A DNA stretch of 64,000 nt from Bacteroidaceae bacterium (GTDB lineage Bacteria; Bacteroidota; Bacteroidia; Bacteroidales; Bacteroidaceae). Numbering within the stretch: the first letter of the stretch is position 1; each line of letters starts with the position of its first letter. Positions 1 through 64,000 of the stretch are shown here, piece by piece. Under the pieces are notes generated by a model. The model worked only from the letters and a program-made list of their open reading frames with translations. It had not been told where the DNA came from and did not search any database. The DNA lies in assembly GCA_016291905.1 (NCBI GenBank), contig JAEEZS010000055.1, positions 1 to 64,000 of the forward strand, given 5' to 3'. The position numbers were made by a program, and so were the translations under genes.

Positions 1-188
1 CAGTTGGCCTCGGAACCTACGGCACGGAACTCGAAACGGTTGCCGGTGAAGGAGAAGGGCGAGGTGCGGTTGAGATCGGTGTTGTCGATGAGGAGTTCGG
101 GAATCTCGGGGATGTCGAGCTTCATGCCCTGCTTGCCGTCCATCTGGAAGAGGTCATCCTTGTCTGCCTTCTCAATATGGTCGAGCAG
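1..188 (-). pseudogene. glnN: Continuation of glnN beyond the TAG (partial, runs off the window)
   Basis: Reading through the TAG at 189-191 in the same frame gives [20 protein letters not shown], then [19 protein letters not shown] and [13 protein letters not shown]. These are conserved GSIII sequences, with no further stop and no frameshift up to base 1. The segment therefore belongs to the same gene. It is either untranslated remnant after a nonsense mutation or part of an intact gene if the TAG is a sequence error. The remaining 240 or so residues lie outside the window. Confidence 0.85.
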
Positions 189-1445
189 CTAGCTCAGCTG
201 CTTGCCGAGGAAGCTGGCGATGATGGCAGGCGGTGCCTCGTTGGCGCCCAGACGGTGGGCGTTGGTGGCGCTCATGATGCTGGCCTTCAGTAAGCCGTTG
301 TGCTTCCAGACGCCCATCAGCGTCTCCACGATAAAGACGGCGAAGCGGAGGTTCTGCTCGGACGTCTTGCCGGGGGCATGGAGCAGCACGCCTGTGTCGG
401 TCGAGAGGCTCCAGTTGTTGTGCTTGCCGCTGCCGTTGATGCCGGCAAAAGGCTTCTCGTGAAGCAGGGCGCGGAAGCCGTGCTTGCGGGCCACGCGCTT
501 CATCAGCGACATCAGCAGCATGTTGTGGTCCACGGCGAGGTTGGTGTCCTCGTAGATAGGAGCCATCTCGAACTGGTTGGGAGCCACCTCGTTGTGGCGC
601 GTCTTACAGGGGATGCCGAGTTCGAGCGCCTGAATCTCAAGGTCGCGCATGAAGGCAGCGACTCGCTCAGGAATGGAGCCGAAGTAGTGGTCGTCCATCT
701 GCTGATTCTTGGCGCTGTCGTGCCCCATCAGCGTGCGGCCTGTCAGCAACAAGTCAGGACGGGCGGCGTACAAACCTTCGTCCACAAGGAAGTATTCCTG
801 CTCCCAGCCGAGGTTGCTGGTGACCTTCTTCACCGCGGGGTCGAAATAGTGGCACACCTCCGTCGCTGCCACGTTGACGGCTTTCAGCGCTCGCAGCAGC
901 GGAGCCTTGTAGTCGAGCGATTCGCCTGAGTAAGAGATGAACACGGTGGGGATGATGAGCGTGTCGTCGATGATGAAGACGGGACTGGTGGGGTCCCAAG
1001 CAGAGTAGCCGCGCGCCTCGAAGGTGCTGCGGATACCACCGCTGGGGAACGACGAGGCGTCCGGCTCCTGCTGCACCAGCAGCTTGCCGCTGAACTCCTC
1101 TATCATGCCCCCCTTGCCGTCGTGCTCGATGAAGCTGTCGTGCTTCTCGGCTGTGCCTTCGGTGAGGGGCTGGAACCAGTGCGTATAGTGCGTGACGCCG
1201 TTCTCCCGGGCCCACTGCATCATGCCGGCAGCCACCGCGTCGGCCACCTTGCGGTCAAGCTGAGCGCCGTTGTCGATGACGGACGTCATCTTTTCATAGA
1301 TATCCTTGGTCAGGTACTTGTACATCTTCTCGCGGTTGAAGACGTGCTTACCGAAATACTCGCAAGGGCGTTCAGCCGGTGCTTCCACGTCGAGAGGCTT
1401 CTTCTTGAATGCCTCTCCGACAACCTGTGTTCTTAGTGCTTCCAT
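189..1445 (-). CDS. glnN: Glutamine synthetase type III (GSIII), stopped early by an in-frame TAG
   Basis: ATP-dependent synthesis of glutamine from glutamate and ammonium, in the cytoplasm. The 418 residues read as the N-terminal and central part of a type III enzyme, which is usually about 730 residues long. Recognisable segments are FNREKMYKYL, THYTHWFQPLT, SFPSGGIRSTFEARGY, the RHNEVAPNQFEMAP block and HRLGANEAPPAIIASF. The frame meets TAG at 189-191, immediately after FLGKQLS, a point where the family continues without a break. The same frame then stays open to the window edge with recognisable GSIII sequence. It is the last gene of the apparent gltB-gltD-dapF-dapL-glnN operon, 56 nt after dapL. 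The identity is firm. Whether a full-length enzyme is made is doubtful, because a nonsense mutation or a base error would look the same here. Confidence 0.93.
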   Translation of the reverse strand: MEALRTQVVGEAFKKKPLDVEAPAERPCEYFGKHVFNREKMYKYLTKDIYEKMTSVIDNGAQLDRKVADAVAAGMMQWARENGVTHYTHWFQPLTEGTAEKHDSFIEHDGKGGMIEEFSGKLLVQQEPDASSFPSGGIRSTFEARGYSAWDPTSPVFIIDDTLIIPTVFISYSGESLDYKAPLLRALKAVNVAATEVCHYFDPAVKKVTSNLGWEQEYFLVDEGLYAARPDLLLTGRTLMGHDSAKNQQMDDHYFGSIPERVAAFMRDLEIQALELGIPCKTRHNEVAPNQFEMAPIYEDTNLAVDHNMLLMSLMKRVARKHGFRALLHEKPFAGINGSGKHNNWSLSTDTGVLLHAPGKTSEQNLRFAVFIVETLMGVWKHNGLLKASIMSATNAHRLGANEAPPAIIASFLGKQLS

Positions 1446-1501
1446 CGCTGTAAAAATTATAAAATTAGGAATGAGGAATTATAAAAAATAGGAATGAGGG
1501 A

Positions 1502-2731
1502 TTAATAGTAATTTGTGATTCTTTCCAACGCCTCTTCGGTGCGCTCGCGTGAGCAGAAAGCGGTGAGGCGGACGTATCCCTCGCCCGAAGGGCCGAAGCC
1601 GACGCCCGGCGTGCAGACGACATGGGCGTTGTAGAGCATCTGTTCGAAGAAACGCCACGAGGTCATCCCCGCTGGCGTGCGCACCCAGAGGTAGGGACCA
1701 TCCTCGCCTCCATAGACCTTCATGCCGATGCTGCGCAGGGTCTCACGGATGTGACGGGCGTTCTGCATGTAGTAGTCGATGGTCTGCTTGACCTGCTCGC
1801 GTCCTTCCGGTGTATAGATGGCCTCGGCGGCGCGTTGGCTCAGGTAGCTGGTACCGTTGAACTTCGTGCATTGTCGGCGGTTCCACAGATGATTCAGGGC
1901 TATGCGCTCACCCGTCAGCGTACAGGCAGTCACCTCCTTCGGCACCACGGTGTAGCCGCATCGGACGCCCGTGAAACCCGCCGTCTTGGAGTAGCTGTGA
2001 AATTCGACGGCGCAGCGGCGCGCTCCCTTTATCTCGTAGATGCTGTGGGGCACGTCGTCGTGCTGGATATAGGCTTCGTAGGCAGCGTCGAAGAAGATGA
2101 GGGCATCGTTCTTGAGGGCATAGTTGACCCAGCGTCGCAGCTCGTCGCGGCTGAGGGCTGTGCCCGTGGGGTTGTTGGGATAGCAGAGGTAGATGACGTC
2201 CACCCGCTGCTGGGGCAGCTCGGGCACAAAGCCGTTCTCGGCCGTACAGGGCAGGTAGATGACGTTCGACCAACGTCCGTCGTCGCTCTTCGTGCCAGCA
2301 CGGCCTATCATGACGTTCGAGTCGATATACACCGGATAGATAGGGTCGGTGACGGCAATGCTGTTGTCCCAGCGGATGAGTTCCTGGAAGTTGCCCGTGT
2401 CCGACTTTGCCCCGTCGTTGACGAAGATTTCGTCGCGCTCCAGATGGATGCCACGTGACAGGAAATCTCCTCGGAGAATGGCATCGCGCAAGAAGTCATA
2501 CCCTTGCTCGGGACCATAGCCGCGGAAGGTGGCTGCGCTGGCCATCTCGTCCGCAGCGCGGTGCAGAGCCTCTATGACGGCGGGACAGAGCGGCTGCGTG
2601 ACATCGCCGATGCCCAGACTGATGACGTCCGACTTCGGGTGCTGCGCCTTGAAGACGTTCACCCTCTTCGCCACATCGGCAAACAAATAGTTGTTTGGCA
2701 GCTTCAGAAAATGGTCGTTGATTAATGCCAT
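1502..2731 (-). CDS. dapL: LL-diaminopimelate aminotransferase
   Basis: PLP-dependent fold-type I aminotransferase that converts tetrahydrodipicolinate plus glutamate to LL-diaminopimelate in one step, bypassing the acylated routes of lysine and peptidoglycan precursor synthesis. The 409-residue length is normal for DapL. Visible motifs are SLGIGDVTQPL near the N terminus, CYPNNPTGTALS, and the PLP-lysine motif SYSKTAGFTGVRCGY. It lies 33 nt downstream of dapF and 56 nt upstream of glnN in the same direction. Glutamate made by the upstream GOGAT genes is the amino donor, which fits co-transcription with them. Confidence 0.96.
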   Translation of the reverse strand: MALINDHFLKLPNNYLFADVAKRVNVFKAQHPKSDVISLGIGDVTQPLCPAVIEALHRAADEMASAATFRGYGPEQGYDFLRDAILRGDFLSRGIHLERDEIFVNDGAKSDTGNFQELIRWDNSIAVTDPIYPVYIDSNVMIGRAGTKSDDGRWSNVIYLPCTAENGFVPELPQQRVDVIYLCYPNNPTGTALSRDELRRWVNYALKNDALIFFDAAYEAYIQHDDVPHSIYEIKGARRCAVEFHSYSKTAGFTGVRCGYTVVPKEVTACTLTGERIALNHLWNRRQCTKFNGTSYLSQRAAEAIYTPEGREQVKQTIDYYMQNARHIRETLRSIGMKVYGGEDGPYLWVRTPAGMTSWRFFEQMLYNAHVVCTPGVGFGPSGEGYVRLTAFCSRERTEEALERITNYY

Positions 2732-2742
2732 GCTATTCTCTG

Positions 2743-2770
2743 ATTGAAGATTGATGATTGATGATTATAT
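2743..2770 (-). repeat. Tandem heptamer tract at the dapF-dapL junction
   Basis: ATTGAAG, ATTGATG, ATTGATG and ATTATAT on the + strand. The last overlaps the dapF stop codon. Confidence 0.7.
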
Positions 2771-3562
2771 TTCCACTTCGCCCTCGAAGGCCATTTCGGC
2801 AGGGCCTGTCAGACGGACGTGATTGTCCCATTCGCACCATTCGACATCCAATGCCCCGCCATCCATGATGATGCGGCTCTGTCGCCCTGCACGGCCTGTC
2901 CGGGCGGCAGCGACACTGGCGGCACAGGCACCCGTCCCGCAGGCCATGGTGATGCCGCTCCCACGTTCCCACACACGCACCCGGATGCCATCTGGACGTA
3001 CATCGGCAAACTCTATGTTGCAACGTTCGGGAAATGCCGTGTGGCGCTCCAGCTTCCGCCCCTGCGCTTCCACGCTGTCCACATCGTCGGTAAAAACGAC
3101 ATAGTGAGGATTTCCCATCGACACGAACAGTCCATCGGGAAGCTTCTCGCCCTGAGGCCTGTACTGCACAGGGTTTTCAAACACCGGCTCACCCATATCC
3201 ACCGTCACCGCCACCACCCTGCCCTCGCGGACATCCAGTTCCAGCACCTTCACGCCCGATGCCGTTTGAAGGGGGATTTCCGTATCGGTGGCAAGGCGCT
3301 TTTCATAGAGGTACTTTCCGATGCACCGGCAGGCGTTGCCACACATCATCGCCTCTGAGCCGTCGGCATTGAAGATGCGCATGGTAAAACCTGCGGCATT
3401 ATGCCCGATGAGCACCAGTCCGTCGCTACCGATTCCCGTGTGACGGTCGCTCCACCGTCGGGCAGCGCTGACTGGGTCGGCGATGGGGTAGCACGTGGTA
3501 TCGACATAGATATAGTCGTTGCCGCAGCCGTGCATCTTGGTGAAGTGGATTGTGTGGGGCAT
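2765..3562 (-). CDS. dapF: Diaminopimelate epimerase
   Basis: PLP-independent racemase that turns LL- into meso-diaminopimelate for peptidoglycan and lysine. The 265-residue length is typical. The N-terminal MHGCGNDYIYVD motif is present, and both catalytic cysteines sit in conserved contexts: MCGNACRCIGKYL in the first half and MACGTGACAASVAA in the second. The stop codon overlaps a short tandem-heptamer repeat (2743-2770). It lies between gltD (22 nt upstream) and dapL (33 nt downstream), so two consecutive lysine-pathway steps are embedded in the GOGAT/GS operon. Confidence 0.96.
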   Translation of the reverse strand: MPHTIHFTKMHGCGNDYIYVDTTCYPIADPVSAARRWSDRHTGIGSDGLVLIGHNAAGFTMRIFNADGSEAMMCGNACRCIGKYLYEKRLATDTEIPLQTASGVKVLELDVREGRVVAVTVDMGEPVFENPVQYRPQGEKLPDGLFVSMGNPHYVVFTDDVDSVEAQGRKLERHTAFPERCNIEFADVRPDGIRVRVWERGSGITMACGTGACAASVAAARTGRAGRQSRIIMDGGALDVEWCEWDNHVRLTGPAEMAFEGEVEI

Positions 3563-3584
3563 GGGGGCTGTCTTACATTATTGT

Positions 3585-4997
3585 TTATCCTTTTTTCCTG
3601 ACATAGGCATCCACTTTCCTTGCCGTGTCAAGTCCGCTGGCGATGGCACGGACGACAAGGCTGGCACCGCTGGCGGCATCGCCACAGACGAAAACGCCCT
3701 CGGGATACTGCGGGTGCCCGGGCTTCAGAAAACCCATCGCCAGCAGCACAAGTTCCGCCTTGATAACCTCAGGCTCACCCGCCTCAACCATCACGGGCCG
3801 TCCGCCTGCAGGATTGGGTTTCCAGTCGATGGGCTGGACACGAACACCGGTAAGACGCCCGTCCTTACCCAAGAACTCCAGGGTGTTGATATTCCAACGG
3901 CGCGTACAGCCCTCTTCGTGGCTGCTGGTGGTTTTGAGGATGACAGGCCAGCCCGGCCAAGGGGTAGCGGGGTTGTGTCCCACAGGGGGTTTGGGCATGA
4001 TCTCAATCTGCGTGACCGACCGTGCTCCCTGACGGTGAGCCGTGCCGATGCAGTCGGACCCCGTGTCGCCACCGCCAATGACAAGGACATCCTTTCCCTT
4101 CGCGGTGATGCGCTCCTCCTCCGGAAACTCCCTGCCGGCCAGCACGCGGTTTTGCTGCGACAGCAGTTCAAGTGCGAGGTGAACACCCTTTAATTCGCGA
4201 CCGGGAACCCGCAGGTCACGTGCCGTAGGAGTACCCGTTGCCATCACGACGGCATCGTAATCTGTTAAATCATAATTCATAATTGACAATTCACAAGTAT
4301 TCCCCGTATCAGAGGGAGAGGCGCCAGCCATTTGTGAACCATGAATGGTCAGTGGTGAATTGTAAACGAACTCCACCCCCTCCTGCTCCATGACGGAGAT
4401 TCGTCGGTCGATGATCTTCTTGTTAAGCTTAAAGTTGGGGATGCCGTAGCGGAGCAGACCGCCGGCAGCTTCGTTCTTTTCAAAGACGGTGACGGTGTAC
4501 CCCATGTGGTTCAGGGCATGGGCGGCTGCGAGCCCTGAGGGACCGCTTCCCACCACAGCCACGCGTTTCCCATTGCGCACAGGATGCTTAATAGTGACAT
4601 ACCCTTCAGCAAAAGCGCGTTCCGTGATGGCAGCTTCGTTTTCGCGGTTGGTCACCGCTTCGCCGGTGGTGTGATAGAGCACGCAGGCTTTCTCGCAGAG
4701 GGCGGGGCAGATACGCCCCGTGAACTCAGGAAAAGGGTTTGTGGCCGTCAGCAGCTTATAGGCCGATTCCCATTCGCCACGATAGAGGGCATCGTTCCAC
4801 TCGGGATCCTTGTTTCCCAGCGGGCATGCCCAGTGGCAGAAGGGCACTCCGCAATCCATGCAGCGGCTCGCCTGTTCCTGACGGTCGCGGGTGTTCAGCG
4901 TCTGCTCCACTTCACCGAAGTCGTGGATGCGGTCGTGCACAGGACGATAGCCTGCCTCCTTACGAGGCACAGTCAGAAAAGCTTTCGGATTTCCCAT
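3585..4997 (-). CDS. gltD: Glutamate synthase (NADPH), small subunit
   Basis: Supplies electrons from NAD(P)H to the large GOGAT subunit. The N-terminal iron-sulfur segment has Cys46, Cys49, Cys54 and Cys58 (CMDCGVPFCHWAC), followed by CPALCEKAC. The FAD site is VVGSGPSGLAAAHAL near residue 150 and the NAD(P) site is VLVIGGGDTGSDCIG. At 470 residues the overall length is normal. Residues of about 211-243 are unlike family sequence and are encoded by a short inverted-repeat, heptamer-rich stretch (4268-4367), placed just before the conserved DYDAVVMATGT strand. It starts 21 nt after gltB. Confidence 0.96.
   Translation of the reverse strand: MGNPKAFLTVPRKEAGYRPVHDRIHDFGEVEQTLNTRDRQEQASRCMDCGVPFCHWACPLGNKDPEWNDALYRGEWESAYKLLTATNPFPEFTGRICPALCEKACVLYHTTGEAVTNRENEAAITERAFAEGYVTIKHPVRNGKRVAVVGSGPSGLAAAHALNHMGYTVTVFEKNEAAGGLLRYGIPNFKLNKKIIDRRISVMEQEGVEFVYNSPLTIHGSQMAGASPSDTGNTCELSIMNYDLTDYDAVVMATGTPTARDLRVPGRELKGVHLALELLSQQNRVLAGREFPEEERITAKGKDVLVIGGGDTGSDCIGTAHRQGARSVTQIEIMPKPPVGHNPATPWPGWPVILKTTSSHEEGCTRRWNINTLEFLGKDGRLTGVRVQPIDWKPNPAGGRPVMVEAGEPEVIKAELVLLAMGFLKPGHPQYPEGVFVCGDAASGASLVVRAIASGLDTARKVDAYVRKKG
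4268..4367. repeat. Short inverted repeat with AT-rich heptamers inside gltD
   Basis: On the + strand the heptamers AATCATA, ATTCATA, ATTGACA and ATTCACA run head to tail over 4268-4295. A perfect 9-bp inverted repeat follows: ACAATTCAC at 4286-4294 and GTGAATTGT at 4355-4363. The stretch is more AT-rich than the rest of gltD and resembles the heptamer tracts found at gene boundaries nearby. It keeps the reading frame. Confidence 0.6.
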
Positions 4998-5018
4998 AGA
5001 TGAATTGACATTTGATGA

Positions 5019-8000
5019 TTAATAGTCACGTTGCACTTCGGCTATCTTGCGCTGCAACGCCTGCATTTTCTCCTCTTCAAGCACTCGCTTATATTCGATG
5101 GGGACGACCTGTATGAAGTCTTCCACATGGCGGCTCCAGTCGTCGAGCAACTGCCCTGCCAACGGGCTGCCGGTATGGAGGTAGTGACGGCGGACAAGCT
5201 CCAGCAACTCCTTGCGGCTGGCGGCATCCTCCACGAGGCTGAGCTCCACCATGTCCATATTGCAGTAATAGTCGAACGTGTGGCCCGGGTCGTACACGTA
5301 AGCCACTCCGCCGCTCATGCCGGCAGCAAAGTTGCGGCCCGTAGTGCCCAGCACGACCACCCGACCGCCAGTCATATATTCGCAACAGTGGTCGCCGGCA
5401 CCCTCCACGACGGCCGTAGCTCCCGAGTTACGTACGGCGAAACGTTCGCCTACGCGGCCATTCACATACAATTCGCCTGAGGTGGCACCATAGAGGCCTG
5501 TGTTGCCGGCAATGATATTCCGGTCCGCCACGAAGTCGTCGCTGCGTCGCACAGGCGGAACGATGCTGATGCTCCCGCCGGAGAGTCCCTTGCCAAAATA
5601 GTCGTTGCACTCGCCTTCGAGCCGGAGACGCAAGCCCTTCACGGCGAAAGCGCCAAACGACTGCCCCGCCGAGCCCTTGAACCTGAGCGTGACGGTGCCG
5701 TCGGGAAGCCCTGCCTCGCCATACTTTTTGGCAATGATACCCGACAGCATGGTGCCCACAGCGCGGTCGGTATTGCGGATGGTATAGTCGAGGTTCACCT
5801 CTTCCTGACGCTGGATGGCAGGCTGCGCCGCCCGGATGATGTCTTCGTCCATCACGCCGCTGACGTGGGTGAACGCCCCGCGGTCCCAATAAAGCGGTTT
5901 GTCCGTCTCAGGCCTGTGGAGCAGACGAGCAAAGTCTATGGTCCGTTGCTTGTCAGTGGCTGTGTCGGTAAGTACTTCGATAAGGTCTGTCCGCCCGATA
6001 ATCTCTTTCAAGCTATGGGCGCCGATGGCGGAAAGATATTCGCGTACCTGCTGGGCAAGAAAAGTGAAGAAGTTGACGACATAGTCAGCCTTTCCCATGA
6101 AACGGGCTCGCAGACGTTCGTCCTGCGTGGCCACACCCACCGGGCAAGTGTTGGTGTTGCACTTTCGCATCATCACACAGCCCAGCACGATGAGCGGCAG
6201 CGTGCCGAAAGAGAACTCGTCGGCACCCAGCATGGCCATGATGACGACGTCCTTGGCCGTCTTCAGTTGGCCGTCGGTCTGGAGACGCACTTGGTTGCGC
6301 AGACCGTTCATCACCAGCGTCTGCTGCGTCTCGGCAAGGCCAATCTCGGGCGGTATGCCCGCAAAGCGCATGCTGCTGGCAGGGCTGGCACCGGTGCCGC
6401 CTTCAGCGCCGCTGATGACAATCAGGTCGGCCTTGGCCTTGGCCACTCCTGCGGCAACTGTACCCACACCGCTCTCGGCCACCAGCTTGACGCTGACAGC
6501 AGCGGTGGGATTGATGTTCTTAAGGTCGAAAATGAGCTGCGCCAAATCCTCGATGGAGTAGATGTCGTGATGTGGCGGAGGCGAGATGAGCGAGATGCCC
6601 TCGATGGCATTGCGCGTCTTGGCAATGATCTTGTTCACCTTGAAACCAGGCAGCTGACCGCCCTCGCCGGGCTTGGCACCCTGCGCCACCTTGATCTGTA
6701 TCTCCTCGGCATTCACCAAATATTCAGCCGTGACGCCGAAACGTCCACTGGCAATCTGCTTGGTCTTTGACGAGAGGCTCACGCCGTCCACCTCGGTGTG
6801 ATAGCGGGCATTATCCTCGCCGCCCTCACCGGTGTTGCTGCGTGTGCCGAGGCGGTTCATGGCCAGCGCCAAGGCCTCGTGTGCCTCGATGCTCAGTGCG
6901 CCAAAGCTCATGGCACCCGTCACAAAGTGGCGCACAATGCTCTCCACAGGCTCCACGTCGTCGATGGGCGTCGGCACCGTGGCTCGCTTGAAGCCTAGGA
7001 AATCGCGGAGGAAGATGGGGCGCTCTTTTTCATCGACCATCTTCGCCCATTCCTTGAACTTCGTGTACGACCCGAGGCGGGTGGCAATCTGCAGATTGGC
7101 GATGGTTTCGGGATTCCAGGCATGAAGGATGCCGTCCTTACGCCAGGCGAACTGGCCGTTGTTGGGGAGGACACCGTCCGCCTGGGGCGACTCAAACGCC
7201 ATGTCGTGCATACGGATGGCATCGTTAGCAATGTCGCGCAGTCCGATGCCTCCGATAGTGCTCATCTCGGTACCGAAGTAGCGTCGCAGCAAATCCTCGC
7301 CGAGACCGATGCTCTCAAAAATCTTGGCACCACGATACGAGCGGATGGTCGAGATGCCCATCTTCGACATGATTTTCTTAAGACCCTTATCGACGGCCTT
7401 GATGTAGTTGGCCTCGGCAGTAACGTACTCCTCCTGAATCTTATTACGTCGGACAAGGTCATCAAGCACGGCGAAGGTCATGTACGGGCAGATGGCACTG
7501 GCGCCATAGCCCAGCAGCAGGGCGGCGTGCATCACCTCGCGAATCTCGCCGCTCTCCACGATGAGGGCGGTCTGCACGCGCTTCTGCACGGAAATCAGAT
7601 AATGGTGTACGGCCGACACGGCAAGCAGCGAGGGAATGGCGGCATGGCGGTCGTCGATGTCGCGGTCGCTGAGGATGATGTAGTTCACACCCTCATCCAC
7701 CGATGCCTCGGCAGCATGGCAGAGGTCGTCAAGGGCCTGACGAAGACCGCTTGCACCTCTCCCGATATCGAAGAGCATAGCCAGCTTGCGCGTCTTGAAC
7801 CCCTTGTAACGGATATTGCAGAGGATGTCAAGCTGGGTGTTTGTCAGCACGGGTTGCGGAAGGCGCACCATCTTGCAGTTAGCAGCGTCAGGGGTCAGAA
7901 TATTTGTCCCCACGGCACCGATGTACTCCGTCAGGCTCATCACCAGTTCCTCGCGGATGGGGTCGATGGCAGGGTTGGTCACCTGGGCAAACTGCTGACG

Positions 8001-9512
8001 GAAGTAGTTGAAGAACACCTGCGGACGGTCGCTGATGACAGCCAGCGGAGTGTCGTTGCCCATGGCAGCCACAGGTTCCTGCCCTGCCGTAGCCATGGGA
8101 ATAAGGGTTTTGTCGATATCTTCCTGTCCGAAGCCGAAGGCTATGAGTTTGCGTCCGAGGTCGTCCACCCCGTTCTCCACATGGCGACCGCTGCGCAGCT
8201 TCTCCAGCTGGATGCGGTTTGCCTGGAGCCATTCGCGATAGGGATGGGCCATGGCGAGACGTTCCTTGACGTCGCCGTCGTAGTAGATGCGCCCTTCCTG
8301 CGTATCAATGAGCAGGATTTTCCCCGGCTGCAGGCGTCCCTTGCTCACTACGTCGAGGGGGTCGAAATCCATCACACCCACCTCACTGGCTACCACAATC
8401 ATGCCGCCACGGGTGATGGTATAGCGGCAGGGACGCAAGCCATTGCGGTCAAGCATACCTCCGGCGTAGCGGCCGTCGGAAAACAGCAACGCAGCAGGGC
8501 CGTCCCACGGCTCCATCAGGATGGAGTGGTATTCGTAGAAGGCTTTCAGGTCGTCACTGATGGGATTTTTATCATTGAAGCTTTCCGGCACCAGAATGGC
8601 CAGTGCCTGCGGCAGGCTCAACCCGCTCATCACAAGGAATTCGAAGACGTTGTCCAGGCTGGCCGAGTCGCTCATGCCCTCCTGCAAAATAGGACGGATG
8701 TCGCGGATGTCGCCCAAGGCGGCGCTGCTGAGCACACTCTCGCGTGCCTGCATCCAACCACGGTTGCCGCGGATGGTGTTGATCTCGCCGTTGTGCGCCA
8801 ACAGCCGGAAGGGTTGTGCCAGCTTCCACTTGGGAAACGTGTTTGTGGAAAACCGTGAATGTACCAGCGCCAATCCGCTTGTGAACCAGGGACTCGAAAG
8901 GTCGGGGAAATAGCGGCGCAGCTGTCCCGAAGTGAGCATGCCCTTGTAGATGATGTATCGGCTTGACAGCGAACAGATGTAGAAGTCTTCATCCGTGACG
9001 CGGCGCTCCACACGCTTACGTACCTTATATAATAGTCGTTCAAGCGATGAAGCATCGTCGGCACCCGCTGCACCCTGGGTGACAAACAGCTGTTTCACGG
9101 CAGGCTCCACGTCGCGGGCAGCGGCACCCAGCACATCGGCGCAGGTGGGCACCGTGCGCAGATGCATCAGCTGCAAGCCCTCGCGCTCAATCTCCTCTAT
9201 CATCACATTGATGATGTCCCGCTGCGCGTCCTCGTCCTTGGGCAGGAACACCATGCCTGTGCCGTAGTGCCCCTTCTCGGGAACGGGAATACCTTGGAGC
9301 AGAATAAACTCGTGGGGAATCTGCACCAATATTCCAGCGCCGTCGCCCGTCTTGTCGCGCGTCTCGGCACCGCGGTGTTCCATATTCTCCAGCACCCGCA
9401 AGGCATTGTCAACCAGCTCGTGGCTCTTTGCACCATGAATGTTCACCACCATGCCTATGCCACACGCATCGTGCTCATATTCCGTACGATATAGTCCATC
9501 CTGTCGTGTCAT
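5019..9512 (-). CDS. gltB: Glutamate synthase (NADPH), large subunit
   Basis: Transfers the amide of glutamine to 2-oxoglutarate, giving two glutamates. Domains in order are: class II glutamine amidotransferase with catalytic Cys in EYEHDACGIGMVVN, central domain, FMN-binding synthase domain, a 3Fe-4S site CVMMRKCNTNTC, and the C-terminal GXGXG domain. An upstream ATG at 9548 would add 12 residues. I prefer 9512 because the -7 box at 9559-9566 puts transcription start near 9553, leaving a leader of about 40 nt, and gives a 16-residue propeptide before the Cys. The product is 1497 residues. It heads the leftward nitrogen operon. Confidence 0.95.
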   Translation of the reverse strand: MTRQDGLYRTEYEHDACGIGMVVNIHGAKSHELVDNALRVLENMEHRGAETRDKTGDGAGILVQIPHEFILLQGIPVPEKGHYGTGMVFLPKDEDAQRDIINVMIEEIEREGLQLMHLRTVPTCADVLGAAARDVEPAVKQLFVTQGAAGADDASSLERLLYKVRKRVERRVTDEDFYICSLSSRYIIYKGMLTSGQLRRYFPDLSSPWFTSGLALVHSRFSTNTFPKWKLAQPFRLLAHNGEINTIRGNRGWMQARESVLSSAALGDIRDIRPILQEGMSDSASLDNVFEFLVMSGLSLPQALAILVPESFNDKNPISDDLKAFYEYHSILMEPWDGPAALLFSDGRYAGGMLDRNGLRPCRYTITRGGMIVVASEVGVMDFDPLDVVSKGRLQPGKILLIDTQEGRIYYDGDVKERLAMAHPYREWLQANRIQLEKLRSGRHVENGVDDLGRKLIAFGFGQEDIDKTLIPMATAGQEPVAAMGNDTPLAVISDRPQVFFNYFRQQFAQVTNPAIDPIREELVMSLTEYIGAVGTNILTPDAANCKMVRLPQPVLTNTQLDILCNIRYKGFKTRKLAMLFDIGRGASGLRQALDDLCHAAEASVDEGVNYIILSDRDIDDRHAAIPSLLAVSAVHHYLISVQKRVQTALIVESGEIREVMHAALLLGYGASAICPYMTFAVLDDLVRRNKIQEEYVTAEANYIKAVDKGLKKIMSKMGISTIRSYRGAKIFESIGLGEDLLRRYFGTEMSTIGGIGLRDIANDAIRMHDMAFESPQADGVLPNNGQFAWRKDGILHAWNPETIANLQIATRLGSYTKFKEWAKMVDEKERPIFLRDFLGFKRATVPTPIDDVEPVESIVRHFVTGAMSFGALSIEAHEALALAMNRLGTRSNTGEGGEDNARYHTEVDGVSLSSKTKQIASGRFGVTAEYLVNAEEIQIKVAQGAKPGEGGQLPGFKVNKIIAKTRNAIEGISLISPPPHHDIYSIEDLAQLIFDLKNINPTAAVSVKLVAESGVGTVAAGVAKAKADLIVISGAEGGTGASPASSMRFAGIPPEIGLAETQQTLVMNGLRNQVRLQTDGQLKTAKDVVIMAMLGADEFSFGTLPLIVLGCVMMRKCNTNTCPVGVATQDERLRARFMGKADYVVNFFTFLAQQVREYLSAIGAHSLKEIIGRTDLIEVLTDTATDKQRTIDFARLLHRPETDKPLYWDRGAFTHVSGVMDEDIIRAAQPAIQRQEEVNLDYTIRNTDRAVGTMLSGIIAKKYGEAGLPDGTVTLRFKGSAGQSFGAFAVKGLRLRLEGECNDYFGKGLSGGSISIVPPVRRSDDFVADRNIIAGNTGLYGATSGELYVNGRVGERFAVRNSGATAVVEGAGDHCCEYMTGGRVVVLGTTGRNFAAGMSGGVAYVYDPGHTFDYYCNMDMVELSLVEDAASRKELLELVRRHYLHTGSPLAGQLLDDWSRHVEDFIQVVPIEYKRVLEEEKMQALQRKIAEVQRDY

Positions 9513-9558
9513 TGTCGTCTGCTTGCTTAAATAATGTCGTTCGTACATAAATCCGCTG

Positions 9559-9566
9559 CAAAGGTA
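9559..9566 (-). promoter_or_regulatory. Promoter -7 box of the gltB operon
   Basis: On the minus strand this reads TACCTTTG, an exact TAnnTTTG match. No clear TTTG is seen about 20 bp further upstream. It faces the glnB promoter across about 180 bp. Confidence 0.6.
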
Positions 9567-9744
9567 CGGACTATTTTCGGAACCTGTGTGGTAATGCCAT
9601 CATAAACTCTGCAAGAAATCGACAAAAACTTTCATTTAGCAACAAAAAGCGTCGTTTTTCTTTCAATTATTTTGCAAAAAGCAAAGGCAAGGTGACATTC
9701 CGTAATAAAAAGGCAATTTCTTTGCCCAAAACAGCCGCTACTCC

Positions 9745-9775
9745 TTTGCCAGTCCACAGGAGGGCAGTACCTTTG
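9745..9775 (+). promoter_or_regulatory. Promoter of glnB-amt-asnB
   Basis: TTTG at 9745-9748 and TACCTTTG at 9768-9775, separated by 19 bp, match the Bacteroidetes sigma-70 consensus. The predicted transcription start is about 15-20 nt before the glnB ATG at 9797. Confidence 0.75.
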
Positions 9776-9796
9776 CAGCCAAAATTTGAGAAAGCT

Positions 9797-10144
9797 ATGA
9801 AACGTATTGAAGCCATTATCCGGAAAACGAAGTTCGAGGAGGTGAAGGAAGCGCTGTTGAACTCGGACATCAACTGGTTTGAGTATCACGATGTTCACGG
9901 CATCGGCCAAAGCCGGCAGGAGCGCATCTACCGTGGTGTGCAGTACTCGACGGACGTCATCGAGCGCGTGGCGCTCACCATCGTCTGCCGCGACCAATTC
10001 GCCCAGCCCACCGTGGACATCATCATCTCCACAGCGCAGACGGGCGAGGTGGGCGACGGGCGCATCTTCGTCAGCGACATCATCGACACCTGGAGCATCC
10101 GCACAGGCGAGCACGGCGACACCGTGCTGCGAGACAGGAAATAA
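9797..10144 (+). CDS. glnB: P-II family nitrogen regulatory protein
   Basis: Small trimeric sensor of 2-oxoglutarate and ATP/ADP that usually gates the ammonium transporter encoded beside it. The start is the ATG at 9797 (MKRIEAIIRKTKFEEVKEAL); the frame is open further upstream, but that part covers the promoter. The product is 115 residues. Conserved P-II blocks are RIYRGVQY in the T-loop, with the tyrosine at the modifiable position, and AQTGEVGDGRIFV in the B-loop. The T-loop looks about two residues shorter than in E. coli GlnB. It is followed 38 nt later by amt, the usual glnK-amt pairing. Whether it is better called GlnB or GlnK cannot be settled from sequence alone. Confidence 0.93.
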   Translation: MKRIEAIIRKTKFEEVKEALLNSDINWFEYHDVHGIGQSRQERIYRGVQYSTDVIERVALTIVCRDQFAQPTVDIIISTAQTGEVGDGRIFVSDIIDTWSIRTGEHGDTVLRDRK

Positions 10145-10151
10145 CCAAAAG

Positions 10152-10186
10152 ATTAAAAATTGAAAATTGAAGATTGATAATTATGA
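10152..10186 (+). repeat. Tandem heptamer tract before amt
   Basis: Head-to-tail 7-mers ATTAAAA, ATTGAAA, ATTGAAG, ATTGATA and ATTATGA fill most of the glnB-amt gap. The last one includes the amt start codon at 10183. Confidence 0.7.
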
Positions 10187-11436
10187 ACGAAATAGCTTTA
10201 TCACTGGATACTGTTTGGATGTTGTTGGCTGCCATGCTGGTGTTCTTCATGCAGCCAGGCTTTGCGCTGTGCGAGGCAGGGTTCACCCGCAGCAAAAACA
10301 CGGCCAACATTCTTTTCAAAAACTTCGTCGACTTCATGTTCGGCTCGCTGCTGTTCTGGTTCGTGGGCTTCGGCCTGATGTTCGGTTCCGATGGCGCGGG
10401 CTTTGTGGGGAGGCCCAACTGGGGCGACCTCTCCTTCTATCAGGGCACGCTGCCCGTGGAGGGATTCCTGATTTTCGAGACCGTCTTCTGCGCCACCTCG
10501 GCCACCATCGTCAGCGGTGCCATGGCCGAACGGACGAAGTTCTCAATGTACGTCATCTACAGCGCCTTCATTTCGCTGATTATCTACCCTATTGAAGGTC
10601 ATTGGACATGGGGCGGCGGCTGGCTATGCAACGATGCCGACGGCAGTTTCATGATGGACACCTTCGGCCATGTGTTTCACGACTTCGCAGGCTCGGCCAT
10701 CGTCCACTCCGTGGGCGGCGTGCTGGCTGTGATAGGCGCGCTGGCGCTTGGTGCCCGTCGTGGCAAATATGACAAGGACGGCAAGAGCCGCGCCATACCG
10801 GGCCACTCGCTGACGCTGGCTGCGCTGGGAGTCTTTATCCTGTGGCTGGGCTGGTTTGGCTTCAATCCCGGCTCGCAGCTGGCAGCCTCGGGAGCCGTCA
10901 ACCGCACAGCCATCTGCCACGTTTTCCTGACCACGAACCTCGCTGCAGCGGCAGGCGGCGTAGCCACGATGGCTGTCACGTGGCTGAAGTACGGCAAGCC
11001 CTCGTTCTCGCTGACGCTCAACGGTGTGCTGGCAGGCCTCGTGGGCATTACAGCCGGCTGCGACATGGTGTCGCCTGCAGGAGCCGTCATCATCGGCCTC
11101 ATCTGCGGCACGGTGCTGGTCTTCGCCATTGAGTTCATCGACCATAGGCTGCACATCGACGATCCCGTGGGTGCCTCGTCGGTACACGGCGTCTGCGGCA
11201 TCCTCGGCACACTCCTTACAGGCCTGCTCTCCACCTCAGAGGGCCTGCTGTATGGTCACGGCTGGGGTTTCCTTGGGGCCGAGTGCTTCGGCATCCTCGT
11301 CATCGACCTTTGGGCAGCTGCCTGCGGATTCGTCCTCTTCTTCGGCATCAAGTGGCTGCACGGCCTTCGCGTCCCAGCCCGCATCGAGGACGAGGGACTG
11401 GACATCTACGAACACGGCGAGACTTGCTATAATTAA
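10183..11436 (+). CDS. amt: Ammonium transporter (Amt/MEP/Rh)
   Basis: Inner-membrane ammonium channel of 417 residues with the usual run of hydrophobic helices. Family marks include PGFALCEAGFTRSKN, HDFAGSAIVHSVGG and SSVHGVCGILGTL. A TTG three codons upstream is open, but ATG 10183 is the natural start. It follows the P-II gene, which likely blocks the channel when nitrogen is plentiful. The stop codon lies at the start of another heptamer tract (11432-11466), and asnB begins 61 nt later. Confidence 0.95.
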   Translation: MNEIALSLDTVWMLLAAMLVFFMQPGFALCEAGFTRSKNTANILFKNFVDFMFGSLLFWFVGFGLMFGSDGAGFVGRPNWGDLSFYQGTLPVEGFLIFETVFCATSATIVSGAMAERTKFSMYVIYSAFISLIIYPIEGHWTWGGGWLCNDADGSFMMDTFGHVFHDFAGSAIVHSVGGVLAVIGALALGARRGKYDKDGKSRAIPGHSLTLAALGVFILWLGWFGFNPGSQLAASGAVNRTAICHVFLTTNLAAAAGGVATMAVTWLKYGKPSFSLTLNGVLAGLVGITAGCDMVSPAGAVIIGLICGTVLVFAIEFIDHRLHIDDPVGASSVHGVCGILGTLLTGLLSTSEGLLYGHGWGFLGAECFGILVIDLWAAACGFVLFFGIKWLHGLRVPARIEDEGLDIYEHGETCYN

Positions 11437-11466
11437 AGATTGAAGATTGAAGATTGAGGATTGAAA
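11432..11466 (+). repeat. Tandem heptamer tract between amt and asnB
   Basis: Five consecutive 7-mers: ATTAAAG, ATTGAAG, ATTGAAG, ATTGAGG and ATTGAAA. The first overlaps the amt stop codon. Confidence 0.75.
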
Positions 11467-11497
11467 AACCAGAGAACCCAGAAAAGAGCATGACGTT

Positions 11498-13189
11498 ATG
11501 TGTGGAATAGTATCTATTTTCCGTATTAGCAGGCAGCGGCCTGAACTGCGCCGGAAGGCGCTCAGCATGAGTCAGAAAATCCGTCATCGCGGGCCCGACT
11601 GGAGCGGCATCTACTGTGGCAGCACGGCCATCCTGGCCCACGAGCGCCTGAGCATCGTCGACCCCGAGAGCGGCGGACAACCCCTGTTCAGCCCCGACCG
11701 CAAGCAGGTGCTGGCCGTGAACGGCGAAATCTATAATCATCAGGACATCCGACGCCGCTATGTGGGGCAGTTTGACTTCCAGACACGGAGCGACTGCGAG
11801 GTAATCCTGGCGCTGTATCGCGACTTTGCCGAGGGAAACATCACCCTTGAGAGCCTGCTGGAAAGCCTCAGCGGCATCTTTGCCTTTGCGCTCTACGACG
11901 AGGCGCGCGACCAGTTCCTCATTGCCCGCGACCCCATCGGCGTCATCCCGCTCTACATCGGCTACGACAGCGACGGCACCGTCTATGTGGCCTCGGAACT
12001 GAAAGCCCTCGAAGGGCAATGTGAGCGCTACGAGCCGTTCCCCCCTGGGCATTACCTTACTAATACTGAAGATGGACTATTGAATTTTCAATCCTACTAT
12101 CACCGCGACTGGTTCGACTATGCTGCCGTCAAGGACAATCCTGCCAGCGCGGCTGACATCCGCACCGCCCTCACCGCTGCCGTGAAGCGTCAGCTCATGT
12201 CCGACGTGCCCTACGGCGTGCTGCTCTCCGGCGGTCTTGACTCCAGCGTTGTCTCCGCCATCGCCGAGCGGTTCAGCGAGCACCGCATCGAGGACGACTC
12301 GCAGACCCGTGCCTACTGGCCTCGCCTGCACTCGTTCGCCGTCGGACTGAAGGGCGCCCCCGACTTGGAAAAGGCCCGCCTCGTAGCCCAGCACATCGGC
12401 ACCGTGCACCACGAAATCAACTACACCATCCAAGAAGGCCTCGACGCCATCCGCGATGTCATCTACTTCATCGAGACCTACGACGTCACCACCGTGCGCG
12501 CCTCCACCCCTATGTACCTGCTGGCACGCGTCATCAAGTCGATGGGTATCAAGATGGTACTCAGCGGCGAGGGTGCCGACGAGATTTTCGGCGGCTACCT
12601 CTATTTCCATAAGGCTCCCAATGCGCAGGCCTTCCACGAGGAGACCGTCCGCAAGCTCTCCAAGCTCTATCTCTACGACTGCCTCCGCGCCAACAAGAGC
12701 CTCTGTGCGTGGGGCGTCGAGGGGCGTGTGCCCTTCTTGGACAAGGAGTTTCTTGACGTGGCCATGCGGACGAATCCCCAGGCGAAAATGTGCACAGGCT
12801 CCACTATTGAGAAGAAGATTGTGCGCGAGGCTTTTGCCGACCTGCTGCCCGAGGAGGTGGCGTGGCGGCAGAAGGAGCAGTTCAGCGACGGCGTGGGCTA
12901 CTCGTGGATCGACACGCTGAAAGCCGTCACCGCGGCCGCTGTCACCGACGAGCAGCTGGCCCACGCTGCCGAGCGCTTCCCCATCAACCCCCCGAAGAAC
13001 AAAGAGGAGTATTTCTATCGTTCCATCTTTGCCGAGCACTTCCCCAGCGACAGCGCCGCCCGTAGTGTGCCCAGCGAGGCCAGCGTAGCCTGCTCCACCG
13101 CCATCGCCCTCGAGTGGGACGCCGCTTTCAAGAACATGAACGACCCCAGCGGCCGCGCCGTGAAAGGCGTGCACGAACAGGCATACTGA
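11498..13189 (+). CDS. asnB: Asparagine synthase B (glutamine-hydrolysing)
   Basis: Makes asparagine from aspartate, ATP and glutamine. The product begins MCGIVSIFR, so the catalytic N-terminal Cys of the glutaminase domain is exposed after Met removal. The synthetase domain has the ATP-pyrophosphatase loop SGGLDSSVVS near residue 245, GEGADEIFGGY, and ENRVPFLD-like EGRVPFLDKEF. The 563-residue length is normal. It is the third gene after the glnB promoter and probably shares nitrogen control with amt. A short ATTGAA/TTCAAT tract (12079-12092) occurs in frame near residues 195-198. Confidence 0.95.
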   Translation: MCGIVSIFRISRQRPELRRKALSMSQKIRHRGPDWSGIYCGSTAILAHERLSIVDPESGGQPLFSPDRKQVLAVNGEIYNHQDIRRRYVGQFDFQTRSDCEVILALYRDFAEGNITLESLLESLSGIFAFALYDEARDQFLIARDPIGVIPLYIGYDSDGTVYVASELKALEGQCERYEPFPPGHYLTNTEDGLLNFQSYYHRDWFDYAAVKDNPASAADIRTALTAAVKRQLMSDVPYGVLLSGGLDSSVVSAIAERFSEHRIEDDSQTRAYWPRLHSFAVGLKGAPDLEKARLVAQHIGTVHHEINYTIQEGLDAIRDVIYFIETYDVTTVRASTPMYLLARVIKSMGIKMVLSGEGADEIFGGYLYFHKAPNAQAFHEETVRKLSKLYLYDCLRANKSLCAWGVEGRVPFLDKEFLDVAMRTNPQAKMCTGSTIEKKIVREAFADLLPEEVAWRQKEQFSDGVGYSWIDTLKAVTAAAVTDEQLAHAAERFPINPPKNKEEYFYRSIFAEHFPSDSAARSVPSEASVACSTAIALEWDAAFKNMNDPSGRAVKGVHEQAY

Positions 13190-13281
13190 CAACCTCCATC
13201 TCCCCCGAGAGATATCAACGCCGGATGATTCGTTTAGGAGATTATCAATCTCCCCTCAAAACAAAATTCGGCGTTTTTCTT

Positions 13282-13310
13282 GCATCTTTGCCTGCTACGT
13301 TGTATCTTCG
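13282..13310 (+). promoter_or_regulatory. Promoter of the TPR/HTH gene
   Basis: TTG at 13280-13282 and a variant -7 box TATCTTCG at 13303-13310 are 20 bp apart, 20 nt before the ATG at 13330. Confidence 0.5.
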
Positions 13311-13329
13311 CAGCAGATTTCTGTGAAGT

Positions 13330-14925
13330 ATGAAGAGAAGTAAGCGCAGCCTCCTCCTGAAGACGGCCCTGCTGCTGATGGCAGTAACGGGATTGTTGTC
13401 GTGCCGCGATACCTCGTGCCGCGATGCCCTGCAGCGTGCCGAAGCCCTCATGGAGACCGACCCCGAGGCCGCCCGCTCCGTGCTGGACAGCCTCAATCTT
13501 CAATCTTCAATTTTCAATTTTCAATCTAAAGATGCTGCCGACTGGGCGTGGCTGAAGGTGCAGACCGACTACAAATGCTACATGCCTCTTACCACCGACA
13601 CACTTGCCCGCGTCGCCACAGCGTATTACGGCACGCCGCGCCACAAAAACCACCATGCCGCCATGGCGTGGTACACGCTGGGCTGCGTCTATACAGAAAC
13701 CAATGACGACCCCAAGGCTGTTGACGCCTACCTTACTGCGCAAGAGCTGTTCCCCGATACCGTCAACCGCTATTACGTCATCGCCCGCTTCAACACGGGC
13801 AAGCACTTCCTCAACCGCCACATGTACTCCGAGGCAGAGGCATGTTTCCTTTCGGCGAAAAACAACCCCTATTGCCTGAGAGACTCCCTACAGGTTGCCT
13901 ACGCCGACTTCAATTTAGGTCTCTCCCACATGTACCAAAACCGCTACCGCCATGCGGAGGAAGATTTCTATGCCGTCCTACGCAACCCCCACACCCCTCC
14001 GCTCATCCGGAAGGACATAGATTATCAGTTGGCCCGACTGAATTTCTACGAGAGCAAGGACTGCGCCACATCCCTCTCCCACGTCAACCGTTTCATTGCC
14101 CAGACCGACAACCCCAAGGGGATTGCCGCAGCATGGGTGCTGAAAGGGAACATCATGGCCTACAGCGAGCAGTACGACTCAGCCTATGCCTGCTACCAGA
14201 AAGCCCTGGAATGCCATACCGACATCTATGCGAGGAACCAGGCCAACAAACTGCTGGCACACATCTCGCAGCTGACGCAGAAGAACGACTCTGCCGAATA
14301 CTATTCCATGGCCTATCAGTCGTCGCTCGACTCCATCTATAATAACTATGGACGGGAAGAAATCGACTCCATCAGAAATGCGCACACGCTTGAGGTCCGT
14401 CAGCGCATGTCGGCTTCAAGGTCGTTACGCCTCTTCGGCATCGGCCTGGCAGCCCTGCTTGCCGTGGGTGTTCTACTCTGGCTCAGCAGGAGGCATCGGC
14501 AACATCTTCCCGCCCCGGCCGTCCTGCCGACGGATGCCGTTCCGTCCGACGAACTGACCAAACAGGAGAAGGCTGCTCTCTGCCGTGAACGATTCATGCA
14601 GACGACGCAGTTTGCGCAGCTCATGGAGGAGTTGGGTGACGACGACACGCCTGTCAAGCTGAGCCAGGCCCGCAGAGATGGAGTCCGAAAAGCCGCCCTC
14701 GACGCCACATCCGCCATCCGTTCAGAGCTCATGCTTGAGTGCCCCCTTCTCACAAAGGAAGACCTGGAGTTTTGTGAATACATGCTGGCAGGATTTTCCA
14801 TCAAAACGATGGCAAAATGCAGCACTTATAGCGAGCATGCCCTCGAAAGCCGCAAGAGCAGAATAAAGAATAAAGTGTCGCCAGAGTGGTTGGAGATTAT
14901 TTTTAGCAACGATTCTTGCTTCTGA
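13330..14925 (+). CDS. Membrane-tethered TPR protein with C-terminal HTH
   Basis: 531 residues. The N-terminal signal ends in a lipobox-like LLSC (Cys25). Tetratricopeptide-type repeats fill residues of about 30-350, for example in AAMAWYTLGCVYTETNDDPKA. A single hydrophobic helix (IGLAALLAVGVLLWL) lies near 364-385, and a helix-turn-helix-like end (LTKEDLEFCEYMLAGFSIKT) near 473-520. This layout is common in Bacteroidetes and is thought to couple an outside sensor to a DNA-binding domain. Its target is unknown; the BspA-like gene just downstream is a candidate. Residues 55-66 (LNLQSSIFNFQS) are encoded by an in-frame tandem heptamer tract. Confidence 0.75.
   Translation: MKRSKRSLLLKTALLLMAVTGLLSCRDTSCRDALQRAEALMETDPEAARSVLDSLNLQSSIFNFQSKDAADWAWLKVQTDYKCYMPLTTDTLARVATAYYGTPRHKNHHAAMAWYTLGCVYTETNDDPKAVDAYLTAQELFPDTVNRYYVIARFNTGKHFLNRHMYSEAEACFLSAKNNPYCLRDSLQVAYADFNLGLSHMYQNRYRHAEEDFYAVLRNPHTPPLIRKDIDYQLARLNFYESKDCATSLSHVNRFIAQTDNPKGIAAAWVLKGNIMAYSEQYDSAYACYQKALECHTDIYARNQANKLLAHISQLTQKNDSAEYYSMAYQSSLDSIYNNYGREEIDSIRNAHTLEVRQRMSASRSLRLFGIGLAALLAVGVLLWLSRRHRQHLPAPAVLPTDAVPSDELTKQEKAALCRERFMQTTQFAQLMEELGDDDTPVKLSQARRDGVRKAALDATSAIRSELMLECPLLTKEDLEFCEYMLAGFSIKTMAKCSTYSEHALESRKSRIKNKVSPEWLEIIFSNDSCF
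13494..13528 (+). repeat. In-frame tandem heptamers inside the TPR gene
   Basis: Five exact-length 7-mers, CAATCTT, CAATCTT, CAATTTT, CAATTTT and CAATCTA, are the reverse complement of the ATTGAAG/ATTGAAA units seen at 10152 and 11432. They lie in the coding sequence. With 35 bases they are not a multiple of three alone, but the frame is open throughout. Confidence 0.75.
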
Positions 14926-14975
14926 CCCCGTCCGCCATTCGTTTGCAGGCCAACAGGTTATCTCAAATTCTCAAA

Positions 14976-15045
14976 ATTGTGAGCGATTGTGAGGTAAATT
15001 GTGAGCGAAAAAACTTGCAGCCTTTTTCCCTTATGCCTACCTTTG
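14976..15045 (+). promoter_or_regulatory. Promoter and ATTGTGAG direct repeats before the BspA-like gene
   Basis: ATTGTGAG occurs three times, at 14976-14983, 14986-14993 and 14998-15005. It is followed by TTG at 15015-15017 and TACCTTTG at 15038-15045, 20 bp apart. The repeats sit where an activator would bind. That they are an operator is inference. Confidence 0.5.
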
Positions 15046-15087
15046 TTCCCAGAATAAAAACATGTCTAATTCTTAAAGTAACCAACC

Positions 15088-16971
15088 ATGAGAAAAGAAA
15101 GTAAAACAGCCTTTGCCTTGTTGGCACTCCTCCTTGTGCCTCTTTTCGTTTGGGGACAGAAAAACATTCCTATGGTTTTGGAAAACGAGTCAGTCAGACA
15201 GTCTGGTCCTCGTTCCCCCTTCCCGCCTCCTACAGTTGTCCTCGACGGTACGACGCTGACCTTTGATTTTGCCACAGCCACAGCCGCGCAGGTCATCATC
15301 GTCAATCCGTCGTCCGACCAGATAGTCTATTCCCACGACTTCGGCTCGTACACCCACCTTTCAATAGATGTATCGCAGGTGTGCGTGCCCGAGGTGCACT
15401 ACAGGATTCGCCTCAAGGCCCATGAGCTATGGTGGTGGGGCGAGTTTGATGCCGAAAAGAAAAAGCCTGTAGGGGACGACGAAAGCTGGTGGTACAACTG
15501 GAATGGGAGAAAGGACATAGAATTAGTGAACGATGATGGCCTGCGTAACGACAGCCTTCAATGCTTCTTGTCGGTTAGCGATATCATCTATATCGGCCAT
15601 GTAAATCCACAGTATTATCGCTACCTTGGCAATCTCATAAGGCAAGATTCAACACTTACAATTGCTAAACTCGATACCACAACGGTTGTTGTCACGCGAG
15701 CGGAAACTAATGATACCGTTTTCATGAGGGGTTATAGAAAATGTGATGATCCCCTACTCCAACTGAATTATCTCGGATTTACTAATGGAGATTACAAGTT
15801 GAACGTTCAGTGGCGCGACTGCTGGTGGAGGGGCGACTTCACGTTCAAATCGCATTGGCCCGAAGGGGAGTACGTGTTCGTTGACAGCGCGTATTACCGG
15901 CTGTACGGAAAATACGCCGCTACCATAGACCCTGCTTATTTAGACAAGCCCGGCACGCTCAGGAGGGGTTGGGATTGGTGTAAGCCCACTTATCGGGACT
16001 ATCCGGATCATCTCGTCATTCCTGAAGAACTCATCTACGAGGGAAAGGCGTACGAGGTTGTCGCTATTGAAAAGCGCTCCTTCTGGCATTGCTATTACCT
16101 GCTGTCGGTTAAGCTCCCGAACACGGTTACCCACATCGACGATGCCGCTTTCATGGACTGCCCGAATCTCCGGCGCATCATTATCCCCTCAAGCGTCACT
16201 TCTTTAGGAGACGGTGTATTCTCGGGTTGTTCAAGACTGCCTGACATAGTCATTCCCGAAGGGATAACTGTAATAAAAGGTTCGACATTTGAAGAATGTG
16301 CAAACATACAGGCCATCACACTTCCAAGTGGGCTTACGAATATCGGGGAGAGGGCTTTCGCTCAATGTACTTCTTTGCCCTACATGGAGATTCCCGACAA
16401 CGTTAAGACCATCGAGGAGGAAGCTTTCTTCCGTTGTTACAACTTAATGGAGATTAAACTACCCAAGAGTCTTAAAAGCATAAAATATAGAACATTCTAT
16501 TTCTGTTCGTCATTGGCGTCGATTGTAATTCCACAGCACGTCAGAAGCATTGGGGATGAGGCTTTCGCGGGCTGCACAAAACTGGCATCTGTCACTCTTC
16601 CCGAAAGCCTGACACAGATTGGCGACAAGGCTTTTGCCGATATGCCCAATTCCGGCCACATCTACTGCTATGCGAAAACTCCTTGTAGGATTAGTGCAAA
16701 TACATTCAACTTCAAGTGCACCCTGCACGTCCCATACGGCTGCAAAAAGAACTATGAGAAAGACGAAGATTGGAAGAAATTCACTAATATCGAGGAGATG
16801 GAAGCAGAAGAATACAGCGAACCCGTGCAATATGGTGAAACGGGCGTCGCGCCTGCTGTGAGTGATGCTGCTGCATCCGACGGACAGCTCTACGACCTCC
16901 AGGGCCGTCCTGCCGACGGAACAAAGAAGGGTATCTATATCCGCAACGGAAAGAAAGTGCTGGTGAGATAA
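15088..16971 (+). CDS. BspA-like leucine-rich repeat surface protein
   Basis: 627 residues. A Sec signal peptide (ALLALLLVPLFVWGQ) is followed by a beta-rich DUF3244-like segment at about 45-125 (LDGTTLTFDF, ending HELWWWGEFDA). LRR_5 repeats of the BspA type occupy about 310-570, each with an I-P-x-x-V-x-x-I-x-x-x-A-F pattern such as IGDEAFAGCTKLASVTLPES. The C terminus (LYDLQGRPADGTKKGIYIRN, then GKKVLVR) is a short conserved tail on Prevotella secreted proteins that resembles type IX sorting signals. Such proteins are often adhesins. It shares its N- and C-terminal modules with the protein at 36830. Confidence 0.8.
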   Translation: MRKESKTAFALLALLLVPLFVWGQKNIPMVLENESVRQSGPRSPFPPPTVVLDGTTLTFDFATATAAQVIIVNPSSDQIVYSHDFGSYTHLSIDVSQVCVPEVHYRIRLKAHELWWWGEFDAEKKKPVGDDESWWYNWNGRKDIELVNDDGLRNDSLQCFLSVSDIIYIGHVNPQYYRYLGNLIRQDSTLTIAKLDTTTVVVTRAETNDTVFMRGYRKCDDPLLQLNYLGFTNGDYKLNVQWRDCWWRGDFTFKSHWPEGEYVFVDSAYYRLYGKYAATIDPAYLDKPGTLRRGWDWCKPTYRDYPDHLVIPEELIYEGKAYEVVAIEKRSFWHCYYLLSVKLPNTVTHIDDAAFMDCPNLRRIIIPSSVTSLGDGVFSGCSRLPDIVIPEGITVIKGSTFEECANIQAITLPSGLTNIGERAFAQCTSLPYMEIPDNVKTIEEEAFFRCYNLMEIKLPKSLKSIKYRTFYFCSSLASIVIPQHVRSIGDEAFAGCTKLASVTLPESLTQIGDKAFADMPNSGHIYCYAKTPCRISANTFNFKCTLHVPYGCKKNYEKDEDWKKFTNIEEMEAEEYSEPVQYGETGVAPAVSDAAASDGQLYDLQGRPADGTKKGIYIRNGKKVLVR

Positions 16972-17120
16972 TATGGGAACAAAGTAAGAAATAAGCCTGC
17001 TTTTATTCGCTTACTTTTTCGATACGATGAATTTTCCCCGCTGCTCGCGACGAGTGGCGGGGATTCATATTGCATCAGGTGTTCATGGCCTCGTAGAGGA
17101 AAAGTAGGTGTGTGGCACGG

Positions 17121-17292
17121 GCGTTTCAGTTGTTTCAGTTTCAGTTAGGTTTTTTGAGGGTATGTTTTTCTCAAATCTCCTTTATAATACTATATAATTA
17201 GTTAATAATAAATATATTATAATATAGAATAAAGAAGGAGAGGGAGAATGGTACCCTTTAAAAAATAACTGAAACAACTGAAACTGAAACGC
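17121..17292. repeat. 172-bp imperfect palindromic element, copy 1
   Basis: The outer left arm is built of the words GTTTCAGTT, GTTTCA and GTTTCAGTT after GC. The right arm carries the complementary words AACTGAAAC and AACTGAAACTGAAAC. Inside are GGGTAT (17158-17163) against GTACCC (17251-17256), CTCC against GGAG, and an AT core. A second copy of identical length lies at 36253-36424. No ORF or transposase is associated. Confidence 0.85.
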
Positions 17293-17561
17293 TAGGCCAT
17301 GTTTATTTTCACCTAAAAGACAATCAGACAACAACATACAACATCACAAAATCGACCATTCAAGTTGTTCCGAAGCTCAAATGAGGCACAAAATGCGTCC
17401 AAATCCTGCCCTTTTAGGGCTCAAAAGACAGCAAAAACCGCTAATTCCGATGTTTTTTCCCTGCATTTGGCACACAAATCAGCGGCGCAGAATTTCAGCA
17501 TTCCGACCTCAAATGGAAGGAAACGTGCGGCATTTGTGGGCGAATCGTGCGTTTTTTTATT

Positions 17562-17624
17562 CCAAGCAACTAATCTCACAGTCCAAGCATCTAATTTGCT
17601 AGCCCAAGCATCTGGCAGCACGAC
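17562..17624 (+). repeat. 21-bp tandem repeat, three units
   Basis: Units start at 17562, 17583 and 17604. Each begins CCAAGCA and the first two continue with (A/T)CTAAT. The third is diverged after CCAAGCATCT. Confidence 0.7.
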
Positions 17625-17675
17625 GCAGTGGAATAATCTGCCATTCCACTTCGCACACGTTAGTTCATAGTTAAA

Positions 17676-17705
17676 ATGGCAGCGAGAAGGGACTCTCGCT
17701 GCCAT
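17676..17705 (-). terminator. Terminator-like hairpin for the DUF3108 operon
   Basis: Perfect 12-bp arms ATGGCAGCGAGA and TCTCGCTGCCAT with a 6-nt loop. Read on the minus strand it is followed by TTTAAC, a weak T run, and it lies 132 bp downstream of the leftward gene ending at 17838. Confidence 0.55.
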
Positions 17706-17837
17706 CGGACACTAGTAAAAAAAGATGTATTATCTTTGTAGCGTAAACAGTAAACCGCTATGTCACTCAAACGCTTTCTCCATCGAATCATCCTTTCCCT
17801 AAAGGGCTGGGACACGTCAGCCAGCCGAGCCGAATCA

Positions 17838-18575
17838 TTACCGCAGCTTGGCCTTAGCCGAGCCGAAGCGGAAGTTGATGTCAATCTGTACGGGCACGTG
17901 CTGCGGCGCCGTCGAGAGGTAGAAGCGGAGCACCTCCTTCGCATCGTCGCCCGAGCCTTTCAGCGAGAATGCGTGGCACTCCACCAGTCCGCCTCCCTCG
18001 GCCTTCATCTGCTGGCGGCCCAGATAGACCAGCGTCTGGCTGAGCACCTTCTTGCTGTCCACCACGGGGAACGTCAGGCGCTGACCCACGGTGAGGGCAT
18101 CGAGGTCGAGGCTGCGGGCGTGGAGCATAATGCTCACCAGGTCGTAGGGCTGCGTCGGGCCCGTCCACTGGTCCTCGCGCACACGTCCGTCCACGTAGTC
18201 CTTGCGCAGGTCCACACGGTAGTTTCCGCCCGAACGGCTGTACCACGCCTGCTCAAACACCACGTCCTTGCCCTCCACACAATGCTTGACGAAGTAGAGC
18301 GGCGTGCCGTCGCGGCTGACGGTGGTGGTGAGCGTGTCGCGCAGGTAGTAGAGGTTGTCGGCTGTGCCCGAGCTGCTTGCAAGCAGCGACGCCTCCACGG
18401 CTTCCTTGCCCTTGTAGTGCACAGGACGTGTCGTCAGGCTGGCCGTGCCTGCCTTTATCCACACAAACTTCCAGTTGAAGTAGAGCGTATAGTCCAGCCG
18501 CTCCTGGTCTGCCTTGGCGTGGAGGGTTGTGGCCAGGCAGAGGGCTGCGACGAGGGAAAGGAGTATCTTTTTCAT
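17838..18575 (-). CDS. DUF3108 domain-containing periplasmic protein
   Basis: 245 residues with a clear Sec signal peptide (MKKILLSLVAALCLATTLHA). The rest matches the DUF3108 pattern: YTLYFNWKFVWIKAGTASL near the start, RKDYVDGRVRE in the middle, and a beta-rich C-terminal half. The biochemical role is not established. It is the distal gene of a leftward pair with the Ig-like lipoprotein (46 nt gap), an association that suggests an envelope role. Confidence 0.8.
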   Translation of the reverse strand: MKKILLSLVAALCLATTLHAKADQERLDYTLYFNWKFVWIKAGTASLTTRPVHYKGKEAVEASLLASSSGTADNLYYLRDTLTTTVSRDGTPLYFVKHCVEGKDVVFEQAWYSRSGGNYRVDLRKDYVDGRVREDQWTGPTQPYDLVSIMLHARSLDLDALTVGQRLTFPVVDSKKVLSQTLVYLGRQQMKAEGGGLVECHAFSLKGSGDDAKEVLRFYLSTAPQHVPVQIDINFRFGSAKAKLR

Positions 18576-18621
18576 TTTCGTTGGTTTCGTTTCTGTTTTG
18601 ACTTTGTTTCCAAGGTTAGGT

Positions 18622-20562
18622 TTATTTTCGCTTCTGCTTCTTACGCTTCTGCTCCTCGCGCTGCTGGTTCTTGCTTTTCTTTTCCTTCTTCTCCTTGCGG
18701 GCCTTCTTCAGGTCATCGGGCTTCTGCTTTTCAATGGGCACGGACAGGGGGTTCCAGTCCTCGGCATAGTCCCAGTTCTCGCGCATCTCGATGGCCTTGC
18801 CGTAGTAATAGACGGCCTCGGCGTGTCGCCGCTCGTCCCACAGCCCCGTGTCCCACACGCCGTTGCCATTGTCGTCCACCAGCAGCCTGACGTAGTACGT
18901 AGCGGGCTTCACAAAGTAGAACTCTGCCCTACCCTCGGCGTTCACCGCGGCCTGACGGATGACCTTGTCGCTCTTGTCAATCAGCTGCGCTAACAACGGC
19001 GATGTGGAGGGGCGCTCCACCGTCAGCACGAACGAGCTGTACTTGTCCAACGACTTGAATCGGATGTTGGTGTCGGTCTTCTTCGACTCCAGGCCGTAGA
19101 TGCCTCGGAACGCTGCCGAATCAGCCGTGAACTTGTACTCCTCCTCGGGGCGCCACTCGGCCAGCAGCTCGTAGGTCATCAGCTTTGCCTTCTGGCGGCG
19201 GAACACAAACGGCTCATCGACCCACAGCGTATCGACCTTCCTAACCAGATGCAGCGCCGAGTCGCGCCAGCTCGCCAGGGGCTCGTTGAACGTTACCGTC
19301 ACCACGGCGTTCAGGTCCATCGACGAACCGCCGTTCACCTTCATAGGCAGTACGGGCGTCTGCTTCTTCACCATCGTCGAGTCGCCACGCTTCAGCCGCT
19401 TCTCCAACTCCTTCTGCTCCTCCTTGCGGCGCTTCTCCTCCTCGGCCAGCTGCTTGGCGCGCGTCTTCTTCGGCACCAGGTTTAGCGTGTCCGTCCGCCC
19501 TGACAACAAGCCCAGCGTGTCCGTAGCCACGTAGGTCAGGCACATCGAGAGCGTGTCCTGGTAGTAGTACGTGGTGTCGCGCATCCAGTAGGTGATGGTG
19601 TCGTTGCGCGGATTTGCCTCCACGATGTACGCCGAGTCGCTGGGGAAATTGAGCGGCTCAATCCAGGGCAGCGTGTCGGCAGGCGTGGAGAAGATGAGAG
19701 TGAACTTGTTGAGTGCCGTCCGCTCGCTCTTCACCAGGTAGCGAAACGTGGGCTCCTCGGTAAACGACAGCAGCACTAGGTCTTCGGGAAGGTAATGGGT
19801 GACGGGCAGGATGCGTACCGTATCCACCGTGAGCGAGTCCTTCCACACGGTGTCGGGCTCCATACGTACCTCGGTGGACGGCACCACCAGCGAGTCCAGC
19901 CAGCCGAGCGTCTCGGACTTCTGGTCGAACAGGAAGTTCTGGTTCATATCCTTCAGCGCAAAGGCTCTGTAACTGCCTGAGGCTATGCCGCGTATAGTGA
20001 AACGCCCCTCGGCATCGGTCCTCGACACACGCACAAAGGGCAACGTGGTAAACGCCGAGTCGTCCAACTCCTCGTGCAGCCCCACCAGTATTCCCTGCAC
20101 GGGCTCGAGGTTCTGGGCATCGAGCACCACACCACTCACAGCCAGCGTGTCGATGACCTCGCCCGTCGAGAAGGCAAAGGCAAAATCGCCCAGCGGGTTG
20201 CCCTCGTTGTTGTCCACGATGGCATCGTTGAAGTCGATGGTGTAGGTGGTGTTCTCTTTCAGCGAATCCTCGATGGAAACGGTGATTTTCTTGCCCGAAG
20301 TCTTGATGACGGGCTGCTGCACCTGGGGTGGCGACACCACAATCTTCTCGCTGGCCTTCTCCAGCTTTATGTACTCGTCGAAGCTGAGCGTCACCTTGCC
20401 GTCCTTCACGTTCAGCGCTCCTCGGGCAGGGGTGCTTCCGACGAACACAGGGGGCGTTTCGTCATACGGTCCTCCGTCGGGGCTTCCTATTGACGCACAG
20501 CCCATCAGCAGCAGCAAGGCCACCAGAGCCAGCATAAACCGTTTTTTCCTCTCGCTCGTCAT
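18622..20562 (-). CDS. Ig-like domain lipoprotein
   Basis: 646 residues. The signal ends in MGCAS (Cys22), so the protein is probably lipidated. The N-terminal segment SIGSPDGGPYDETPPVFVGS and the following ALNVKDGKVTLSFDEYIKL are typical of a widespread Bacteroidetes lipoprotein with a bacterial Ig-like (SbsA-type) domain. The central part is beta-rich, with a Lys/Glu-rich coiled stretch near residues 355-380 (AKQLAEEEKRRKEEQKELEK), and the C terminus is strongly basic. Function is unknown. It overlaps nothing and sits 10 nt from the upstream thioredoxin-fold gene. Confidence 0.78.
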   Translation of the reverse strand: MTSERKKRFMLALVALLLLMGCASIGSPDGGPYDETPPVFVGSTPARGALNVKDGKVTLSFDEYIKLEKASEKIVVSPPQVQQPVIKTSGKKITVSIEDSLKENTTYTIDFNDAIVDNNEGNPLGDFAFAFSTGEVIDTLAVSGVVLDAQNLEPVQGILVGLHEELDDSAFTTLPFVRVSRTDAEGRFTIRGIASGSYRAFALKDMNQNFLFDQKSETLGWLDSLVVPSTEVRMEPDTVWKDSLTVDTVRILPVTHYLPEDLVLLSFTEEPTFRYLVKSERTALNKFTLIFSTPADTLPWIEPLNFPSDSAYIVEANPRNDTITYWMRDTTYYYQDTLSMCLTYVATDTLGLLSGRTDTLNLVPKKTRAKQLAEEEKRRKEEQKELEKRLKRGDSTMVKKQTPVLPMKVNGGSSMDLNAVVTVTFNEPLASWRDSALHLVRKVDTLWVDEPFVFRRQKAKLMTYELLAEWRPEEEYKFTADSAAFRGIYGLESKKTDTNIRFKSLDKYSSFVLTVERPSTSPLLAQLIDKSDKVIRQAAVNAEGRAEFYFVKPATYYVRLLVDDNGNGVWDTGLWDERRHAEAVYYYGKAIEMRENWDYAEDWNPLSVPIEKQKPDDLKKARKEKKEKKSKNQQREEQKRKKQKRK

Positions 20563-20572
20563 TCTTAAGCCC

Positions 20573-21667
20573 TCAGCTTTTCTTCTTTTTTTCCTTCCGC
20601 TTCTTCTCTTCCTCGGCCTTCTTCAATGCCTTTATCCGCTCCTCCTCACGCCTCACCTGGATGCTCACGCGGTCCACCAGCTCCTCGCCGTGGAGGTCGT
20701 TGAAAAGCACTCTGCGCTGCGGATTAAGCAGCACATTGGCAGGCAGTTTCGTCACGTTCAGCTGACGCAGCATATCCAAGTTCCAGCCTTGGAAACCGTT
20801 GCCCTGTGTCCACGTCAGCGAATCTTCGCGTATGGCCTGCATCCAAGCCTCACGGTCGTTGTCGAGGCTCACGCCCAGCACGGCAAACGGGCGTCCACGG
20901 AACGAATCGACCAGCGCACGGTACTCTTCCTGGTCGCGACGGCTCTCTTCGTTCCAAGATGCCCAGAAGGTCACCAGCATACACGTGTCGCGAAACAGGT
21001 TTGTGTTCAGCACTTTCCCCACCGTGTCCCTGAGGTTGTAGTTGCTCAGCACGGTATTCGCGGTGCTTACCTTCAAGCCGTTCAGGCGGCTCTTCAAATC
21101 GACCACCTGCGGATTGTCCTGCAGGTTGCCGCTCATCTTGTTCATCAGTCCGCGTACTTCGCTCACGCTCGGATTATCCGTGCGCAAAAACCATTCCTTC
21201 AACAGCCACACCGACACTTCGTCGTAGGGATGCTCAGTAATGAACGTGTCAGCCATATGCTGTATCTGCCAATGAGTCAGCACCGTGTCGCGCAGCATAG
21301 CGCGGAACTCCTCCAACAAGGCGTTCTGCCGTCCTCCGCTCAGCGTCAGCCACCCTTCGGCAGCCGAGTCGCCCGAGAGCGTCGTCGTTACGCCCCGTTC
21401 GGCAAACACCATCTCGCGATGTCCGTTCGGGAATGCCACCCAGAGGGGCGTCACCGTGTCGGGCGTGAATGTGAACGTCCATCTGCCCCGTCGGCCTACC
21501 ACCGTGTCAACCTTGTCGAACCATTCGTCAGCCCCGTAAACCACCAGCGTGTCGCCTCCTGCCTGAGCCACGTCGGCCCGCAGGGTAAACGACGTCTTCC
21601 TGCCCTGGCAGCCACACAGCAGCAACAGGGTCAGACAGACAACGGACAGGGTTTTCAAGGGTTTCAT
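20573..21667 (-). CDS. DUF4369/thioredoxin-like lipoprotein lacking CXXC
   Basis: 364 residues with lipobox LLCGC (Cys20). An N-terminal DUF4369-like beta domain (about 25-130) is followed by a thioredoxin/TlpA-like fold starting near residue 220. Where redox members have W-x-x-W-C-x-x-C, this one reads TFWASWNEESRRDQEEY, with no cysteine. The downstream strand-turn KLPANVLLNPQRRVLF, which carries the cis-proline, is retained. So the fold is present but thiol-disulfide chemistry is unlikely. The C terminus is a Lys/Glu helix. It lies 15 nt after bipA and leads the envelope genes. Confidence 0.75.
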   Translation of the reverse strand: MKPLKTLSVVCLTLLLLCGCQGRKTSFTLRADVAQAGGDTLVVYGADEWFDKVDTVVGRRGRWTFTFTPDTVTPLWVAFPNGHREMVFAERGVTTTLSGDSAAEGWLTLSGGRQNALLEEFRAMLRDTVLTHWQIQHMADTFITEHPYDEVSVWLLKEWFLRTDNPSVSEVRGLMNKMSGNLQDNPQVVDLKSRLNGLKVSTANTVLSNYNLRDTVGKVLNTNLFRDTCMLVTFWASWNEESRRDQEEYRALVDSFRGRPFAVLGVSLDNDREAWMQAIREDSLTWTQGNGFQGWNLDMLRQLNVTKLPANVLLNPQRRVLFNDLHGEELVDRVSIQVRREEERIKALKKAEEEKKRKEKKKKS

Positions 21668-21682
21668 ACCACAGGGACTGGC

Positions 21683-23485
21683 TTATCGTGCCGCACGTTT
21701 CCGTTCCAGCGCATCAAGGATTATCTTCCTCATTCGCATCGACTTGGGCGTCACCTCCACATACTCGTCTTCCTTGATGTACTCCAACGCCTCCTCCAAC
21801 GAGAAGAGCACGGGCGGCGCAATGTGTGCCTTTTCGTCGGCACCGCTGGCACGCATATTCGTCAGCTGCTTGCTCTTGGTGACGTTAATTACCAGGTCGT
21901 TCTCGTGCACATGCTCGCCCACTACCTGACCTGCATAGACCTCTTCCTGCGGATGGATGAAGAACTTGCCGCGGTCCTGCAGGTGGTCGATGGCATAGGC
22001 AAACGCCGTGCCCGTCTCCATCGCTACCATCGAGCCGTTCGTCCGACGCTCAATGTCGCCCTTGTAGGGCTGGTAATTCTTGAAACGGTGCGCCATGATA
22101 GCCTCGCCTGCCGAGGCAGTCAACACGTTGGTACGCAATCCGATGATGCCGCGCGAAGGTATCTCAAACTCGATGTTGATGCGGTCACCCTGCGTGTCCA
22201 TCGAGAGCATCTCGCCCTTCCGACGCGTAATCATATCAATCATCTTCGACGAATATTCCTCGGGCACGTTGATGGTGAGTTCCTCTATCGGCTCACATCG
22301 GCGTCCGTCTATCTCCTTGTAGATCACCTGCGGCTGACCCACTTGCAGTTCGTAGCCTTCACGACGCATCGTCTCGATAAGCACGCTCAGGTGGAGTACA
22401 CCGCGTCCGAACACCGTCCACTTGTCCTCGTCCTCGCTCTTCGTGACGCGCAACGCCAGGTTCTTCTCCAGCTCGCGGTCCAGACGCTCCTGAATATGAC
22501 GCGAAGTGACGTACTTGCCCTCGCGTCCGAAGAAGGGCGAGTCGTTGATGGTGAACAGCATACTCATCGTGGGCTCGTCAATGGCAATGGGCTCTAATGC
22601 CTCAGGCGCTTCAGCATCGCAAATGGTGTCGCCTATCTCGAAGTGTTCCAAGCCAATAATGGCACAGATGTCGCCGCTGCTTACGCTCTCCGTACGTCGG
22701 TGAGTCATACCCTCGAAGGTGTGGAGCTCCTTGATTTTTGCCTTTTCCTGCGAGCCGTCCCTGTGTACAAGCATCACCGTCATTCCGTCCTTGAGCGTAC
22801 CCCTGTGAACGCGCCCCACGGCGATACGGCCCGTGTAAGGCGAGTAGTCGAGACTGGTGATGAGCATCTGCGGCGTACCCTCCAGCATCGGAGGTGCGGG
22901 AATGTGCTCCACAATCTGGTCAAGCAGATAGGTGATGTCCGTTGTAGGTGTCTTCCAGTCGGCGCCCATCCAGCCTTGCTTTGCCGAGCCGAACACCACG
23001 GGGAAGTCCAGCTGCTCCTCCGTGGCATCAAGGGCAAACATCAAGTCGAACACCATTTCGTGCACCTCGTCGGGGCGGCAGTTCGGCTTGTCCACCTTGT
23101 TTACCACCACGATGGGCTTCAGCCCTATTTGCAGCGCCTTTTGCAACACAAACCTCGTCTGCGGCATCGGACCCTCGAAGGCATCCACCAGCAGCAGGCA
23201 GCCGTCTGCCATATTCAGCACACGCTCCACCTCCCCGCCAAAATCGCTATGTCCTGGCGTGTCGATGATGTTGATTTTCACGCCCCGATAGACGATGGAG
23301 ACGTTCTTCGACAAGATGGTTATTCCCCTCTCGCGTTCCAGGTCGTTGCTGTCCAGTACACATTCGGCATCCGCCTTGTCGTTCTTGAAAAGGTGTCCAG
23401 CCAGCATCATCTTGTCCACCAGCGTTGTCTTTCCGTGGTCAACGTGGGCAATAATGGCAATGTTTCTGATATCTTGTTTCTCCAT
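21683..23485 (-). CDS. typA: Ribosome-associated GTPase BipA/TypA
   Basis: Translational GTPase of the EF-G family that binds the ribosome and affects assembly and stress adaptation. The 600-residue length is normal. The G1 motif is AHVDHGKTTLVDKM, the G2 region is ERERGITILSKNVS, G3 is DTPGHSDFGGEVERVL and G4 is VVNKVDKP. The BipA-specific C-terminal region includes GEHVHENDLVINVTKSKQLT and NMRASGADEK. The promoter -7 box (TACTTTTG on the minus strand) is at 23547-23554. The downstream lipoprotein genes may be read from the same promoter. Confidence 0.97.
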   Translation of the reverse strand: MEKQDIRNIAIIAHVDHGKTTLVDKMMLAGHLFKNDKADAECVLDSNDLERERGITILSKNVSIVYRGVKINIIDTPGHSDFGGEVERVLNMADGCLLLVDAFEGPMPQTRFVLQKALQIGLKPIVVVNKVDKPNCRPDEVHEMVFDLMFALDATEEQLDFPVVFGSAKQGWMGADWKTPTTDITYLLDQIVEHIPAPPMLEGTPQMLITSLDYSPYTGRIAVGRVHRGTLKDGMTVMLVHRDGSQEKAKIKELHTFEGMTHRRTESVSSGDICAIIGLEHFEIGDTICDAEAPEALEPIAIDEPTMSMLFTINDSPFFGREGKYVTSRHIQERLDRELEKNLALRVTKSEDEDKWTVFGRGVLHLSVLIETMRREGYELQVGQPQVIYKEIDGRRCEPIEELTINVPEEYSSKMIDMITRRKGEMLSMDTQGDRINIEFEIPSRGIIGLRTNVLTASAGEAIMAHRFKNYQPYKGDIERRTNGSMVAMETGTAFAYAIDHLQDRGKFFIHPQEEVYAGQVVGEHVHENDLVINVTKSKQLTNMRASGADEKAHIAPPVLFSLEEALEYIKEDEYVEVTPKSMRMRKIILDALERKRAAR

Positions 23486-23808
23486 ATTCAGCTTCTACAT
23501 TTCCTTGATTATCTGCATTCTTTTTCTTTTTTCTCAAAAATCGGCGCAAAAGTACACATTTTTTCTGAAACTTTTCGCGTACCTCTTTAAATAATAACAG
23601 CCTTTAACGTCTCCAACACCAGAAAAGCCTCTGCGACTGCCTGCATTCCACCCGCTCCGTCCCACGATTTTCTCCTTGTTTCTCCTCCGATTTTTCGCTC
23701 AAATAAAAAAACTTACAAATTTATTTGGTTATTCGCCCAACTTGCCGTACCTTTGCAGCCGCTTTTGAAAAAAGCAGTGTGTAATTCATTATTTAATTAA
23801 AAAACAGT
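23486..23808. other. Divergent promoter region between bipA and rpsO
   Basis: Contains the bipA -7 box on the minus strand (23547-23554) and the rpsO promoter on the plus strand (TTTG 23724-23727, TACCTTTG 23748-23755, 20 bp apart). No gene is visible in the rest. Confidence 0.7.
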
Positions 23809-24078
23809 ATGTATTTAACCCCAGAGAAAAAACAGGAGATCTTTGGACAATACGGAAAGTCCAACACGGACACTGGTTCCCCTGAGAGCCAGATTGCCTT
23901 GTTCTCATACCGTATTTCCCACCTGACGGAGCACCTGAAGGTGAACCGTAAAGATTATAGTACCTCCCGTGCTCTGACGAAGCTGGTTGCCAAGCGTCGC
24001 GCCCTTCTGAACTACCTGAAGGATAACGACATCGAGCGCTACCGTGCTATCATCAAGGCCCTCGGTCTTCGTAAGTAA
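23809..24078 (+). CDS. rpsO: 30S ribosomal protein S15
   Basis: 89 residues, the normal size. It carries the conserved S15 signature: [38 protein letters not shown] and [20 protein letters not shown]. It binds 16S rRNA in the central domain. Its own promoter lies 54-85 nt upstream and a strong intrinsic terminator follows. Confidence 0.98.
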
Positions 24079-24118
24079 GACCCTGCAAGGAAACAGGTAC
24101 GAAAAAATCCTCCGCTTT

Positions 24119-24158
24119 GAGCCGCAGCCCACAACAAGGTTGCGGCTCCTTGTTTTTT
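24119..24158 (+). terminator. Intrinsic terminator of rpsO
   Basis: Arms GAGCCGCA (24119-24126) and TGCGGCTC (24141-24148) with a T run (TGTTTTTT) at 24151-24158. It abuts the end of the convergent HhH gene. Confidence 0.85.
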
Positions 24159-26239
24159 CAGAACGAATAACGCAGCTGAAGGGCAATGTCTTCGGCGTGG
24201 TTCTGGGCAATCAGCTCGGCTCCCGAGCCTATTTCGTCGCGATCGAAATAGTGCGTCCAGCCCACCTTGACTGTGCAGACCAGACTTTTCATCAACGTGC
24301 AGTCTGCCATCATCGCTCCACGCAGGCCGTGCCCATAGTAGGAACGGTAGTTGTAGGCATAGAGCAATCCGCGCTCGTAGCCGTAGAGCCTTGCTGCCCA
24401 GTCCGTCGTGCGGAACCAGGAGAATTCGCCGTTGATATGAAGGGGCTTCACGGGATGCGTCCACGTCAGTCTGTCTGCCACGCGGAAGCCATAGTTCACC
24501 TTTTCGGCATTCACCTGACAATAATCTGCCGTGCCCTGCATACGCCACGATGGCCCCAGCGCCACATCGGCTTGCAAACGGACACGTTGTGTCACCTCGC
24601 GGAAAAGTCCATTGTACGAATAGCCCGACAACACATTGCGCTCCTTCACCTTACACCGATAGCGGGCAAGGAACGACAACCCATCGTTCGGGCTATACTG
24701 CGCCGAAGCCATCAAGTCCACACCTTTCGAAGGCTCGTCCACCCGATAACGCGGCTCAGGGAAACGGAACAGGTCGGCATAGGCATTGAACTGCCAGCGA
24801 CGCAACCGTTGCACATCCACCCCCACATAAACGCCCTGCTCGTTCCTCACCTCGCTTCCCTCGCGGAAAGCGTTGGACTGAAATCCCCAATAATCACGCG
24901 AATAATGGCGCTGAAGCAAAGTAAACGCTACGCGCTCAAAGGGTTCGACGCGCAGGCTGTTCAGCGTTGCCCATCCCCCATTGCCGCTCAGAGCCGTCTC
25001 GCCTGCAAACGTCACATTATGCCGATAAAAGGCATAATCGGCGCTCCAGTTCGTGAAGCTGCGCCCCTCGGGATAGTACATCTTATACGTCAGATGCCCT
25101 TTCGTAAGGGCGTGGTTATACCCTTGCCAGAGCCCCGTCGCCCCCACGTGAAGTCCGTTCCAGCTGTATTTGACGTGTCCGCCAGCCAGCATGCCGCCCA
25201 CATTGCACGCCTTCTGCATCTCGGGCGTTGTGCGATGCCTGCCCGTTGTCAGAAAAGTGCTGATGGAGTCCTTCACCATCGATGCGTCATAGTGCCTGTA
25301 AGAGACAAACCCCGTCACATCCACCGCGCCGAAACGTACCGTAGCCGCTACGCCACGCAGATAGTCCGTCTCGTTCGTACCTCCGTGACGATGAATAGGG
25401 TCGGCTGTAGCCGAGCGCTCCAGATGGCTCAGCGCGAAGTTCTTACCCAACGAGAAGTTCGTATTCATCACCAGCCCCTGCCCGAAGCTCAGGCGGTATG
25501 TGCCCAGCGTGAGGTTTCGCAGCCAACCCATGTCCTTCACCTGCACATAGCCCGAGTAGAAGTCAAAACCCTTGCGCCCCAGCAGCTCGCCGTCAGCCCC
25601 TCGCGTAAAGAAAGGTTCGCCTGCATCCTTTTCCGCAGCCAGCCCCCAAAAGAGGCGCTCCCGATAGTGGTAGCTATAACGCACGGAACTATATAGCGGG
25701 TTGCCCCAATAGTGTCGCGAGGGATACTGTTCCCACTCGCTGCGCGTGAAAGGCAGGTTGCCAGCCCGCGTGTAAAAAGGCACGTCCATCCGTCCCATGA
25801 CAGCACTCTTCCCCTTCGTCAGCCATTGACGAAAATCGCCCATTTCATCGGACTTTTTCGGCACTTCGAAGGTCAGGAAATAGGACAACAGCCGACGTGT
25901 GTCGTAGTCAAGCGAGGGAATGAGCATCAGTCCGCCCGCAGCGTGTATCGGTCCGTCGACATCGATGTGAAACAGGATGTCTTCCACCTGACGGGGCGAG
26001 AGGAAGAACAACTGCTCGAGCTCCTCCTTGGTAGCCGTGTTGATGCAGATGGGATGCTCGCGCAGGGCCGTCAGCTCCTCCACGAGGTTTTCCCACTCCG
26101 TGCTTTCCTCGTTTTCCGACAAGAGCCGCTGCTCCAGAAAGTCCTCCCATGAAGTGGCTCCGCCCACCTGCGCCTGCCCCTTCATTCCTCCGAACATGAG
26201 GACAAGCACCAGCATCAACCCATAAAAATGCCCTTTCAT
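24158..26239 (-). CDS. Helix-hairpin-helix outer-membrane protein
   Basis: The start is ATG 26239 (MKGHFYGLMLVLVLMF, signal peptide ending GQAQ); the frame is open further upstream but runs into the divergent gene. 693 residues. A helix-hairpin-helix segment near 50-80 (PICINTATKEELEQLFFLSP, then RQVEDILFHI) is followed by a long beta-rich region with many aromatic, alternating strands, as in a Bacteroidetes barrel protein. Family members are widespread and uncharacterised. The -7 box TATTTTTG (26244-26251, minus strand) ends only 4 nt before the ATG, so the mRNA may be leaderless. Confidence 0.78.
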   Translation of the reverse strand: MKGHFYGLMLVLVLMFGGMKGQAQVGGATSWEDFLEQRLLSENEESTEWENLVEELTALREHPICINTATKEELEQLFFLSPRQVEDILFHIDVDGPIHAAGGLMLIPSLDYDTRRLLSYFLTFEVPKKSDEMGDFRQWLTKGKSAVMGRMDVPFYTRAGNLPFTRSEWEQYPSRHYWGNPLYSSVRYSYHYRERLFWGLAAEKDAGEPFFTRGADGELLGRKGFDFYSGYVQVKDMGWLRNLTLGTYRLSFGQGLVMNTNFSLGKNFALSHLERSATADPIHRHGGTNETDYLRGVAATVRFGAVDVTGFVSYRHYDASMVKDSISTFLTTGRHRTTPEMQKACNVGGMLAGGHVKYSWNGLHVGATGLWQGYNHALTKGHLTYKMYYPEGRSFTNWSADYAFYRHNVTFAGETALSGNGGWATLNSLRVEPFERVAFTLLQRHYSRDYWGFQSNAFREGSEVRNEQGVYVGVDVQRLRRWQFNAYADLFRFPEPRYRVDEPSKGVDLMASAQYSPNDGLSFLARYRCKVKERNVLSGYSYNGLFREVTQRVRLQADVALGPSWRMQGTADYCQVNAEKVNYGFRVADRLTWTHPVKPLHINGEFSWFRTTDWAARLYGYERGLLYAYNYRSYYGHGLRGAMMADCTLMKSLVCTVKVGWTHYFDRDEIGSGAELIAQNHAEDIALQLRYSF

Positions 26240-26243
26240 GGTG

Positions 26244-26313
26244 CAAAAATAGCTAAAAAACACAAACAAGCGGCATTTTTTGTCCCGAAAATAAAACTCT
26301 TTGCGTACATTTG
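26244..26313. promoter_or_regulatory. Back-to-back promoters with no room for a leader
   Basis: Minus strand TATTTTTG then CACC then ATG; plus strand TACATTTG then CACC then GTG. Both -7 boxes end 4 nt from a start codon, so both mRNAs are predicted to start at or within a few bases of the initiation codon. Confidence 0.55.
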
Positions 26314-26317
26314 CACC

Positions 26318-26911
26318 GTGAAACGCACGAAACGATATCTCCTTTCCCTTCTGTTGCTGGCAGTAACGGCGCTTACCGCCTCCGCGCAGATCTATACCGA
26401 CAACGCTTTGCCTGTCGATATCTACAAGGGCGATACCATCCCCGTCATCCACATGCGCGATGTCTATATCTTCAGCCCGCCCAAGTTCAAGAACCGTCGG
26501 ACGGAAAAGGAGTACTGGCGCAACGTGCGCGACATCAAAAAGACGCTCCCCCTGGCGCAGGAGATTCGCGGTATCATCATCGAGACTTACGAATATATGC
26601 AGACCCTGCCCGACGACAAGGCACGCGAGCGCCACATGAAGAAGGTGGAAAAGGATCTCATGGCAACCTACACGCCCCGCATGAAGCAGCTCACGCTCCG
26701 TCAGGGCAAGATGCTCATCAAACTCGTTGACCGCGAGTGCAACCAGACGGGCTACGACCTCATCGTGGTCTTCCGCGGCAAGTTCCGCGCCACGTTCTAC
26801 CAAGCCTTTGCCACCCTCTTCGGTGCCAGCCTCAAGAGCGGCTACGACCCCGACGGAGCCGATGCCGAGCTGGAGGAAATCATTTGGCTCGTCGAAAACG
26901 ACATCCTTTAA
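26318..26911 (+). CDS. DUF4294 domain-containing exported protein
   Basis: The start is placed at GTG 26318 because it gives a clean signal peptide (KRTKRYLLSLLLLAVTALTA, then SAQ). An ATG at 26228 would add 30 unlike residues that overlap the opposite gene. 197 residues. The core matches DUF4294: DVYIFSPPKFKNRRTEKEYW, LTLRQGKMLIKLVDRECNQT and VVFRGKFRATFYQAFATLFG. Function is unknown. The -7 box TACATTTG (26306-26313) ends 4 nt before the GTG, mirroring the divergent neighbour. Confidence 0.78.
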   Translation: MKRTKRYLLSLLLLAVTALTASAQIYTDNALPVDIYKGDTIPVIHMRDVYIFSPPKFKNRRTEKEYWRNVRDIKKTLPLAQEIRGIIIETYEYMQTLPDDKARERHMKKVEKDLMATYTPRMKQLTLRQGKMLIKLVDRECNQTGYDLIVVFRGKFRATFYQAFATLFGASLKSGYDPDGADAELEEIIWLVENDIL

Positions 26912-27215
26912 CCCTTTTTCTGCAAAAAATCAGATAATATAAGGCTCTATAGCTCCAGTATCCCACGTCTTTTTTTTGATAGCATGATATTTAAAAAATG
27001 CCCATTTCATCGGGGGAAATTCAATACTTCAAAAATTGCAACGTTTTTGCAACGTGTTTTTCTTGACAAAAAAGAAAAAAACTGCTTTTCTTTGTAGCGA
27101 AAAAGAATATCTTTAAAAATTCGACAGAAAAATAAAAAAAGTTCATTTTCTCGTGCAGTATTTTCAGTAATCCTGCGTCTTTAAAATAGAATTATTAACC
27201 AAAAGTTATATCGCT
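26912..27215. other. AT-rich leader and promoter region of the first small lipoprotein
   Basis: Holds TGCAACG twice (27037-27043, 27048-27054), a promoter TTG 27063-27065 with TTTCTTTG 27087-27094 (21 bp apart), and a leader of about 115 nt that includes the first copy of a duplicated block (27141-27190). No gene is seen. Confidence 0.6.
27141..27190 (+). repeat. Duplicated leader block, copy A
   Basis: Starts GTTCATTTTCTCGTGCAGTA and continues TTTTCAGTAATCCTGCGTCT. It is closely matched by copy B at 27687-27736. It lies in the predicted 5' leader of the lipoprotein gene at 27216. Confidence 0.75.
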
Positions 27216-27605
27216 ATGAAAAAAACAACATTTATATTCTTGATGGCAATTGCAGCCATCTGTTTCACGACAACGTCGTGCAGTAACGACATCGACGATG
27301 TTCCTGGGATTGAGAGACAGGGGACGATATCCCTGATGGCAAAGAAGGACATGCCAGACTGGCTGTCAGAGAAAATCACCGAATTGGAAAAGGATGCTCC
27401 TCCCTTGTCCCTTTATAAGGTGTATAAATGCAAGTGGGAGTCACAGACCATCTATTATATCTACTGGAATTTCGCTTCATGCAAGTTTTGTACCACTTTT
27501 TATGCCGACGGCACAAAGATAGATTGGGAAAAGGTCGACTTCAATGATTTCTACATAAAAAGCACCAACTGGAAATGCATCTACATCTTCGAAGGGCCTT
27601 ATTAA
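27216..27605 (+). CDS. Small lipoprotein of unknown function
   Basis: 129 residues. The signal ends TTSCSND (Cys22), so the protein is predicted to be lipidated. The mature part is short and has FASCKFCTTFYADG with two cysteines and an aromatic-rich C terminus. I do not recognise the family. After the TAA the frame runs on for 13 codons to a second TAA, so the C terminus may be recently shortened. It is followed by another small lipoprotein gene and a duplicated leader block. Confidence 0.65.
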   Translation: MKKTTFIFLMAIAAICFTTTSCSNDIDDVPGIERQGTISLMAKKDMPDWLSEKITELEKDAPPLSLYKVYKCKWESQTIYYIYWNFASCKFCTTFYADGTKIDWEKVDFNDFYIKSTNWKCIYIFEGPY

Positions 27606-27686
27606 GCTGACGAGAACTGGTTCACCGAAGCGTACTACAATAAATAACATGTGATAACAGTTTTTTTTGCCTAAAAATAAAAAATA

Positions 27687-27736
27687 GTTCATTTTTTCGT
27701 GCAGTATTTTCAGTTACCCTGCGTTATTAGGATAAA
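27687..27736 (+). repeat. Duplicated leader block, copy B
   Basis: Starts GTTCATTTTTTCGTGCAGTA and continues TTTTCAGTTACCCTGCGTTA. It lies about 60 nt before the second lipoprotein gene. Its right part also resembles 41052-41072. Confidence 0.75.
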
Positions 27737-27793
27737 AAGTAGGATGAATTGTACGGAAAGAAACAAATAATATTAACTGCAAAAACGAGCATT

Positions 27794-28432
27794 ATGAAAA
27801 AATGGACAAAAACCATTGAGTGCCTGTTATTCGTATTCATGGCGTTTCTTATCTCCTGTGTCGAGAGTGAGGACTACGAAACCGTGAGGGGAACGGATAT
27901 CCCTGTGTCGGAGTTATGGAAAAGTGAAGGAATTACCGAAGGAGCTTTTAAGACAGCGACAGAAGGGAAATACTATGCCCTATGTGCCTATTACTGTCAA
28001 CGGAAGGGTACTTCCTTACGCTATTTACAAACAGGAGAGAATTACTACGGCATTGAGGGATACCTTAAGGATGTAAGGGACGGGTCTGGAGACTTTTATA
28101 TCCAGTTTGACGATTCCATCATGCATTACTATAACGACCTGTTCATGTGGGATCGCAGATATATCTTTACCTACGATGAAAAAGCCCTGAAAATACCTAC
28201 GATTGTAGTAAATGGCGTGTCGGACAGCAAACTCCACACCTGCGAATTGCTCTATGTTGACGATAAGAACATTATTGCGCGGACAGCCGTGTATCGTCCT
28301 CACATCCAGTCTTTAGAAGCGCGCCAGGCTGCGGCAAAAGCAGATTTCGTGTTGCTTCGCTTCGCAGCAAGAATTCCGCCCGAGTATTTCAAGGGTTATA
28401 CCGACTGGGATGTCTCCTATCTTTCGTATTAG
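27794..28432 (+). CDS. Lipoprotein of unknown function
   Basis: The start is ATG 27794 (MKKWTKTIECLLFVFMAFLI, then SC with Cys22), not the upstream ATG 27749, because it begins the signal peptide. 212 residues. The mature part has EGKYYALCAYYCQRKGTSLR and looks beta-rich. I recognise no domain. It shares a leader block with the preceding small lipoprotein gene, so the two may be co-regulated. It ends with TAG. Confidence 0.65.
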   Translation: MKKWTKTIECLLFVFMAFLISCVESEDYETVRGTDIPVSELWKSEGITEGAFKTATEGKYYALCAYYCQRKGTSLRYLQTGENYYGIEGYLKDVRDGSGDFYIQFDDSIMHYYNDLFMWDRRYIFTYDEKALKIPTIVVNGVSDSKLHTCELLYVDDKNIIARTAVYRPHIQSLEARQAAAKADFVLLRFAARIPPEYFKGYTDWDVSYLSY

Positions 28433-28465
28433 CAGACGAACTAAAAGAATTGGCTTTAGCATCTA

Positions 28466-28540
28466 TTTATAAACACGGCCCGCGTTTATATAAACAGGGG
28501 CCGCGTTTATATAAACAGGGGCGCTGTTTATAAACATCGC
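28466..28540 (+). repeat. 21-bp-period tandem array with TTTATATAAA cores
   Basis: Units start at 28466 (19 bp), 28485 (21 bp), 28506 (21 bp) and 28527 (partial). The two full units read TTTATATAAACAGGGG followed by CCGCG or CGCTG. Confidence 0.8.
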
Positions 28541-28670
28541 ACTACGCGCAGAAAATGCCGTCAATCGTCGGAACACTTTCTATAAAAAACATGAAAAATT
28601 GCTACATTGCTACACCAATGGGCTTATTCTGCTGGTACATAAACCATTGTGGGTGTAGCAGAGCGATTAT

Positions 28671-28710
28671 TCCTACACCTTCCTACACCTTCCTACACCT
28701 TCCTACATCA
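28671..28710 (+). repeat. 10-bp tandem repeat TCCTACACCT
   Basis: Three exact copies plus TCCTACATCA, back to back. Confidence 0.85.
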
Positions 28711-28787
28711 AATACGGGCATTTCGCGTTTTTTCATGAATTTGTACTCTGGATAATTCGGGAAAGAATTAACCAGAAGCTGCAGTTT

Positions 28788-29759
28788 TTAGCGGTTGATG
28801 ACCCAGCGACGGTCGTGGACTTTTGTATCTTTCGGATTGTAAAAAAGTGCCTTTTCATCGGGGATTTTCAGGGAATAGGTGCGCCCCGACTTGTTGTTGA
28901 GCGAGTTCTCGCGCAGCCAGAGATTGTCGGCCTTGAGCTGGGCGAAGGTGACGCCGTGCTGACGGGCAAAGGCGGCAAGGTCGGGAATGGGCTTGGTGAC
29001 GGTAACGGTATCCTTGGGGGGGATGTAGGGGTAGAGGTCCTCGCTACGCAAGACGAAACCGTAGCGACGGGGGTCGGAGAAGACGATTTTTGCGGTAAGG
29101 ATGCGGAACATATAGCGCGAGGTCTCCTCAACGAAGAACATATCCATAGCGCTCTCAACACCCTGTGCCTCCTGCTTGCGGATGACCCCGCCCGGACCTC
29201 CGTTGTACGAGGCAGCCACCGTCATCCAGTCGCCAAACTGACGATACTGCTTCTTCAGATAGGCGCAGGCAGCACGAGTGGACTTCTCAATGTGGTAGCG
29301 CTCGTCGATGTTGTCGTTGACCTCGAGCCCATACTCGCGTCCTGTAGCCGGCATGAACTGCCAGAGGCCTGCGGCACCTGCACGAGAGACGATGCCTGGG
29401 TCGAGGTTGCTCTCAATAACCATCAGGTATTTCAGGTCGTCGGGCACGCCGCACTCCTTCAGCACGGGCTCCACGATGGGGAAGATGCGGTTGGCGCGCT
29501 TGAGCATGAGCAAAGTGAGCTGATGGGAATAGGTGAAGGCAAGGATCTCGCGGTCCATGCGTTCATGCAAGTCGGCGCGGCGCAGGTCGACGGTCTGCCC
29601 GGCAAAGTCGACAGAGGTGGGCACTTGTGGCGACGTCACCACAGAAGGTACGGCTGAACGGGGCTGCTGGTCGTCGCCCACAGCCTGATGGGACAGGAGC
29701 AACGTGGCCGATGCCCCCAACAAAAGTCCCGAAACGAGGTAGAGAAGTTGCTTTTTCAT
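28788..29759 (-). CDS. Lytic murein transglycosylase (MltD-like)
   Basis: Cleaves peptidoglycan glycan strands. 323 residues from ATG 29759; a GTG at 29771 overlaps the promoter box and is unlikely. An N-terminal signal or anchor helix (LLYLVSGLLLGASATLLL) is followed by an SLT domain near 100-220, with catalytic Glu in MVIESNLDPGIVSRAGAAGL, then WQFMPATGREYGLEV and SYNGGPGGV. A C-terminal LysM-like segment follows (IPDLAAFARQHGVTFAQLKA). The promoter -7 box is TATCTTTG on the minus strand at 29771-29778. Confidence 0.88.
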   Translation of the reverse strand: MKKQLLYLVSGLLLGASATLLLSHQAVGDDQQPRSAVPSVVTSPQVPTSVDFAGQTVDLRRADLHERMDREILAFTYSHQLTLLMLKRANRIFPIVEPVLKECGVPDDLKYLMVIESNLDPGIVSRAGAAGLWQFMPATGREYGLEVNDNIDERYHIEKSTRAACAYLKKQYRQFGDWMTVAASYNGGPGGVIRKQEAQGVESAMDMFFVEETSRYMFRILTAKIVFSDPRRYGFVLRSEDLYPYIPPKDTVTVTKPIPDLAAFARQHGVTFAQLKADNLWLRENSLNNKSGRTYSLKIPDEKALFYNPKDTKVHDRRWVINR

Positions 29760-29831
29760 AAATCCGAGCACAAAGATAACGCAAAAAAGCGATTAAATGC
29801 GCACGGAATGGATTTTTTCGTTTTTTTTTAT

Positions 29832-29839
29832 TACTTTTG
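29832..29839 (+). promoter_or_regulatory. Promoter -7 box of the rlmL-like operon
   Basis: TACTTTTG, followed by CACCC, 26 nt before the GTG start at 29866. Confidence 0.55.
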
Positions 29840-29865
29840 CACCCAATTCTTAGATTCAATAGCAA

Positions 29866-31497
29866 GTGGAGACTTTTGAAATGATTGCCAAGACCTTCCA
29901 GGGACTGGAGGAAGTGTTGGCAAAAGAGCTTATCGAGTTGGGTGCTAACGACGTGCAAATTGGCCGCCGAATGGTTTCATTCACAGGCGACAAGGCCATG
30001 ATGTACAAGGCGAACTTCTGCCTGCGTACCGCCATCCGCATCCTGAAGCCCATCAAGCAGTTCAAGGCAAGCGACGCAGACGAAATCTACAACGCGCTGA
30101 AACCCTTTGAGTGGGAGTGCTACATGGACATCAACACGAGCTTCGCCGTTGACTCGGTGGTGTATAGCGACGATTTCCGTCACTCGAAATTCGTGGCATA
30201 CAAGGTGAAGGACGCCATTGCCGACCACTTCCGCGACCGTGAGGGCCGACGCCCTTCGGTGGAGGTTGCCAACCCCGACCTGCTGTTCCACATCCACATC
30301 GCCGACAACCAATGCACGCTTTCGCTGGACAGCTCGGGCGAATCGCTCCACCGCCGAGGCTATCGTCAAGACGCCGTAGCAGCCCCGCTCAACGAGGTGC
30401 TGGCTGCGGGCATGATACTGATGACGGGCTGGCAGGGCGAGACGGATTTCATAGACCCCATGTGCGGCTCGGGCACGCTGCCCATCGAGGCTGCCCTCAT
30501 CGCCCGAGGCATCGCCCCGGGCGTGTTCCGCAAGGAGTTTGCCTTTGAGAAATGGACCGATTTCGACGCCGAGCTCTTTGACAGCATCTACAACGACGAC
30601 AGCACGGAGCGCGAGTTCACACACCATATCTACGGCTACGACAACGACTGGAAGGCCGTCAACATCGCCAAGGCCAACGTCCGCTCGGCAGGCATGACGA
30701 AGTATATCGATATTGAGCATCGCGAGCTGGAGGACTTCACGCAGCCCGAAGCACCTGCCATCATGGTGACAAACCCGCCCTACGGCGAGCGCCTCAAGCC
30801 CGACGACCTCTACGACCTCTATCGCCTCCTCGGCACCCGCCTGAAGAACGCCTTCCAAGGCAACCAGGCATGGATAATCAGCTACAAAGAGGAGTGCTTC
30901 AACAAAATAGGCCTGAAGCCCTCCACCATCGTCCCGCTCTTCAACGGCGCCCTGCCTTGCGAACTGCGTAAGTACGAACTGTTCAGCGGGCGCTTCAGCG
31001 AGTTCCGCGAGAGCGGCGAACAGCTCGACAAGAGCGACCGTCCCCTCAAGGAGCGTCGCCCCCTCCATCTCCGTCAGGCTGCTGCAGAGAAATCCGACAA
31101 GGACGAAAAGGCAGAGAAGCGCGACAAGCTCGGCTTTGAGAGCCGCGAAGAGGAACAGGCCTACCAGTTCCGCCTTGAGCGGCACAACGAATTTGCCCGC
31201 CTGCAGCAAGCCCGCGAACGGAAAGAGAAACGTGCGGCAAGAGAGGAGAAGGAAAAGAATGGGGCAGACGGCTTCAAGAGAGAAAACAAAGAGAGCAGGC
31301 CTTTCAGAGAGAAGAGAGACTTCAAGGAGAAAAAAGATTTCAAGGAAAAGAGGGATTTCAAAGGCCCCAGGGACGGCAAAGGCTTCTCCGGCTCACGCAA
31401 ATCGTTCGGCGAAAAGGGTCGCTCGTTCTCGAAGGGTAACAACCGAGGCGGAAACTTCAAGAAAAACAATTTCAACAATAAAAAAGGAAGGTCATGA
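29866..31497 (+). CDS. THUMP-domain class I SAM-dependent RNA methyltransferase (RlmL-like)
   Basis: Predicted 23S rRNA guanine-N2 methyltransferase. The start is GTG 29866 (METFEMIAKTFQG); ATG 29881 is an alternative. A THUMP domain covers about 5-160 and the methyltransferase domain about 165-370, with DPMCGSGTLPIEAALIARG and the NPPYGERL catalytic motif. The last 170 residues are an unusual Lys/Arg/Glu-rich tail with near-repeats RDFKEKKDFKEK and a Gly/Asn/Lys-rich end. It is probably an unstructured RNA-binding extension. The stop overlaps the start of the next gene (ATGA). Confidence 0.88.
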   Translation: METFEMIAKTFQGLEEVLAKELIELGANDVQIGRRMVSFTGDKAMMYKANFCLRTAIRILKPIKQFKASDADEIYNALKPFEWECYMDINTSFAVDSVVYSDDFRHSKFVAYKVKDAIADHFRDREGRRPSVEVANPDLLFHIHIADNQCTLSLDSSGESLHRRGYRQDAVAAPLNEVLAAGMILMTGWQGETDFIDPMCGSGTLPIEAALIARGIAPGVFRKEFAFEKWTDFDAELFDSIYNDDSTEREFTHHIYGYDNDWKAVNIAKANVRSAGMTKYIDIEHRELEDFTQPEAPAIMVTNPPYGERLKPDDLYDLYRLLGTRLKNAFQGNQAWIISYKEECFNKIGLKPSTIVPLFNGALPCELRKYELFSGRFSEFRESGEQLDKSDRPLKERRPLHLRQAAAEKSDKDEKAEKRDKLGFESREEEQAYQFRLERHNEFARLQQARERKEKRAAREEKEKNGADGFKRENKESRPFREKRDFKEKKDFKEKRDFKGPRDGKGFSGSRKSFGEKGRSFSKGNNRGGNFKKNNFNNKKGRS

Positions 31498-33425
31498 AAC
31501 ACGCTATTTCATTCACGCTGTTAGCACTACTGTTTTCTCATTCCATGATGGCTCAAGACGCTCCGCTGAAAACATTCACCCTCGAAGACCTCATCCCTGG
31601 GGGAAAGACGTACGCGCAGATGCGCCCCGAGAACAAGACGTTTGCCTTCGATGGAAACAAAGTCGTTGAACTGACAAGGGAGAACCGCGAGCAATGGCCC
31701 GCGAGGGAGACACCCCGCTACTCGGCCTTCACAAAGAAGAACAACCTCTTCATCCGCACCGCCGACGGCGAGGAAATTCAGGTGACCGACGAACCCAATG
31801 GCATCGTCTGCGGACAGGCCGTACATCGCAATGAGTTCGGCATCGAGAGCGGCGCTTTCTGGAACCCCGACCGAAGCCTGCTGGCCTTCTACCGCATGGA
31901 CGAACGCATGGTGACGGACTATCCCCAGACCGACTTCTCCACCCGTATCGCCACCATCGTCCCTGACAAATACCCGATGGCGGGCATGACCAGCCACGTG
32001 GTCACGGTGGGAATTTTCAACCCTGTCACCAAGGAAACCGTCTGGCTCAAGATGGGCGACACCACAGACCGTTACCTCACCAACATCAGCTGGAACCCCG
32101 ACGGCACGAAAGTCTATATCATAGAGCTGAACCGCGACCAGAACCACGCCGAGCTGGTGCGCTACGATGCCGCTACAGGCGAGCGCGAAGCCGTGCTCTT
32201 CGAGGAGCGTCACGAGAAGTACGTCGAGCCTCAGCACCCCCTCACCTTCCTCCCCTGGGACAAGGACAAATTCCTCTACTTCAGCCAGCGCGACGGCTAT
32301 AATCACCTCTACCTCTACACCTCTGACGGCACCTTCGTAAAGCAGGTGACGTCCGGCGCCTGGGTAGATGAGAGCATCATCGGCTTTGACAAAGCCCGCA
32401 AGTGCGTCCTCATCAAAAGCCGCGAGACATCGCCCCTCGCAAGCACCCTCTGGAGTGTCTCCCTGAAGAACGGCAAGCGCACCCTGCTGGGCGAAGGCAG
32501 GGGCATGCATAATGCCCGCCTGAGCGACGACGGAAAGCAGCTTATCGACAACTGGAGTGCCCCTGACGTTCCTCGCGCCATCGACCTCGTCGATACCCGC
32601 ACGGGCAAGGCAAAGCATCTTTTTACGGCCGAGGATCCTTGGAAGGACTACGATGTGCCCGAAATCACCATTGGAACCGTGAAGGCTGCCGACGGCGTAA
32701 CCGACCTCTATTACCGTCTGGTGAAGCCCACCCACTTCGATGCCAGCAAGAAGTACCCTGCCGTCGTCTATGTCTATGGTGGCCCGCACATCCAAAATGT
32801 CACCGGAGGCTGGTACTACGACGTCCGAGGCTGGGACATCTACATGGCGCAGCTGGGCTATGTCGTCTTCACGCTCGACAGTCGCGGCAGCTCCAATCGC
32901 GGACGGGATTTTGAAAACTGCACCTTCCGTCACCTCGGTACCGAGGAGTCCAAAGACCAGATGGAGGGCGTGAAGTGGCTGAAAAGCCTCAACTACGTTG
33001 ACGAAAACCGCATCGGCGTGCACGGCTGGAGCTTCGGAGGCTTCATGACGATTACGATGATGACACGCTACCCCGAGACCTTCAAGGTGGGCGTTGCCGG
33101 AGGCCCCGTCATCGACTGGAAATACTACGAGGTGATGTACGGCGAGCGCTACATGGACACGCCCGAAAGCAACCCCGAAGGCTATGCCGAGAGCAGCCTG
33201 CTCAACCATGCTGCCGACCTGAAGGGACGCCTGCAGGTCATCATCGGGGGCAACGACCCCATCTGTGTGCCGCAGCATACGCTTTCGTTCATGCGCGCCT
33301 GCATCGATGCCGGCACCCAGCCCGACCTCTTCATCTATCCCGCACAGGGGCACAACATGGCTGGGCGCGACCGCGTCCATCTGCACGAGCGCATCACACG
33401 CTACTTCGAAGACTACCTTAAATAA
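31494..33425 (+). CDS. Dipeptidyl peptidase IV, S9 family
   Basis: Exported serine peptidase that removes X-Pro dipeptides. It has a signal peptide (HAISFTLLALLFSHSMMAQ), a seven- to eight-blade propeller of about 380 residues, and a C-terminal alpha/beta hydrolase. The nucleophile is in HGWSFGGFMT, Asp in IIGGNDPICVP and His in QGHNMAGRDRVHL. At 643 residues it is shorter than the 720-740 usual for DPP IV; the loss appears to be in the propeller. It overlaps the rlmL-like gene by 4 nt, so translation is probably coupled. Confidence 0.88.
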   Translation: MKHAISFTLLALLFSHSMMAQDAPLKTFTLEDLIPGGKTYAQMRPENKTFAFDGNKVVELTRENREQWPARETPRYSAFTKKNNLFIRTADGEEIQVTDEPNGIVCGQAVHRNEFGIESGAFWNPDRSLLAFYRMDERMVTDYPQTDFSTRIATIVPDKYPMAGMTSHVVTVGIFNPVTKETVWLKMGDTTDRYLTNISWNPDGTKVYIIELNRDQNHAELVRYDAATGEREAVLFEERHEKYVEPQHPLTFLPWDKDKFLYFSQRDGYNHLYLYTSDGTFVKQVTSGAWVDESIIGFDKARKCVLIKSRETSPLASTLWSVSLKNGKRTLLGEGRGMHNARLSDDGKQLIDNWSAPDVPRAIDLVDTRTGKAKHLFTAEDPWKDYDVPEITIGTVKAADGVTDLYYRLVKPTHFDASKKYPAVVYVYGGPHIQNVTGGWYYDVRGWDIYMAQLGYVVFTLDSRGSSNRGRDFENCTFRHLGTEESKDQMEGVKWLKSLNYVDENRIGVHGWSFGGFMTITMMTRYPETFKVGVAGGPVIDWKYYEVMYGERYMDTPESNPEGYAESSLLNHAADLKGRLQVIIGGNDPICVPQHTLSFMRACIDAGTQPDLFIYPAQGHNMAGRDRVHLHERITRYFEDYLK

Positions 33426-33447
33426 CCCATCCCTAAATCCCTGACTT

Positions 33448-34752
33448 ATGAAGCTGTTACTTCTTGGAAGCGGTGGACGCGAACATGCGTTAGCGTGGAA
33501 AATCGCCCAAAGTCCCAAAGTGGAAAAACTCTATATCGCCCCCGGCAACGCCGGCACAGCCGAGGTGGGCACAAACGTAGCCCTAAAGGCCGATGATTTC
33601 GAAGGCATCAAGGCGTTCGTCCTCCGCGAGGGCATCGACATGGTGGTGGTTGGCCCCGAAGACCCGCTGGTGAAGGGCATTGCTGACTTCTTCCGTGCTG
33701 ACGCAGCCCTATCGGCTATCCCCGTCATCGGCCCGTCGAAAGCCGGAGCTCGCCTGGAGGGAAGCAAGGACTTCGCCAAGGGTTTTATGCGGCGCCACAA
33801 CATCCCCACAGCCGCTTACCGCACGTTTACACGCGAGACGCTGGACGAGGGAAAGGCTTTCCTGCGCACCTTGAAAGCGCCCTACGTCCTCAAGGCCGAC
33901 GGGCTCTGCGCCGGTAAGGGTGTGCTCATCGTCCCCACCCTTGATGAAGCCGAAAAGGAACTGGAGGCTATGCTGGGCGGTATGTTCGGCAACGCCTCTG
34001 CCAGCGTGGTGATTGAGGAATACCTGAGCGGCATCGAGTGCTCGGTCTTTGTCCTTACCGACGGCAAAGACTACCAAATCCTGCCCGAAGCGAAGGACTA
34101 CAAGCGAATTGGCGAGGGCGACACAGGCCCCAACACGGGCGGTATGGGCTCCGTTTCGCCCGTTCCCTTTGCCGACGCACGCTGGATGAAGAAGGTCGAG
34201 GATCGCATCATCCGCCCCACCGTCAACGGATTACGCGAGGAGGGTATCGACTATCGCGGCTTCATCTTCTTTGGCTTGATGAACGTGCTGCCCGAAGGAA
34301 CAGACGTTGCAAATGCCTCTGAGGGCGATCCCTATGTCATTGAATACAACGTCCGCATGGGCGATCCTGAGACAGAAACCGTCATGCTGCGCCTCCAAAC
34401 AGACCTTGTGGAGCTCTTCGAGGGCGTTGCAACAGGGACGTTGGCTTCGCACCCTGTCAGCTTCGACTCCCGTAGCGCCGTCTGCATCATGCTCGTCTCG
34501 GGCGGCTACCCTGCCAGCTATGCGAAGGGCTACCCCATCAGCGGTTTGAAGGACGTGCAGGAAAGTATTGTCTTCCATGCTGGTACCGCGCTGAAGGACG
34601 CTGAGGTTGTCACCAACGGAGGACGCGTTTTGGCTGTCTGCTCGTATGGTAAGGACGGCGAGGAGGCGCTGGCTGCCTCGCTCAAGAATGCTGGCAAAAT
34701 TCACTTCACCGACAGCTACTTCCGCCGCGATATCGGAAAAGACATCCTTTAA
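33448..34752 (+). CDS. purD: Phosphoribosylamine-glycine ligase
   Basis: Second step of de novo purine synthesis: ATP, glycine and phosphoribosylamine give GAR. 434 residues, normal length. N-terminal [19 protein letters not shown]-grasp residues [14 protein letters not shown], and [20 protein letters not shown] are all diagnostic; [11 protein letters not shown] closes the active site. It lies 22 nt after the peptidase gene. Confidence 0.97.
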
Positions 34753-34753
34753 T

Positions 34754-35728
34754 ATGCTGCGGAGCTATGGTACACTGATTGGCAGCCTGTTGCTGTTCAT
34801 CCTGATAGGTGCTGCACGGGTGCTTGGCTGGCTGGGAGCCCCCCTCGGCGAAGCGTCCCTCACCCTCTTCGGGTGGACGTTCCAGCTTCCGTTTGCCGTT
34901 CAGTTGGGTGTAGGCATGCTGCTGATGCTGATGGACATCTACCTGATGCTGCGCATCATGAGCGAGAATGCCCTCTACGACACCCGCACCTATTTTGCTC
35001 CGTCGCTATTCCTCATGCTGATTTGCGGAGCGCCCTTCACGTTGCCGCTGACGACGGGACAAATCTGCCTGACGCTCACGCTCTTCAGCATTCTCATCCT
35101 CCTCACCTCGTACCAGCAGAAGCGCGCCGTCAGCGAATACGTAGCGGCATTCCTCTTCTTTGGCATAGCCACCCTGTTTGCTCCGCATTGGATCTACCTT
35201 ATTCCCTTCCTCTTCATCGGATGCAGCTTCATCGGCTCGCTCACAGGGCGCACCTTCCTGGCAGCCTTGCTGGGCCTCATCGCTCCTTGGTGGATAGCAG
35301 CTGGAGTGCTGTTTTTCCTCGATGGAATCGATAGTTTTTGCCTTCCCTTCCTTGAGTTAGTCCGCTTTAGCCCCATTGACTATACAAGCCTCCCTGTGGA
35401 GCACATCGCCTCCATGCTGCTCGTCATCCTGCTCTTGCTGCCCGCCCTCATCAGCTATCCCTCTGCGGCACCCAGCCTGAAAGAGCGTACACGCGTTGCC
35501 TACTCCTTGCTTATAACCCTACTAATCGGAGTATTGCTATTCTGCTTCCTCCAGCCCCAACAGATTGACAACCTTTTTCCCCTGTTTGCCTGCCTCACTA
35601 GCCTGCTTATCTCGCGTTTGCTGCTCACGCCCTTCGTCCTCAGCAAGCCAATCTTTCAGGAAATCCTCATCTTCCTGCTTATCGTTTACCTTACCTGCCC
35701 GCTATGGATGCCTTTATTGACTTTCTAA
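34754..35728 (+). CDS. Polytopic membrane protein of unknown function
   Basis: The start is ATG 34754, one base after the purD stop. 324 residues, with about nine or ten hydrophobic helices and very few charged residues. Segments such as GTLIGSLLLFILIGAARVLG and LLVILLLLPALISYPSAAP are membrane-spanning. I recognise no family. The 3' end overlaps the next gene by 25 nt, and both follow purD closely, so all three are probably one transcript. Confidence 0.75.
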   Translation: MLRSYGTLIGSLLLFILIGAARVLGWLGAPLGEASLTLFGWTFQLPFAVQLGVGMLLMLMDIYLMLRIMSENALYDTRTYFAPSLFLMLICGAPFTLPLTTGQICLTLTLFSILILLTSYQQKRAVSEYVAAFLFFGIATLFAPHWIYLIPFLFIGCSFIGSLTGRTFLAALLGLIAPWWIAAGVLFFLDGIDSFCLPFLELVRFSPIDYTSLPVEHIASMLLVILLLLPALISYPSAAPSLKERTRVAYSLLITLLIGVLLFCFLQPQQIDNLFPLFACLTSLLISRLLLTPFVLSKPIFQEILIFLLIVYLTCPLWMPLLTF

Positions 35729-36174
35729 TCAGCTACGGCAATCCTGGCATGTTCATTGCCGGCCTGCTCTCAGGCTCCATCGCCCCCTTCATCAGCAGCG
35801 AGGCTGTGATTATTGCCTTGCTGGCAGTAGGAGCTGAGCCTTGGGGACTGTTACTTTGGGGCACGATTGGCAACGTGCTGGGTGGCATCATCATCTACTA
35901 TCTCGGCTACATCGGCAGCCCGCAGGGTGTTGAGCGCCGCTTTCACATCAACCACGATAAGATGGAGCGCGCCCGTGCGCTGGTAAGCGAGCACGGAGCC
36001 CTTGCTGCTGCTTTCGGTTGGATTCCCCTGCTGGGCAGCGCCATCATCATCGTACTGGGCGTCATGCATGCCGATGCCCCCAAGACACTCCTTTGGATGA
36101 CATTCGGCAAATTCCTCCGCTATCTCGTAATCGTTCTTTCCGCTGTCGGCATCTCCATGCTGGTAGGAGGATAA
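35704..36174 (+). CDS. YqaA/DedA-like (VTT domain) membrane protein
   Basis: 156 residues. The N-terminal re-entrant region (FIAGLLSGSIAPFISSEAVI) and WGTIGNVLGGIIIYYLGYIG with the following Arg/His-rich loop resemble the short YqaA branch of the DedA/VTT family. These proteins act in lipid scrambling or membrane homeostasis. WIPLLGSAIIIVLGVMHA is a typical second half. The gene starts inside the upstream membrane-protein gene. Confidence 0.8.
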   Translation: MDAFIDFLISYGNPGMFIAGLLSGSIAPFISSEAVIIALLAVGAEPWGLLLWGTIGNVLGGIIIYYLGYIGSPQGVERRFHINHDKMERARALVSEHGALAAAFGWIPLLGSAIIIVLGVMHADAPKTLLWMTFGKFLRYLVIVLSAVGISMLVGG

Positions 36175-36252
36175 TGAGTCGGCTAAGCCTGCCTGGCACT
36201 CATGGGCCTCATAGGGACGAAGGGCTTGTAGGAGAGTGAATTGTGTGGACGA

Positions 36253-36424
36253 GCATGTCAGTTATGTCAATTTCAGTTAAGTTTTTGAGGGTATGTGTTT
36301 TCTCAATTCTCCACTATAATACTATATAACTAATTAATAATAAATATATTATAATATATAATAAGGAGGGGAAGCGAGAATGATACCCTTTAAAAAATAA
36401 CTGACATAACTGAAATTGACATGC
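36253..36424. repeat. 172-bp imperfect palindromic element, copy 2
   Basis: The left arm words are ATGTCAGTT, ATGTCA and ATTTCAGTT; the right arm carries AACTGACAT and AACTGAAATTGACAT. GGGTAT (36289-36294) and ATACCC (36383-36388) are exactly symmetric about the centre. The core TTAATAATAAATATATTATA is shared with copy 1. Confidence 0.85.
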
Positions 36425-36744
36425 CTGGCCAAGACTCGTTCCATCTAAAAAGCAATCAGACAATGATATACGATATTACTAAACCGATTTTGCCAATACA
36501 AGTATCTGACGTTTGTAGATATTGCACTTTGTGCAAATAGAATATCAAGCAACGTAACACTTTCTACGAAATATAGGAAAAACGCCTAAAACAGCTACAT
36601 CAAAGGAGTGCATTTTGCGGTTCATCACCCCTTAGTTTGTTACCCTTCCCCCCCCCATTTAACGTATGTTACCCCCCAAATTAACACAAAAAATACCACG
36701 TTTTGACACACTAAATTTCGGGGTTTTTCCTCGCTATATAAAAA

Positions 36745-36801
36745 TGCAACGATTTTGGGACGTTTTTTTCTTGCATATAACGTAAATAATTCTTTTCTTT
36801 G
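36745..36801 (+). promoter_or_regulatory. Promoter of the DUF3244-like gene, similar to that at 27037-27094
   Basis: TGCAACG at 36745-36751, TTG at 36771-36773 and TTTCTTTG at 36794-36801 (20 bp apart). The same words in the same order precede the lipoprotein gene at 27216. Confidence 0.6.
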
Positions 36802-36829
36802 CTGCGAAATAATTAAAAAGCTTACCATT

Positions 36830-38584
36830 ATGAGAAAGACATTAACAGCCCTCTTTACCCTTCTCCTTTTTGTTGGAGCCGTGCAAGCCCGTACCAACAT
36901 CCCCTTGGTAAAGGACACCTCTCACGGAGGAAATGAAGACGACCGCGCTCGCACAGCTGTCCCTGAAACGGCTCCTCTGGCCTATTTGGACGGCAATGTG
37001 TTGGCAATCGAATTTCCTGAAGACGGAACAGCACAGGTACAAATCTGCACACAAGAAACCGAAGCCATTGTGTTTACAGGAACATTCACAACAGTTACAG
37101 CCGAAGAAATCACCATTGACTTGCAAAGCAACCACATTGGTGTGGGAAGCTATTACCTGCGCGTCTTTTTTCTCAACCAATGGTGGAAAGGCCTTTTCGA
37201 TGTGGAGGATGCGAATAAACAGCCCGTCAAAGATACCGAAAAATACTTTACCAAACGTACACGCTGGGTGGAACAATGGTACACTCCTGGCACAGAACCT
37301 GAATACTCCTCTGTGAAGATTTATTCTATAGGCAAGGACGTCGTTTTCAACGACATCACCTACAAAGAGGTGCTTATCGACGGAAATGAGTCGGGCATGT
37401 GGCTGCGCGAGGAGGACGACAAGGTGTTTCTGCGTCGCGACGATTTTCCGCACGAGATTATGCTCTACGATTTCGACTGGACAGACAAGGAGTCTATCAA
37501 ACGCCAGTACATCGAAAAGGGAGAACTGAAGGAAGAGGTCATTCCCATCACCTCCATTAAGGAAATGGCGCTTGATGATGAAGGCGGATGGGCTTTTACT
37601 GACTACATCGACGTGGGCGACACTAAAATAATCAAAGGCATAGGGCTTATTTGTGAGCATACGAAGGACTGCTGTCTTTTAGGTAGCGTTGTCCCTGACG
37701 ATATTCCTCCTGTGAATGCCGAATGTCGATTGCTCAGTTTTACTAAAAGCTATTACGGAGCTTCACCCTATTTCCTCTATCAACACCGAGATGCTATTCA
37801 TGAGTTTTTCTCGTATAATGGCACACGTTCGGGAGTGGATATATTCTTCTATTCCCCTTGGCCCTATTCCTTGAAAAACCTGCATCAAGAACTTGATAGC
37901 ATCAGCAACAACGTCATCTACATCAGCAGCCATTACAACTCTACGGCCAACGATTCGTATTACGGAAAGGCTGAAGTTAAGTTTGGACGTCTCGAAGCCG
38001 GAGACTACACAATACGCATGACGGCAGTCGATGATGCAGGAATTGAGACAGACAACCGCGTGATGGAACTACCCCTTACGGTAACAAAGAATCCCGTGGA
38101 TGCCCTTTGCGGAATTGTCCCTTCCAACTGCAATAAAGAAGAGGAAGAGGAAGAATTCGACTATGAACATTTTGACCGTAACACCTACTTCCCTGATATA
38201 ACGATTACGCAAGAGGGAGACAGCCTGCACGTTACGGGTCTACTCTTTTATACCTGCTGCGTCGATCACTATTGCTATTACGAAATTCACGATAATTCCG
38301 TTTATCTGGAAGGCATAGAAAACAGTTGGAGCGGACTCGCATGTATGTGCCATTCACGGTTTACGGTTGACTTTAAGATTGGCCCTTTCAAGGGAGATAA
38401 AATCGATTTACATATAAAAGAAATGTACACGTCAGAATTCCATAAGACCTTCGAATTCACTTCTGCCAGATTCCCTGAGAAGGAGGAAACGGTTTCTACG
38501 TCCTATGACTTACTGGGCCGTCCTGCGAAAGAGACGCAAAAGGGTATTCTTGTCCGCAACGGGAAAAAAGTGATTATCAACTAA
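36830..38584 (+). CDS. Secreted DUF3244-like protein with Prevotella-type C-terminal tail
   Basis: The start is ATG 36830 (MRKTLTALFTLLLFVGAVQA, signal peptide). 584 residues. Residues of about 45-125 (LAYLDGNVLAIEFPEDGTAQ to NQWWKGLFDVED) match the beta domain at the N terminus of the protein at 15088. The middle is acidic and beta-rich with no LRRs. The C-terminal tail (SYDLLGRPAKETQKGILVRN, then GKKVIIN) is nearly the same as in 15088. Probably a cell-surface or secreted protein. Function unknown. Confidence 0.72.
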   Translation: MRKTLTALFTLLLFVGAVQARTNIPLVKDTSHGGNEDDRARTAVPETAPLAYLDGNVLAIEFPEDGTAQVQICTQETEAIVFTGTFTTVTAEEITIDLQSNHIGVGSYYLRVFFLNQWWKGLFDVEDANKQPVKDTEKYFTKRTRWVEQWYTPGTEPEYSSVKIYSIGKDVVFNDITYKEVLIDGNESGMWLREEDDKVFLRRDDFPHEIMLYDFDWTDKESIKRQYIEKGELKEEVIPITSIKEMALDDEGGWAFTDYIDVGDTKIIKGIGLICEHTKDCCLLGSVVPDDIPPVNAECRLLSFTKSYYGASPYFLYQHRDAIHEFFSYNGTRSGVDIFFYSPWPYSLKNLHQELDSISNNVIYISSHYNSTANDSYYGKAEVKFGRLEAGDYTIRMTAVDDAGIETDNRVMELPLTVTKNPVDALCGIVPSNCNKEEEEEEFDYEHFDRNTYFPDITITQEGDSLHVTGLLFYTCCVDHYCYYEIHDNSVYLEGIENSWSGLACMCHSRFTVDFKIGPFKGDKIDLHIKEMYTSEFHKTFEFTSARFPEKEETVSTSYDLLGRPAKETQKGILVRNGKKVIIN

Positions 38585-38605
38585 CATAGAAAGTTTCCGA
38601 AAAAG

Positions 38606-38636
38606 TTGCAAATGCAAAAAATCGCCCGTACCTTTG
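38606..38636 (+). promoter_or_regulatory. Promoter of purU
   Basis: TTG 38606-38608 and TACCTTTG 38629-38636, 20 bp apart, giving a leader of about 70 nt. Confidence 0.65.
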
Positions 38637-38713
38637 CAATCCAAATTTGTTGATTAACTGCATTTAGTAGTTTTTTCAAACGAAAAAATAGGTATAAGAG
38701 ATAGTAGAGGTAA

Positions 38714-39577
38714 ATGGATACGACGGCAATCATGCTTTTACATTGCCCTGACCAGCAGGGTATTATATCAGAGATAACGAAATTCATTACGGATAACAAG
38801 GGCAATATTGTGTATCTTGATCAATATGTGGACAAGGTAGACAACATGTTTTTCATGAGAATTGAGTGGGAACTGAACGGCTTCCTTATTCCCCGCGATA
38901 AGCTATACGATTACATTACAACGCTCTATTCACAACGCTATCAGATGAAGTTTACCCTTTATTATAGCGACAAACGCCCCCGTATGGCTATTTTCGTTTC
39001 AAAGATGAGCCATTGCCTTTATGACTTGCTGGCACGCTGGAAGGCAGGAGAGTTTAATTGCGACATCCCCTGCATCGTGAGCAATCATGAAGACCTGAGA
39101 TACGTTGCCGAACAGTTTGGAATACCCTACTACGTATGGAGCATTAATAAGGACCAATCGAATAAGGCTGAAGTGGAGGCTGCGGAGATGGAGTTGCTCA
39201 GGAAAGAGGATATCTCGTTTATTGTGCTGGCCCGTTATATGCAGTTAATAAGTGATGAAATGATAGCAGAATATCCCCATCATATCATCAATATCCATCA
39301 TTCCTTCTTACCCGCATTTGTAGGAGCAAAGCCCTATCATCAGGCCTATGAACGTGGGGTGAAGATTATAGGAGCAACAAGCCACTATGTAACGTCAGAA
39401 CTTGATGCCGGACCCATCATCGATCAGGATGTCACTCGCATCACCCATAAGGACACACCCGAAAGCCTTGTCCTGAAAGGAAAGGACTTGGAGAAAATAG
39501 TCCTGTCGCATGCTGTCTCCAAGCATCTTCAGAGAAAAATCCTTACCTACAAGAACAAGACTATTATTTTCAGTTGA
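38714..39577 (+). CDS. purU: Formyltetrahydrofolate deformylase
   Basis: Hydrolyses 10-formyl-THF to formate and THF, balancing one-carbon pools and supplying formate for purine synthesis. 287 residues, normal length. An N-terminal ACT-like domain (MLLHCPDQQGIISEITKFIT) is followed by a formyltransferase fold with NIHHSFLPAFVGAKPYHQAY and DAGPIIDQDV. It is followed 61 nt later by the aspartokinase-like gene. Confidence 0.96.
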   Translation: MDTTAIMLLHCPDQQGIISEITKFITDNKGNIVYLDQYVDKVDNMFFMRIEWELNGFLIPRDKLYDYITTLYSQRYQMKFTLYYSDKRPRMAIFVSKMSHCLYDLLARWKAGEFNCDIPCIVSNHEDLRYVAEQFGIPYYVWSINKDQSNKAEVEAAEMELLRKEDISFIVLARYMQLISDEMIAEYPHHIINIHHSFLPAFVGAKPYHQAYERGVKIIGATSHYVTSELDAGPIIDQDVTRITHKDTPESLVLKGKDLEKIVLSHAVSKHLQRKILTYKNKTIIFS

Positions 39578-39638
39578 GACATCTGCAAAGCAGCTTCTTA
39601 TAATAGGAAAAAATCATTAATAATTCCATAACAAAATC

Positions 39639-40913
39639 ATGATTGTAAAATCTTTTGTCCTACGACAAGAATCTTTTGAGGCAATTGTCAACCAATGCAA
39701 GCCAGGAACAATTGCAGTAGTGAGGCCGGAAAAAGCACTCTTAAACCTGTTCAAGGATTTAATCCGCAAGATGGTAGTGCAGAAACAGCCTGCACAAACT
39801 GAATTATCAGAGGTAGAGAAGTATCTGGACGCTTTAACAAACAGCCCTGCATACCAACAGAAGAAAACGGAATTTGTTGAGTATGTGCATGACTATCTTC
39901 AGAAAGCCATGATATATAATGTGCCCGTCACAGCTGTAGAAGACTATGTCCTTGCCCAATGTGTTTTCCTTTGCGCCCAAGCAGTCGCTTTTGCTGCCAA
40001 TGTGGAGGTGTTGGACGGACGTGACTTAGTCATCTGTCATCAAGAGGCTAATACTCCCCTGTTTGACTGGTCGGCAACTTGCTCTGAGATAGAAAGAAAA
40101 TGCAAGGAAAAGGCAGATGTCGTCATAGCAGGCGGATATGCCCGTACGCCGCGTGGACAGGTTTTAGGCATTGGAAAAGGCGGAGCCAATATGATGGCAG
40201 CCTTGGTTGCTTCTGCCATCAAAGCTGAACGAATTGATTTCTATGTGGAAGGCGAAGGCATCAATGGTATATCCTCCATGACGTATGATGAGGCAGCTCA
40301 CTATTGTGCCTCAAATATCGCTCCATTCCCTTCAGCTGCTCTATGGCCTGCAAAGAAAAATGACATTCCCATTGTCGTGAAGAGCATTCTGCATCCGGAC
40401 TTTGCCGGTACAACTATCTCTAATACGACTGTGAATTCCGAAAAGGATATTTCCGGAATAGTGATAGACCAAGAACTCAACTTGGTAACGGTATACGGAA
40501 CAGGCCTTCTTGGGTACATTGGCGCTTCTTCTGCTATCTTCTCATCGTTGGCAGAAAGTGGAGTGAACATACGGTTTATCTCCCAGACCTCCTCTGAATA
40601 CGCCATTTCCTTTGCTATTAATCCTAAGGATAGCGACAAAGTATCGTTGGTCATCAACGCTTTGGCATCCAACAATCCAATGTTTCCATTAGAAGACGTA
40701 ATGGTTGTCAACCGTGAGGTAGCTATCATTACGGTGTACGGAAGCCGCATGAAAAACATTCCTGGTGTTTCCGGCAAGGTCTTCTCGCTTCTTGGAAACG
40801 CAGGCGTAAATGTGATTGCTGCAGCTCAAGGCGGAGAAGAACTGAGTATTTCTATTGTCATCGAGGTTTCAGACTTAGACAAAGCACAAAAGGCGCTCAG
40901 CGAATTATATTAA
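39639..40913 (+). CDS. Aspartokinase-like protein with degraded catalytic motifs
   Basis: 424 residues. The middle and C-terminal parts align with aspartokinases: a GRGGSDYTA-like GKGGANMMAALVASAIKAER, then two ACT domains (LVTVYGTGLLGYIGASSAIF and AIITVYGSRMKNIPGVSGKV). But the N terminus lacks the K-F-G-G-T-S phosphate-binding motif and begins MIVKSFVLRQESFEAI. The VDGV-x-T-x-D-P-R loop is reduced to YVEGEGINGISS. It is therefore probably not an active aspartate kinase. A regulatory or ligand-binding role is possible. A full lysC is expected elsewhere in the genome. Confidence 0.7.
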   Translation: MIVKSFVLRQESFEAIVNQCKPGTIAVVRPEKALLNLFKDLIRKMVVQKQPAQTELSEVEKYLDALTNSPAYQQKKTEFVEYVHDYLQKAMIYNVPVTAVEDYVLAQCVFLCAQAVAFAANVEVLDGRDLVICHQEANTPLFDWSATCSEIERKCKEKADVVIAGGYARTPRGQVLGIGKGGANMMAALVASAIKAERIDFYVEGEGINGISSMTYDEAAHYCASNIAPFPSAALWPAKKNDIPIVVKSILHPDFAGTTISNTTVNSEKDISGIVIDQELNLVTVYGTGLLGYIGASSAIFSSLAESGVNIRFISQTSSEYAISFAINPKDSDKVSLVINALASNNPMFPLEDVMVVNREVAIITVYGSRMKNIPGVSGKVFSLLGNAGVNVIAAAQGGEELSISIVIEVSDLDKAQKALSELY

Positions 40914-40938
40914 ATACAGCAGAGCTTTTATTCTAAAT

Positions 40939-40980
40939 GAAAGGATGGCAGTCAAATGGCTACCATCCTTTTCCTTATTA
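40939..40980 (+). terminator. Intrinsic terminator after the aspartokinase-like gene
   Basis: Arms AAAGGATGG (40940-40948) and CCATCCTTT (40963-40971), then TTCCTTATT. Confidence 0.8.
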
Positions 40981-41009
40981 AATAGAATAAGCATCTAATT
41001 TTTTAACGC

Positions 41010-41093
41010 AGTGGGCTGAGAATTTAGAATAGTGGGCTGTGAAATTAACGCCCTGCGTTATTCGGATAGAATAGTGCGTTAATAAATGTGGAT
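41010..41093 (+). repeat. 21-bp-period array beside the candidate origin
   Basis: Units start at 41010, 41031, 41052 and 41073. Units 1, 2 and 4 start AGTG(GGCTG); unit 3 starts CCTGCGTTATTCGGATAGAA and resembles the leader block at 27718-27738. Confidence 0.65.
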
Positions 41094-41447
41094 AACTTGT
41101 GGAAAACTTGTTAGTAAAAAAGTATAAATAAATTTGGAGAATTCATATGTCTTTATATCGCAACACACCTCAGATATCTCCAAATAAATTTAGCTTTTTT
41201 TCTCCCCCTTGTTTGCAGAGAGTTTTCCACCGAAAAAAGAGAAAACTCCTTATTTTATATTGCCAACATCATCGTTTGGGGATAGAGTGGAAAAAATATA
41301 AAATTATAGAATTACGAATTATAAATTAGGGATTTAGAGAGATAATATTATGTGCATTATTCGTGGAAATAATGTGCATAAGAGATTCCTTCGTGTGCAT
41401 AGCAAACAACAAAATTTTTTTTCTTTTTTTTATCCACTCTATCCACA
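41087..41447. other. Candidate oriC: DnaA-box cluster
   Basis: Nine DnaA-box-like 9-mers in 361 bp: TGTGGATAA 41087 (exact complement of TTATCCACA), TGTGGAAAA 41098, TTTTCCACC 41223, AGTGGAAAA 41286, TGTGCATTA 41351, TGTGCATAA 41373 (complement of TTATGCACA), TGTGCATAG 41394, TTATCCACT 41430 and CTATCCACA 41439. AT-rich stretches flank them. Sampled G/C bias of the + strand changes sign here. Confidence 0.65.
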
Positions 41448-41502
41448 CGATAACATCATCATCAGAAAGAGTTTTTAAAAAATAAAAGAATAAAATATAT
41501 TC

Positions 41503-43830
41503 TTATTTTATCACGGTGATTTTGGTAGCTATGCCTTCGCGCCCTTCTGCATCGGTAGCCAGCACGAAGTAAACTCCTGTAGGAACGCGTTGTCCTGTGC
41601 TTGGGTCACGAAGGTTCCACGTGGCTGTTCCTCCAAGACTGGTGGTGTGGGCTACGAGATGGCCTGCTGTGTTGAGGATGCGTACGTCGGAGTCAGCCTT
41701 GAGTCCACAAATGGTGACTGAGCCTTCGTAGTCTGGATCGACGGGATTAGGGAAGGCATAGACATCGGATTTGTTGTATCCCTCTGCACCACGTGTGGCA
41801 TCGCTACGGAAAGAGACAAGACCTCCTGCCGTAGCAATAAAGACTTCGCCTGTGCTGCCCTTGATGGCAATATCCTTGATATTGTTGGACGGAAGTGGGC
41901 TGTTATCGGCTGTAAAGTGATGGATGTTCTCCATTCCATCGGCACTAATGAGATAGACTCCGCTGGATTGTGTGCCTATCCACTTACGGTTTGCATCGTC
42001 AATAGCGATACAGGTGGTATAGACGGCATCAAGCAGATAGTCGGCATAGATGGTACCATCGTTGCGAGGAATCTTTATTTTAGTAAAGGTGAAGTCGGTG
42101 TCGAAGAATTTCTCTGGCTTTGAAATAACGTAGGGGCCTTGATTGGTAAGCACCCAGATTACACCATCGTGATCCTCAGCAATGTCGGTAATATAGTCAA
42201 GCGTAGTGGCATTTCCATCCTGGTCGATGAAGCGTGTGGAGATGAGGCGAGTAACGTCGTCAGAGGTATCAAAGGGAGTTCCGTTGTTGTAAATGCAGAA
42301 AAGTCCAGATTCTCCGCGCATGACGACTACCCACGTCAGTCCTCGGGAATCAAAGAGAATTTCGGTAACAGTTTCTTGCTCCTTCAAATCTTCGTAGTAA
42401 AGGCTGACGAGTGAACCGTCTGTCTTGATGACTTTCAAGGGGCTGACAGCATGGCAGTTTGTGAGCCAGAGATTGCCCTGATTGTCGTATTTCAAACGGC
42501 TGATACGGGTGTAGTGAGGTTTATCTTCAAGAGCTGTTTCAAGTTCGCTATTCGAACTGTTGATATTGCTGACATATAAACCATTTCGGAACTCATAGAT
42601 ACCCTGTCCGAAGGAAGCCACGTAATGATGCATAGCATCGGTAGGATCTTCGACAATACAGGTAGCATTTTTATAGCCGTATTTTAGTCCAATAGCTTCG
42701 GAGATACCCTTTTCCTGGAAAACTGTCCAACCATCGTCTGTGAGAATTTCTGCCGTGCCAGGATAGGATGTTGTGCCGAAGTAGTCAAGGCAGCCTCCAG
42801 CCACAAGCAGACGCTCATCAGGAGTAAATTCAATATAGTCGCAGTAATTGCGTATTGGACTTTGAGGGATGATGTCTGTGACTGCAGCTGTGAGGGTGTT
42901 TCCCTCCTTTTTATAACCTACCAATCCCTCATTTTCGCAAGCAGCCCACCAGAGATTATCATTAAATGTTATGTCGCTGATTGCAGTAGGAAACGTAAGC
43001 GTCTCGGCTTTGAGATTATTGCTGCTTTCAATGACATGGCAAGTATTTGTTGCGGTAATATACATTCGTTTGTCTGCGACTTTCAAATCCGTAAAACTAC
43101 CTTCCAAAATAGGTGTGATGGCGTTGTTTGCAGTAATGGAGAAGATACCTTTTGTGGGACGCAAGCCGTAGAGCTTACCTTCGAAGCAGACTAATTTAGC
43201 AAAGTAGATATCATTGAGTAGATGCCAGTTAGCAGGGTCGAGAAGGTTGTCGGATTTCTTACCTATGTAGAGGCCGCGAAGGGTAGAGGCTATGATATAA
43301 TCGTCGTTTCCCGTGCAGCTGACAACATCATCTCCCAGACGATATGTATTCGTAAACTCTTGCTTTTTGAGGTTAACGACAACAACTCCAAACGTGGTAG
43401 TAAGGTAGGCGTAGGAAGCGCTGATGGAGACATCCTTCACCTCAGGGTCGAAGGTGCTTTTCTGATAGTAATCAGGCAGATTGACAATGCTTTCATCGGG
43501 ATAGAGTAGGTCTATATTAGCATTGTCATAGATGATAAGAAGAAGGTTTTCGCTGTCACAACGACGGAGATAACGGATACCTTGGTCGTTGAGTAGTGTG
43601 GCCTTATTGTAGATGTCGATATAAGTGTCTGAAGGGGTATAGGAATAGAGTGATCCATCGCTGACAGCATAGACTTTATCGCCAAGCGTGGCACATTGTG
43701 TGGTATTGTGGTAGGCAAAATGAGCCCTCCACTCCCCTACTGCCATTTGAGCAAAGGATTGAAAAGAAAAAAGCGAAACTAAAACAAATGCTATGAAATA
43801 GCCCTTATAGTCAGCAAATTTTAGTTTCAT
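41503..43830 (-). CDS. porZ: PorZ-like beta-propeller protein of the type IX secretion system
   Basis: 775 residues, close to the 776 of P. gingivalis PorZ. It has a signal peptide (GYFIAFVLVSLFSFQSFA), then MAVGEWRAHFAYHNTTQCAT, typical of the family. Two-component-regulator-type propeller blades run through most of the protein, for example LPSNNIKDIAIKGSTGEVFI near residue 660. A C-terminal type IX sorting-like domain follows, with YAFPNPVDPDYEGSVTI, VRILNTAGHLV and GVYFVLATD. PorZ helps attach the A-LPS anchor at the cell surface. The alternative is a generic propeller protein with a T9SS tail. Confidence 0.72.
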   Translation of the reverse strand: MKLKFADYKGYFIAFVLVSLFSFQSFAQMAVGEWRAHFAYHNTTQCATLGDKVYAVSDGSLYSYTPSDTYIDIYNKATLLNDQGIRYLRRCDSENLLLIIYDNANIDLLYPDESIVNLPDYYQKSTFDPEVKDVSISASYAYLTTTFGVVVVNLKKQEFTNTYRLGDDVVSCTGNDDYIIASTLRGLYIGKKSDNLLDPANWHLLNDIYFAKLVCFEGKLYGLRPTKGIFSITANNAITPILEGSFTDLKVADKRMYITATNTCHVIESSNNLKAETLTFPTAISDITFNDNLWWAACENEGLVGYKKEGNTLTAAVTDIIPQSPIRNYCDYIEFTPDERLLVAGGCLDYFGTTSYPGTAEILTDDGWTVFQEKGISEAIGLKYGYKNATCIVEDPTDAMHHYVASFGQGIYEFRNGLYVSNINSSNSELETALEDKPHYTRISRLKYDNQGNLWLTNCHAVSPLKVIKTDGSLVSLYYEDLKEQETVTEILFDSRGLTWVVVMRGESGLFCIYNNGTPFDTSDDVTRLISTRFIDQDGNATTLDYITDIAEDHDGVIWVLTNQGPYVISKPEKFFDTDFTFTKIKIPRNDGTIYADYLLDAVYTTCIAIDDANRKWIGTQSSGVYLISADGMENIHHFTADNSPLPSNNIKDIAIKGSTGEVFIATAGGLVSFRSDATRGAEGYNKSDVYAFPNPVDPDYEGSVTICGLKADSDVRILNTAGHLVAHTTSLGGTATWNLRDPSTGQRVPTGVYFVLATDAEGREGIATKITVIK

Positions 43831-43833
43831 ACG

Positions 43834-44406
43834 TTATACTTTTTGTAGAAATTCCACTAGTTTCTTTACTGCTCTGGCGCGGTGGCTTATCTCGTTCTTT
43901 TCATCGCCCATTTCTGCAAAGGTTTCATTGTAGCCCTCAGGAACAAAGATGGGGTCGTAGCCAAATCCGGCTGTTCCGCGTGGTTCCTCAATGAGGGTGC
44001 CCTTCACAATTCCTTCAAAAAGATAAGTTTCCTTGCCTAATAATAACGCAATAACCGTACGAAATTGTGCATTTCGGTTGGTTTTTTCCTGCATTTTTAA
44101 CAAAAGTTTGGCCATGTTCGCTTTTGAATCATGTCCAGGTCCTGCATATCGGGCTGAATAGATGCCCGGCTCACCATCCAATGCCTCTACTTCCAACCCT
44201 GTATCGTCGGCAAAGCAGTCAAAGCCAAAATGTTCCTTCACATAGTGGGCTTTCTGGAGGGCATTTCCCTGCAGCGAGTCAGCCGTTTCAGGGATATCCA
44301 CATCACAGCCTATATCCTTCAGGGATAGCAGTTCATACCCTTTAGGAAGCATGGCCGACACCTCTTCCAGTTTATGCGCGTTGTTGGTTGCAAAGACGAG
44401 TTTCAT
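43834..44406 (-). CDS. rdgB: Non-canonical purine NTP pyrophosphatase (RdgB/HAM1)
   Basis: Removes dITP and XTP from the nucleotide pool. 190 residues, normal length. Motifs [43 protein letters not shown] and [10 protein letters not shown] are diagnostic. It overlaps the YitT-like gene by 4 nt and ends 3 nt before porZ. Confidence 0.96.
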
Positions 44407-45320
44407 TGTTTTGGTGTTTTCTTTTCCTTTGCTTTAATACGGTCAAAACCATTACCATACACACCCTTCACATAGGCCATGGAGACGAAGGCCTCAGGGT
44501 CTATTTGCTTAATGCCACTAAGCAAGTAGCTTGATTCACGCTTCCTTGCCAGCACAAAGAGGACGTCGTGCTCTGTCTTGCTGTACCACCCCATTGCGTT
44601 GAGGACGGTAACACCACGATGTCCCTGCTGCGTGATGAATTCTGCAATCTCCTGGTGTTTGTTGTGGGAGATGATGAAGAGCTGCACACTCTGGCGTGTG
44701 GTGTTGATGTAGTAGTCCAGCACGATGCTCATGATGAACAACGCCACATAGCCAAACAACACACGTCGGATGTCATGAAACACCAAGTAGTTGCAGGCAA
44801 TGATAACCAAGTCGCTCAGCATCACCATGGTACCAAAAGAGATATCGCGATATTTGTTGATGATGGCTGCCACAATATCGGTACCTCCCGTGCTGCCTCC
44901 ATTCACAAAACAGATACCCAATCCCAATCCACAAAGGCAGGCACCCAGCACACACGACATGAAATTCTCGCCCTCACCCAGAAGATAAGGATTGGCAAGG
45001 TTGCCCATCACATTCTTACCTACTTGCAGCAGCAGGGTGAGCATGATGACGCCGAAGATGGTCTTTGTGCAGAACTTCCAGCCCAGAATCTTCAGGGCAA
45101 AAATGAGCAGGATGCTATTGAGCACAAAGTAGGTAAGTTGGATGGGAATACCTCCTTCGGTGGCAAAGTCAAGCAAGGCAGCAATACCCGTGACGCCTCC
45201 CAAGGTGACACCATAGGGGAGCATAAAGGCTGTCCACCCGACGGCATAGCAGACAAGGCCAAACAGAATGGCTACGTACTGCTGAATTTCATGGAAAAGA
45301 AGCTGGCGCGAAAGTTTCAT
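44403..45320 (-). CDS. YitT family membrane protein
   Basis: 305 residues with five or six N-terminal membrane helices ([20 protein letters not shown] and similar) and the conserved [19 protein letters not shown] segment. A soluble C-terminal DUF2179-type domain follows from about residue 215 ([20 protein letters not shown]). The transport substrate is unknown. It sits between leuS and rdgB, 39 nt from leuS. Confidence 0.88.
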
Positions 45321-45359
45321 AAACGAAAGCGGGAGTTATGAATAGTACTTTTGAAGTTA

Positions 45360-48179
45360 TCAACCAACGACAACGTTAACTATTTTGCGCGGAACGATAA
45401 TGATTTTGCGGATAGTCTTTCCCTCTATCCACTTCTGCGACTGCTCGTTGCTGAGTACAGTCTCCTCTATGGTCTTGTTGTCCATATCCACAGGGAGGTC
45501 GAGGGTGTAGCGCATCTTGCCGTTGAAGGAGATGCTGTAGGTGACGTTGCTTTCCTTGAGATATTCCTCGTTCCACTTGGGCCATGCTGCATCGCAGATG
45601 CTGCCCTCATAGCCCAGCAGGCTGTGCAGTTCTTCGGCAATGTGGGGAGCAAAGGGGGCAATGCAGACCACAATGTCGCTGAGGATGGCACGCTTGTTGC
45701 ACTTCAGCTGGGCCAGCTCATTGACGCAAATCATAAATGCGCTGATGGAGGTGTTGTAGGAGAAGACCTCTATATCCTGTGTGACTTTCTTGAGCAGCTT
45801 GTGGAGGCTCTTCAGTTCTTCAGGTGTGGGGGCATCGTTGCTGACGCAGAAATTGCCGTTTCCATCGAAGAAAAGATTCCAGAATTTCTTCAGGAAGCGG
45901 AAGCAGCCGTCAATACCATTGGTGTCCCAGGGTTTGCTCTGCTCCACGGGACCGAGGAACATCTCGTACATGCGCAGGGTGTCTGCTCCATAGCGTTCCA
46001 CAATGCGGTCTGGATTGACAACATTGTACATGGATTTGGACATCTTCTCCACAGCCCAGCCGCAGATGTACTTGTCATCCTCAAGGATAAACTCACAATC
46101 CTTATACTCTGGACGCCAGTTGCGGAAGGCCTCTATGTCAAGCACATCAGCTGAGACGATATTCACATCCACATGGATGGGCGTCACATCATACTCCTTG
46201 CGCAGACCATAGGAAACGAAGGTGTTGGTGTCCTTGATACGATAGACAAAGTTGCTTCGTCCTTGAATCATGCCCTGATTGACCAGCTTCTGGAAGGGTT
46301 CTTCGGTGACACTCCAACCATTGTCGTGGAGGAATTTGTTCCAGAAACGGCTGTAGATGAGGTGTCCCGTAGCATGCTCTGTACCACCCACATATAGGTC
46401 CACATTGCGCCAGTAACTATCTTTTTCGGGAGAGACAAGTGCCTTGTCGTTGTGGGGGTCCATGTAACGGAGGTAGTAGGCTGAGCTTCCAGCAAAGCCA
46501 GGCATGGTGTTGAGCTCAAGGGGGAAGACGGTCTTCTGGTCGATGAGGCTGTTGGCAACCACACAGTTATGCACGGTGTCCCATGCCCAAACCTCGGCAT
46601 GACCAAGAGGGGGTTCACCTGCTTCGGTGGGCTTGAAGTCCTTCACCTCGGGCAACTCCAGCGGCAGGCACTCCTCAGGGATGAGGTAGGGCGTACCTTC
46701 TTTGTAATAGACAGGGAAGGGCTCACCCCAGTAACGCTGGCGACTGAAGATGGCATCACGCAGACGGTAGTTGACTTTCACCTTGCCAATGCCTTTTTCG
46801 GTGATATACTTCTTCATAGCCGCAATGCTCTCCTTCACGGTGAGGCCGTTGAGGCTGAGGCCTTCGTTGGCTGAGTTCATCATGATTCCCTCCTTGGCAT
46901 CGAAGCTTTCTTCGCTGATGTCTGCTCCTTCGATGAGGGGGATGATGGGAAGGTTGAAGTGACGGGCAAAAGCATAGTCACGGCTGTCGTGAGCAGGCAC
47001 AGCCATGATGGCTCCCGTACCATAGCCAGCCAGTACATAGTCGCTGATCCACACAGGGATAGCCTCGTGGGTGATGGGGTTGATGGCATAGGAACCGCTG
47101 AAGACTCCCGTCACCTTTTTGTCTGCTATACGTTCACGCTCTGTACGTTTCTTGGTAGCCTCCAGATAAGCATCGACAGCTGCCTTCTGCTCGGGGGTAG
47201 TAAGCTGTGCAACCAGTTCACTCTCAGGGGCAAGTACCATGAAGGTAACACCGAAGATAGTGTCGGCACGTGTGGTAAAGATGGTAAACTCCACATCGCT
47301 GTCCTTTACCTTGAACACCATCTCGGCACCTTCTGAGCGGCCTATCCAGTTGCGCTGGGTTTCCTTTAGGGAGTCTGTCCAATCGATGGTTTCCAGTCCG
47401 TCCAGCAACCTCTGGGCATAGGCACTCACACGCAGGCACCACTGTTTCATCTTCTTCTGAACAACTGGGAATCCCCCGCGCTCACTCACACCATCCACCA
47501 CTTCGTCGTTGGCAAGGACTGTGCCGAGGGCAGGACACCAGTTTACCATGGTCTCGCCCAGGTAGGCAATGCGGTAGTTCATCAACACCTCCTGCTGACG
47601 GGCTTCATCCCAGCTGTTCCACTCCTCGGCGGTGAATTCAAGGGGTTCACTCTGAGCCACATCGAGGTTTTCCGTACCCTCCTTTTCAAAGTGGGCAATG
47701 AGTTTCGCAATGGGGGTAGCCTGCTGAGTCTTGTTGCAGTAGAAGCTGCCGAACATTTTCTGGAATGCCCATTGAGTCCAGTGGTAATAGCCAGGGTCAC
47801 AGGTGCGTACCTCACGGTCCCAGTCAAAGCAGAAGCCTATCTTGTCCAACTGTTCACGATAGCGGTTGATGTTCTGGTTGGTGGTGATGGCAGGGTGCTG
47901 TCCGGTCTGGATAGCATATTGCTCGGCAGGCAGTCCATAGCTGTCGTACCCCATGGGGTTGAGCACATTGAACCCCTGCAGACGCTTGTAGCGGGCATAG
48001 ATGTCGCTGGCAATGTAGCCGAGAGGATGTCCCACATGCAGTCCTGCCCCACTGGGATAGGGAAACATGTTAAGCACGTAGTACTTTGGTTTCGAGGGGT
48101 TCTCAGTGACTTTGTAGGTTTTGTTGTCCACCCAATACTGTTGCCATTTGCGCTCGATGTCTCTGAAGTTGTATTCCAT
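45360..48179 (-). CDS. leuS: Leucyl-tRNA synthetase
   Basis: Charges tRNA-Leu. 939 residues, normal length. The class I HIGH motif is in [15 protein letters not shown] and KMSKS in [20 protein letters not shown]. The CP1 editing domain between them includes [20 protein letters not shown] and [16 protein letters not shown]. It is transcribed leftward, which is head-on to replication if the origin candidate at 41.1-41.4 kb is real. Confidence 0.98.
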
Positions 48180-48229
48180 ATTCTATTGTTTATTGATGTT
48201 GCTCGTTAGGTTGCTCCTTTGGCAAAATC

Positions 48230-48284
48230 AGAAGGGCCTTCTGTGAAATTAACAGGGCCTTCTGGCGAAATAGAAGGGCCTTCT
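48230..48284. repeat. 21-bp-period array with AGAAGGGCCTTCT units
   Basis: Unit starts at 48230, 48251 and 48272, exactly 21 bp apart. The core AGAAGGGCCTTCT is nearly palindromic; the second unit reads AACAGGGCCTTCT. It lies between divergent leuS and the CDF-like gene. Confidence 0.8.
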
Positions 48285-48445
48285 GGGGATTTAGTTGCTC
48301 TGTTTCTTTTACCTTTTTTAGACGATTTTTTGCCTGTTTACTGAAATTGGGCGCAAAATTACTATTTTCCACATTGTTTTCCAACTGAAAACTCTGTTTT
48401 CAGCTTTTTATTCGATTTTCATGTGCAGATTTGCCAAAAAAACCG

Positions 48446-48453
48446 TACCTTTG
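48446..48453 (+). promoter_or_regulatory. Promoter -7 box of the CDF-like gene and mutS
   Basis: TACCTTTG, 22 nt before ATG 48476. No well-spaced upstream TTG was found. Confidence 0.5.
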
Positions 48454-48475
48454 TCGTTTGAAAACCCGAAAACCG

Positions 48476-49060
48476 ATGAAATCAGCTTCTCATCACGCAC
48501 ACCAGCACACTGCCGTTGGAAACATCAGGGTGGCTTTCTTCACCAACCTGGTCTTTACGGCTATTGAGTTAGTTGGTGGCTGGCTGACAAACTCCATGGC
48601 TATTGTGGGAGAGTCGTTCCACGACCTGGGATGTACCCTGACGCTGGGGCTCTCGTGGCTGCTGGAGAAGAAAAATCATCAGCTGGCTGGAGCCATCATC
48701 AATGCTGTCATCCTGACGGTTAGCTCGGTGGTGGTGATTGTGGAGTGCATTGGTCGTCTGGCTCACCCTGAGACGGTGAACGTGAAGGGGATGTTCTGGG
48801 TGGCTCTGCTGGGTATAGCCTTCAAGGGGTTTGCCATGTGGAAGACGCACAAGAACCACAGCGTGAACGAGAAGATGGTGTCGCTGCACCTGTTGGGCGA
48901 TTGCCTCGGCTGGGTGGTGGTGCTTATAAACAGCGTGGTGCTGATGATGGTGGATGTCCCCTGGTTGGACTCGGTACTCTCCATACTAATCACCCTGTTC
49001 ATCCTCTACAACGTGGTGTATAACCTGGTGATAGCCCTCCGTAACCGCAAAAAACTGTAA
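48476..49060 (+). CDS. Cation diffusion facilitator-like transporter, short form
   Basis: The start is ATG 48476 (MKSASHHAHQHTAVGNIRVA). 194 residues. Six membrane helices carry the CDF metal-site patterns: SFHDLG in helix 2 and HLLGD in helix 5. An N-terminal His-rich stretch is present. The usual cytoplasmic C-terminal domain of about 90 residues is absent; the protein ends just after helix 6 with RNRKKL. Likely Zn or other divalent metal export. mutS starts 3 nt downstream. Confidence 0.8.
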   Translation: MKSASHHAHQHTAVGNIRVAFFTNLVFTAIELVGGWLTNSMAIVGESFHDLGCTLTLGLSWLLEKKNHQLAGAIINAVILTVSSVVVIVECIGRLAHPETVNVKGMFWVALLGIAFKGFAMWKTHKNHSVNEKMVSLHLLGDCLGWVVVLINSVVLMMVDVPWLDSVLSILITLFILYNVVYNLVIALRNRKKL

Positions 49061-49063
49061 TTC

Positions 49064-51688
49064 ATGGCAGCAGAACTGAAAGAAACTCCGATGATCCGTC
49101 AGTTCCTGGACTTGAAGGCCAAGCACCCGGATGCTGTACTGCTGTTCCGCTGTGGTGACTTCTATGAAACCTACTCCACCGATGCTGTCGTTGCCAGTGA
49201 GATACTGGGCATCACCCTCACCAAGCGCAACAATGGGAAGAACGGAGCCATGCAGTCGTTGGAGATGGCTGGATTCCCCCATCATGCCCTCGACACCTAT
49301 CTGCCCAAGCTCATCCGTGCAGGTAAACGTGTGGCCATCTGCGACCAATTGGAGGACCCCAAGCTGACCAAGAAGCTGGTGAAACGAGGGATTACCGAGC
49401 TGGTGACACCAGGCGTGACTCTCTCAGACACGGTGCTTAACTACAAGGAAAACAATTTCCTCGGCTCAGTCCATTTTGGCAAGGGGGCTTGCGGAGTGTC
49501 TTTTTTGGACATCTCCACGGGTGAGTTCCTGACGGCTGAGGGTACCTTTGAGTATGTGGAGAAGCTGATAGCTAATTTCCAGCCCAAGGAGGTGCTTTTC
49601 CAGCGTGGGTTGAAGGAACAGTTTGAGCGGGTTTTCGGCAATAAGCTCTGCACGTTTGAATTGGAGGACTGGGTGTTCACCGAGCAGTTTGCACGGGAAA
49701 AACTGCTGAAGCATTTCCAGACAAAGAATCTGAAAGGTTTTGGCATTGAGCATCTTCGGAATGGCATAGTGGCTGCTGGGGCCGTGCTGCACTACCTTGA
49801 TGTCACCCTGCACAGCAACATCCGGCACATCATCCGTATATCCCGCATTGAGGAGGAACGTTATGTTCGTCTGGACAGATATACCATCCGCAACCTTGAG
49901 CTCCTTGCCCCCATGCACGAAGGGGGTGTGTCGCTGTTGAATATCATCGACAAGACCATCAGCCCCATGGGAGGACGATTGCTGCGTCGCTGGGTAGCCT
50001 TCCCACTGAAGGATGAAAGGGCTATCAATGAGCGGCTTGACATGGTGGACTGCTTCTTCCGTGAGCCCGACCTTCGTGAACTGCTGACAGACAATTTCCG
50101 TCAGATGGGAGATTTGGAGCGTATCATCTCAAAAGTAGCTGTGGGACGAGTTTCTCCCCGTGAGATGGTGCAGCTGAAGGTTGCCCTGACAGCCTTGGAG
50201 CCTGTGAAGGAGGCATGCAAGCAGTCTGAGAATGCCTATATCAGACATATCGGCGAGGAATTGGACGTCTGTGCCCCCATCCGCAGCAGGATAGCCCGTG
50301 AGATTGTCTCCAATCCTCCCTTGGCCACAAACAAGGGGGGAATCATCAGCCGTGGAGTGAATGAGGAACTGGATGAGCTGCGCGACATTGCCTACAGTGG
50401 CAAGGACTACCTGCTGAAAATCCAGCAGCGTGAGATTGAGGCCACAGGTATCAGCAGCCTTAAGATAGCCTATAACAATGTGTTTGGCTACTACATCGAG
50501 GTGCGCAACACCTACAAGGACATGGTGCCCCCTGAGTGGATCAGGAAGCAGACACTGGTAAATGCCGAACGCTACATCACCCAGGAGCTCAAGGAGTATG
50601 AGGAGCGTATCCTGGGGGCTGAGGATAAGATTTTCTCCCTTGAAGCACAACTGTTCAATGAGCTGGTTGCCTCGTTGGGTGAGTACATCCCTGCCATACA
50701 GACCGATGCCAATCTGGTGGCTAAGCTGGACTGCCTGCTGTCGTTTGCCCAAGTGGCTCAGGAGAATAGGTATGTGCGGCCCGTCATTGACAACAGCCTG
50801 ACGTTGGATATCCGTCAGGGACGTCACCCTGTGATAGAGAAACAGATGGCTGTGGGTGAGGAGTATGTGGCTAACGATGTGCTGGTGGACAGTGAGCGGC
50901 AGCAGATACTCATCATCACCGGTCCGAACATGGCTGGTAAGTCTGCCCTGCTCCGTCAGACTGCCCTCATCACCCTGTTGGCTCAGATAGGCTGCTTTGT
51001 CCCTGCTGAATCGGCACGTATTGGCTTGGTAGATAAGATTTTCACCCGTGTGGGAGCCAGCGACAACATCTCCCTTGGAGAATCTACCTTCATGGTGGAG
51101 ATGACGGAGGCTGCGGATATTCTGAACAACCTCTCAGAGCGCAGCTTGGTGCTCTTTGATGAGTTGGGCCGTGGCACCAGCACCTATGATGGCATCAGCA
51201 TTGCCTGGGCTATTGTGGAGTATATCCATGAGAATGCCCGAGGCCATGCACGCACTCTCTTTGCCACCCACTACCACGAACTGAATGAGATGGCCAAGTC
51301 GTTCTCTCGGATAAGGAATTACAATGTGGCAGTCAAGGAGATAGACAATAAGGTCATCTTCCTTCGTAAGTTGCAGGAGGGAGGCAGCGAGCACTCGTTT
51401 GGTATCCATGTGGCCAGTATGGCTGGTATGCCCAAGAGCATTGTACGTCGTGCTGAGCACATCCTGAAGGAGATGGAGGACAAGTCAGCCCGCGAGGGAG
51501 GTATTGCCAAGCCTGTGGAGAACCTGGCTGGTAGCCGTGAGGGATTTCAGATGAGTTTCTTCCAACTCGACGACCCTGTGCTCTGCCAGATACGCGATGA
51601 ACTCCTCAACCTCGACGTGAATAACCTCACGCCCCTTGAAGCCCTCAACAAGCTCAACGAAATCAAGAAGATTCTGAGGGGGAAGTAG
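49064..51688 (+). CDS. mutS: DNA mismatch repair protein MutS
   Basis: Recognises mismatches as a dimer. 874 residues. The mismatch-reading F-x-E motif is in [13 protein letters not shown]; Walker A is [15 protein letters not shown]; Walker B is [32 protein letters not shown] is the family H-motif. It ends with TAG at the expected C terminus (KKILRGK), so TAG works as a normal stop in this genome. It converges with lgt with only 3 nt between. Confidence 0.98.
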
Positions 51689-51691
51689 GGT

Positions 51692-52594
51692 TTACTGTTT
51701 CTTTGCTTTTTGTTCCTGAGCCAGTTCCTTGGCTGTCTTAAAGATAGCGGGGTTCTCGGGCTTGTGCTTGTGCACAAAGCTATAGACAAGGAAGAAGACG
51801 CCAATGAGGGCGTAGGGGATGCTGAACCATTGTGCCCTGTCGCTGTTGACGCTGGCAGGGTTGCTGAAAAGACGGAAGTTGCCTCCCTTCGTGAACTCTA
51901 CAAACATTCTGAAAATGAAGATGCAAGCCAGGCAGAAACCAAAGTAGAATCCCGTGCCCACCTTCTGGGGTTGCTTGCGATAGATCCACCAGCCGATGAA
52001 GAAGAGCAGCAGATAGGCAATGGCTTCGTAGAGTTGGCTGGGGTGACGGGGGAGGTTGTCCACCTGACTGAACACAAAGCCCCAGTCAGTCCCTGTGGGG
52101 ACGCCGATGATTTCACTGTTCATCAGGTTACCCAGACGGATGGCACAGCACGTTGTGGGAGTGGCAATGGCAATGGTGTCGAGTACACGCAAAGCACTGA
52201 TTTTGTATTTCCAGCAGTAGAGCAGCAGGGCAATGGTGAGGCCAAGGGTGCCTCCGTGGGAAGCCAGTCCTGCATAGCCTGTCAGCTTTGCTCCTGAGAA
52301 TCCCTCGCCCATGAACTTCACCGGCAGCAGCATCTCCACAAAACGGGGGAAGGAGCTGAGGTAGTACGACGACTCGTAGATGAGGCAATGCCCCACACGG
52401 GAGCCAATGAGGATGCCCAAAAAGCAGTAGATAAACAGTGGCTCAAACACCGAGTCCTTAATCTTCTGTTCCTTATAGAGCTTCTGCACAACAAAGTAGG
52501 CTATCACCAGTCCCACAATCCACAGCAGGGCATAGTAGCGTACAAACCCCAGCTTGATGGGTGGGTTCCAGACAATGTATAGGAGATTATGCAT
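51692..52594 (-). CDS. lgt: Prolipoprotein diacylglyceryl transferase
   Basis: Attaches diacylglycerol to lipobox cysteines, which many proteins in this window need. 300 residues, about seven membrane helices. Lgt signatures include GSRVGHCLIYE, ASHGGTLGLTIALLLY, IRLGNLMNSEIIGVPT and RHPSQLYEAIAYLLLF. The C-terminal tail is Lys-rich. Confidence 0.95.
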   Translation of the reverse strand: MHNLLYIVWNPPIKLGFVRYYALLWIVGLVIAYFVVQKLYKEQKIKDSVFEPLFIYCFLGILIGSRVGHCLIYESSYYLSSFPRFVEMLLPVKFMGEGFSGAKLTGYAGLASHGGTLGLTIALLLYCWKYKISALRVLDTIAIATPTTCCAIRLGNLMNSEIIGVPTGTDWGFVFSQVDNLPRHPSQLYEAIAYLLLFFIGWWIYRKQPQKVGTGFYFGFCLACIFIFRMFVEFTKGGNFRLFSNPASVNSDRAQWFSIPYALIGVFFLVYSFVHKHKPENPAIFKTAKELAQEQKAKKQ

Positions 52595-52630
52595 GGCGAT
52601 TGTTCTTTATAAAAGTCAAATACTGTTTTT

Positions 52631-52658
52631 CTTAACTCTTAATTCTTAACTCTTAACT
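52631..52658. repeat. Tandem heptamer tract after ychF
   Basis: CTTAACT, CTTAATT, CTTAACT and CTTAACT back to back, between ychF and lgt. Confidence 0.75.
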
Positions 52659-52666
52659 CAACACCG

Positions 52667-53770
52667 TCAGACATTGAAGCGGAAGTGCATGATGTCGCCA
52701 TCCTGTACCACGTAGTCCTTGCCTTCCACTCCCATCTTACCAGCCTCACGCACAGCGGCTTCTGAGCCATAGTGGATGTAGTCGTCGTACTTGATGACTT
52801 CTGCACGGATGAAGCCGCGCTCAAAGTCTGTGTGGATGACTCCGGCACACTGGGGAGCCTTCCAGCCCTTGCGGTAGGTCCAGGCTTTCACCTCCATCTC
52901 GCCTGCTGTGATGAATGTCTCAAGGTTAAGCAGCTTGAAGGCTGCCTTGATGAGGCGGTTCACGCCAGATTCCTGAAGACCAACTTCTTCGAGGAACATC
53001 TGGCGGTCCTCATAGCTGTCCAGCTCGGCAATATCAGCCTCAGTCTTTGCAGCCAGCACCATCACTTCAGCAGGTTCATTCTTGACAGCCTCACGCACAG
53101 CCTCCACATAGGCATTCCCCGTCACAGCACTTCCTTCATCGACGTTGCAGACATAGAGCACTGGCTTGGCAGTCAGCAGGAAAAGGTCGTGGGCTGCACG
53201 CTGCTCATCCTTCGAGTCAAAGGTTACTGTGCGGGCACTCTCCCCCTTGATGAGGGCTTCGTGGTACTTCCGGAGCACATCCAGCTGCAGCTTGGCCTGC
53301 TTGTCACCCCCAGTGGTGGCCTGCTTCTCTACCTTCTGAATACGCTGTTCAATGGTTTCCAGGTCTTTGATTTGCAACTCAGTGTCAATGATTTCCTTGT
53401 CACGCACAGGGTTCACACTGCCGTCAACATGGGTCACATTGTCGTCGTCGAAGCAGCGCAGCACATGGATGATGGCATCGCACTCGCGGATATTGCCCAG
53501 GAACTTGTTGCCCAGACCCTCACCCTTTGAAGCGCCTTTCACCAATCCGGCAATGTCCACAATCTCCACCGTAGCAGGCACAATTCGTCCCGGATGTACC
53601 AGCTCTGCCAGACGGTTTAGCCTCTCATCGGGCACAGTGATGACGCCCACATTGGGTTCGATGGTGCAGAAGGGGAAATTGGCTGCCTGCGCCTTAGCGC
53701 TTGAAAGACAGTTGAACAGGGTTGACTTGCCCACATTGGGCAGTCCTACAATGCCGCATTGGAGTGCCAT
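52667..53770 (-). CDS. ychF: Redox-regulated ATPase/GTPase YchF
   Basis: Obg-related P-loop protein that hydrolyses ATP and binds ribosomes. 367 residues, normal length. G1 is [19 protein letters not shown], then [13 protein letters not shown]3 is [19 protein letters not shown]. The C-terminal TGS domain holds [16 protein letters not shown] at the extreme end. Flanked by heptamer-like spacers. Confidence 0.97.
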
Positions 53771-53905
53771 ATTGATGATTTACTATTTGACGATTTACTA
53801 TTTACGATTTGCAAAGATAGGGTGAGCCGAGCGAAAAAGCAAATAAATCCTCAAAATTCTCTCCCTCCCATTGCTCCCATTGTTCTCATAGCTCCCATCC
53901 TTCCC

Positions 53906-53947
53906 ACAAAAAAACCACCCCCCGAAAACACATCTGTCTCCAGGGGG
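53906..53947 (-). terminator. Terminator of hsp20
   Basis: On the minus strand CCCCC and GGGGG arms around an 18-nt loop are followed by TGG and a run of T. It lies 34 bp downstream of the hsp20 stop. Confidence 0.65.
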
Positions 53948-53980
53948 CTGTTCAAGGGAGGTAATATTCCTCTCCCGCTG

Positions 53981-54463
53981 TTACTTGATTTCAATCACTC
54001 TGTGGAGCTTCTCAGGAGCCACGGGAGCCTTCTTGGGCAGGGTGACGGTGAGGACACCATCGCTCATCGAGGCATTTATGGCCTCCACGTCAGCATCGTC
54101 AGGCACAGTGAAACGCTGCTCAAAGCGGTTGTAGTAGAACTCACGGCGCAGATAGCCCTTGTCAGCCTTCTTCTCGCACTTGTCTGCCTCCTTCTTGTCA
54201 CATTTCTCCTTCTCGGCCTTGATGACCAGGGTGTCGTTGTCCTCCATGTGGAGGTTGATGTGCTCCTTCGTCATGCCCGGCACAGCCAGTTCCAGCTTGT
54301 ACTCCTTGTCGTTCTCACTCACATTCACCTTGGGGATGAAGTCGCCATAGCAAGGTGTCTCGGTGGTGGGCCACATGTTGTTGAACCAATCGTTCAGGAT
54401 GCTCGGCATCCATTCGTCTCTGTAATTGTAACCGCAGCGCGGTGATTTAGCTAAAAGTGTCAT
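53981..54463 (-). CDS. Small heat-shock protein, Hsp20 family
   Basis: Holdase chaperone, 160 residues. The alpha-crystallin domain covers about 40-140: DFIPKVNVSENDKEYKLELA, VPGMTKEHINLHMEDNDTLV and the conserved SDGVLTVTLPKK. A Lys/Glu/Asp/Cys-rich loop (KCDKKEADKCEKKADKG) expands the domain middle. No CIRCE or other heat-shock operator was seen upstream. Confidence 0.93.
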   Translation of the reverse strand: MTLLAKSPRCGYNYRDEWMPSILNDWFNNMWPTTETPCYGDFIPKVNVSENDKEYKLELAVPGMTKEHINLHMEDNDTLVIKAEKEKCDKKEADKCEKKADKGYLRREFYYNRFEQRFTVPDDADVEAINASMSDGVLTVTLPKKAPVAPEKLHRVIEIK

Positions 54464-54856
54464 AGTTGTAATTTTTTATAGGTTAAACATTTATTCTTTT
54501 TCTTGGGGGCTCGGGGGATGTCCTTTCGTTCATCTCTTTTCCGAACCTCGTTCACCCCCTATAGTGCAATCTCCGCACCACAGCCCCATGCTGTCAGTTG
54601 TTTTTAACACCGTGCAAACTTTGTTTACACTCCCCCACCCTTTTTTAACGCTTCGCCCCGTTTCTCCCCAACAACGGCTGACAAAACGTCATGTTTTTCA
54701 GCCCGATACACTGCAATTTTGTCAGTTCACACCCCTCCTCCTTCCAAAAAAGCCGAGGGGATACAGAAAAAAATCATCATCGTCTTGTAGAAAACCAAAA
54801 AACACGTTACATTTGCAGCGTGTTCTTCGGAACGCAAACAATTAACTTATAAGAAG
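54464..54856. other. 393-bp gap before the small BspA-like lipoprotein gene
   Basis: Holds an inverted repeat CTGACAAAA (54678-54686) / TTTTGTCAG (54717-54725) and the promoter TACATTTG at 54808-54815. No gene is seen. Confidence 0.6.
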
Positions 54857-55564
54857 ATGAAAAAGAACTTTTCCTTTGTTTTTCTGCTTGCCACAGCAGC
54901 GGTATGTTTCTTCACCTCCTGCCAAAAGGACCTCGATGGGCAGACAGGTAAGCCGGTTGTTATAAACGAAGATGGCACTACTTCAAACGGAAGCCGGTTT
55001 GTGGGAATTGACGACAAGAATTTCTATCTCGACTACATCAAATACACCGTTGAGGAAGGGCATTTGGTTGTTTCGGGGTACGACAGAACGGGTTTCAGTG
55101 GCGTGGCAAACATTGTTCCTGCCATCACCTACAAAGGAAATGCTTACGAAGTGCTTGAATTCGGCTATGGAGCTTTCATGAACTCAACCAGCCTTACCTC
55201 CGTTACTATCCCAAACAGAGTGCTCCTCATTGGCGGTTATGCCTTCTTTGGCTGCACAGGCTTAACCTCCATCAACATCCCTAATAGCGTGACTGCCATT
55301 GGTTTGCATGCTTTCTACAATTGCACTGGTCTTACCTCCCTCACCATCCCCCAAAGCGTGACCACCATCAGGACAGAAGCTTTCCGAGGTTGCAGCGGCC
55401 TGACCTCTATTCATTGTAAAAGCACGGCACCCCCATCCTGCTCAAATAGTTCGTTTGATGATGTCACATATAAAAAAGCCGTGCTGTATTTTCCTAAAGG
55501 AAGCCTGAGTGAGTACAACTCGGCAAACGGGTGGAAAAATTTCGTCCATATCCAAGAAAAATAA
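54857..55564 (+). CDS. BspA-like LRR_5 lipoprotein
   Basis: 235 residues with lipobox FFTSC (Cys22). About four BspA-type leucine-rich repeats lie between residues 80 and 200, e.g. GAFMNSTSLTSVTIPNRVLL and HAFYNCTGLTSLTIPQSVTT. The end SLSEYNSANGWKNFVHIQEK is the common closing motif of such repeats. Expected at the outer surface, possibly in adhesion. Unlike the protein at 15088 it has no C-terminal sorting tail. Confidence 0.85.
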   Translation: MKKNFSFVFLLATAAVCFFTSCQKDLDGQTGKPVVINEDGTTSNGSRFVGIDDKNFYLDYIKYTVEEGHLVVSGYDRTGFSGVANIVPAITYKGNAYEVLEFGYGAFMNSTSLTSVTIPNRVLLIGGYAFFGCTGLTSINIPNSVTAIGLHAFYNCTGLTSLTIPQSVTTIRTEAFRGCSGLTSIHCKSTAPPSCSNSSFDDVTYKKAVLYFPKGSLSEYNSANGWKNFVHIQEK

Positions 55565-55589
55565 GCGCTTTTCTCCTCTGCTTGGTATC

Positions 55590-55629
55590 AAGAAAGGCCC
55601 TTCTGAAATCTTAGAAGGGCTTTTTCTTA
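55590..55629 (+). terminator. Intrinsic terminator of the LRR lipoprotein gene
   Basis: Arms GGCCCTTCT and AGAAGGGC, extended by AAGAAA and TTTTTCTT, ending in a T run. Confidence 0.8.
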
Positions 55630-55637
55630 TTGTACCA

Positions 55638-55712
55638 AACCCGTTGGGACAGGTGTCCTAACCCGTTGGGACACCTTACCTAACCCGTTAGGACACGTGT
55701 CCTAACGGCTTT
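55638..55712 (+). repeat. 22-bp-period array with AACCCGTTGGGAC units
   Basis: Units start at 55638, 55660, 55682 and 55704 (partial), 22 bp apart. Each starts AACCCGTT(G/A)GGAC; units 1 and 3 end GTGTCCT, so parts are palindromic (AGGACACGTGTCCT). Confidence 0.85.
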
Positions 55713-56022
55713 GGGAGATAACAGCTGTTGCTTTTCGGCCTAATTTTCTAATAGTTTAGGACGAAATGCCAAAGGGGAATGATGTTGAGCATGGCTCGGC
55801 TGATTTTATGAAATAGGTGCGGTATCAGAAAGCGTAATTTGAAACGGTGTTATCACAGGGGTTTTTGTCGTGCACTCATCCCATTCTTTCGCACGCAGCA
55901 ACAAAATTCGCACGAAAAAATTGCATTTTTCGAGTGATGTTACACGTAAATTGTGCAGAAATGGCTATCTTCGCAGCGAAAAACTGTAATTCCTCATACT
56001 AAATTCTGTAAATCCTCATTCA

Positions 56023-57888
56023 ATGAAAAAGCTCCTCTACCCTACCCTGATGGTTGTGGCGGTCATGGTCCTCTCGTGCAAGGACGACAGCAGCGCTGAT
56101 ACCAAAGCATTCACCCCCGTCAGCTTCTCGGAAGTCACCATCAACGACAGCTTCTGGGCCCCGCGTCTCAGGAAGCACAAGGAGGCCACCATCCCTGTCT
56201 GCATCGACCAGATTGAAAATCAGACTGGCCGCATGCGCAACTTTGAGCATGCAGCCCTGCGTCAGGGGGAGCACAGTGGTATCTTCTTTGACGACAGCGA
56301 TGTCTATAAGGCTCTGGAGGGGATGGCTTACAGCCTGCAGAACAACCCCGACCCTCAGCTGGAGGCAAAGTGCGATGAGTGGATTGACAAGTTTGCTGCT
56401 GCCCAGCTGGAGGACGGCTACCTCAACACCTTCTACACCCTGACAGGGCTTGACCAGCGCTGGAAGAACATGGACCGCCATGAGATGTACTGTGCCGGCC
56501 ACATGATAGAGGCTGCCGTGGCTTACTACAAGGTGACGGGTAAGAGGAAGCTGGTGGACGTGTGTGAAAGGTTTGTGCAGCACATGATGAGTGTCTTCGG
56601 TCCTGAAGGCCGTCATTGGGTGCCAGGGCATGAGGAGATTGAGCTGGCTCTCGTAAAACTCTATGAGATAACCGATAAGCAGGAGTATCTTGACTTTGCG
56701 GCGTGGCTTCTTGAGGAGCGTGGACATGGCTATGGCAGTTATGGAAACAATCATCCTTGGCCTGCCCATTACTATCAGGACGAGGTGCCTGTGAGTGAGC
56801 TGGAGAAGATTTCAGGGCATGCCGTGCGCTCCATGTATCTGTTCTGTGGAATGGCTGATGTGGCAGCCTACACGGGCAATACAGCCTACAGGGAGGCACT
56901 GGACCGCGTGTGGGACGATGTGGTGCTCAGGAATATGTACATCACAGGGGGCATTGGCCAATCGGCTTCCAATGAGGGCTTTACCACCGACTACAGCCTT
57001 CCCAACAAGTCGGCTTACTGCGAGACGTGTGCCTCGGTGGGCATGGTGCTCTGGAACTGGCGAATGAACCAGTTTACAGGGGATTCAAGGTATGTCGATG
57101 TGCTTGAGCGCAGCCTCTACAATGGTGCCCTGGCTGGCATCTCGCTCAGTGGCGACAGGTTTTTCTACGTCAATCCCCTGGAGAGCGATGGGGGACATCA
57201 TCGTCAGGCTTGGTATGGCTGTGCCTGCTGCCCCAGTCAGATTTGCCGCTTCCTCCCCTCCATCGGCAACTACATCTATGGCCTTTCGGACGATGCCCTT
57301 TGGGTGAATCTCTTCATCGGAAACTCCTCCAAGTACATGACTATCAAGACAGAATATCCCTGGGATGGACATGTGGAGCTGACAGTGGGGAACCTGGATA
57401 AGAAGGAAATCCGCATCCGTATCCCTGACTGGTCGGAGATGAATGCCAGGGAAAGTCATGGTAGTGTTTACAGCTACACCTTTGAATCGCTCTCACGGCC
57501 AGTCAAGACCAAGACAGTGGATGGCTATCTGTGTGTCAGCCCCCTAAAGGGACGTTGGAAGAAGGGCGACAGACTGGTGTTTGATGTGGATATGCCTGTG
57601 GTGGCCGTGGCTGCCGACCCCCGTGTGAAGGAGGATGAGGGAATGCGTGCCGTACAGTGTGGCCCCATTGTGTATTGCATGGAGAAGATTGACAATAATG
57701 CCCTCTATGACAATGCCTTGCTGACGGCAGACACAGAGTTCCGCAAGGCCAAGGACCCCTATCTGCTGGGGGGTGTTCAGATGGTGTTTGCCTCCAATCC
57801 TACGGGCAACTACACGTTCATTCCCTACTATGCGTGGGACAACCGTGCCCCCTCCCCCATGCGAGTGTGGGTGCCGTATGAGGAGTAA
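56023..57888 (+). CDS. GH127 beta-L-arabinofuranosidase lipoprotein
   Basis: Glycoside hydrolase family 127 (formerly DUF1680), which releases arabinofuranose from plant glycans. 621 residues. Lipobox MVLSC (Cys19) suggests surface or periplasmic anchoring. The family core runs from FWAPRLRKHKEATIPVCIDQ through NQTGRMRNFEHAA. The metal/nucleophile cysteines are visible in YCETCASVGMVLWNWRMN and YGCACCPSQICRFLPS. It stands alone, with no SusC/D pair in the window, and converges with polA. Confidence 0.9.
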   Translation: MKKLLYPTLMVVAVMVLSCKDDSSADTKAFTPVSFSEVTINDSFWAPRLRKHKEATIPVCIDQIENQTGRMRNFEHAALRQGEHSGIFFDDSDVYKALEGMAYSLQNNPDPQLEAKCDEWIDKFAAAQLEDGYLNTFYTLTGLDQRWKNMDRHEMYCAGHMIEAAVAYYKVTGKRKLVDVCERFVQHMMSVFGPEGRHWVPGHEEIELALVKLYEITDKQEYLDFAAWLLEERGHGYGSYGNNHPWPAHYYQDEVPVSELEKISGHAVRSMYLFCGMADVAAYTGNTAYREALDRVWDDVVLRNMYITGGIGQSASNEGFTTDYSLPNKSAYCETCASVGMVLWNWRMNQFTGDSRYVDVLERSLYNGALAGISLSGDRFFYVNPLESDGGHHRQAWYGCACCPSQICRFLPSIGNYIYGLSDDALWVNLFIGNSSKYMTIKTEYPWDGHVELTVGNLDKKEIRIRIPDWSEMNARESHGSVYSYTFESLSRPVKTKTVDGYLCVSPLKGRWKKGDRLVFDVDMPVVAVAADPRVKEDEGMRAVQCGPIVYCMEKIDNNALYDNALLTADTEFRKAKDPYLLGGVQMVFASNPTGNYTFIPYYAWDNRAPSPMRVWVPYEE

Positions 57889-57917
57889 AGCCTCAGTGGG
57901 GTTAGTCAAAGAGAAGA

Positions 57918-60785
57918 TCAGTGAGCCTCTAACCAATTCTTGCCCCAGCCACAGTCGGCTGTGAGGGGCACACGCAGGTGTACGGCATTCTCCATAGCCT
58001 CGATGACAATCTGCTGCACACGCTCTTTCTCCTCAGGGAAGACGCTGAAGTTCAGTTCGTCGTGCACTTGCAGAATCATCTTTGAACGGATGCCCTCAGC
58101 CTGGAATCGCTCATAGATTTTGTTCATGGCCACCTTGATGATGTCGGCTGCCGAGCCCTGTATGGGGGCGTTGATGGCATTCCGCTCAGCATAGCCGCGC
58201 ACATTGGCATTGTGGCTGTTGATGTCGGGGAGGTAGCGCTTGCGGTGGAAGAGGGTTTCCACATAGCCCTTCTCGCGAGCCAGGGCGATGCTCTCATCCA
58301 TATAGCGGCGCACATCGGGGTAGGTGATGAAGTAGTTGTCAATAAGTTCCTTGGCTTCTCCCCTACTCACTCCCATGCGTTCTGCCAGCCCAAACACGCT
58401 GATGCCGTAGATGATGCCGAAGTTGGCAGTCTTGGCTTTGGAACGTTCTTCACGGGTGACCTCTCCAAGGGGTTTCTTGAAGACTTTGGCTGCTGTGGCA
58501 GCGTGGATGTCCTCTCCCTCAAGGAAGGCTTCGATGAGGTTCTTGTCGCCACTCAGATGGGCCATGATGCGCAGTTCAATCTGGCTGTAGTCGGCTGAGA
58601 AGAACAGGCAGCCCTCGTCGGGAATGAAGGCTTTGCGTATTTCCTTGCCATCATCGTCGCGCACAGGGATGTTCTGGAGGTTGGGGTTGCTTGAACTCAG
58701 TCGTCCTGTGGCTGTAACCGTCTGATTGAATGACGTGTGGATGTGTCCTGTGCGTGGATTGATAAGAGCCGGCAGGGGTTCCACATAGGTGCCGATGAGT
58801 TTCTTCAGGCCACGATGGGCAAGGATTTTCTCCACAATGGGATGCCGGCTGCGGAGGCTTTCCAACACCTCTTCGGTGGTGACATACTGCCCCGTCTTGG
58901 TCTTTTTGGGCTTCTCCATGATCTTCATCCGCTCAAACAACACTTCGCCCACTTGCTTGGGCGAGGCTATATTGAAGTCCATGCCTGCCAGCGAGTGAAT
59001 CTCATCCTCCAGCTGCAGCATACGTTCTGTGAAGTGGCGTGAGGTCTCCTTCAGGGCCTCCGTATCCACGCGGGCACCATTCCTCTCCATGGTGGCCAGC
59101 ACGCGCACCAGGGGCATCTCAACGGTGTAAAACAGCTCTTCCACGCCCTGCTTCTTCAGTTCTTTTTCAAGGACGTGCTTCAGCTTGAGGGTGACGTCGG
59201 CATCCTCGCAGGCATAGTCGCAGATGAGGGCAGGGGAGAGGTCGCGCATGTTCAGCTGCCCCTTTCCGCGTTCGCCAATCAGTTCCTCGATGTGGATGGT
59301 GCGGTAGTTCAGATAGACCTCGGCTAGGAAGTCCATGTTGTGTCGCAGCTCGGGCTGCAGGAGATAGTGGGCAATCATGGTGTCGAAGAGAGGGCCACAG
59401 ATTTCCACGCCGTAGTTTTGCATGACCATGTAGTCGTACTTGATGTTTTGCCCGATCTTCAAGGTGTGCGGATGATGGAGTAGGGGAGCAAACTCGTTCA
59501 CCACAGCCTGGGCTTCTGCCTCATCAGCGGGCACGGGAACATACCAAGCCTCGTCTTCCTCCTTGCAGAAGCTCATACCCACCAGATGGGCATCAATGGC
59601 GTTCACGCTGTCGGTTTCTGTGTCAAATGCAAAGGAATCTACACTACTGAAAAGTTGCAAAATTTCAGCTCTTTTCTCCTTTGTATCAGCAAGATGATAG
59701 CTGTGTTTCCGCGATTCTAACCCGCTGAGATTCGAAAAAAAACCATCACTCGTCCCTGTGCCCGTGATTTTTGAAGCCTCAGAGGGCATTTCCGGGGTTT
59801 TTGCAGGGACAGCGCCGAACAAATCTCCTTGGATGGGACCTTGGGCTGAAGGGGAAGTGGGGGTCTGTGCGTCGAAAAGAGAAGGCTGTTTTTGTCCCCG
59901 ATGTTTCTCTTCGCTGTGGCTTCCTTCCATCCGACTTAAGAAACTGCGGAACTCCAGCTCGGTGAAAATCTCTCTCAGTTTGTCGTTGTCGGGCTCCTCT
60001 TTTTTCAGCTCTTCGAGGTTGAGTTCGATGGGGACATCTCTGTTGATGGTGGCTAAGAAGCGGCTCAATCTTATCTGCTCGACATTGCCTTCGACCTTCT
60101 CCTTGAGGGCTCCCTTCAGCTCGCCGGTTCTACTCAAAAGTCCTTCGATGCTTCCGAATTCCTCTATCAGTTTCTTTGCTGTCTTTTCGCCCACTCCAGG
60201 GCAGCCGGGGATGTTGTCAGAGGAATCACCCATCAGTCCCAGCAAGTCGATCATCTGAGTAGGGTAGGAGAGACCGTACTTTTCGCACACCTTCTCGGGG
60301 GTGAGGATTTCCTCCGCCTTGTCACCCAGTTTGGGGCGGTAGATGTTTACCCGCTCTGTCACCAGCTGGGCGTAGTCCTTGTCGGGGGTCATCATGTAGC
60401 AAAAAACGCCCTTTTCATCGGCTTTTCTCGACAATGTACCTATCACATCATCGGCTTCAAAGCCTGCCACTTCAAGGATGGGGATGCGGTAGGCCCGTAT
60501 GATTTCCTTGATGTAGGGCACAGCCTTCCGGATGTCCTCTGGGGTCTCCTCGCGCTGGGCTTTGTAAGAGGGAAAGATTTCGTGGCGGAAGGTCTTTCCT
60601 GCAGGGTCAAAGGCTATCCCGATGTGGGTGGGATTCTCCTTTTTCAGCACCTCATCCAAGGTGTTTACAAAGCCGTAGATGGCTGAAGTGTTCATTCCCT
60701 TGGAGTTATATCTTGGCGAACGAATCATTGCATAGTAGGCGCGGAAAATCAGCGCGTAGGCATCAAGCAAAAACAGTTTGTCCAT
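57918..60785 (-). CDS. polA: DNA polymerase I
   Basis: 955 residues with all three activities. The 5'-3' exonuclease covers about 1-300 (LFLDAYALIFRAYYAMI, LLGLMGDSSDNIPGCPGVGE). The 3'-5' exonuclease has its D-x-E intact in FAFDTETDSVNAIDAHLVG. The polymerase domain has FFSADYSQIELRIMAHLSG, RSKAKTANFGIIYGIS and the final VHDELNFSVF. Residues of about 295-350 form a low-complexity linker. Confidence 0.98.
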   Translation of the reverse strand: MDKLFLLDAYALIFRAYYAMIRSPRYNSKGMNTSAIYGFVNTLDEVLKKENPTHIGIAFDPAGKTFRHEIFPSYKAQREETPEDIRKAVPYIKEIIRAYRIPILEVAGFEADDVIGTLSRKADEKGVFCYMMTPDKDYAQLVTERVNIYRPKLGDKAEEILTPEKVCEKYGLSYPTQMIDLLGLMGDSSDNIPGCPGVGEKTAKKLIEEFGSIEGLLSRTGELKGALKEKVEGNVEQIRLSRFLATINRDVPIELNLEELKKEEPDNDKLREIFTELEFRSFLSRMEGSHSEEKHRGQKQPSLFDAQTPTSPSAQGPIQGDLFGAVPAKTPEMPSEASKITGTGTSDGFFSNLSGLESRKHSYHLADTKEKRAEILQLFSSVDSFAFDTETDSVNAIDAHLVGMSFCKEEDEAWYVPVPADEAEAQAVVNEFAPLLHHPHTLKIGQNIKYDYMVMQNYGVEICGPLFDTMIAHYLLQPELRHNMDFLAEVYLNYRTIHIEELIGERGKGQLNMRDLSPALICDYACEDADVTLKLKHVLEKELKKQGVEELFYTVEMPLVRVLATMERNGARVDTEALKETSRHFTERMLQLEDEIHSLAGMDFNIASPKQVGEVLFERMKIMEKPKKTKTGQYVTTEEVLESLRSRHPIVEKILAHRGLKKLIGTYVEPLPALINPRTGHIHTSFNQTVTATGRLSSSNPNLQNIPVRDDDGKEIRKAFIPDEGCLFFSADYSQIELRIMAHLSGDKNLIEAFLEGEDIHAATAAKVFKKPLGEVTREERSKAKTANFGIIYGISVFGLAERMGVSRGEAKELIDNYFITYPDVRRYMDESIALAREKGYVETLFHRKRYLPDINSHNANVRGYAERNAINAPIQGSAADIIKVAMNKIYERFQAEGIRSKMILQVHDELNFSVFPEEKERVQQIVIEAMENAVHLRVPLTADCGWGKNWLEAH

Positions 60786-60843
60786 AATTGAAGAATTTTG
60801 CGGTAAAATTACGAAATAATTATTATATCTCCCAATTAATTGT

Positions 60844-60851
60844 TATTTTTG
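60844..60851 (+). promoter_or_regulatory. Promoter -7 box of the polyprenyl synthase gene
   Basis: TATTTTTG followed by CACC, 17 nt before ATG 60869. Confidence 0.55.
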
Positions 60852-60868
60852 CACCTCAAAAATGCGCG

Positions 60869-61843
60869 ATGAACCCATTAGATGTCATAATCAGACCTGT
60901 CGAGCAGGAGTATCATCACTTCCAGTCGCTCTATGACAATTTTACTGTAACCGACAATCCTCTGCTGCGTGAGGTACTGAATCATATTGTCCAAAAAAAG
61001 GGCAAGCAGATGCGCCCTATTTTGGCCCTGCTATTTGCCAAATTGTTCGGTGAAATCGGCGATTCTACCTATAATTCTTCCCTTTCGCTGGAGCTCCTCC
61101 ACACAGCCAGCCTGGTGCACGACGATGTGATTGATGAGAGCGATAAACGCCGTGGACAACCTTCGGTCAATGCTTCGTTTGGGAACAAGGTGGCTGTCCT
61201 TTCGGGGGATTATCTGTTGTCTATCAGCATGCTGTATATGGCCCGCACCAACAATGTGGAGATGGCAAGGGTGGTCAGCAAACTGGCTCAGACACTCTCT
61301 GATGGCGAGCTCTTCCAGTTGTTTGAAAGCCGCGAAAATGTGGTTTCCGAGGATGTCTATTTCCTTATTATTAAGAAGAAAACAGCGGCTCTCTTCTCAG
61401 CCTGCACGCGGTTGGGGGCTTTGTCTGTCAATGCTTCTCCCGAAGATGTGGAAAGAGCTGCAAAAATAGGCGAATTCATCGGCGTTTGTTTCCAAATCAA
61501 GGATGATATTTTCGATTATTTCGAGTCAGCAACCTTGGGCAAACCCACGGGTAGTGACATGCGAGAGGGAAAGCTCACGCTGCCCATCATCTATACTGTG
61601 CGTAACTTTGGTACGGATGACATACATCGGAAGATTGAGCAGCTGAAGGCGGGCTCATTGTCTGATAATGAGATTCATGAGCTGATAGAATTTGCCAAGT
61701 CACATGGCGGTATAGCCTATGCCGAAAGCGTCATGAGGTCTTATCGTGAAAAGGTCTTAGCCTTGTTGGCAGAGTACGATAACAAGGAGATTGTCAGTGC
61801 CATCATAGCCTATCTTGACTATGTCATAGGCCGCGAGAAATAA
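60869..61843 (+). CDS. Trans-polyprenyl diphosphate synthase
   Basis: Chain elongation with isopentenyl diphosphate, probably for the menaquinone side chain. ATG 60869 (MNPLDVIIRPVEQEYHHFQS) is preferred over an upstream ATG that would cover the promoter. 324 residues. The two Asp-rich motifs are LVHDDVIDESDKRRGQPS and QIKDDIFDYFE; GKQMRPILALLFAKL is the usual N-terminal motif. The chain length, hence ispB or another symbol, cannot be fixed by eye. A 21-bp array begins at its stop codon. Confidence 0.9.
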   Translation: MNPLDVIIRPVEQEYHHFQSLYDNFTVTDNPLLREVLNHIVQKKGKQMRPILALLFAKLFGEIGDSTYNSSLSLELLHTASLVHDDVIDESDKRRGQPSVNASFGNKVAVLSGDYLLSISMLYMARTNNVEMARVVSKLAQTLSDGELFQLFESRENVVSEDVYFLIIKKKTAALFSACTRLGALSVNASPEDVERAAKIGEFIGVCFQIKDDIFDYFESATLGKPTGSDMREGKLTLPIIYTVRNFGTDDIHRKIEQLKAGSLSDNEIHELIEFAKSHGGIAYAESVMRSYREKVLALLAEYDNKEIVSAIIAYLDYVIGREK

Positions 61844-61930
61844 AGGCCTTTTCCTTCCCGCAGAAGGGCCTTTCGGCAAATTAGAAGGCCCTTTCCACCG
61901 CTCAGAAGGCCCTTTTAGCACTCTAGATGA
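61841..61930 (+). repeat. 21-bp-period array starting at a stop codon
   Basis: Units start at 61841, 61862, 61883, 61904 and 61925 (partial), all 21 bp apart. Most begin AGAAGG(G/C)CC; the first begins TAAAGGCC, where TAA is the stop of the upstream gene. Confidence 0.8.
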
Positions 61931-61941
61931 GCCCACAAAAA

Positions 61942-61978
61942 AACGGAGAGTATTACTACCCTCCGCTTTCTTTTTGTC
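61942..61978. terminator. Bidirectional terminator between the polyprenyl synthase gene and deoC
   Basis: CGGAG and CTCCG arms, preceded by a run of A and followed by CTTTCTTTTT, so it can work for both convergent genes. Confidence 0.65.
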
Positions 61979-61986
61979 AGTTCGAA

Positions 61987-62901
61987 TCAGAAGAATTTGA
62001 CGTTTTCACCGAGGATTTCTGACAGTAGCAGGTTGGCCAGACGGCTTGTTCCTAAGCGGAAGAACTGGTTGTTGAGCCATTCCTCGCCCAGAATTTCCTT
62101 GACAATGGTGTAATAGACCACTGCATCGCGCACACAGTTGATGCCTCCTGCGGGCTTAAAGCCTACTTTCCTGCCTGTCTGAGCATAGTATTCTTTGATA
62201 GCCTGACACATCACATAGGCTGCTTCAGGAGTGGCTGCAGGCTCTTGTTTGCCGGTGGAAGTCTTAATGAAATCGGCTCCGCTGTACATGGAGAGTAGGG
62301 AAGCCTTCTTGATGTTAGCGCAGCTGCCCAGGGCACCCGTTTCAAGGATGACTTTCATGTGGTGTTCGCCACAAGTTTCCTTTAATTCCTCGATTTCATC
62401 GCACATTCCTTCGTAGTCACCACTCAGGAATTTGCCCACGCTGATGACAATGTCGATTTCAGTAGCACCGTCCTTGAGAGCCAAGGCTGTCTCAGCCACC
62501 TTGATTTCAGGGAAGGTCTGAGAGGAAGGAAATCCAGCTGACACGCAGGCAATACCCACTTCTTCCACTTCAAGCGACTGGCTGACAATCTGTGCAAAAC
62601 AGGGATAGACACAAATGGCGGCAACAGGCTTCAGGTCAGGGTATTTGTCCTCAAACTCGTTGACTTTTTCCGTGAATTTCAGCACGCTTTCCTCGCTGTC
62701 GGTGGTTTTCAACGTGGTGAGGTCAATGCAGTTGAAGAGCAGTTTCTTTACTTCGAGGGTGTCGTTCTGCGGCACTTTCTCTGCAATCAGTTTGGCTATC
62801 GCAGCCTTCACATCCTCGTCCTTGAGGCTTGTGTTGTAGCGGGCAAGCATCTCTTCGTACTTTCCGTTTTCGGCGTACGCCTGGGTGGTTTCTTTTTCCA
62901 T
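61987..62901 (-). CDS. deoC: Deoxyribose-phosphate aldolase
   Basis: Splits 2-deoxyribose 5-phosphate into glyceraldehyde 3-phosphate and acetaldehyde. 304 residues, somewhat longer than E. coli DeoC because of an N-terminal helical extension. The Schiff-base lysine region is SGADFIKTSTGKQEPAATPE; AVCVYPCFAQIV-like sequence and GATEIDIVISVGKFLSGDYE are also conserved. It is the last gene of the leftward uvrC-dtd-mazG-deoC group, 11 nt after its neighbour. Confidence 0.96.
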   Translation of the reverse strand: MEKETTQAYAENGKYEEMLARYNTSLKDEDVKAAIAKLIAEKVPQNDTLEVKKLLFNCIDLTTLKTTDSEESVLKFTEKVNEFEDKYPDLKPVAAICVYPCFAQIVSQSLEVEEVGIACVSAGFPSSQTFPEIKVAETALALKDGATEIDIVISVGKFLSGDYEGMCDEIEELKETCGEHHMKVILETGALGSCANIKKASLLSMYSGADFIKTSTGKQEPAATPEAAYVMCQAIKEYYAQTGRKVGFKPAGGINCVRDAVVYYTIVKEILGEEWLNNQFFRLGTSRLANLLLSEILGENVKFF

Positions 62902-62912
62902 AATTGTTTCGT

Positions 62913-63245
62913 TTATTTTAATTTAGGGTTGTTGATATGTCTTTCTTTGTCGCGATTTGTCTTTTTCTCTATGGTTTTCTGCCAGGCCTCCGTCAGGTTC
63001 ACGCCTGTCTGGTTTGCCAGACAAGCCAGTATCCATAGAATATCCGCCATTTCATCGGATAAATTAGCCGTTTCGCCCTCTTTGAAGGACTGCTCGCCAT
63101 AGACTCTTGCCATGACGCGTGCCAGCTCTCCGACTTCTTCCATGAGGATGGTCATATTGGTGAGCTCGTTGAAATAGCGCACACCGTAGGTCTTTATCCA
63201 GTCGTCAGTCTGCTTCTGTACCGCAGCCAGTGTGATTTCTTCCAT
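62913..63245 (-). CDS. MazG-like nucleotide pyrophosphohydrolase
   Basis: 110 residues. The MazG four-helix pattern is visible: LMEEVGELARVMARVYGEQS followed by LSDEMADILWILACLANQTG, holding the metal-binding E-x-x-E and E-x-x-D. Likely hydrolyses a nucleotide triphosphate for housekeeping. Lies 11 nt after dtd. Confidence 0.88.
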   Translation of the reverse strand: MEEITLAAVQKQTDDWIKTYGVRYFNELTNMTILMEEVGELARVMARVYGEQSFKEGETANLSDEMADILWILACLANQTGVNLTEAWQKTIEKKTNRDKERHINNPKLK

Positions 63246-63256
63246 AATGCGATTCC

Positions 63257-63709
63257 TTATTCTTTTACTTTGCTATCAATAAGTATGGTAACAGGACCAT
63301 CGTTAATCAACTCCACTTTCATGTCTGCTCCGAATGTTCCTGTTTCCACAGGTTTCTGAAGGGCTATGCTGAGCTCTTCGCAGAACTCTTCGTAGAGGGG
63401 GATGGCAGTTTCTGGTCTGGCTGCGCGGATATACGAAGGGCGGTTTCCCTTCTTTGTGGATGCCATCAGCGTAAATTGGCTCACAACAAGTATTTCTCCT
63501 CCGTGTTCCAGAATACTTTTGTTCATCACGCCGTTTTCATCGGGAAAAATCCGAAGGTTGACAATCTTTTTGCAAAGCCATTGGATGTCTTCCTGCGTGT
63601 CTGCTTCCTCAATTCCTAACAGTATCAGCATGCCTTGCCCTATGGCAGACTTTTGGATGCTGTCGATAGTGACAGAGGCACGGCTCACTCTTTGTATAAC
63701 GATTCTCAT
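63257..63709 (-). CDS. dtd: D-aminoacyl-tRNA deacylase
   Basis: Removes D-amino acids from mischarged tRNA. 150 residues, normal length. It starts MRIVIQRVSRASVTID. The active-site motifs are SQFTLMASTKKGNRPSY and the C-terminal FGADMKVELINDGPVTILID. Lies 13 nt downstream of uvrC. Confidence 0.97.
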   Translation of the reverse strand: MRIVIQRVSRASVTIDSIQKSAIGQGMLILLGIEEADTQEDIQWLCKKIVNLRIFPDENGVMNKSILEHGGEILVVSQFTLMASTKKGNRPSYIRAARPETAIPLYEEFCEELSIALQKPVETGTFGADMKVELINDGPVTILIDSKVKE

Positions 63710-63722
63710 TTCCTTGTATCTT

Positions 63723-64000
63723 TTATGGGCGGTTCAGGCTTTCTTTAAGGATTTCGGCCTTTTTTTGTCCTAATATCTCTGCAATCTCATTCACGTCGGC
63801 TTCTTTGATCCGTTTCACGCTCTTGAATCTTTTCAGCAGCGCTTCCTTGCTCTTGGCCCCGATGCCTGGGATGTTGTCGAGTGCTGAAACCACTTGGTGC
63901 TTGCTGCGTTTGTCGCGATGGAAGGTGATTGCAAAGCGATGCACCTCGTCCTGTATCTTCACTAGAAGACGAAAGAGCGAACTGTCCTGTTTTAATCCAA
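63723..64000 (-). CDS. uvrC: UvrC, C-terminal end (partial)
   Basis: The reading frame enters from the right edge of the window. The last 92 residues are present, starting GLKQDSSLFRLLVKIQDEVH. RFAITFHRDKRSK ends the RNase H-like nuclease domain, and a C-terminal double helix-hairpin-helix follows (LDNIPGIGAKSKEALLKRFK, SVKRIKEADVNEIAEI). Excinuclease subunit that cuts on both sides of a DNA lesion. Confidence 0.95.
   Translation of the reverse strand, partial: GLKQDSSLFRLLVKIQDEVHRFAITFHRDKRSKHQVVSALDNIPGIGAKSKEALLKRFKSVKRIKEADVNEIAEILGQKKAEILKESLNRP

Follow-up and report, generated by a model that had tools for sequence, protein, structure and literature searches.

A palindromic array of six-nucleotide words as a putative replication origin beside a predicted helicase-like gene in Prevotella-like bacteria

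The window analyzed here, a 64,000-nt stretch of DNA from a Bacteroidaceae bacterium, contains two copies of a palindrome for which an earlier note had offered three readings: a non-autonomous mobile element, a structured RNA, or a protein-binding palindrome. The last of these is supported by covariation between bases of the palindrome and residues of the protein encoded by a neighboring gene, gene B. We propose that the palindrome is an array of binding sites for protein B and most likely the replication origin of the gene cluster to which both belong, a reading that we consider quite probable on the strength of comparative sequence analysis.

Palindrome copies in the window and in related genomes

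As had been noticed from the sequence, two copies of 172 bp each lie at 17121-17292 (copy a) and 36253-36424 (copy b). They are 85.5% identical, with 52.9% being the best value among 200 random pairs of 172-mers from the window. The inverted layout is also confirmed, with arm scores of 18 for copy a and 16 for copy b; the top score of 14 was reached by one of 291 random 300-nt pieces drawn from the window, and 200 block shuffles of copy a peaked at 12. The arrangement is more specific than was first described, in that each arm is made of three copies of one 6-nt word. When this word is written as U, the left arm may, for example, read U-GTT-U-U-GTTA and the right arm be the inverse of U-U-GTT-U-GTTA, while in some copies the order U-U-GTT-U-GTTA is found on both sides. 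The two window copies differ in their word (GTTTCA in copy a and ATGTCA in copy b), and the words seen include GTTTCA, ATGTCA, ATTACA, GTAACA, GTTCCA, ATCTCA, and CTTACA. Some copies carry mixed words; for instance, one word of three deviates in the arm of copy b.

The flanks show that the repeated unit is larger than the palindrome. The right-flank similarity that had been claimed belongs to a 190-nt ungapped direct repeat (17166-17355 and 36298-36487; 81% identical), and it runs into the start of a decayed gene B, at 17334 and 36463. The weak similarity of the left flanks is real as well and corresponds to the 3' tip of another gene, gene A (GGCCTC..). The statement that the element has no coding capacity is therefore correct for the 172 bp and incorrect for the whole repeated unit, which holds gene remnants. 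The window copies are relics, each consisting of the tip of gene A, a complete palindrome, and the broken 5' end of gene B (Table 1).

Table 1. Positions of the parts of the two relics within the window
Feature	Position	Strand	Remarks
Copy a, 3' tip of gene A remnant	17087-17107	+	Reads GLVEEK*; left end region of the relic; left ends recur at this part of A in other copies
Copy a, left arm	17121-17147	+	Three words GTTTCA at 17123-17128, 17132-17137, and 17138-17143
Copy a, AT-rich core	17148-17265	.	Central 62 nt, 85.5% AT; window, 52.7% GC
Copy a, right arm	17266-17292	-	Three inverted words at 17270-17275, 17279-17284, and 17285-17290
Copy a, gene B remnant	17334-17543	+	First 70 codons, without the start codon and with three stops
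Copy b, 3' tip of gene A remnant	36205-36222	+	
Copy b, left arm	36253-36279	+	Words ATGTCA, ATGTCA, and ATTTCA
Copy b, AT-rich core	36280-36397	.	Central 62 nt, 82.3% AT
Copy b, right arm	36398-36424	-	Inverted words
Copy b, gene B remnant	36463-36540	+	Start retained; stop after 25 codons; match to intact B limited to the first eight codons (MIYDITKP)

Other repeats were observed in the window. A second intergenic family (ATTCCAAGCAACTATTCTCACAGCCCAATGGGC.. / AGCCCAAGGGAATAA) is found at about 17560-17640, after the gene B remnant, as it is in many relics. In the genome from which the window derives (G000, whose contigs are given as C numbers), its places are C65, C33, C6, C21, C1, C73, C44, and C46, those at C44 and C46 being without a B remnant. 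These repeats to the right of the B remnant form a family separate from the palindrome unit. A tandem hairpin repeat, TTTATAAACACGG.CCGCGTTTATATAAACAGGGGC, lies at 28466-28534 and also at C6, C65, C1, and C46 of the same genome, and a word like AGAAGGGCCTTCTG recurs at three places (48229-48303, 55591-55623, and 61861-61893). Positions 16890-16979 and 38503-38592 correspond to a C-terminal tail of about 30 amino acids common to two otherwise different DUF3244 proteins, of which one has BspA-type repeats; the tail is possibly a secretion signal.

The earlier note had named a lack of further copies in related genomes as grounds for refutation and had suggested a covariance-model search; copies proved to be numerous, both in the own genome and in related ones. 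A 301-nt query matched 15 places in G000, down to an E value of 6.8e-18 (reverse-complement matches of the same places aside). The covariance model R2 identified 17 separate places in this genome at E 0.01 or better, of which 14 are complete and 3 are cut at contig ends (C1, C30, and C33:1); this is a count of places, as two cut places may derive from a single copy. The copies on C29 and C66 are cut too and score E 0.367, above the threshold. Because several copies sit at contig ends, the assembly may have lost or misjoined repeats, and given a contamination of 4.06%, a few copies may come from another strain. A similar array with TGTTAC-type words occurs at C18:148-293 (L330:148-293), with no B behind it and a UvrA-like protein encoded by the next large open reading frame.

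Beyond this genome, BLASTN found a match in 9 of the 19 genomes from the genus, counting G000 itself, and in none of 42 others. R2 matched 59 of 301 sampled genomes of the family at E 0.01, spanning 13 of 30 genera, with copy numbers per genome being lower bounds, since at most nine candidates were scored in each. Most genomes searched are fragmented drafts, and most records in the set of 257 B relatives are metagenome assemblies by title. Phage records gave nothing beyond short matches to Staphylococcus phages (5 records; query coverage, 11%), plasmid records yielded no palindrome match, and protein B had no match in phage or plasmid records at E 0.001. In IMG/VR, 249 stretches matched a pattern, and one of them (L290) encodes a B relative.

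Relic sites were also compared across other genomes (G003, G009, G016, and G017). In G003 and G016, two genes abut in an operon junction without an insert, while at the same place G017 has an insert of about 814 nt that holds a relic; G009 shares the left junction of the G017 insert site, on a contig that stops shortly beyond it. The place of copy b measures about 119 nt in G009 versus about 543 nt in the window. The proposed check for empty sites and target duplications revealed an insert-free site in G003 and G016 and no duplication by eye at the G017/G003 site, where the junctions are not clean. Relic left ends fall at two positions near the end of gene A that recur at several places, and right ends vary inside gene B.

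Among eight relics of the own genome (28 pairs), the core is 87% identical, the arms 84%, and the right side 68%; the left-side value of 57% is not comparable, as two copies are cut there. This conservation of core and arms is consistent with the array being under selection or in recent use, with the qualification that the core value may be inflated by its AT-rich composition. Six relics of G003 and G016 have cores that are on average 87% identical (15 pairs) and 82% identity over 150 nt of left flank, and they carry differing words (GTTTCA, ATTACA, or GTAACA/ATAACA), a pattern consistent with the word being altered at its several positions while the core is retained. At G016:C48, G009:C53, G003:C2, and G016:C10, two relics lie within about 1 kb of each other.

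The gene cluster and protein B

In complete clusters, the palindrome occupies the gap before gene B (about 435 amino acids), and the conserved right flank in other genera can be read as a protein N terminus, M(K)YDITK... Gene A comes first, then the palindrome, B, and a primase gene, C, often followed by DUF4248, HU-like, and M15 endolysin-like genes. For instance, the complete cluster of G003 (L088) comprises A, the palindrome, B, C, DUF4248, HU-like, small genes, and M15. The same order is present in the own genome, split over contigs C66 and C16, whose joining we infer from identical half palindromes (124 nt) and flanks shared with G003. Pfam assigned gene C to Zn_ribbon_DnaG (PF01807, the CHC2 zinc finger), with Toprim_2 below the cut-off, and the downstream genes to DUF4248, HU-HIG, and Peptidase_M15_3; it returned no family for gene A or gene B (for B, none at E 0.01). 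PHROGs identified C as a primase and the M15 protein as an endolysin.

The palindrome lies 33 to 77 nt upstream of B in all 20 short-B loci tested (2 of 22 were left out as fragments), and 19 of these beat all 20 of their own shuffles, with L186 tying. No array was found upstream of long B relatives in 8 of 8 cases, one of which (L204) has an unrelated GC-rich repeat. Our main unit finder demanded a word ending in CA; when that demand was dropped and one short locus was left out, an inverted 6-mer, at least 2+2, was found upstream of B in 92 of 93 loci, 81 of which contain CA, compared with 8 of 93 for direct order and 3 of 93 for shuffles. A tblastn search with two A queries placed gene A before B in 16 of 20 loci; nothing was matched in L184, L185, or L196, and L178 is truncated in this region.

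No integrase was seen by eye in the 16 largest neighbor groups around 74 B loci, three representatives of which were run through Pfam. A resolvase-type serine recombinase (PF00239) is encoded about 2.4 kb upstream of A at L292:381-908. Upstream of the B cluster on the IMG/VR contig (L290:878-8814), the weak ParB-like, SNF2 helicase, and S24 peptidase genes are reminiscent of defense-island cargo. Near another B cluster, genes at L293:3329-5773 and 11468-11944 encode a type I restriction-modification-like methylase/specificity protein and a DUF3990 protein.

Proteins of the B group are about 25 to 35% identical to longer proteins, mostly of 760 to 880 amino acids, from the same family of bacteria, which we take to be DUF3987-like. 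The AlphaFold model of B predicts a C-terminal winged helix-turn-helix, in which a helix at residues 399 to 411 is followed by two strands (block pLDDT, 86 to 92). A fold search against viral models gave 44 matches at E 0.001 or better, several of them named DUF3987 or primase/helicase. Among PDB chains, one, an MCM subunit, was at the E 0.001 level (best E, 6.6e-4; TMq, 0.33), and SCCmec Cch appeared at rank 21 with modest similarity (E 0.039); a sequence search of the PDB found no relative of B. The fold search supports a helicase-like body for the B model, at low TM-scores.

Covariation of the word with the predicted recognition helix

The clusters of G000 (GTTTCA) and G003 (ATGTCA) are 97% identical in A and 94% in B, and of the 28 aligned differences in B, 10 fall in residues 395 to 421, 13 in residues 1 to 394, and 5 after residue 421. 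Gene A was rejected as the word reader, as it is 95 to 97% identical between clusters with different words.

To generalize the comparison, 100 B loci were collected (the 20 short-B loci and 80 of the 257 B relatives). Six had no start recognizable by pattern, and of the 94 that were aligned, 8 with weak or missing units and 7 with identical proteins were dropped, leaving 79 distinct B proteins. Among 432 columns, residue 407 is the best predictor of base 1 of the word and residue 408 the best predictor of base 4. With G at base 1, residue 407 is R in 46 of 49 proteins; with C, it is Y in 12 of 14; and with A, it is N or S in 12 of 16. Base 4 C coincides with K408 in 38 of 38 units, while units with A at base 4 have mixed residues at 408 (Q 8, V 4, H 3, and K 3). 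Base 3 has no clean reader in the helix; its top-z columns lie outside the helix, and residue 404 reaches a p value of 0.012 on the tree described below.

Predictions drawn from sequences less than 75% identical were correct for base 1 in 64 of 79 cases (majority rule, 49; nearest such relative, 33) and for base 4 in 70 (majority rule, 13; nearest such relative, 37); always guessing the commonest base gives 49 and 38 of 79, respectively. With an identity cut of 70%, the gain was smaller (base 1, 58 of 79 versus 43; base 4, 31 of 79 versus 13). Pairs at least 80% identical outside the helix were compared as well. Where base 1 is different, so is residue 407 in 154 of 173 pairs, and where base 1 is the same, residue 407 differs in 28 of 322; the corresponding counts for base 4 and residue 408 are 173 of 193 and 29 of 302. 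Because such pairs are not independent, joint changes were also counted on a tree from which the helix had been excluded. Changes of base 4 and of residue 408 coincide on one branch in about 13 of 18 cases (p 1.7e-10), and those of base 1 and residue 407 in about 12.5 of 23 (p 2.8e-6); in both cases the residue ranks first among 285 columns. The four best columns for base 4 are 408, 404, 407, and 413, all in or beside the helix.

The rule fixed from the 79 proteins was then applied to 37 further loci (L302 to L304 left out), of which 3 had no B by pattern, 10 were already in the set, 6 had no unit, and 18 were usable. Base 4 was right in 16 of 17 predictions and base 1 in 12 of 17. Four of the five base 1 errors are HQLNVW helices with GTCTCA, indicating that N407 is not a clean reader of A. 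The second short B of the own genome (C19, L291), with helix KHQISVW and word ATCTCA, agrees with the rule. The view that the word and the predicted recognition helix of B change together, giving several specificity groups, is supported by these data, and so the arms are very likely binding sites for B.

Candidate function of the array and its alternatives

We consider it probable that the palindrome acts as an iteron-type origin of replication working like SaPI Rep/ori. The winged helix-turn-helix of B would bind the words directly, and B would assemble on both sides of the array; its helicase-like body would open the AT core, and primase C would prime synthesis. Relics may have spread, or been kept, because intact B acts on them in trans.

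The inverted words could instead be an operator where B represses its own promoter, with no replication starting there. The sites are indeed 33 to 77 nt upstream of B, and winged helix-turn-helix proteins are frequent repressors of their own genes. However, six sites around a long AT-rich core, a primase neighbor, and a helicase-like body exceed the needs of a repressor, and relics retain the whole array without intact B, so that we regard this explanation as unlikely. Far less credible is a MITE moved by a transposase through terminal inverted repeats, with B and the words incidental. The broader suggestion of a non-autonomous mobile element is partly supported by dispersed copies without intact B, a site without an insert, and recurrent left ends; no clean target duplication was seen. 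As for a MITE, homology extends beyond the palindrome on both sides, such that the terminal inverted repeats are not at the ends of the element; moreover, right ends vary, and the same array is upstream of intact B in several genera.

For a structured RNA, in which the + strand would form an extended hairpin within the leader of B, RNAalifold, pair counts, and two covariance models gave apparent covariation; this reading was set aside on finding the protein link, with R2 being kept as a search tool. Fold energies gave z values of -3.1 (145 nt of copy a), -4.2 (its inner 123 nt), and -1.8 (148 nt of copy b) for pieces without the full right arm, and the RNA covariation score was 0.252 versus 0.112 for shuffles, none of 500 shuffles scoring as high. 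Nevertheless, inverted protein sites that change together are expected to give the same signal, and the compensatory changes fall at word positions that track residues of the predicted DNA-reading helix. Furthermore, the unit order (left U-GTT-U-U, right inverse U-U-GTT-U) would interrupt a continuous stem with bulges in many copies, and Rfam had 0 matches at the gathering score in the 64-kb window. We therefore judge an RNA function highly improbable.

The proposed origin has parallels in known systems. In staphylococci, SaPI Rep and SCCmec Cch2 are described as initiator helicases that recognize iterons next to their gene through the C-terminal domain (PMC7581432). Like SaPI Rep/ori and SCCmec Cch/Cch2 as presented there, the B cluster would combine a putative helicase-type initiator with a predicted C-terminal DNA-binding domain, short repeated words beside the initiator gene, a primase gene nearby, and a putative mobile element (PMC7581432). 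Unlike SaPI, where the array is downstream, the array here is upstream of B, and primase C is DnaG-like (CHC2), whereas the SaPI primases named in that study are AEP (PMC7581432). Because primase type and array position differ, we do not file the cluster as a SaPI replicon. Also, no sequence relationship was detected between B and the SaPI/SCCmec initiators, and with regard to homology with Rep, Cch, and Cch2, fold matches to MCM and Cch are weak, with phage DUF3987 proteins being stronger.

Herpes simplex oriL and oriS are palindromes with an AT-rich center flanked by inverted sites of the origin-binding protein, a similar layout with unrelated proteins and hosts. Geminiviruses are plant single-stranded DNA viruses that use rolling-circle replication, and their Rep is unrelated to B. 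Their iterons, as in the present case, are short words upstream of the replication gene that vary among close relatives; PMC12548392 cites earlier work for their binding by the cognate Rep and itself reports iteron identity to be dispensable for replication in one geminivirus. Within the Bacteroidales, Porphyromonas gingivalis has a MITE with a minisatellite, described in PMC4596501 and likewise a dispersed repeat with inverted ends and internal direct repeats; unlike that MITE, the array described here is part of a gene cluster that encodes a putative reader protein of its own. Searches combining DUF3987, Bacteroides, and origin of replication, or Prevotella, phage satellite, and replication origin, retrieved nothing from the open-licence literature, which is weak evidence of absence.

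A more tentative idea, which we think possible and somewhat doubtful, is that the origin-only relics (about 0.5 kb, with hardly anything besides a matching origin) are parasites of the B replicon that multiply and reinsert via B in trans and that pressure to evade them and to avoid cross-talk drives the fast joint change of word and helix. If true, an origin-level arms race would be recorded in gut bacteria.

The covariation amounts to a naturally occurring collection of protein-DNA reading rules, involving two residues and two bases, for a putative replication initiator. It also serves as a caution that compensatory changes in a palindrome can stem from protein sites and not from RNA folding. 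Finally, the array suggests that Prevotella-like bacteria of the rumen and gut harbor a replicon family, and it offers a candidate origin for vectors in these organisms.
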